Made by a program: the position numbers and the translations under genes
In this document: piece after piece, positions 1-24,163 of the stretch
Layout: each line of letters opens with the position of its first letter
Numbering within the stretch: position 1 is the stretch's first letter
Notes under the pieces: model-generated
Databases searched by the model: none
What the model saw: only the letters and a program-made list of their open reading frames with translations
What the model was told of the DNA's origin: nothing
IMG/VR virus record: IMGVR_UViG_3300030102_002859
Coordinates: 1-24,163 of that record
Length of the DNA: 24,163 nt
Reading direction: 5' to 3' (one strand)
From: a virus

Positions 1-265
1 ATTTGGTATTAGATCCCTCGATGATCATGTAATCTCCAACCGAGGTAGATCTCTGACCGCCTAGATTATACTGTTCACCCCATGAATCCCTAGTAACGTT
101 TTGGGTTTTGGCGTAAACAGTCTCAAGAATGGTGATCAGATCATCAGGTGCCTTGAGCTTGCCTGATTCACGTTCTTTAATTTTTACTGGTATCTCTCCA
201 ATGTATTTGTCTTTATCCCTAAGAGTATTGTGATAAAGTTTGACTTTTACTATTTTATTTGCCAT
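1..265 (-). CDS. Hypothetical protein, 3'-truncated by window edge
   Basis: This leftward gene starts with ATG at 265 and stays open for 88 codons to the left edge, so only its N-terminal part is visible. A strong ribosome binding site (GGAGGAAGTAA before ATG) fixes the start. The upstream gene ends inside this same region (stop at 255-257), an 11-base overlap that suggests coupled translation. The protein begins MANKIVKVKLYHNTLRDKDK and has alternating charged and beta-like stretches; I see no recognisable catalytic motif. It is the last visible member of the leftward early-type operon. The function is unknown and I do not recognise the family. Confidence 0.8.
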   Translation of the reverse strand, partial: MANKIVKVKLYHNTLRDKDKYIGEIPVKIKERESGKLKAPDDLITILETVYAKTQNVTRDSWGEQYNLGGQRSTSVGDYMIIEGSNTK

Positions 266-428
266 TTACTTCCTCCATTTTGTATATAATGAATCTAAGA
301 CCAATCGCTTTGGACTTGAGTCCCTGATCAGCCAACCTCTGTACGTTGTCAATGAACCATTGAGCTTGCTCTTTGTGGTTTCTGAAATTCCAATGCTCAA
401 TGATCTTTACTTGTTTTTTGTTTTTCAT
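255..428 (-). CDS. Small hypothetical protein (57 aa)
   Basis: This is a 57-residue leftward gene. I chose ATG at 428, not the in-frame GTG at 440, because the GTG lies inside the conserved TGTGGGA element just downstream of a promoter and has no upstream purine-rich site. A weak GGGA lies 8 bases before the ATG. The product is basic with aromatic residues (EHWNFRNHKEQAQWFIDNVQ) and is probably a small alpha/beta protein. Its 3' end overlaps the start of the next leftward gene by 11 bases. It is the first gene behind the promoter at 435-475. No family is recognised. Confidence 0.7.
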   Translation of the reverse strand: MKNKKQVKIIEHWNFRNHKEQAQWFIDNVQRLADQGLKSKAIGLRFIIYKMEEVNGK

Positions 429-434
429 TCTGTA

Positions 435-475
435 TCCCACAATTTAATTATACGAATTAATCGAGAATAAATCAA
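435..475 (-). promoter_or_regulatory. Leftward sigma70-like promoter with TGTGGGA initiation element
   Basis: Read on the minus strand: TTGATT (470-475), a 17-base spacer, TATAAT (447-452), 5 bases, then TGTGGGA (435-441). The spacer begins with TATTCTC, shared with the promoter at 1269-1308. The -35 box overlaps the stop codon of the gene upstream. It lies 7 bases before the ATG at 428. Confidence 0.7.
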
Positions 476-1002
476 GACTGTTTTGAGGTGTTGTTTTTGA
501 TCATGCACTCTTGAAAGAGGTGATTTGCCATGTTGTTCAACTTCTCTTTGATTTCTTTCTGTTCTTGATCTCTTTTCTCTCTCTCCTCTTTAGTAAGGTT
601 TGTTGTTTTAACGATCTCAACCTCAACGAACTCATTAACTGCGTGGATCGCTTTAGCCTCGCATATCTTAGCTATTTGATCCTGGGATAACTTGTCTTTA
701 TGTTCGTTTTCAAACCCACAAACTATCTCTGCGCTTGAATATGGGATATCTATTCCCACTGATCTGATAAAGGTTTTGTCTCCCTCGACTGTTTTTGTCA
801 TAACCAAAACTGCACTGTATGTACTCTTCTTAGGTTTGCACCACTTGTCAGTCTTAGGGTTCAATGTTTGTTTTACAAACCTGTCTCCTCTTTTTGTAGT
901 TTCGATCCAGTATCTGACCTTGGTTCTCAATCTGAAACCCCAAGGATAATTGTCTATCTCAACAGCTGAATCAAAATCTTTTGCATTATAAATGTATTCC
1001 AT
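472..1002 (-). CDS. Conserved hypothetical phage protein (176 aa)
   Basis: This is a 176-residue leftward gene. ATG at 1002 overlaps the preceding stop as TAATG, and a GGAGG ribosome binding site lies within the end of the preceding gene. The N-terminal 110 residues are rich in aromatic and beta-type residues (IDNYPWGFRLRTKVRYWIET near residues 16-35). They are followed by a charged helical region, with KEEREKRDQEQKEIKEKL near residues 138-155 likely to be a coiled coil. I have the impression of a family common in marine podoviruses, but I cannot name it and assign no function. It is co-transcribed with the 78-residue gene upstream. Confidence 0.8.
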   Translation of the reverse strand: MEYIYNAKDFDSAVEIDNYPWGFRLRTKVRYWIETTKRGDRFVKQTLNPKTDKWCKPKKSTYSAVLVMTKTVEGDKTFIRSVGIDIPYSSAEIVCGFENEHKDKLSQDQIAKICEAKAIHAVNEFVEVEIVKTTNLTKEEREKRDQEQKEIKEKLNNMANHLFQECMIKNNTSKQS

Positions 1003-1238
1003 TATTGTTTACCTCCATTGATTAATTTGTTGTCTGGATAAATACCCTCGCTGTTTAGTTTCTTAAGAAACTCTATCTGTTGTTTGTATGATCCTTTCAA
1101 GATCGCAACACCCTGTATCCAATCACCAGATAATCTTTCAAGAGCCTTACCTGGTTTTGATCTTTTTAGAATCTGCTCAAACAGAGCTGGGTTCCTGTCG
1201 TAACTGTATTTGATTTCAATAATGATATCTTCGATCAT
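1002..1238 (-). CDS. Small hypothetical protein (78 aa)
   Basis: This is a 78-residue leftward gene. ATG at 1238 is preceded by GGAG at the right spacing. The longer in-frame form from GTG at 1274 is rejected because that GTG is part of the TGTGGGA promoter element and has no ribosome binding site. The product is helical and charged (NPALFEQILKRSKPGKALER) with a WIQGVAILKG segment. The stop codon overlaps the next gene's start as TAATG. It is the first gene behind the promoter at 1269-1308. No family or function is recognised. Confidence 0.75.
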   Translation of the reverse strand: MIEDIIIEIKYSYDRNPALFEQILKRSKPGKALERLSGDWIQGVAILKGSYKQQIEFLKKLNSEGIYPDNKLINGGKQ

Positions 1239-1268
1239 TTTTTCTCCTTTGTTTTGTTGATTTCTTTT

Positions 1269-1308
1269 TCCCACACCTTCATTGTAGCAAATGATGAGAA
1301 TAAAACAA
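1269..1308 (-). promoter_or_regulatory. Leftward sigma70-like promoter with TGTGGGA initiation element
   Basis: Minus strand: TTGTTT (1303-1308), a 16-base spacer starting TATTCTC, TACAAT (1281-1286), 5 bases, TGTGGGA (1269-1275). It sits in the only gap between the genes at 1315-1617 and 1002-1238. It closely matches the promoter at 435-475 from the -35 box into the spacer. Confidence 0.7.
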
Positions 1309-1314
1309 GAATGT

Positions 1315-1617
1315 TTATATAATTTTTATGATCTCAGGTTCTTTCTTTTCGAGTTTGACGTGGTCTGAATATCTCTCTGTAATACATTCAAGAATATCCC
1401 TGGTTCTCTCACGATCTTTTGAATCACCGCCACCCCACGTCCAATATGGATGGTATGTAATATCTCTCAAATACTTGGAAATAGCCACGTTGATCATCCC
1501 TTTGTTAGCTCCTCGCATTGGATAGATTCCCTTGTCCTGATGGTAAAAATCAGAAACGTAATCACTAAACTTAAATAATTCTATTGCGGTCATTTTGTAC
1601 TCTTTATTTTTTGGCAT
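1315..1617 (-). CDS. Hypothetical protein (100 aa)
   Basis: This leftward gene of 100 residues has an excellent ribosome binding site (AGGAGG, 5 bases before ATG at 1617). The product has an N-terminal helical part (TAIELFKFSDYVSDFYHQD) and a central segment rich in Trp, Tyr and Gly (YHPYWTWGGGDSKDRERTR near residues 56-74). It has a charged C-terminus. It is the third gene of the unit starting at 1991 and is separated from the gene before it by 18 bases. I do not recognise the family and propose no function. Confidence 0.75.
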   Translation of the reverse strand: MPKNKEYKMTAIELFKFSDYVSDFYHQDKGIYPMRGANKGMINVAISKYLRDITYHPYWTWGGGDSKDRERTRDILECITERYSDHVKLEKKEPEIIKII

Positions 1618-1635
1618 TTTTCCTCCTGTGTTTTG

Positions 1636-1821
1636 TTAATTTTCTAATTTTCTATATGCTGTACTAATTGCTTTTATGTAGCTATGTATTTCACTATTCA
1701 TACCTTCCACACGACCACCATCTCTGATCGTGATGAAGTCATCATCGTAATCTTCGGCTAAGTTATCTAAGCAATTCATGATTACTTTGATTTCTTTGTC
1801 TGTTAGTTTTACTGTTTTCAT
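1636..1821 (-). CDS. Small hypothetical protein (61 aa), paralogue of its neighbour
   Basis: This 61-residue leftward gene has an ATG that overlaps the stop of the gene before it as ATGA (1818-1821). There is no separate ribosome binding site, so translational coupling is likely. The N-terminus MKTVKLTDKEIKVI resembles MRTIKLTNAQINRI of the adjacent product. Both continue with an acidic middle and a helix after a shared Met-Asn, which indicates tandem duplication. The protein is acidic and helical. The function is unknown; small acidic early phage proteins are often inhibitors of host factors, but nothing here shows that. Confidence 0.75.
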   Translation of the reverse strand: MKTVKLTDKEIKVIMNCLDNLAEDYDDDFITIRDGGRVEGMNSEIHSYIKAISTAYRKLEN

Positions 1822-1991
1822 TTGTAATATTCGTCCTCGACTTTTTCACCTAATGCTTTCAGTATGTCTAGTGTAAAGTTTTGCGCACCATTCATGCTGT
1901 CGTCATTTTCATCTCCCAGAGAAACATACTCGTCCCACAAAAGAGACGATATCCTGTTTATCTGGGCATTTGTTAATTTGATTGTTCTCAT
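1818..1991 (-). CDS. Small acidic hypothetical protein (57 aa), paralogue of its neighbour
   Basis: This 57-residue leftward gene starts with ATG at 1991, preceded by AGAGG 6 bases upstream. A longer in-frame reading from 2078 would run through the promoter at 2010-2050 and is rejected. The N-terminus M(R/K)T(I/V)KLT is shared with the next gene, and the middle is acidic (LGDENDDSMNGAQ). It is the first gene of the leftward unit from the divergent control region. The function is unknown. Confidence 0.75.
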   Translation of the reverse strand: MRTIKLTNAQINRISSLLWDEYVSLGDENDDSMNGAQNFTLDILKALGEKVEDEYYK

Positions 1992-2009
1992 GATTTTCCT
2001 CTTTTTGTT

Positions 2010-2050
2010 TCCCACACTTATATAGTAATGAAACGTGAATGTTTTGTAAA
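2010..2050 (-). promoter_or_regulatory. Leftward promoter with TGTGGGA initiation element
   Basis: Minus strand: TTTACA (2045-2050), 17 bases, TACTAT (2022-2027), 5 bases, TGTGGGA (2010-2016), then the ribosome binding site and ATG of the gene at 1991. Spacing of the -10 box to TGTGGGA is identical to the promoters at 435 and 1269. It forms the left arm of a divergent control region facing the gene at 2110. Confidence 0.6.
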
Positions 2051-2055
2051 GAATA

Positions 2056-2102
2056 TTTGCAACCATATTATTTTTCATGCTATTGTTTTTTAGATTGTGG
2101 GA
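2056..2102 (+). promoter_or_regulatory. Putative rightward promoter and TGTGGGA leader of the winged-helix gene
   Basis: A possible sigma70 match is TTGCAA (2057-2062), 18 bases, TATTGT (2081-2086). The leader carries TGTGGGA at 2096-2102, and here GGGAG also serves as the ribosome binding site for ATG at 2110. Unlike the leftward promoters, the 6-mer 5 bases before TGTGGGA is not a -10 box, so promoter assignment is weak. Only the presence of the 7-mer is certain. Confidence 0.4.
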
Positions 2103-2109
2103 GATAATT

Positions 2110-2985
2110 ATGGCTAAAAAAAAGAATGATCTAAGATTGTATATTCACCTGCCGATCAGGGCATACAAAGATCCTAGGCTACAACATCATCGCCAGGCAC
2201 TTTTCGTATTGGCTGCGCTATGTTCTTACACTGATCCGAGAGGGATCTGTTTTCCAAACCAACTTTCCCTGGCAAAAGATCTGAATGTATCCAGGCAGGC
2301 AATATCCAGGTACATTAAGAAACTGATCGAGTGGGGATATATCAAGTATGCTCGCAAACAATTCAGAGGACAGAGAGGCAACAGCTATTTCGTGGTCTAT
2401 GATAAGAATACATCAGAGACTCAGGCGTGTAAGAATGTTTCCCTGGCTAAAGAAGATATACCGATTATTGAGCAGGAGATCGCCAAACAAACCCTGGAAA
2501 AGACTGTGGATAACTCTGTGGATAAACTAGGGAAAGGAAACCCACAGGTAGCACATAGAAGAAGGGGACAGAAGGGGAAAAGCAACACTCAGGTTTCCCC
2601 TTACGCAACATCAGGGGTAGCACGTAACGATTCAATTAACGATAATAATAATATTAATAGGGAAGATAAAGCAAAGAAGATCATGCAATTCATGTGCAAG
2701 GCAACTATCGAGATCTATGCCAAAGACATCAGCTATGATCAAAAGCAGATCCAGATCGTAGAAGGCTGGATCAAGGATCATGGATTGATCGTAGATGACC
2801 AGTGCCTGATCAAGATGAGAGACGCTTTACTCTGGTTCAGAGATAAGGAACCCATGAAAGACGTACCCAAACATATCAACTTCTACAAACCATGGCTGTT
2901 GAACCAATCAAGAGCCAGGACCATGAAGGATAAGATCCAGAAACTAGGGGATATATTAAAATACAAGAGCAAAAGGAACGTTTAG
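2110..2985 (+). CDS. Winged helix-turn-helix protein, possible replication initiator or regulator
   Basis: This is a 291-residue rightward gene. ATG at 2110 follows GGGAG by 6 bases; the in-frame ATG at 2077 has no ribosome binding site. Residues about 10-100 form a winged helix: an N-terminal segment on rapid colony-type growth proteins (HHRQALFVLAALCSYTDPRG), then FPNQLSLAKDLNVSRQAISR as the helix-turn-helix, and a wing ending in NSYFVVYD. This layout is typical of phage replication-initiation proteins (O-like or DnaD-like loaders) and of some regulators. Residues 100-190 are a charged, low-complexity linker. The C-terminal part contains NFYKPWLLNQ, as in helicase-loader-like tails. It begins divergently from the leftward genes, which also fits a regulatory role. 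Replication versus regulation cannot be decided here. Confidence 0.75.
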   Translation: MAKKKNDLRLYIHLPIRAYKDPRLQHHRQALFVLAALCSYTDPRGICFPNQLSLAKDLNVSRQAISRYIKKLIEWGYIKYARKQFRGQRGNSYFVVYDKNTSETQACKNVSLAKEDIPIIEQEIAKQTLEKTVDNSVDKLGKGNPQVAHRRRGQKGKSNTQVSPYATSGVARNDSINDNNNINREDKAKKIMQFMCKATIEIYAKDISYDQKQIQIVEGWIKDHGLIVDDQCLIKMRDALLWFRDKEPMKDVPKHINFYKPWLLNQSRARTMKDKIQKLGDILKYKSKRNV

Positions 2986-3188
2986 ATCTTGTAAAACCAC
3001 GCAAATCTGTGGGCGCTGGCAAAAAAAAGGACATAGGGAGGTCCCAGGGTAAGGGGTACATAGAGGTCTCTCACACAATTTTTTTCCTATTTCTTAGAAA
3101 GTTTGGCTGTAATGCTAGGCTAAGATCAATAAAAAGCCATTCTGAGGCGTTTGAGAGGCTTGTATTGGATGTTTACAAACATTGCTAG
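2955..3188 (+). CDS. Possible overlapping or frameshifted reading frame (about 77 aa)
   Basis: In the -1 frame relative to the gene ending at 2985, codons stay open from a stop near 2925 to TAG at 3186-3188. No ATG, TTG or early GTG is present; an ATT at 2955 follows AGGGG by 4 bases. The predicted product is very basic early on (PRKSVGAGKKKDIGRSQGKG), then hydrophobic, then helical (SEAFERLVLDVYKHC). It may be a gene with a rare start codon, an extension reached by -1 slippage near the end of the winged-helix gene, or chance. If it is not coding, 2986-3206 is a 221-base gap in which I see no clear terminator. Confidence 0.3.
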   Translation: MKIQEQKERLDLVKPRKSVGAGKKKDIGRSQGKGYIEVSHTIFFLFLRKFGCNARLRSIKSHSEAFERLVLDVYKHC

Positions 3189-3206
3189 GTGGATAATAAT
3201 TAATCT

Positions 3207-3356
3207 ATGAAAATTAAAAAAAAACAACAAGACGCTTTGATGAGACACGCTGTGCATCATACGCCAAAACACATGGCGCTTATGCGCAAAGAAATGAAAA
3301 AAGGTAAGACTTTTGGGCAGGCTCACAAAATGGCTATGAAGGTGGTTGGAAAATGA
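3207..3356 (+). CDS. Tiny basic Met/Lys/His-rich protein (49 aa)
   Basis: This is a 49-residue gene with ATG at 3207. The upstream region contains AGGTGGATAATAATTAATCT, where AGGTGG is a distant candidate ribosome binding site. The product is strongly basic with six Met and four His in a compact helix-like sequence (HHTPKHMALMRKEMKKGK). Its stop overlaps the next start as ATGA. It is the first of five small basic genes in an uninterrupted chain. The function is unknown; the charge would suit nucleic-acid binding, but no motif proves that. Confidence 0.7.
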   Translation: MKIKKKQQDALMRHAVHHTPKHMALMRKEMKKGKTFGQAHKMAMKVVGK

Positions 3357-3478
3357 AAATTAATAAAAAAAAATTTCCTGATCTTAGCAAAGATGGGAAA
3401 GTTACAATGAAGGATGTACTGATCGCTAAAGGCGTGATCAAGAAGAAGAATGGCAAAAGTAAAAAATATACCAACTAA
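3353..3478 (+). CDS. Tiny protein with EF-hand/dockerin-like loop (41 aa)
   Basis: This is a 41-residue gene coupled to its upstream neighbour by ATGA and overlapping the next start by 29 bases. Residues 8-21 read FPDLSKDGKVTMKD, resembling the Ca-binding loop pattern of EF-hand and dockerin repeats (D-x-S-K-D-G-x-V-T-x-x-D), followed by a helix VLIAKGVIKK. The rest is Lys-rich. Proteins with this FPDL-KDGKVT pattern seem familiar from marine phages, but I know of no proven function. A single EF-like loop in a 41-residue peptide is unusual, and metal binding is an inference. Confidence 0.7.
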   Translation: MKINKKKFPDLSKDGKVTMKDVLIAKGVIKKKNGKSKKYTN

Positions 3479-3605
3479 CCCAGGACTCTACGCCTCGGTT
3501 AAGGCTCAGGCTAAGAAAAAGTTTGACGTGTATCCTTCTGCGTATGCAAATGCCTGGCTAGTTAGGACTTACAAGAAAAAAGGCGGAGGATACAGGCGTG
3601 GCTAA
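3450..3605 (+). CDS. Small basic conserved phage protein, YPSAYAN-WLV family (51 aa)
   Basis: This is a 51-residue gene with ATG at 3450 and AAGAAGAAG upstream inside the preceding gene. The product has a conserved-looking core: NPGLYASVKAQAKKKFDVYP, SAYANAWLVRTYKKKGGGYR. This pattern is widespread in phages and large DNA viruses as a small protein of unknown function. It overlaps the preceding gene by 29 bases and the next one by 8. The high Lys/Arg content suggests nucleic-acid contact, as an inference only. Confidence 0.75.
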   Translation: MAKVKNIPTNPGLYASVKAQAKKKFDVYPSAYANAWLVRTYKKKGGGYRRG

Positions 3606-3852
3606 ACCAGGCGGTTTGACCAAGTGGTTCTCTGAAAACTGGGTAGACATAAGCGCTAAGAAAAAAAATGGAAAGTTTCAAAAATGCGGTAGATCTTCTG
3701 CGAAAGGATCTAAGCGAGGATACCCAAAGTGTGTACCAGCCAGTAAGGCGGCAAGCATGACTAAGTCTCAAATCAGATCAGCTGTATCTAGGAAACGCAG
3801 AGTGAGACAGGGCGTGGGCGGAAAACCAACAAACGTGAGAACCTTTGCCTGA
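3598..3852 (+). CDS. Small basic conserved phage protein with CGR/YPKC motifs (84 aa)
   Basis: This is an 84-residue gene that starts with GTG at 3598; GGCGGAGG, 8 bases upstream, supports this start. The product has GGLTKWFSENWVDISAKKK at its N-terminus, then CGRSSAKGSKRGYPKC (residues 30-45), then a long basic tail ending GGKPTNVRTFA. The two Cys flank a basic loop, but two ligands alone do not make a standard zinc site. I recognise the pattern as a recurring small family in marine phages without a known role. Stop and next start overlap as TGATG. Confidence 0.75.
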   Translation: MAKPGGLTKWFSENWVDISAKKKNGKFQKCGRSSAKGSKRGYPKCVPASKAASMTKSQIRSAVSRKRRVRQGVGGKPTNVRTFA

Positions 3853-4124
3853 TGGTAGCCAAGAAACACCAAAATCCCAAAGGAGGACTTAACGCAGCTG
3901 GCAGGGCGCATTTCAAGCGCAAAGAAGGATCTAACCTTAAAAGACCTGTTAAGTCTGGGACCAATCCAAGACGAGTATCTTTTGCGGCAAGGTTTGCTGG
4001 GATGCGTGGTGCGATGAAAGACTCCAAAGGGAGACCTACTAGGAAGGCGTTGGCTCTCAGAGCCTGGGGATTCCGATCAGTAGAATCTGCTAGAAATTTT
4101 GCAAATCGTAATAAAAAATCGTAG
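3852..4124 (+). CDS. Small basic conserved phage protein (90 aa), possible DUF6321-type
   Basis: This is a 90-residue gene, ATG at 3852 within TGATG. The product begins KKHQNPKGGLNAAGRAHFKR, then NLKRPVKSGTNPRRVSFAAR, FAGMRGAMKDSKGRPTRKAL and a C-terminal helix. From memory this resembles the DUF6321 family (K-G-G-L-x-x-x-G-R-A, G-P-M-K-D-x-x-G-R-P-T-R-K-A), with no assigned function. It has no Cys and is extremely basic. It closes the chain of five tiny genes; a weak hairpin follows. Confidence 0.75.
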   Translation: MVAKKHQNPKGGLNAAGRAHFKRKEGSNLKRPVKSGTNPRRVSFAARFAGMRGAMKDSKGRPTRKALALRAWGFRSVESARNFANRNKKS

Positions 4125-4132
4125 AATTGATG

Positions 4133-4163
4133 AAAAGGTTTGATAATTCCTCAATTTCCTTTT
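4133..4163 (+). terminator. Weak terminator-like hairpin after the basic gene cluster
   Basis: AAAAGG (4133-4138) pairs with CCTTTT (4158-4163) and an inner TTGA/TCAA pairing extends the stem. The T-run at 4160-4165 is partly inside the stem, so termination efficiency is uncertain. It overlaps the proposed promoter for the next gene. Confidence 0.3.
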
Positions 4164-4172
4164 TTGTATATA
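4140..4172 (+). promoter_or_regulatory. Putative promoter for the packaging gene block
   Basis: TTGATA (4140-4145) is followed by TTGTAT after 18 bases or by TATATA (4167-4172) after 21 bases. With TATATA as the -10 box, transcription would start around 4178-4180, exactly at the left arm of the inverted repeat. This is the only non-coding gap of more than 100 bases between the basic cluster and the terminase genes. Confidence 0.4.
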
Positions 4173-4177
4173 AACAT

Positions 4178-4223
4178 GACCAGCGGTTTCCTTGTTTCCC
4201 ACAATTCAATTTTACCGCTGGTC
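4178..4223 (+). promoter_or_regulatory. 10-bp inverted repeat (leader hairpin or operator)
   Basis: GACCAGCGGT (4178-4187) and ACCGCTGGTC (4214-4223) are perfect inverted copies around a 26-base spacer. The spacer contains TCCCACA (4197-4203), the reverse complement of the TGTGGGA element of the early promoters. It could be a 5' mRNA stem or a protein-binding dyad. It ends 12 bases before the ATG at 4236. Confidence 0.6.
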
Positions 4224-4235
4224 TAGAGAGGTTTT

Positions 4236-4451
4236 ATGGCTAAAGAGAAAGTTTATTTGAGCCTGATAGCTTATAAAAATAACAGCGAGAGTCCCAATGC
4301 TCCCCCTTATTCTTTTAAGAAATTTCAGATTACAGAGAGATTGGTATTGGAGCCTGGCATATACGATTTAGATGTCTACGAGAACCAAGGAGACAAAGGA
4401 TCGTATCTAAGCATCAAACTCAAAGAGCCTTGGAAAAAAGATAATTTTTGA
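4236..4451 (+). CDS. Small beta-rich hypothetical protein (71 aa)
   Basis: This 71-residue gene has GAGAGG 6 bases before ATG at 4236. The product starts as a strand (KVYLSLIAYKNN), then ESPNAPPYSF, and ends EPGIYDLDVYENQGDKGSYL followed by SIKLKEPW. This strand-NAPPYS-strand-YLSIKL pattern resembles small DUF736-like phage proteins. Some of those are thought to have an OB-like fold, but this is a resemblance from memory. It leads the terminase operon and is coupled to the next gene by TGATG. Confidence 0.7.
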   Translation: MAKEKVYLSLIAYKNNSESPNAPPYSFKKFQITERLVLEPGIYDLDVYENQGDKGSYLSIKLKEPWKKDNF

Positions 4452-4627
4452 TGGAATTTACAGACCTGCAAAAACTCTGCCTCAAACATAGAGTGAGCGT
4501 AGCCGAGTTAAATAGAAAAACAGGTATACCTATGAGTAAACTGCGTGCTATGTTATCAGGTAAAGCAAAGATTGATGATATGAGAGAATCTCAATTTATG
4601 GATATTTTTAGGAACGCTGATGGGTAG
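4451..4627 (+). CDS. Mini helix-turn-helix (Cro/XRE-like) protein, 58 aa
   Basis: This 58-residue gene has ATG at 4451 overlapping the preceding stop as TGATG and overlaps the small terminase gene by 8 bases. The sequence VSVAELNRKTGIPMSKLRAM followed by LSGKAKI (residues 16-42) fits a helix-turn-helix of the Cro/XRE type, with little else in the protein. Its location directly before TerS suggests either a late-gene regulator or a DNA-recognition partner for packaging, since the small terminase subunit seen here lacks an obvious N-terminal DNA-binding helix-turn-helix. That pairing is speculation. Confidence 0.65.
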   Translation: MEFTDLQKLCLKHRVSVAELNRKTGIPMSKLRAMLSGKAKIDDMRESQFMDIFRNADG

Positions 4628-5045
4628 GCAGAAAACAGACAAGTCAAATCCTGTGGTCAGGTATGGTGGTGTTAAAATGATCCAAAAAAGGATCAAGCGA
4701 TCCGAGATCATCGATCACAACAAAGACGCTGTTGCTCAAGAACTTATTGATATTTCAACTAGCAATATCACCGATGTCCTGGACTGGCGAGGAGGGAAAG
4801 TATATCTCAAAGATCCAGTAAATATTCCAGACGCAGCATTGAGATCTATAAAAAAAATTAAAGTGTCTGGCAAGGATGGAGAGAATCTTGAGATTGAAAT
4901 GCACGACAAGATCAGATCGTTGCAAACTGTAGCTAAGGCTGCTGGACTGCTGGATCAGCCAGAGCAAGATAGCGACAAACCATCTGTCATTGGTATCCAG
5001 ATTCAAGGTCCAGATTTGATAGAGGTTAAAAAAGATGAGTCATGA
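4620..5045 (+). CDS. terS: Terminase small subunit
   Basis: This is a 141-residue gene, ATG at 4620, which overlaps the large-subunit gene by 11 bases. The small subunit recognises phage DNA and stimulates the packaging motor. Residues 34-105 show the Terminase_2-like pattern: KDAVAQELIDISTSNITDVL, a short strand hairpin (GGKVYLKDP), IPDAALRSIKKIK, then MHDKIRSLQTVAKAAGLL. Immediate linkage to the large subunit supports the call. The protein is short at the N-terminus: I see no clear helix-turn-helix upstream of residue 30. Confidence 0.85.
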   Translation: MGRQKTDKSNPVVRYGGVKMIQKRIKRSEIIDHNKDAVAQELIDISTSNITDVLDWRGGKVYLKDPVNIPDAALRSIKKIKVSGKDGENLEIEMHDKIRSLQTVAKAAGLLDQPEQDSDKPSVIGIQIQGPDLIEVKKDES

Positions 5046-6549
5046 TCTTAAATTTAATTTTAAAAAATCACCTACGATCTATAAGTTTCTCCAGGACAAT
5101 TCGTTTGTAAGAGGTGTTGTAGGTCCTGTGGGATCAGGCAAGTCATACGCTTGTGCTGCCGAGATCTTCATGCGAGCAGTCAAGCAAAAACCATCTCCTA
5201 AAGATGGGATCAAATATTCACGTTTCGTTATTGTTAGAAACTCATATCCAGAATTGCGAACAACAACTATCAAGACCTGGCAAGAAATTTTCCCAGAGAA
5301 TGTCTGGGGTTCTATGCGGTGGTCTCCTCCGATATCACACCACATCAAACTACCATCGAGAGGATCTGCCGCTGGGATTGACTGCGAAGTTATCTTCCTC
5401 GCATTAGATCAGCCTAAGGACGTTAGGAAACTATTGTCTTTAGAGCTGACTGGTGCTTGGGTAAACGAGGCAAGGGAACTGCCAAAACAAGTAATCGATG
5501 GACTTACGCACAGAGTAGGAAGATATCCAAGCAAAGCCGATGGAGGTCCTACTTGGCGTGGAGTTTGGATGGACACAAACCCAATGGAGGATGATCATTG
5601 GTGGTATGTAACATCTAAAAAAGAAGTATTGCCAAAAGGTAAATTTGGATGGAAATTTTTTGAACAGCCTGGAGGTGTTGTTCAGGCAGAAAAAGATGAT
5701 CTACCTGAAATGCCAGAGGCTAATGGTTATACCTTCTCAGCTGGACATTGGTGGAAAGAAAATGAAAAGGCTGAAAATATTAATAATTTACCATCTGGTT
5801 ATTATTCTCAGATCTTGGCTGGTAAAACCAGAGACTGGATCAAATGCTATGCTCAGGGTAAATATACTTTCGTTCAAGAGGGCAAGCCAGTATGGCACGA
5901 ATATGAAGATACAACAATGTCAGCAGAAGGACTAGAACCTGAGAAAGGTCTAGCGATCACGATAGGCTTGGACTTTGGTCTTACTCCAGCGGCTGTATTT
6001 GCTCAAAGACAGTCAAGCGGAACTTGGTATATTTTGCATGAGCTAGTAACTTTTGAAATGGGTTTAGAAAGATTCGGACACTTGCTCAAAGGCGAGATGG
6101 AAATGAGATTCCCTAAATTTAATTTTCAAGTCTGGGGTGATCCAGCTGGTGTAGCCAGGGATCAGATCTACGAAACTACCGCTTTCGATCATTTGAAAAC
6201 TCTCGGTATTGTTGCGAGACCTTGCGCTACTAACGATTTCAAATCGAGACGTGAGGCTGTAGCAGGACCTATGACAAGATTGATCAATCACAAACCAGGG
6301 TTTTTAGTAGACACAAAATGTACTAAAGTTAGAAAAAGTCTGGCAGGTGGGTACCACTTCAAAAGGGTACAGATATCAGGGCAAGAAAGGTACAGAGATG
6401 CTCCAAACAAAAACCAGCACTCCCATGTAGGGGATGCTTTAGGTTATTGTTTGCTAGGGGGTGGGGAGCATACCAGGCTGATTAGAGGTGGGATAAACCC
6501 ATACTTTGTAAAAGACGCTGTAGCAAAAACTGACTTCGAGATTTTTTGA
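5035..6549 (+). CDS. terL: Terminase large subunit (ATPase and nuclease)
   Basis: This 504-residue motor protein translocates DNA into the prohead and cuts concatemers. The N-terminal ATPase shows Walker A GPVGSGKS (residues 30-37), Walker B-like TGAWVNEAREL (139-149) with the catalytic Glu, and a motif III-like region VWMDTNP (177-183). The C-terminal RNase H-like nuclease has three acidic positions: D313 in GLDFG, D369 in VWGDPAG and D467 in HSHVGDALGY. Length and motif order are complete, so it should be functional. The start at 5035 lies inside terS, with GAGG about 10 bases upstream. Confidence 0.95.
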   Translation: MSHDLKFNFKKSPTIYKFLQDNSFVRGVVGPVGSGKSYACAAEIFMRAVKQKPSPKDGIKYSRFVIVRNSYPELRTTTIKTWQEIFPENVWGSMRWSPPISHHIKLPSRGSAAGIDCEVIFLALDQPKDVRKLLSLELTGAWVNEARELPKQVIDGLTHRVGRYPSKADGGPTWRGVWMDTNPMEDDHWWYVTSKKEVLPKGKFGWKFFEQPGGVVQAEKDDLPEMPEANGYTFSAGHWWKENEKAENINNLPSGYYSQILAGKTRDWIKCYAQGKYTFVQEGKPVWHEYEDTTMSAEGLEPEKGLAITIGLDFGLTPAAVFAQRQSSGTWYILHELVTFEMGLERFGHLLKGEMEMRFPKFNFQVWGDPAGVARDQIYETTAFDHLKTLGIVARPCATNDFKSRREAVAGPMTRLINHKPGFLVDTKCTKVRKSLAGGYHFKRVQISGQERYRDAPNKNQHSHVGDALGYCLLGGGEHTRLIRGGINPYFVKDAVAKTDFEIF

Positions 6550-7076
6550 TGGATATGTTAAAGGTGCTAAACAAAGAAATGCGATTGTCTGGCACTAACA
6601 AAAAAATAGATTTTTACCAAAGAAAAGATCTTTGGATGATCAGTCTGCCGAAACACGAAAAAGAATATTTTAACCAGATCCCTAACTATGAAGAGTATCT
6701 TTACAAAAATTCAATCAAAAACTCTTCATTTACAGCCTTTATAGACAACAAACCTATTGTTTGTTTTGGTTTAGTAAAGATGTTTCCTGGCACAGCTGAG
6801 GCTTGGTTGATACCTAGTTTAGAGTTAAGATCATCAATTTCATTCTCATTACCTTTCCATAAAGCTACCAAATTGTTTTTTGATAATGCTTTTTCACTGT
6901 TCCAATTACATAGAATACAAGTTACCATTGATGTAACAAACGATATCGCTGAGAAATGGATCAGGACGATGGAGTTTAAAGAAGAGGGAACCATGAGAAA
7001 ATTTGGTCCTTCTCAAAACGATTATGTAATGTTTAGCCGAGTGCTAGGAGATATAAAAAATGGGCGGACTATTTAG
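6549..7076 (+). CDS. GNAT-fold protein, possibly T7 gp13-like
   Basis: This is a 175-residue gene, ATG at 6549 overlapping the terL stop as TGATG. The segment from about residue 60 (FTAFIDNKPIVCFGLVKMFP, then AWLIPS) followed by HRIQVTIDVTNDIAEKWIRT and MEFKEEGTMRKFG is characteristic of phage GNAT-like acetyltransferase folds. The T7 internal/assembly protein gp13 family has the same layout. The classical acetyl-CoA loop (Q/R-x-x-G-x-G/A) is not obvious, so it may be structural rather than enzymatic. Position among head genes supports a virion or assembly role. Confidence 0.75.
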   Translation: MDMLKVLNKEMRLSGTNKKIDFYQRKDLWMISLPKHEKEYFNQIPNYEEYLYKNSIKNSSFTAFIDNKPIVCFGLVKMFPGTAEAWLIPSLELRSSISFSLPFHKATKLFFDNAFSLFQLHRIQVTIDVTNDIAEKWIRTMEFKEEGTMRKFGPSQNDYVMFSRVLGDIKNGRTI

Positions 7077-7299
7077 CAAACCTTCTGCTCCACCACCACC
7101 AAAGAAAACTGAGGACGTGGTAAGCCAAGCAGAAAAACAAGTAGACAGAGAAGAGAGTCGTAAAAAACTTGCAATAGCACGTAAAACTAGAGCTAGGACC
7201 ACAGGTGGACAGAGAATGTTATTAGGAGATCGTGGCGCCACTGGAGTAGAATTTGAAACAACTAACACGCTTGGTTATGGCAGGAATCCGAGAGCATAA
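7060..7299 (+). CDS. Small virion-associated protein, possible tail-assembly factor (79 aa)
   Basis: This 79-residue gene overlaps the preceding gene by 17 bases; AGGAG lies 11 bases before ATG at 7060. The product begins MGGLFSKPSAPPPPKK (a Pro-rich N-terminus), continues with a charged helix (QAEKQVDREESRKKLAIARK), and ends GGQRMLLGDRGATGVEFETT followed by a short Gly-rich tail. Proteins of this make-up sit just upstream of the portal in many podoviruses. By position it corresponds to T7 gene 7.3, a tail assembly factor, but that equivalence is inferred. Confidence 0.75.
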   Translation: MGGLFSKPSAPPPPKKTEDVVSQAEKQVDREESRKKLAIARKTRARTTGGQRMLLGDRGATGVEFETTNTLGYGRNPRA

Positions 7300-7349
7300 T
7301 GGGATATCCAAGAAACCCAGCAAAAAAACCTAAAAAGAGAGGAAGATAA
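7299..7349 (+). CDS. Micro-ORF encoding a 16-residue basic peptide
   Basis: ATG at 7299 overlaps the preceding stop as TAATG and its own stop (7347-7349) overlaps the next ATG in the same way. The peptide would be MGYPRNPAKKPKKRGR, with nine Lys/Arg/Pro in its last ten residues. GGAATCCGAGAG upstream offers a poor ribosome binding site, so translation would depend on coupling. It may be a real peptide, or a coupling device carrying the AGAGGAAG site for the next gene. Confidence 0.45.
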   Translation: MGYPRNPAKKPKKRGR

Positions 7350-7498
7350 TGCCTAAAGTAACAACTAAAGATGGTAAGACTAAAACGTTTAAATATACCA
7401 AAAGCGGCATGAAAAAAGCTAAAAGCTATGCAAAAGCTACAGGATCGAAAGTTTCGATGAAAGGAGCTATGAAACGCAGAGTTAGCAAAGGATATTAA
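7349..7498 (+). CDS. Tiny Lys-rich protein (49 aa)
   Basis: This 49-residue gene has AGAGGAAG 3 bases before ATG at 7349. The product is about one-third Lys/Arg (TTKDGKTKTFKYTKSGMKKA, then KSYAKATGSKVSMKGAMKRR) with no acidic stretch. It ends directly at the portal start, with no base between the stop and the TTG. It is another member of the tiny basic protein class seen at 3207-4124. The function is unknown; DNA contact during packaging is conceivable but not shown. Confidence 0.7.
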   Translation: MPKVTTKDGKTKTFKYTKSGMKKAKSYAKATGSKVSMKGAMKRRVSKGY

Positions 7499-9079
7499 TT
7501 GGACGCAAGGCAGATATTAAACCAATACAAAAAGGCTGAGGCTAGAAAAAGTCTTTGGAGAGACATATACGAAGAGTGTTACGAATATGCTCTACCTCAA
7601 AGAAACTTGTATGATGGTTACTACGAAGGGAATGTCCCAGGGCAAAGAAAAATGTCCAAGGTTTTTGACTCTACAGCAATTCATTCTACTATGAGATTTG
7701 CTAATAGGATCCAGTCAGCGTTGTTTCCGCCATATAAAAACTGGGTAAAACTTAATCCTGGAGAAGAGATCCCAGAAGATAGACAGGTAGACGTGCAGCT
7801 AGCTTTAGACAGAATGAATGAAACCATGTTCTCTGTTCTTAGGCAAACAAACTTTGACGTTGCGATAGGAGAGTTTTTATTGGATCTATGCGTAGGCACA
7901 GCCTGCATGTTGATCCTTCCAGGCAAATCAGACGAAAAACCAATCAACTTTATACCTGTTCCTCAATACCTAATTTCTTTTGACGAAGGACCAGATGGCG
8001 AAGTAGAAAACGTATACAGAAAACTTAGACTCAAAAACTCTGTGATCACAAGACAGTTTGAAGACGCAACTATACCAGCTGATCTACAACAAAAAATAGA
8101 TAGAAAACCAGATGATTTTACAGAATTTGTAGAGGCAACTATGTTTGATCCTGAAACGAACAAGTATAACTATTGCGTTGTATACAAAAAAACTTCTGAC
8201 AAGATCGTAGAAAGAACATATAAAACGATGCCTTGGGTAGTCAGCAGATATATGAAAGTGGCTGGCGAGATCTATGGTAGAGGTCCTTTATTAACAGCGA
8301 TGCCAGATATCAAAACTCTAAATAAAACAGTAGAACTGTTGTTAAAAAATGCAAGTATTAACATTGCTGGCGTTTATACTGCAAGCGATGATGGCGTTCT
8401 AAACCCAAACACTGTTAGGATCGCACCAGGAGCTATCATTCCTGTTGCTAGGAACGCTGGTCCCCAGGGTCCATCTCTCACCCCTTTGGCAAGATCTGGG
8501 GACGTTAATTTAAGTCAGCTAGTAATCAATGATTTAAGATTGAATGTTAAGAAAATATTACTAGACGAAAGTCTGCCACCTGAGAATATGTCGGCTAGAT
8601 CAGCAACAGAAATCGTAGAGAGGATGAAAGAGCTGTCTCAAAACTTAGGATCAGCGTTTGGAAGATTAATATCAGAGGCTGTACTCCCAATAGTTACAAG
8701 GACTTTATCTGTTATGGATGATAAAGGCTTAATTGCTCTACCTTTGAAGATGAATGGGTTAGAGGTAAGCGTTCAACCAACAAGTCCTTTGGCTGTCGCT
8801 GCATCTAACGAGGAAGTGCAAACAGCAATGTCCTTTATTCAACTTGCAGGTCAGTTAGGTCCATCAGGTCAAATGGCAGTAAACATTGACCGAGCAGCTG
8901 ATTACATAGCAGACAAACTAGGAGTCCCAACAGAATTAAGAACGACTCCGCAAGAAAGAGAGGCAATGGCAGCTCAAATGATGCAGGCTCAAATGATGCA
9001 GGCTCAAGCCGCACAAGGGCAAGCTCAGGGACCAGCGCCAGATACACCACCTGAGGAGATGATGCCTAATGAGCAATGA
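7499..9079 (+). CDS. Portal (head-tail connector) protein
   Basis: This is a 526-residue protein of the T7 gp8 type, close to the T7 length of 536. It forms the dodecameric ring through which DNA enters and leaves. Diagnostic stretches include YEYALPQRNLYDGYYEGNVP near residue 27, FANRIQSALFPPYKNWVKL, PWVVSRYMKVAGEIYGRGP and SARSATEIVERMKELSQNLG near residue 363. Translation starts at TTG 7499, with AAAGGA 7 bases upstream and no ATG available. The C-terminal 50 residues are Gln/Ala/Met-rich with a 15-base tandem repeat. It is followed by the Bbp19-like gene with an 11-base overlap. Confidence 0.93.
   Translation: MDARQILNQYKKAEARKSLWRDIYEECYEYALPQRNLYDGYYEGNVPGQRKMSKVFDSTAIHSTMRFANRIQSALFPPYKNWVKLNPGEEIPEDRQVDVQLALDRMNETMFSVLRQTNFDVAIGEFLLDLCVGTACMLILPGKSDEKPINFIPVPQYLISFDEGPDGEVENVYRKLRLKNSVITRQFEDATIPADLQQKIDRKPDDFTEFVEATMFDPETNKYNYCVVYKKTSDKIVERTYKTMPWVVSRYMKVAGEIYGRGPLLTAMPDIKTLNKTVELLLKNASINIAGVYTASDDGVLNPNTVRIAPGAIIPVARNAGPQGPSLTPLARSGDVNLSQLVINDLRLNVKKILLDESLPPENMSARSATEIVERMKELSQNLGSAFGRLISEAVLPIVTRTLSVMDDKGLIALPLKMNGLEVSVQPTSPLAVAASNEEVQTAMSFIQLAGQLGPSGQMAVNIDRAADYIADKLGVPTELRTTPQEREAMAAQMMQAQMMQAQAAQGQAQGPAPDTPPEEMMPNEQ
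8978..9007 (+). repeat. Two tandem 15-bp repeats in the portal C-terminus
   Basis: ATGATGCAGGCTCAA occurs at 8978-8992 and again at 8993-9007, encoding MMQAQ twice. The unit keeps the reading frame, so copy number could vary without breaking the portal. Confidence 0.85.
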
Positions 9080-9353
9080 TATTGATTATTCAGATAATGG
9101 CTGGGATGGTCTTAGTTTTTACGAAGAAAATGCGAAGGTTACAAAAACAGACATGGAACTTGATATTTTGTTTGCTAAAACTTTTGGCACACCAGAAGGT
9201 AAAAGGGTTTTGGATCACTTGTGTGCAAAAACACTTGAGAGTCCATCATGGTTTCCTGGGTCAGATCCAAACTATGGATTTGTAAGGGAAGGACAAAATA
9301 GTTTAGTTAGGCAAATCCTAACGAGAATAAACAGAGCTACAACCAAGCAATAG
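9069..9353 (+). CDS. Bbp19-like small phage protein (94 aa)
   Basis: This is a 94-residue gene, ATG at 9069, which overlaps the portal end by 11 bases. Residues 35-90 contain FGTPEGKRVLDHLCAKTLES, then a short loop, and EGQNSLVRQILTRINRA. The F-x-x-x-x-G-K-x-V-L-x-x-L signature plus the late R-x-I-L-x-R-I helix matches my memory of the Bbp19-type proteins found between portal and capsid genes of podoviruses. Their role is not established. The acidic N-terminal 30 residues are not part of that pattern. Confidence 0.7.
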   Translation: MSNDIDYSDNGWDGLSFYEENAKVTKTDMELDILFAKTFGTPEGKRVLDHLCAKTLESPSWFPGSDPNYGFVREGQNSLVRQILTRINRATTKQ

Positions 9354-9363
9354 GAGGCATACT

Positions 9364-10191
9364 ATGGCAGAGGCAGCACCAGAAAACGAAAATAAGCAAG
9401 AGGAAGTTTCACGTGAAACCCCTGAGGAAAAAGAAGGTCTTTTGTTAGACTCGGTAAAACTTGAAGAAGATAAAACCGAAGAGCAAGATACTATATCACA
9501 CAGAGAAGATGACGAAGTCGATCTTGATTCTGTTGAGTTTGAAAAACCTGAGTATTATCCAGAAAAGTTTTGGGATGAAGAGGAAGGTCCTCAAATAGAA
9601 AAACTCGTAAAAAGTTACAACGATCTTGAGAAACAATTTTCTATGGGGGATCATAAACCACCTAAAGATGGCAATTATCCAATAGATTCTCTTATAGAGG
9701 GGAAAGTAGATAAAGACGATCCTGTTTTAAATAAATTTATAGAAGTTTCAAAAAAATATAATGCGCCATCAGCTATGGTGAAGGAGCTTGTATCCGAAGT
9801 TATCTCAAGCACAGATGTTGAGTTAGATCGTATAGAGTCTAACAATCAAGAACAAATGGAGATCTTGGGACCTAAAGCAGAAGAGCTTTTGAAAAACACA
9901 GGCAGGATGGGAGCTAATTTACACACTAAAGGAATATTCTCTGACGAAGAGTATGAGGAGTTTAAATTTATGGGAAATACAGCCTTGGGCGTAAGAGTTT
10001 TTAATAAGGTGTTTAATTACTATGGAGAAAAAAACATACCTGTTGTCGATGCAAATGCCGATCTAGGCATGTCAGACGAGGAGCTAAAAGCTAGAGTCGG
10101 TGATCCTAGGTACAAAACTGATCCAAGTTTCAGAGCAGAGACTGAAAAACTCTTTCAGAAAAGATATCCAGGCGAGTATAAACCAGGCTAA
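9364..10191 (+). CDS. Capsid assembly scaffolding protein
   Basis: This is a 275-residue, highly acidic protein between portal and capsid genes, as in T7 gene 9. It guides procapsid assembly and then leaves the shell. AGGAGG lies 8 bases before ATG at 9364. Residues 1-60 are Glu-rich and disordered-looking. A central segment (YYPEKFWDEEEGPQIEKLVK near residue 61) is typical of T7-like scaffolds, and the C-terminus is charged (ETEKLFQKRYPGEYKPG), as expected for capsid binding. Codons 15-19 contain a perfect parS-core palindrome, described separately. Confidence 0.9.
   Translation: MAEAAPENENKQEEVSRETPEEKEGLLLDSVKLEEDKTEEQDTISHREDDEVDLDSVEFEKPEYYPEKFWDEEEGPQIEKLVKSYNDLEKQFSMGDHKPPKDGNYPIDSLIEGKVDKDDPVLNKFIEVSKKYNAPSAMVKELVSEVISSTDVELDRIESNNQEQMEILGPKAEELLKNTGRMGANLHTKGIFSDEEYEEFKFMGNTALGVRVFNKVFNYYGEKNIPVVDANADLGMSDEELKARVGDPRYKTDPSFRAETEKLFQKRYPGEYKPG
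9406..9419. promoter_or_regulatory. parS-core palindrome (ParB-binding-like site) inside the scaffold gene
   Basis: GTTTCACGTGAAAC is a perfect 14-bp palindrome identical to the core of the bacterial chromosomal parS consensus TGTTTCACGTGAAACA. The two outermost consensus bases differ here (A and C). In frame it encodes part of EVSRET. Confidence 0.6.
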
Positions 10192-10344
10192 TCTAGTTTA
10201 ACCTTAGTGTTGCATTACAAAGACTCATAGTTTATTCTTACTTTAAGAGACAATCCTTTCAGGACCTCAGTTAATGAAGTTAGCTGTAGCCTTTCTAAGA
10301 CAACTACACAATATAAGTAATTAATAATATAGGAGTAATATATT
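10192..10344 (+). promoter_or_regulatory. Capsid gene leader with candidate promoter
   Basis: This is a 153-base non-coding gap, one of the largest in the structural block. One sigma70 reading is TTGCAT (10210-10215), 17 bases, TATTCT (10233-10238). Another aligns TTTATTCT (10231-10238) with the same box in the promoters at 435 and 1269 and puts GACAAT (10249-10254) at the -10 position. TCCTTTCAGGA gives only a 4-bp stem. A dedicated promoter would suit the high capsid demand. Confidence 0.45.
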
Positions 10345-11190
10345 ATGGCACAAGGTATAACAAATGCTTTTGTTACGCTTTTTGATCAAGAGGTTAAGCA
10401 GGCATATCAAGGAGAGTCAAAACTTCGTGATACTGTTCGTTTAAGATCTGGATCAGGATCAAATACTGTGAAGTTTCCAAAAATAGGTAAAGGAGCTGCT
10501 ACAGTACGCATCCCACAAACAGATGTAACACCATTAAACGTAACTTATTCACAAGTTACAGCAACAATGTCAGACTTTAACGCTGCTGAATATAGCGATA
10601 TATTTCATCAAGCAAAAGTTAATTTTGACGAAAGACAGGAACTTGTCCAGGTAGTAAGTAAAGCTATTGCTAGAAGACAAGATCAATTAATTATAGATGC
10701 TTTAAACGCTGCATCTTCGCCTTCAACAGTCGCAAAAACTGTCGTAACCTCTGGGTCGGCAGCTGCAAGTAACTTAAATGTAGGTAAGATTATCGCTGCT
10801 AAAAAGGCATTGGACGCTAATAACGTACCAGCTGAGGACAGATGCCTAGTCATCCATGCCAACAGTTTGAGTGGGTTATTAGGTGATGAAAGAGCAATCT
10901 CTAACGACTTCGCTGTCAAAGCGCTGTTGAATGGAGAAGTAGCTAGTATGCTTGGTTTCAGGATCATACAGATCGGAGATCGAGACGAAGGCGGCTTGCC
11001 TTTATCATCAAGCGACAGAACCATTTTTGCTTTCCACAAAGATTCTTGTGGTATGGCAGAAGGTATGGGAATCAAAACTGAGATTAACTATGTACCAGAA
11101 AAAACATCATTCTTGGTAAATAGTATGTTCTCAGCTGGTGCCATCGCTATTGATGACGAAGGTATTGTAAAAATAACTTGCGAAGAATAG
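10345..11190 (+). CDS. Major capsid protein (HK97-fold candidate)
   Basis: This 281-residue protein follows the scaffold gene directly and has AGGAG 10 bases before ATG at 10345. It should form the icosahedral shell. Sequence features fit phage capsid proteins: N-terminal SGSGSNTVKFPKIGKGAATV, a long helix with FHQAKVNFDERQELVQVVSK then AIARRQDQLIIDAL, a later ASMLGFRIIQIGD segment as in the P-domain/A-domain of HK97-type proteins, and hydrophobic C-terminus SMFSAGAIAIDDEGIVKI. It is shorter than T7 gp10A (about 345 residues). The call rests mostly on position, size and these patterns. Confidence 0.88.
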   Translation: MAQGITNAFVTLFDQEVKQAYQGESKLRDTVRLRSGSGSNTVKFPKIGKGAATVRIPQTDVTPLNVTYSQVTATMSDFNAAEYSDIFHQAKVNFDERQELVQVVSKAIARRQDQLIIDALNAASSPSTVAKTVVTSGSAAASNLNVGKIIAAKKALDANNVPAEDRCLVIHANSLSGLLGDERAISNDFAVKALLNGEVASMLGFRIIQIGDRDEGGLPLSSSDRTIFAFHKDSCGMAEGMGIKTEINYVPEKTSFLVNSMFSAGAIAIDDEGIVKITCEE

Positions 11191-11202
11191 GAGGAGTAAA
11201 AA

Positions 11203-11484
11203 ATGGCATATTCAAGTACAGGCTTACAGCCTATAGGTGGACAAGCGAAAGCTGGTAACGCTCCTCAATTATGGAGCTATACATCAACTGATGCAAAAAC
11301 CGATATAGATGCTAGTGGATATTTTAACGATGCGTCTGATCTGTTGAAGGTCGGAGATCTAATCTACGTCCACGCATCAACAGGTGGAACTCGCACATAT
11401 AGTTTACATCCAGTAGTAAGCAATGCCTCTGGCGTTGTTGATATTGGAGATGGTACAGCTGTAAGTGCAACAGATAGTGATTAA
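11203..11484 (+). CDS. Small head protein, probable capsid decoration/stabilising protein (93 aa)
   Basis: This is a 93-residue gene 12 bases after the capsid stop, with GGAGG 8 bases before ATG at 11203. The product is rich in Ser, Thr, Gly and Asp, with predicted beta strands: SYTSTDAKTDIDASGYFNDA, LLKVGDLIYVHAS and YSLHPVVSNASGVVDIGDG. The pattern of a GYF turn followed by a GD-I-V strand is common in small head proteins encoded after capsid genes. Decoration or cementing of the capsid is inferred from position and composition. Confidence 0.7.
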   Translation: MAYSSTGLQPIGGQAKAGNAPQLWSYTSTDAKTDIDASGYFNDASDLLKVGDLIYVHASTGGTRTYSLHPVVSNASGVVDIGDGTAVSATDSD

Positions 11485-11497
11485 TCACTAAACAAAC

Positions 11498-11531
11498 GAT
11501 CCCCTGGTAGAGGTCATACTGCTAGGGGATC
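11498..11531 (+). terminator. Strong hairpin behind capsid and decoration genes (Tphi-like position)
   Basis: GATCCCCT (11498-11505) and AGGGGATC (11524-11531) form an 8-bp perfect GC-rich stem, and inner GTAG/CTGC can add four pairs. The following bases are ACATTGG, not a T-run, so it may act as a partial terminator, processing site or 3' mRNA protector. It ends 14 bases before the ATG of tail tubular protein A. Confidence 0.55.
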
Positions 11532-11545
11532 ACATTGGAGGTACT

Positions 11546-12160
11546 ATGGCGTCTGGAGATACAGATCTATCAACAGTAAATAATTCATTGAGATTACTGG
11601 GAGTAGACACAATAACATCTTTGACAGATGGAACGAAGAGAGCCTCTATAGCAAATGGCATTTATACTTTTGTAAAACATCACACACTATCAATGTATCC
11701 CTGGAAGTTTGCTCTTAAAAAAGTAGAGCTTGCAAGAGATTCAGCAACACCCAATAACGAATGGACATATCAATACTCAATGCCGAGTGATAGCGTTACT
11801 GGTTTACCTAACACTGTTTTTTTTAGCGGTGAAGTAGGAGCTGGATCAGAATTGAGATTTGATATTTACGAAAGAAAAGTGCTTACCGACTCAACTACTG
11901 TCTTTGTTGATTACGTATATAATGTGGGAGAAGACGCTATGCCTTCTTATTTTATAACTTTATTAATATATCAGGTAGCCTGGCATTTAGCAGAGCCTTT
12001 AACAGATCAAACAACTAAAGCTGATTATTGGAAAAAAACAGCACTTGGTAATCCGATTGATCAAGGACGAGGAGGTTACTTTAGAGTAGCTACTCAAATA
12101 GATGCTCAGGGACAACCGCCTAATGTTATATCAGATTATGTACTAACCAACATGAGATAA
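11546..12160 (+). CDS. Tail tubular protein A (T7 gp11-like)
   Basis: This is a 204-residue protein, similar in length to T7 gp11 (196). It forms the upper tail ring under the portal. The N-terminus STVNNSLRLLGVDTITSLTD is the hallmark of this family. It is followed by HHTLSMYPWKFALKKVEL and a middle strand region, then ITLLIYQVAWHLAEPLTDQT, also typical. GGAGG precedes ATG at 11546. The stop overlaps the start of tail tubular protein B as TAATG, so the two subunits are probably coupled in synthesis. Confidence 0.92.
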   Translation: MASGDTDLSTVNNSLRLLGVDTITSLTDGTKRASIANGIYTFVKHHTLSMYPWKFALKKVELARDSATPNNEWTYQYSMPSDSVTGLPNTVFFSGEVGAGSELRFDIYERKVLTDSTTVFVDYVYNVGEDAMPSYFITLLIYQVAWHLAEPLTDQTTKADYWKKTALGNPIDQGRGGYFRVATQIDAQGQPPNVISDYVLTNMR

Positions 12161-14481
12161 TGGCAGATAACGAAAATATAGTAAGAATACAAACGAATTT
12201 CACCGCAGGAGAGTTTGATCCCCTGCTTAAAGGACGTGTTGATCTTGATCAATATTTTGCAGCAGCAGATGAGCTGACAAACTTTTTATGTTTACCCCAA
12301 GGTCCAATAGAAAGGAGACCAGGTCTCGAATACATTGGAACTATACCCAGCGCAGCTGCTCCTCAAAATGGAGTTAGGCTAGTAAATTTTGAATTTTCTA
12401 CTACACAACAATACGTGTTTTTATTTTCAAACAATAGATTATATATATATAAATTAGGAGTTTTACAAACAAACATAAATGGATCAGGAAATAATTTTTT
12501 AGATTTGTCTTCTACAGGAATAGCGTCTGCAAATTTGAGTGAATTGTATTTTTCTCAATCAGCAGACACAATGATTATAACTCAAGAAGACATAGCTCCA
12601 GTTTCTATAACTAGAGGTGCCAATCATACGACCTGGACTGTTGCAAACATATCTTTTGATTTTGTTCCTAAATATCCTTTTAGCCTGAGCAAGACAAATC
12701 CAGCAGGAACTTTAACTCCAAGCGCTGTTGATGGAAACGTTACTTTAACATTCAGTAGTGCAGTAGCAAGCTCGTCTTATGTTAATCAATACGTAAACGC
12801 AGAGAATGGTTTTGGAAGAGCAAGAATTACAAAATTTTTAAGTAGCACCTCTGTGGAGGCGTTTACTGAATTACCATTTTCAAACACCAACGCTATAGCG
12901 AATGGAGACTGGGAATTAGAAAGTGGTTATGAAGACGTATGGAGTAGCACACGTGGCTACCCAAGATCGTCTACTTTTCACGAAGGCAGGTTATATTTTG
13001 GAGGATCCAGAGATCGACCAGCTACAATTTGGGGATCTAATGTAGCAGACTTTTTTAATTTTAATCCAGGGCAACAATTAGCAGACGAAGGACTAGAGGC
13101 GACAATTAGCACAGATCAGGTCAATGCGATTACAGCTATATTGTCAAACAGGGATTTATTGATCTTTACAACTGGAGGTGAGTTTTTTGTACCACAAGGA
13201 AACTTAGATCCTATCCAGCCTACGAATATTGTTTTTAAAAGTACAACCAGGGTAGGAGCAAAACAAATCAAACCGCTGCCTACAGAAAACGCAACATATT
13301 TTATACAAAGACAAGGAAAGCAATTAAGGGAATATTTGTTTGCTGACACAGATGTAAACTACAAATCTATTAATTTTTCTTTGTTTTCGTCTCATCTTCT
13401 TAACGATCCTGTGGATATGACATTAAGAAGACAGGTAAACACAAATGATTCAGATAAATTAATAATAATAAACAGCGATGGCACCATTGCTTGTTATCCA
13501 TTTTTGCGTGATCAAAAAGTAGTGGCACCTAGTTTATGGAATACAGCAGGATCTTTTCTTGCTACGTGTGTAGACTTCAACGAAATTTATGTTGTAGTAA
13601 AAAGACCAGCCAATAATTTTGCATCTTGCACAATCACTGTTACAGATTATGCAAACATAGCAAATGGTTCTACGATAACTCTTCCTAACGCAGCTGGAAC
13701 AGATGTTACTTTTACTTCTGTTACTTCCGCAACTTCTGGAAGTTTTCATACTGTAACGAGCAACAACCAAACAGCTACAAATCTAAAAACATTAATAGAT
13801 GCTGATTCTAATTTTAGCGCTACTGTATCATCAAATGTTGTTACAGTTACTAGAGCAGTTAGTGGATACGAAAACTTAACTGTTTCATCGTCAGATCTAA
13901 CAAGACTAGCTGTTACAAATTTTACTTTAGGAACAGAGTCAGATTACCACTTAGAAAAGTTTGATGAGGATTTTACAACAGATTCTGCAAAACAATATTC
14001 CAGCGTCTTAGGTAACGCTATTTCAAATACAACAGCTACTGGTTTAGATCATATTGATGGATTTAACGCTGATATAGTTAGAGATGATCTTGCATTATCA
14101 AAACAAACTATAGCGTCAAACCAAGTAACTCTTGACGCTATCCCAGCAAATTATGTCGAAGTAGGAATACCATATCCAGTAAGATTAAAAACTTTGCCTG
14201 TAGAAACAAAGCTACCTAATGGCAATGTCCAGGGTTTTCAAAAAAGAATTACAGAAGTTAATCTTATATTTCATTTAACACAAACAGCAACGATAGATGG
14301 AGAGAGTATAACTTTTAGAAATCTATCAGATCTAAAACTAGGCACAGGCATAGAGTTTTTTACAGGCATAAAAACAATACAGCCAGTTAGCGGTTTTACA
14401 GATCGCACACAATTAACCATAACATTAGACAAGCCTTTATTCTTTTTCTTGCTAGGACTAGAATACAAGGTAAGCATATAA
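12160..14481 (+). CDS. Tail tubular protein B (T7 gp12-like) with inserted beta domain
   Basis: This 773-residue protein forms the tail nozzle. The family signature is clear at the N-terminus (NFTAGEFDPLLKGRVDLDQY, then LPQGPIERRPGLEYIG), with STRGYPRSSTFHEGRLYFGG near residue 263 and a C-terminal part with YHLEKFDEDFTTDSA near residue 596. Between VVVKR (about 481) and YHLEKFD a domain of about 110 residues is inserted, described separately. This insertion is consistent with length close to T7 gp12 (794). No separate ribosome binding site is obvious, so coupling to the preceding gene is likely. Confidence 0.92.
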   Translation: MADNENIVRIQTNFTAGEFDPLLKGRVDLDQYFAAADELTNFLCLPQGPIERRPGLEYIGTIPSAAAPQNGVRLVNFEFSTTQQYVFLFSNNRLYIYKLGVLQTNINGSGNNFLDLSSTGIASANLSELYFSQSADTMIITQEDIAPVSITRGANHTTWTVANISFDFVPKYPFSLSKTNPAGTLTPSAVDGNVTLTFSSAVASSSYVNQYVNAENGFGRARITKFLSSTSVEAFTELPFSNTNAIANGDWELESGYEDVWSSTRGYPRSSTFHEGRLYFGGSRDRPATIWGSNVADFFNFNPGQQLADEGLEATISTDQVNAITAILSNRDLLIFTTGGEFFVPQGNLDPIQPTNIVFKSTTRVGAKQIKPLPTENATYFIQRQGKQLREYLFADTDVNYKSINFSLFSSHLLNDPVDMTLRRQVNTNDSDKLIIINSDGTIACYPFLRDQKVVAPSLWNTAGSFLATCVDFNEIYVVVKRPANNFASCTITVTDYANIANGSTITLPNAAGTDVTFTSVTSATSGSFHTVTSNNQTATNLKTLIDADSNFSATVSSNVVTVTRAVSGYENLTVSSSDLTRLAVTNFTLGTESDYHLEKFDEDFTTDSAKQYSSVLGNAISNTTATGLDHIDGFNADIVRDDLALSKQTIASNQVTLDAIPANYVEVGIPYPVRLKTLPVETKLPNGNVQGFQKRITEVNLIFHLTQTATIDGESITFRNLSDLKLGTGIEFFTGIKTIQPVSGFTDRTQLTITLDKPLFFFLLGLEYKVSI
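13609..13941 (+). other. Inserted beta-rich domain inside tail tubular protein B
   Basis: Residues about 484-594 read as a self-contained module: TITVTDYANIANGSTITLPN, then GTDVTFTSVTS, TSNNQTATNLKTLIDADSNF, SATVSSNVVTVTRAVSGYEN and a closing strand. The pattern of alternating strands around an NNQTATNL helix recurs in marine phage structural proteins, as I recall. The flanking VVVKR and YHLEKFD segments are contiguous in relatives without it. Confidence 0.7.
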
Positions 14482-14491
14482 GGAGAAAACT

Positions 14492-15076
14492 ATGGCGCAA
14501 TACGTAGCATTAGCATTAACAGCAGTCTCAGCATACAGTCAGTATCAACAAGGCAAAGCTCAACAACAAAGACTCAACAGACAAGCAGAGCTTGTTGAAT
14601 TACAAGGCAGGAGCAAGGCTGTAAGTCATAAACAGGATGGTATTAGAATACTTGACTCTATGTTAGAGCAAATGTCTTACGCTAACGCATACGCAGGAGC
14701 AGGATCTGTAGATGCTTTCTCTGGATCAAAGCTAGGCGTTGGTTTATCTTTACAAGCCAAAGGATTAAGAGAGTTTAATATTAATGGATATAACTCAACT
14801 ATTGCGCTTGATATGTCTAATCATCAAGCAGAAATGTTGAGGTATGAAGGCAGGATAGCTAAAAAACAAGGGAAAATAAATGCTCTAACTACTATGGCTA
14901 TGGGTACAGCGTCTATATATGGGGCTGGAGGTTTTAGCGGATCAGGCGCAGGGGCAGGCAGCGGAGTACAAACAACTCAATATATGCAACAAGGAAGTTT
15001 GCCTCAAACAAGTTTTTCTCAACCTAGTATGAATATTGGATACACTACTTATCAACCACAAATGAGTATATATTAA
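14492..15076 (+). CDS. Internal virion protein (T7 gp14-like)
   Basis: This 194-residue protein lies directly after the tail tube genes, the position of T7 gene 14. That class is ejected to form a pore in the outer membrane. AAGGAG precedes ATG at 14492 by 6 bases. The N-terminus is weakly hydrophobic (YVALALTAVSAYSQYQQGKA), followed by Gln-rich helices, a middle region with AYAGAGSVDAFSGSKLGVGL, and a Gly/Ala-rich, Gln-rich tail. The early S-A-Y-x-Q-Y-x-x-G helix is common in gp14-like proteins. Outer-membrane insertion is inferred from the family, not shown. Confidence 0.75.
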   Translation: MAQYVALALTAVSAYSQYQQGKAQQQRLNRQAELVELQGRSKAVSHKQDGIRILDSMLEQMSYANAYAGAGSVDAFSGSKLGVGLSLQAKGLREFNINGYNSTIALDMSNHQAEMLRYEGRIAKKQGKINALTTMAMGTASIYGAGGFSGSGAGAGSGVQTTQYMQQGSLPQTSFSQPSMNIGYTTYQPQMSIY

Positions 15077-15078
15077 TT

Positions 15079-17121
15079 ATGGCAGTAAAAAACATAAAAT
15101 ATAAACCACTTGGAGCAAAGCTACAAACTGTGCCAGGCGTTCAGTATGGAACTGGCGAAGAGAGAATGTATGGTAGTTTATCAAACAGGATCAATCAGCT
15201 AACTAACATAGCAGTTAAACAAGTGTCCAGAGATGCTCAATTAAGAGCAGCGGAAGACGCAGAAAAGTACCAGGCATTTATCCAAGAAGAAGATGGCAGC
15301 TTAACTTTCAACGATGCGCCACAAACAGGTACTACTGATTATGATCTAGCTTACTACAAAGCTGCGCAGCAAAACGCAAGATATCAAATAGATACGCTTT
15401 TTCAAGAAAAATTACAAACAGCGTTTTTAAAAAATAAATACGACCCACAAAGTTTTAATGCAGAAACTACTGATATTAGAGATGGTTTGTTGTCATCTAT
15501 ACAAGAAAAAAACCCAGCAATGTTTAACTATTACAAATACGATTTTGATCAAAAAATTTATGCAGCCAGCAAAAACGTATATGCTAATTATGCAAAGCAG
15601 CAAGAAGATATAGCAAGCATCTCTTTTAGAAATATTGTAGATTCTGGTCATATAGAAAGCATGTTTGAGGTATATAGAAACAGTCCTCAGGCAGCAATCA
15701 ATGTTGGCAAGTTTATCAACAATGCTTTTGGAAGTTACATACAACATGGACCATCTACAGCGTTTATAGCAGGCGGTGTATCTTTTGATGCAGACGATAC
15801 AAGAAGTAATTTATTTAGCGCTGAAAAAATGAATAAAGAACTTCTTTATGCTAGATCAAGATTTCAATATCATTATCTTGCTGATAAATTTACAAATCAA
15901 TTTGAGCATGGCGATATTAATGGTTTGGTAAAAGAGCTGTCAGCTATTAGATCTGGCGAATACATAACAAAAGATTTTTTTGCACCTATGATGGCAGAAG
16001 ATGGATCTACAATACTTGGTAACGAAGAAACTAGCATATCGCAACTAGGTTTTAGCGAAGAGCAAAGAAATAATTTGGCTGATGAAATATACAAACAAGT
16101 TATTTTTGAAACAGAAAAACTCAATTCTCTTACAGATAAACAAAACCAAAGAAACAAAAATCTTTTAAAACTTGAGTCTAGAGCAATTATGACAGATATA
16201 TATAATTATCTTGACGAAGGTATGCAGAATAGATCTACAGAAGATTTGATTTTTAACAAGATAAGACAAATTGAAAGACAATATCCAACAGTAGATGCAA
16301 AAGAAATTACTGATCCACTAAGAGCTTTGTTGTTAGATAAAAACTCAGGACCTACTGATGATCCAGTAATTTTATTTGAATACATGAAACAAGCAAGAGA
16401 TGGCGAATTAGATTATAGCGAGATGCTTTATTCTCCAAAACTTACTAGAAAATCAAAAGCAAAAATTATTGAAAAATCTTTAAATATACAACTAGGAGAG
16501 GAAGATTACACAGACTCTGGTATATACAAAAGAGGCATGAAACATATTACAAAATCAGAAGATGGGATTGGATCTTTCTTTTTTGGAGGAGGCGACAACA
16601 CAAAAGAACTGAAAGGAATATATAGCAATCTGCATTTAGGTCTGGAAGGCGAGGGTTTTAATTTTAGCAGACAAGATGTTAATTCAAATCACATTGGTAG
16701 AATTATCGATAATTTATCAAAAACAAATATGCTTGCAACTGACAAACAGTCTTTTAACAGACTTGCTGGAGCTGGAAAAGAAAAATCAGACGATTTAAAA
16801 AGATTTGAAAATATAACAGAAAGAATAAGACAAGAACGAATTAAGCTAACAAGAGCTACTTCTGATGAAGAAAGACAACCTATTTTAGATCGGATAGCAG
16901 AAGAGCAAGAAAAGTTAAAAGTATTCGACATGAATAAAATTAGGGCAGAACAAAAAGAAATGGAAACATCTAATATTAAATACGTTCAAGGTAGATCGTA
17001 TTATAAAACAGGAAACTTTGTATTCGAGCTTAATTCTGACACCATACAAGATTTATTAATGACAAGTGAAGTAGTGCCTGAGGCAGAAAAACAAAGATAC
17101 AGGGAATTATTTGGAGAATAA
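15079..17121 (+). CDS. Internal virion protein (T7 gp15-like), 680 aa
   Basis: This is a 680-residue protein starting 2 bases after the preceding stop, without a clear ribosome binding site, so re-initiation is likely. T7 gp15 (747 residues) spans the periplasm during DNA ejection. The N-terminus (MAVKNIKYKPLGAKLQTVPG, then RMYGSLSNRINQLTNIAVKQ) and the helical repeats (QNARYQIDTLFQEKLQTAFL; AMFNYYKYDFDQKIYAASKN) fit gp15-like proteins. A long coiled coil occurs around residues 575-635 (RIRQERIKLTRATSDEERQP and following). No enzymatic motif is visible. Confidence 0.8.
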   Translation: MAVKNIKYKPLGAKLQTVPGVQYGTGEERMYGSLSNRINQLTNIAVKQVSRDAQLRAAEDAEKYQAFIQEEDGSLTFNDAPQTGTTDYDLAYYKAAQQNARYQIDTLFQEKLQTAFLKNKYDPQSFNAETTDIRDGLLSSIQEKNPAMFNYYKYDFDQKIYAASKNVYANYAKQQEDIASISFRNIVDSGHIESMFEVYRNSPQAAINVGKFINNAFGSYIQHGPSTAFIAGGVSFDADDTRSNLFSAEKMNKELLYARSRFQYHYLADKFTNQFEHGDINGLVKELSAIRSGEYITKDFFAPMMAEDGSTILGNEETSISQLGFSEEQRNNLADEIYKQVIFETEKLNSLTDKQNQRNKNLLKLESRAIMTDIYNYLDEGMQNRSTEDLIFNKIRQIERQYPTVDAKEITDPLRALLLDKNSGPTDDPVILFEYMKQARDGELDYSEMLYSPKLTRKSKAKIIEKSLNIQLGEEDYTDSGIYKRGMKHITKSEDGIGSFFFGGGDNTKELKGIYSNLHLGLEGEGFNFSRQDVNSNHIGRIIDNLSKTNMLATDKQSFNRLAGAGKEKSDDLKRFENITERIRQERIKLTRATSDEERQPILDRIAEEQEKLKVFDMNKIRAEQKEMETSNIKYVQGRSYYKTGNFVFELNSDTIQDLLMTSEVVPEAEKQRYRELFGE

Positions 17122-17122
17122 A

Positions 17123-18940
17123 ATGAGTGATAGAATAACCTTGCCGCCAATAAATGTATACCCAGGACCTATTGAAAAAGATGTGAAGGTCCAGGATCGT
17201 AGAAATATGGTAGATAATTTGGACAGCGGAGATCATATTGATCGAGCAGTACAACTTAGACATTATGAAACAGAAAAGTTAGATCCAAAAAATGTAGCAG
17301 CAGATACTGAAAGACAGTCAAATATCGATCTTGTTAATGACGCTGTAAAAGAAGGAAATTACAAATCAGCTGAAATATTAAAAGACACAATAGAGTTTGA
17401 CGAAAAAGAAAATAATTTTGTAGAAGAAGTCGGAGCAGTCATAGGACATGGATTACAATCAGCGGTTAATAATATATTTGTATTAGGCGAAGATTTAGAT
17501 AGATTGACTGGCATAGGAGCTTTTGTATACCACAATGGTGAGTTTGATTATTTAACAAGACAAGAATTAGATGATCTAGGAGAAGGTTATGATCCATATA
17601 AACTAGATTTAGTAGATGCTCCTCAATCTATAACAGGTAACGTTTTATCTGGGATGGTATCATTTATGGTCCCTTATGTAAGTTTCTTAAGAATGACAAA
17701 AGCAAACACTGCTGGAGGAAACTTATTTAGACATTACTCGGCTGGCGCTGTAGCCGATTTTATGTTTGATCCTAAACATGGAAACCTATCTACCTTAATG
17801 GTAGAAATGGGCGTTGCAAATGATTTTATAAAAGCCTTAGATAGCAGTCCAGAAGATATAGATCAGTTTGAAAAAGATATAGTGGCAAAATTCAAAGCCA
17901 GAGGTAAACAAACCGCAGAAGGAATATTTATAGGAGCAGCTATAGGGACAATCGCAGCAACTGTTAGAATAGCATCGCAGTTTCCAGGGTTTGTAGAAAA
18001 TGCTAAAAAACACATAAACTCAGCAATCAATCAAGATACACAAGGAGCAAAATCTTTTTATGATAATTATTTAGAAAAAAGAGGCACGACAGATCCACGA
18101 AGATCTGATTCAGTGTCCTTAGAAAAACTTAAAAAAGATATTCAGTCTTTAAAATCAGGAGAAGAGGTAACAAGCACCTCAAACTTATCAGATGTCAAAC
18201 CCACAGATTCTAGTAACTTAGATGATGCTGGAGGTGCGTCAGCTACCTCAGCAACTGAAAAAAGACCTTCTGCTGATTTGAATGATGACGTAGTCTCATC
18301 CCAAAAAACAGACGACATAGAGTCTTTGGATAAGCCAACTACTGATCCATCTACGACTGATGGTGGTATTAATAAACGTTCCATACAAGATTATGATACC
18401 ACAGATGAAATATTAAAAATAGCAAGAGACAACAAAAGTGAATTAGATCAAAAGATAACAGATCTAGCCTCTGATTATAAGGTTTCTTTAAAATCTAGAA
18501 TAAAAGACATAGAAGGCTTAAACGAAAAACTTACAAGGCAAAACAAAAATCCTAATGAAATAGGAGATTATCTTGGTCAAAGAATTATATTTGATGATCC
18601 TAGTGAGTTTGCAAACAACGTTAGTGATTTTATAACAAAAATTAGAAACAACTATGAAGTGTTAGAAATAGATCCAAAATTAGAACTTAGAACTATACAT
18701 ATACAAATAAAACACCCATCAGGCATAAGCAATGAATTACAAATAAGACCTAAGTACGTTGATTCAATACTAGAAAAACAACACATAGATTACTATTCAC
18801 CTGCTAAAAAATTAATGACTATATACAAATTTACGCCTGCGCAAGAAAGATATGTTTATAGAGTATATAATAGAACTCTTACTGAAATGAGAAGGATAGA
18901 GGCTAGTTTAAATATGAATATGAATGAGGTATTTCGATAA
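17123..18940 (+). CDS. Internal virion protein with C-terminal RelA/SpoT-like domain
   Basis: This is a 605-residue protein. ATG at 17123 follows GGAG by 7 bases, so the in-frame TTG at 17111 is not needed. Residues 1-160 are charged and helical; 160-290 hold hydrophobic stretches (GNVLSGMVSFMVPYVSFLRM and GIFIGAAIGTIAATVRIA) that could insert into membrane. Residues 320-425 are a Ser/Thr/Asp linker. Residues 430-562 resemble the RelA/SpoT synthetase fold: R459-x-K461, GDYLGQRIIF with D482, LRTIHI with H526, ELQIRP with E538, and H554 with Y557. The usual guanine-stacking Tyr of the G-Y-x-S-x-H motif is Leu522. It sits between gp15-like and gp16-like genes, so packaging and ejection are inferred. 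Catalysis is unproven. Confidence 0.8.
   Translation: MSDRITLPPINVYPGPIEKDVKVQDRRNMVDNLDSGDHIDRAVQLRHYETEKLDPKNVAADTERQSNIDLVNDAVKEGNYKSAEILKDTIEFDEKENNFVEEVGAVIGHGLQSAVNNIFVLGEDLDRLTGIGAFVYHNGEFDYLTRQELDDLGEGYDPYKLDLVDAPQSITGNVLSGMVSFMVPYVSFLRMTKANTAGGNLFRHYSAGAVADFMFDPKHGNLSTLMVEMGVANDFIKALDSSPEDIDQFEKDIVAKFKARGKQTAEGIFIGAAIGTIAATVRIASQFPGFVENAKKHINSAINQDTQGAKSFYDNYLEKRGTTDPRRSDSVSLEKLKKDIQSLKSGEEVTSTSNLSDVKPTDSSNLDDAGGASATSATEKRPSADLNDDVVSSQKTDDIESLDKPTTDPSTTDGGINKRSIQDYDTTDEILKIARDNKSELDQKITDLASDYKVSLKSRIKDIEGLNEKLTRQNKNPNEIGDYLGQRIIFDDPSEFANNVSDFITKIRNNYEVLEIDPKLELRTIHIQIKHPSGISNELQIRPKYVDSILEKQHIDYYSPAKKLMTIYKFTPAQERYVYRVYNRTLTEMRRIEASLNMNMNEVFR
18410..18808 (+). other. RelA/SpoT-like nucleotidyl pyrophosphotransferase domain
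   Basis: This region encodes residues 430-562 of the third internal protein. Landmarks in order: SLKSRIKDIEGLNEKL, IGDYLGQRIIFDD, LRTIHIQIKHPSG, NELQIRP and EKQHIDYY. Order and spacing (Asp482 to Glu538 is 56 residues, Glu to His554 is 16) agree with RelA/SpoT synthetases. The Tyr of the guanine-binding motif is Leu and QIRT is QIRP. Confidence 0.75.
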
Positions 18941-21900
18941 TGTCAAGATTTGGTAAATTTAACGCATCAGAAATAGCAGACGCATTAAGTGCTTGGATGA
19001 CAAAAAATATTCCAGAGATGGATACTGCTACAGAAAAAACTGTGCAAACACAAAAGAAATCGCAAGAAATTATAGGTAAGTCTGGAAAATCTATAGAGCA
19101 AACTCTCGATCCTAAGTTTATGGATGACTTGCTAAAAGCAATGGATAATGGCGATCTACCAAAAGAATTATTCCCTGACGACTTTAACGCATACAAAAAC
19201 AGCCTTTGGTATAAAGTAAAAGATCCTGGTGATGTAGATGCGGTTATAGAAGTTATAGGCAAATACTACGAGAAAGCTAGAATCAAAGGTAGGCGTGGAG
19301 ATAGAAAAGGCGTTCTCAAAGACAAGGTAGTCAAGGAGCTTGCAGGTGAGCTTAATCTACAGATCGATGATGTTTTGCGCAGGAACATAGGTGATATCTA
19401 TAACGTAGAGCAAATGTATGGATCTATAGAACTTTTGAAAAGATTTAGAGTAGCCTTACATGGTGCGCTTAAAAAAGCTGTTTCTGACACAGCTGGTGAT
19501 CGTGAAAAGATTTTTGCTATGCAAATGGTGCAAACATACAGCGCTTTAACAAATCAGATCATGGGAGCTAGAGCTGAGATTGGGAGATCATTTAGGATCT
19601 TAAAAACAATGAAAGATCCCCTGGATAATTTTGCAGATGAGGACCAGGCTTTAAAAAACATCTTTGATAAAACAGAAGGCAGGGAAATGACTGAATCTAA
19701 ACTTGAGGCTTTGTATGGAATTATAGATAAAGATCCTACAAGGGCAGCCAAAGGCGCAAGAGAAATAAACTTAGCGACAACTAGATCAATGCTATATCAG
19801 GTATACTACAACAACTTATTAAATGGAGTAACCACACAATCTGTCAATTTAGGAGCAGGCGTTTTTTATCAACAATTTTGGCACCTGAGCAGGTTTATGG
19901 GAGGAGGTTATGGCTCGATCAGGAATAAGGTCATAGGTAAAGACACAGGCGGTCTAACTTTTGAAAATGCTACATCAAGCTATTATGGATATATTGCCTC
20001 TATATACGATGGTCTTAGAATAGCAGCATCTTCTTTTTTAACTGGCAGATCGATTGATACATTTTCAAAAATACCTTATGGAGGGCAAGATGGAAAAATT
20101 ACTGTAAGAAACCTCGTTTATAACGCAATTAAAAATAAAGACAGAATCACGTTAGGTAAAAATAAAACAGGATCAAGTATAAGAGAAAGACTAGAAAACA
20201 ATCCAGAGTATTTAGCTGACGAGCCTTACTTTCAAGTTATAGACGCCATACTAGATTTTAGCACAAGAGCAGCGCCTAAGATGATGAAGTCTGCGGATGA
20301 TTTTATGAAATATATTTTTTATAGATCGCAGTTACATACTTACGCATACAAGCAAGTATCAGAAGAAGTAGCAACTGGTTCTTTGCCAGCAAAAGATTTT
20401 GATAAAAGAATGAATGAAATAATGAACGATCCTAGTAAACAGGCTCCAGAAATTAGACTTGAAAGTATGGACGTTGCGAGAGAGACAGTATTGCAAAGAC
20501 CTATGGATAAGATAGGTCAAACCATAAATAGATTTTTAAAAGAAGACAAAGGCGGTGGTGTAGCAGGAGCTTTAGGAGAAGGTCTCGCAAAAATATTAGT
20601 GCCATTTTTTAACACTCTTTATAACCTAACTAAAGTAGGACTAGAAGTAACGCCTGGAATAAGTGCAGCTTTGGCAGCAGGCAATATAGGTAAACTTGGC
20701 AAGATGTTAAGATCTCCAGATCCAATACAAAGAGACATGGCTAAGGGACACCTTATAACGTCTCATCTTCTAACATTGCCTTTTATTATTGGAGCTTTGA
20801 ATGGTTATGTTCAAGGAGGATCTCCACAAGGCATGAACAGACAACAGACTAGAAAAATGCAAATACTTAGAAATGGTCCGCAAGATTATAGCATAGTCAT
20901 CCCTTGGGGATCTATTGATCCAGAGGGGACATATTTAGGCGAATTACATGATGGCAAAGACAAGTCCTATAAAATAGACAGGCTAGATCCATTAGGCATA
21001 TTTTTAAGTAATGGTTATGCTATAGCGCAACTTATGGAAACAATAGATGACGATCAAGCGCTGGGTGATGCTATGGTCAAGTTTACTTTCAATGTTTTTG
21101 GCAAGATGCACGATAGCTCTTTTGCTACAGGTATAGCGGATTTTACTGATATATTTACATCAGAGCAAATGGCTACAGATAAATTTGTTAGATGGGGAGC
21201 TAGGTCTTTATCTAATTTTGTGCCATTTACTGGAAGGTTTGGAGCAAACGTTGAACAATTATTTGATCAAGACGAGGATGGTAATGTCATAGCAAGAGGC
21301 AAAAACTTGCCTAATATTTTCAGAATGAAAAACGAGGAAGGCGTTGATATGATATTTGTGGATAATGGAGATGGATCTTACGATATGATTCCTGAAAAAA
21401 ACAGACACATAGGAGAAACCGCTTTAGAAAAGTTTGCAATAGATTTTGAAAACGAAATAGATGCAAAGATTAACAGAAAAAAATTGCCAAGAAAATTAAA
21501 TTATTGGGGAGAGCAAGCATATAACGATCCTAAAGTAGGTGGAGACTGGTCGGTTACTTATTCTCCAATAGCAAGTAGAGATCTACCTTACAACAGGCAA
21601 GATCTAATAGATATGCAATTATTTAACGAGGATGATTTCACTTCACTGCCATTGATGTTTAACAACAAAAGAGCAAACGAGATAGCAAACGCAAGAAACA
21701 TAAAAGGCTTTGGATCTTGGAAGTCTATGATAGATATTATTGGAGTTATGGGAGAAATGGAAAGACTAGGAGCGCCTCCTAGAAATCATCCAACATATAT
21801 TAGTATGCAAGGATTTAAAATCCCTCTTAACGCTGATCAAAGAAATAGTTTTATAAGATTTATTAATGGTGATTTTAGCGAGTTATCCGAAGATCAAAAA

Positions 21901-22263
21901 ACAGAGGCTGCCGCAGCTTTGAGTCCAGAATACTACGAATTTTTTACATCAAATCAAACGTTTAAAGATAGGTTAATGAGCCTGATTAAAAGCGAGGAAT
22001 ATTTTTTAATTGGGAATGATGACGAAATTTCAGATTCAGCTAGGATCAAAATGATTAACACACAAATTAATTTTCATACTACTGGCAAGACTCAGGAAAA
22101 TCAACGCAGTCTAGAATATCTCGACAATGTGCCATTAGATGGACCTCAAAGATTATTGACGATCATGTATCCTGATCTAAAAGAAAAGGCTCTATATTTG
22201 AACAACACTGTCAATAAGCGTAGTATAGAACCAATAAGAGATATATTGGGAGGTTCTGAGTAA
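18940..22263 (+). CDS. Large internal virion protein (T7 gp16-like position), 1107 aa
   Basis: This is a 1107-residue protein, ATG at 18940 within TAATG. In T7 the corresponding gp16 (1318 residues) crosses the inner membrane and pulls in DNA. Helical segments dominate. YNNLLNGVTTQSVNLGAGVF near residue 288 and SADDFMKYIFYRSQLHTYAY near residue 450 match a motif pair seen in many large ejected podovirus proteins. HLITSHLLTLPFIIGALNGY near residue 604 is a likely membrane segment. Unlike T7 gp16, I see no N-terminal lytic transglycosylase motif; the first 60 residues are a charged helix. It ends overlapping the tail fibre start as TAATG. Confidence 0.82.
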   Translation: MSRFGKFNASEIADALSAWMTKNIPEMDTATEKTVQTQKKSQEIIGKSGKSIEQTLDPKFMDDLLKAMDNGDLPKELFPDDFNAYKNSLWYKVKDPGDVDAVIEVIGKYYEKARIKGRRGDRKGVLKDKVVKELAGELNLQIDDVLRRNIGDIYNVEQMYGSIELLKRFRVALHGALKKAVSDTAGDREKIFAMQMVQTYSALTNQIMGARAEIGRSFRILKTMKDPLDNFADEDQALKNIFDKTEGREMTESKLEALYGIIDKDPTRAAKGAREINLATTRSMLYQVYYNNLLNGVTTQSVNLGAGVFYQQFWHLSRFMGGGYGSIRNKVIGKDTGGLTFENATSSYYGYIASIYDGLRIAASSFLTGRSIDTFSKIPYGGQDGKITVRNLVYNAIKNKDRITLGKNKTGSSIRERLENNPEYLADEPYFQVIDAILDFSTRAAPKMMKSADDFMKYIFYRSQLHTYAYKQVSEEVATGSLPAKDFDKRMNEIMNDPSKQAPEIRLESMDVARETVLQRPMDKIGQTINRFLKEDKGGGVAGALGEGLAKILVPFFNTLYNLTKVGLEVTPGISAALAAGNIGKLGKMLRSPDPIQRDMAKGHLITSHLLTLPFIIGALNGYVQGGSPQGMNRQQTRKMQILRNGPQDYSIVIPWGSIDPEGTYLGELHDGKDKSYKIDRLDPLGIFLSNGYAIAQLMETIDDDQALGDAMVKFTFNVFGKMHDSSFATGIADFTDIFTSEQMATDKFVRWGARSLSNFVPFTGRFGANVEQLFDQDEDGNVIARGKNLPNIFRMKNEEGVDMIFVDNGDGSYDMIPEKNRHIGETALEKFAIDFENEIDAKINRKKLPRKLNYWGEQAYNDPKVGGDWSVTYSPIASRDLPYNRQDLIDMQLFNEDDFTSLPLMFNNKRANEIANARNIKGFGSWKSMIDIIGVMGEMERLGAPPRNHPTYISMQGFKIPLNADQRNSFIRFINGDFSELSEDQKTEAAAALSPEYYEFFTSNQTFKDRLMSLIKSEEYFLIGNDDEISDSARIKMINTQINFHTTGKTQENQRSLEYLDNVPLDGPQRLLTIMYPDLKEKALYLNNTVNKRSIEPIRDILGGSE

Positions 22264-24163
22264 TGGCTCTTAATGCTATAACCAATACTACTAGAAGAAT
22301 ACAGTACACAGGAAACAACTCGACTACTAATTTTTCTTTTAATTTTGTTGTTGAGTCATCATCTGATATAGCTGTATATTTTGACGACACTAAAAAAACA
22401 GTTAGCACACATTATACAGTATCGGTCAGCTCAGATGGTACTGGATCGATAACCACTACTACTGGGAACACTCCAGGAACTGGAGTCTTAGTTACGATCA
22501 TAGGAGACAGATCAATCAGCAGGACCACAGAGTTTACAGCTGGGGGACCGCTAACAGCAACATCTCTTGAAAACGAACTCAACTCTTCTACTTTGTTAAT
22601 ATCTCAATTATCAGAAAGAATAGATCGTTGTTTTACTTTACCAATAGGTACAGATGCTACAACTCCCCTGGAACTTCCTTACAACAATACAGAGAGCAGT
22701 AACGCAAATAGGATTATTAAATTCAACTCCTCAGGAAATGCGTTTGAATTAGGATCAACAACAACTAACATTGACAGCCTTGCTACTGTAATTACAGAAA
22801 TAGGTTTGCTCGGAAACTCAGACACAATAGCAGACATGGCGTTGTTGGGAACAAGTGCGGTAGTAACAGATTTAAATTTACTGGCAAATGCAGACGTCAT
22901 AGCGGATATGGCATTACTAGCAGATTCAGATGTTATATCGGACATGAATACTCTTGCCACATCAGATATAGTTTCTGATCTAAACACTCTAGCTACGTCT
23001 GATTTTGTATCTGATCTAAACACTCTAGCCACTTCTACAAATGTCTCAAATTTAGACACTGTTGCTGGATCGATTTCAAATGTCAATACGACTGCTGGAT
23101 CGATTTCAAACGTAAACACTGTGGCAACAAATATATCTGGTGTTAATAGTTTTGCAGAAAGATATAGAGTAGGATCGTCAGATCCATCCTCATCTTTAGA
23201 TGAAGGAGATTTATTTTATAATTCTAGTGATAACGTACTAAAATTTTATAATGGATCTTCTTGGCAATCCCTTAACACTTCTGGTTTAAATAATATTGTA
23301 GAGGACACGTCTCCACAACTAGGAGGCAATCTGGATGTACAAGCCAGAGAGATTAATACCTCTACAACTAATGCTAATATTATACTTGCTCCAGATGGTA
23401 CAGGTATGTTGGAAGTTAAGGGTAATACTAACGCTGGTACTATACAGCTTAATTGTGAAAATAACTCACATGGTGTAAAACTTAAAGGACCTCCACATTC
23501 AGCAGCTCAATCATATACATTGACTTTGCCATCTAGTATCACGAATAATTATTATTTAAAAACAGATGGCTCTGGAAACTTATCGTTTGCAGAAGTGCCA
23601 ACAGAAACAAAACCAACAGTGTCAGATGTAAGTCAAACTATTGCGCCAGATACCGCAACGACTATTAATATTACAGGGAGTAATTTTGTAACTGTACCTA
23701 TTGTTGAATTTATAAAAACAGATGGATCTATTACACGACCAAACTCTGTATCGTTTACAAGTGCTACATCATTATCTGTAAATGTAACGCTTGCAGCTGG
23801 TAACTATCATGTAAGAGTAGAAAACCCAGATGGTAACGCTGGGCGTAGCACCAATAATATTATTACAGCAAGTACAGCACCTAGTTTTAGTACATCAGCT
23901 GGAAGTTTAGGAAGTGTAGCTGCTGGAGATTCTGTCAGTTTAGACGTAGATGCCTCATCAGACTCAACAGTAGCGTTTAGTGAAACTACAAGTGTGCTTA
24001 CAAGCAACTCAAATACACCAGCAAGTACAATGAATTTAACTCTCAACTCGTCTACAGGTGCGATCACAGGCACAGCTCCTAGTCCGACAAGTGAGACTAC
24101 ATATAACTTTACCCTACGAGCTACAGATGCAGAATCGCAAACAGCAGACAGAGCATTTAGTAT
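22263..24163 (+). CDS. Tail fibre protein (T7 gp17 N-terminus, IPT/TIG and Ig-like domains), 3'-truncated
   Basis: The gene is open from ATG 22263 to the right edge (633 codons). Residues 1-165 match the T7-type tail-fibre attachment domain (MALNAITNTTRRIQYTGNNS; YFDDTKKTVSTHYTVS; TSLENELNSSTLLISQLSER). Residues 168-295 are degenerate 10-12-residue repeats (NTLATSDxVSDL), likely a trimeric shaft. Residues 306-334 contain DLFYNSSDNVLKFYNGSSW. Residues 450-535 look like an IPT/TIG domain, and 535-633 like a putative Ig domain (NSSTGAITGTAP, YNFTLRATDAESQTADRAF). The rest, probably the receptor-binding tip, lies outside the window. It should determine host recognition. Confidence 0.9.
   Translation, partial: MALNAITNTTRRIQYTGNNSTTNFSFNFVVESSSDIAVYFDDTKKTVSTHYTVSVSSDGTGSITTTTGNTPGTGVLVTIIGDRSISRTTEFTAGGPLTATSLENELNSSTLLISQLSERIDRCFTLPIGTDATTPLELPYNNTESSNANRIIKFNSSGNAFELGSTTTNIDSLATVITEIGLLGNSDTIADMALLGTSAVVTDLNLLANADVIADMALLADSDVISDMNTLATSDIVSDLNTLATSDFVSDLNTLATSTNVSNLDTVAGSISNVNTTAGSISNVNTVATNISGVNSFAERYRVGSSDPSSSLDEGDLFYNSSDNVLKFYNGSSWQSLNTSGLNNIVEDTSPQLGGNLDVQAREINTSTTNANIILAPDGTGMLEVKGNTNAGTIQLNCENNSHGVKLKGPPHSAAQSYTLTLPSSITNNYYLKTDGSGNLSFAEVPTETKPTVSDVSQTIAPDTATTINITGSNFVTVPIVEFIKTDGSITRPNSVSFTSATSLSVNVTLAAGNYHVRVENPDGNAGRSTNNIITASTAPSFSTSAGSLGSVAAGDSVSLDVDASSDSTVAFSETTSVLTSNSNTPASTMNLTLNSSTGAITGTAPSPTSETTYNFTLRATDAESQTADRAFS
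22974..23110 (+). repeat. Direct repeats in the tail-fibre shaft region
   Basis: A 20-base sequence beginning TCTGATCTAAACACT occurs at 22974-22993 and 23010-23029 (36-base period). TGCTGGATCGATTTCAAA occurs at 23063-23080 and 23093-23110 (30-base period). All copies stay in frame, so the repeat array can expand or contract as whole residue blocks. Confidence 0.85.

Follow-up and report, generated by a model that had tools for sequence, protein, structure and literature searches.

The window (the whole stretch of 24,163 nucleotides analysed here) comes from a short-tailed, T7-like podovirus, probably marine. In its structural block, genes for terminase, portal (PF12236, 4e-98), scaffold, capsid and tail tubular proteins A and B precede a gp14-like gene, and a 3'-open frame past the gp16-like gene has the appearance of a tail fibre. 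The nearest cultured relative by portal (62% identity) is MEP301, a phage of Methylophilales (OM43) (PMC8024684), and our guess of a marine methylotroph-type host is based on this relationship. At 3852-4124 the window encodes a small protein that strongly matches DUF6321 (PF19846, 8e-25).

The gene under study lies within the gp14-gp15-gp16 block, as for a T7-like ejection (internal virion) protein; we call its position the slot. The original prediction had placed it between gp15-like and gp16-like genes. The gp16-like side has sequence support, a weak match (3e-6) to an 'internal virion protein' of Synechococcus phage S-CBP42, whereas the gp15-like gene is assigned by its position. Coordinates of all features are collected in Table 1.

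Table 1. Features of the slot gene and its neighbours in the window
Feature	Position	Strand	Basis
gp14-like internal virion protein	14492..15076	+	PHROG 418, E 6.5e-14
gp15-like protein	15079..17121	+	Position only; without family match
Slot protein (605 aa), made up of N-module, linker and RelA-like domain	17123..18940	+	ORF, GGAGA, full-length homologues
N-terminal module, residues 1-342	17123..18148	+	Alignable with slot proteins bearing other C-termini
Ser/Thr/Asp-rich linker, residues 343-423	18149..18391	+	Composition; phylogenetic signal switches here
RelA/SpoT-fold domain (predicted), about residues 424-597	18392..18913	+	Profile and model; PF04607 core 18494-18793
D482, catalytic Mg-binding Asp position	18566..18568	+	Invariant
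L522, acceptor-stacking Tyr position	18686..18688	+	Leu/Thr/Ile in all 11 homologues
E538, catalytic Glu position	18734..18736	+	Invariant
gp16-like internal virion protein, 1107 aa	18940..22263	+	Weak match and conserved order

The slot gene starts with ATG at 17123, and a Shine-Dalgarno-like GGAGA is present upstream (17113-17117). Full-length homologues of its product were found in the related contigs L002 (81%) and L087 (74%) and, at about 28-30%, in L008, L093, L096, L097, L100 and L101. The N-terminal module (N-module) aligns with slot proteins that have other C-termini, in L083 and L080 and more distantly in L030, L025 and L014. Its structure prediction was uninformative (pLDDT 38), and the membrane-like helices ascribed to this part proved marginal, the best 19-residue Kyte-Doolittle means being 1.61 and 1.31. 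The linker is as described before, with 51% Ser/Thr/Asp/Asn. The RelA domain has a GC content of 28%, compared with 35% for the N-module and 38% for the whole window.

The RelA/SpoT-like domain was recovered by profile search, with a PF04607 match over residues 458-557 (31.9 bits against a cut-off of 27, E 1.8e-7). PF04607 is also above cut-off in the slot proteins of L002, L087, L038 and L093, whereas of 27 proteins encoded in this slot in related contigs, 23 have no match to it; the match in the window is therefore not due to chance. At E<=0.1, PF04607 was the only Pfam family found in the slot protein of the window, and no MuF domain was detected. A single-sequence PDB search with the domain reached only E 0.35, and a profile built from 11 homologous domains was needed to retrieve GTP pyrophosphokinases (1.2e-6). 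The AlphaFold model of the domain (pLDDT 80.7, pTM 0.77) has synthetase topology. Among the 50 Foldseek matches to the PDB that were listed, all are RelA/SpoT-family synthetases, the best being RelP (E 4e-7), and they include RelQ, Rel, SpoT, Tas1, CapRel and an exported synthetase. TM-scores across these 50 listed matches are moderate (0.42-0.68), which fits a distant relationship. Profile and model together indicate that the C-terminal domain of the slot protein has the RelA/SpoT fold. Viral proteins of the same fold are present in BFVD; several have 400-1300 residues, and some are named RelA/SpoT, DdrB-like or ART-PolyVal-like. Bacterial and archaeal genomes yielded no relative, nor did phages when searched by tblastn with the L093 and L038 domains; PADLOC gave no match, and NCBIfam gave nothing near a cut-off.

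All the motifs named in the original prediction are present: the RxK motif of the ATP site (R459-x-K461), D482-Y-L-G485-Q-R487, R523-T-I-H526, E538-L-Q-I-R542 and H554/Y557. Both catalytic acidic residues, D482 and E538, are invariant across 11 homologues, and K461, K469, H526, Q540, R542 and H554 are invariant too in every homologue that covers them (11 sequences). A profile hit above cut-off, a fold match and conservation of D482 and E538 are the computational outcomes that the original prediction had asked for, and they support it. R459 (now Asp), G485 and R487 are lost in the L008 subclade, where the RelA domain may be degenerate. In six pairs, dN/dS of the domain is 0.15-0.26, some pairs being near-saturated at synonymous sites (dS up to 1.3); these values indicate constraint, and the domain appears to be under purifying selection. 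The GxR, T/SxH and IR positions match the guanosine-type RSH consensus, unlike those of the adenosine-type Apk2, which has GxN, RYT and YH (PMC12226406). Unlike canonical (p)ppGpp synthetases, the slot domain has no acceptor-stacking Tyr in the G-loop. The replacement noted earlier at Leu522 extends to all 11 homologues, none of which has Tyr at this position. In toxSAS enzymes this residue is Y128 (FaRel2), Y143 (PhRel2) or Y175 (FaRel), and in a known toxic synthetase a change from Tyr to Phe already impairs activity (PMC11782079). Given this impairment and the lack of Tyr in all members, the enzyme may be inactive or may use an unusual acceptor.

The gene order gp14-like, gp15-like, slot, gp16-like is kept across about 30 IMG/VR contigs, which were collected by capsid similarity. 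Slot proteins in the first survey have 317-1274 residues, several being cut by contig ends, and many of them share an alignable, weakly conserved N-module of about 270-340 residues. Pairwise BLAST ties the N-module of the window only to L002, L087, the L008-type proteins, L083, L080 and the start of L009. RelA C-termini are present in the window, L002, L087, L038, L093, L101, L099 and the L008/L096/L097/L100 group. There is a Methyltransf_23 C-terminus in L037, a DUF7178-like one, just under cut-off, in L014, a region common to portal/ParB-type PHROGs in L046, L065 and L082, and a virion-structural region in L009. The slot proteins of L039, L132 and L133 have no cargo domain, and further contigs carry unassigned C-termini. 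Single-linkage clustering of the C-termini merged nearly all of them because tails are shared, and coverage-based grouping was used instead. It divided 49 C-terminal parts into 13 groups, a number that is not a tally of distinct enzymes since some small groups are truncated sequences. RelA is carried on two distinct N-module subtypes, represented by L038 and the window. In L099 it is followed by a tail 61% identical (146 columns) to that of the non-RelA slot protein of L030, and the L093 tail is common to L103-type proteins (79% over 33 residues).

These comparisons indicate that several C-terminal modules alternate in the slot, the RelA domain among them, and C-termini that differ in one slot suggest an enzyme cargo that can be exchanged and that enters together with the phage DNA. 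What appears to be new here is one slot with related N-modules and very different C-termini in about 30 contigs; RelA domains in MuF toxins and in polyvalent proteins were already known. MEP301 has no PF04607 match, so this phage type can do without the domain. MEP301 gp25 was considered as an empty slot protein and rejected, with no significant similarity.

Two further observations concern other C-termini. The tail shared by L030 (C-terminus to 7626) and L099:1-750, with YRVVP...GDYVALTKK..., has an ADP-ribosyltransferase-like look and no Pfam match above cut-off. The C-terminal parts of the slot proteins in L046 (15596-16093), L065 and L082 are possible very distant RelA-like domains; L046 matches the window at E 2e-6 as a single pair, without Pfam confirmation.

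Informative sites among the window, L002 and L087 were sorted into patterns uniting window and L002, window and L087, or L002 and L087. The N-module (53/75/144) and gp16 (156/189/318) favour L002 with L087, and the RelA domain (125/39/26) favours the window with L002. The chi-square p of 7e-25 for N-module versus RelA domain is only a guide because neighbouring sites are not independent. The signal switches between codons about 341 and 421, in the linker, and fades past about 565, near the gene end, so the exchanged piece has almost the same extent as the RelA domain. The patterns point to exchange of this domain by recombination among the three close relatives. Such exchange, together with the alternative C-terminal modules, is the larger point that the original prediction missed. 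The most striking case is that of contigs L008 and L009 (L008:7183-8802 and L009:11983-15804). Their identity is 96.7% along 7.67 kb, but from a point within the slot gene onward no similarity can be detected; with only one such junction, and that in metagenome assemblies, a chimera could be the cause. Elsewhere, a segment of L002 ttpB (about 3560-3920, alignment codons 181-300) is divergent, with 51-62% nucleotide identity to the window and L087, which are 79-87% identical to each other in the same segment.

A close parallel in architecture is found in the MuF toxins, including the biochemically characterised MuF-RelA toxins such as Apk2, which pair a phage-head-associated N-terminal part with a RelA-fold pyrophosphokinase tip and whose C-termini vary between phages (PMC12226406). 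The slot protein differs in having no MuF domain and in occupying a podovirus ejection-protein slot. In addition, Apk2 has the immunity genes IapK and Aph1 hydrolase adjacent to it, whereas the next gene here is gp16-like, and no PF13328 alarmone hydrolase was found in five related records, which may be incomplete. The article by Iyer et al. 2017 (PMC5512222) reports RelA/SpoT and ParB-type domains among phage polyvalent proteins, mosaic proteins thought to enter with the DNA, as well as RelA in MuF fusions, and proposes host shut-off by alarmones. The slot proteins share this mosaic architecture and would be delivered likewise. The RelA cases there are, unlike ours, from spirochaete and epsilon-proteobacterial (pro)phages and from MuF fusions; the passages concerned describe no fixed slot between gp15-like and gp16-like genes of a T7-like podovirus, and the term 'internal virion' is absent from the article. 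The toxSAS proteins (FaRel2, PhRel2, CapRel) share the RelA synthetase fold, and CapRel and Tas1 are among the Foldseek matches listed. They are, however, proteins of toxin-antitoxin or defence systems and have the acceptor Tyr, whereas the slot domain lacks it and its neighbours are virion genes. An inhibitory region fused to the slot domain is possible. The block has the genes and order of T7 gp14, gp15 and gp16, except that the slot adds one gene between the last two. Ejection proteins are known to swap domains in mosaic fashion (PMC8954989). In the open-licence literature on virion, ejected and marine-phage proteins we found no report of a RelA-type domain in a podovirus ejection slot.

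Our preferred reading, to which we give about equal chances of being right or wrong, is that the slot protein is an ejected effector of modular build and that its RelA-fold tip transfers pyrophosphate to a nucleotide or nucleic acid as infection begins. The N-module would ride with the gp14/gp15/gp16-like internal core, and the protein would leave the virion together with the DNA. The C-terminal part of T7 gp16 is believed to reach the cytoplasm (PMC8954989). The C-terminal tip would be an exchangeable enzyme, in the window a RelA/SpoT-fold pyrophosphotransferase that may move pyrophosphate from ATP onto the 3'-OH of a nucleotide or nucleic acid in the host cell. The product could be an alarmone-like nucleotide or a modified RNA, and its formation in the first moments of infection could alter host translation, nucleotide signalling or defence. 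In this scheme we infer packaging, cytoplasmic ejection, catalytic activity, the identity of the acceptor and the benefit to the phage. Packaging is a reasonable proposition, given that the slot position within the internal-virion block is conserved in about 30 contigs. A more specific version, in which the slot is an ejectosome cargo position with tips swapped in the linker and the Tyr-less RelA tip is a new-acceptor pyrophosphotransferase delivered with the DNA before phage gene expression, is put forward only tentatively, and we consider it rather less probable.

The strict synteny between gp15-like and gp16-like genes also bears on a late-expressed intracellular enzyme, unpackaged and lying in the virion gene block by chance. 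Packaging does rest on synteny, but an unpackaged enzyme would have to account for this order and for an N-module that is conserved though the C-termini differ, and of the alternatives we consider it the least probable. The RelA-fold domain might instead be a pseudo-enzyme that binds some partner, such as a defence protein, a nucleotide, RNA or DNA. None of the 11 homologues has the acceptor Tyr, and the L008 subclade has lost three more motif residues; yet both acidic residues and the EXQXR/H set persist down to about 22-29% identity and selection on the domain is purifying, and we regard the loss of catalysis as unlikely.

Somewhat more improbable is a polyvalent or MuF-like toxin that serves not to take over the host for the phage's own growth but to act on competitors or on phages infecting the same cell (superinfection exclusion). 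MuF-RelA toxins produce (p)ppApp and show toxicity in E. coli (PMC12226406), and the exchangeable C-termini resemble those of polymorphic toxins, but the slot protein has no MuF domain. In L087, L002, L038, L097 and L101, one of 34 kb and all from records that may be incomplete, there is neither a PF13328 alarmone hydrolase nor a PF00589 tyrosine integrase, and MEP301 has no PF00589 either. A prophage-style toxin-immunity pair is therefore not indicated in these possibly incomplete contigs, which makes a lysogen-borne pair less likely.

If the ejected-effector reading is correct, some podoviruses use the ejectosome to deliver a pre-made, exchangeable enzyme, comparable to the delivery of Alt by T4. 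The range of RelA effectors brought in by phages, with examples in MuF and polyvalent proteins, would then extend to the T7-like ejection block, and natural cargo variants on related carriers would become available as a set. It would also raise the question of which substrate a RelA-fold enzyme modifies when it has no acceptor tyrosine.

The only match to the domain in a phage record is nvie-Pro1-6 of the Nitrososphaera provirus Pro-Nvie1 (32%). As in the window, this RelA-like domain is found in a virion gene cluster, there adjoining the portal gene. The protein is small, in contrast to the slot protein, with about 210 residues, and keeps the Tyr in GYRGYH. The RelA-like gene of this thaumarchaeal provirus, at L004:5813-6445, is annotated 'Rel_Spo-like'.
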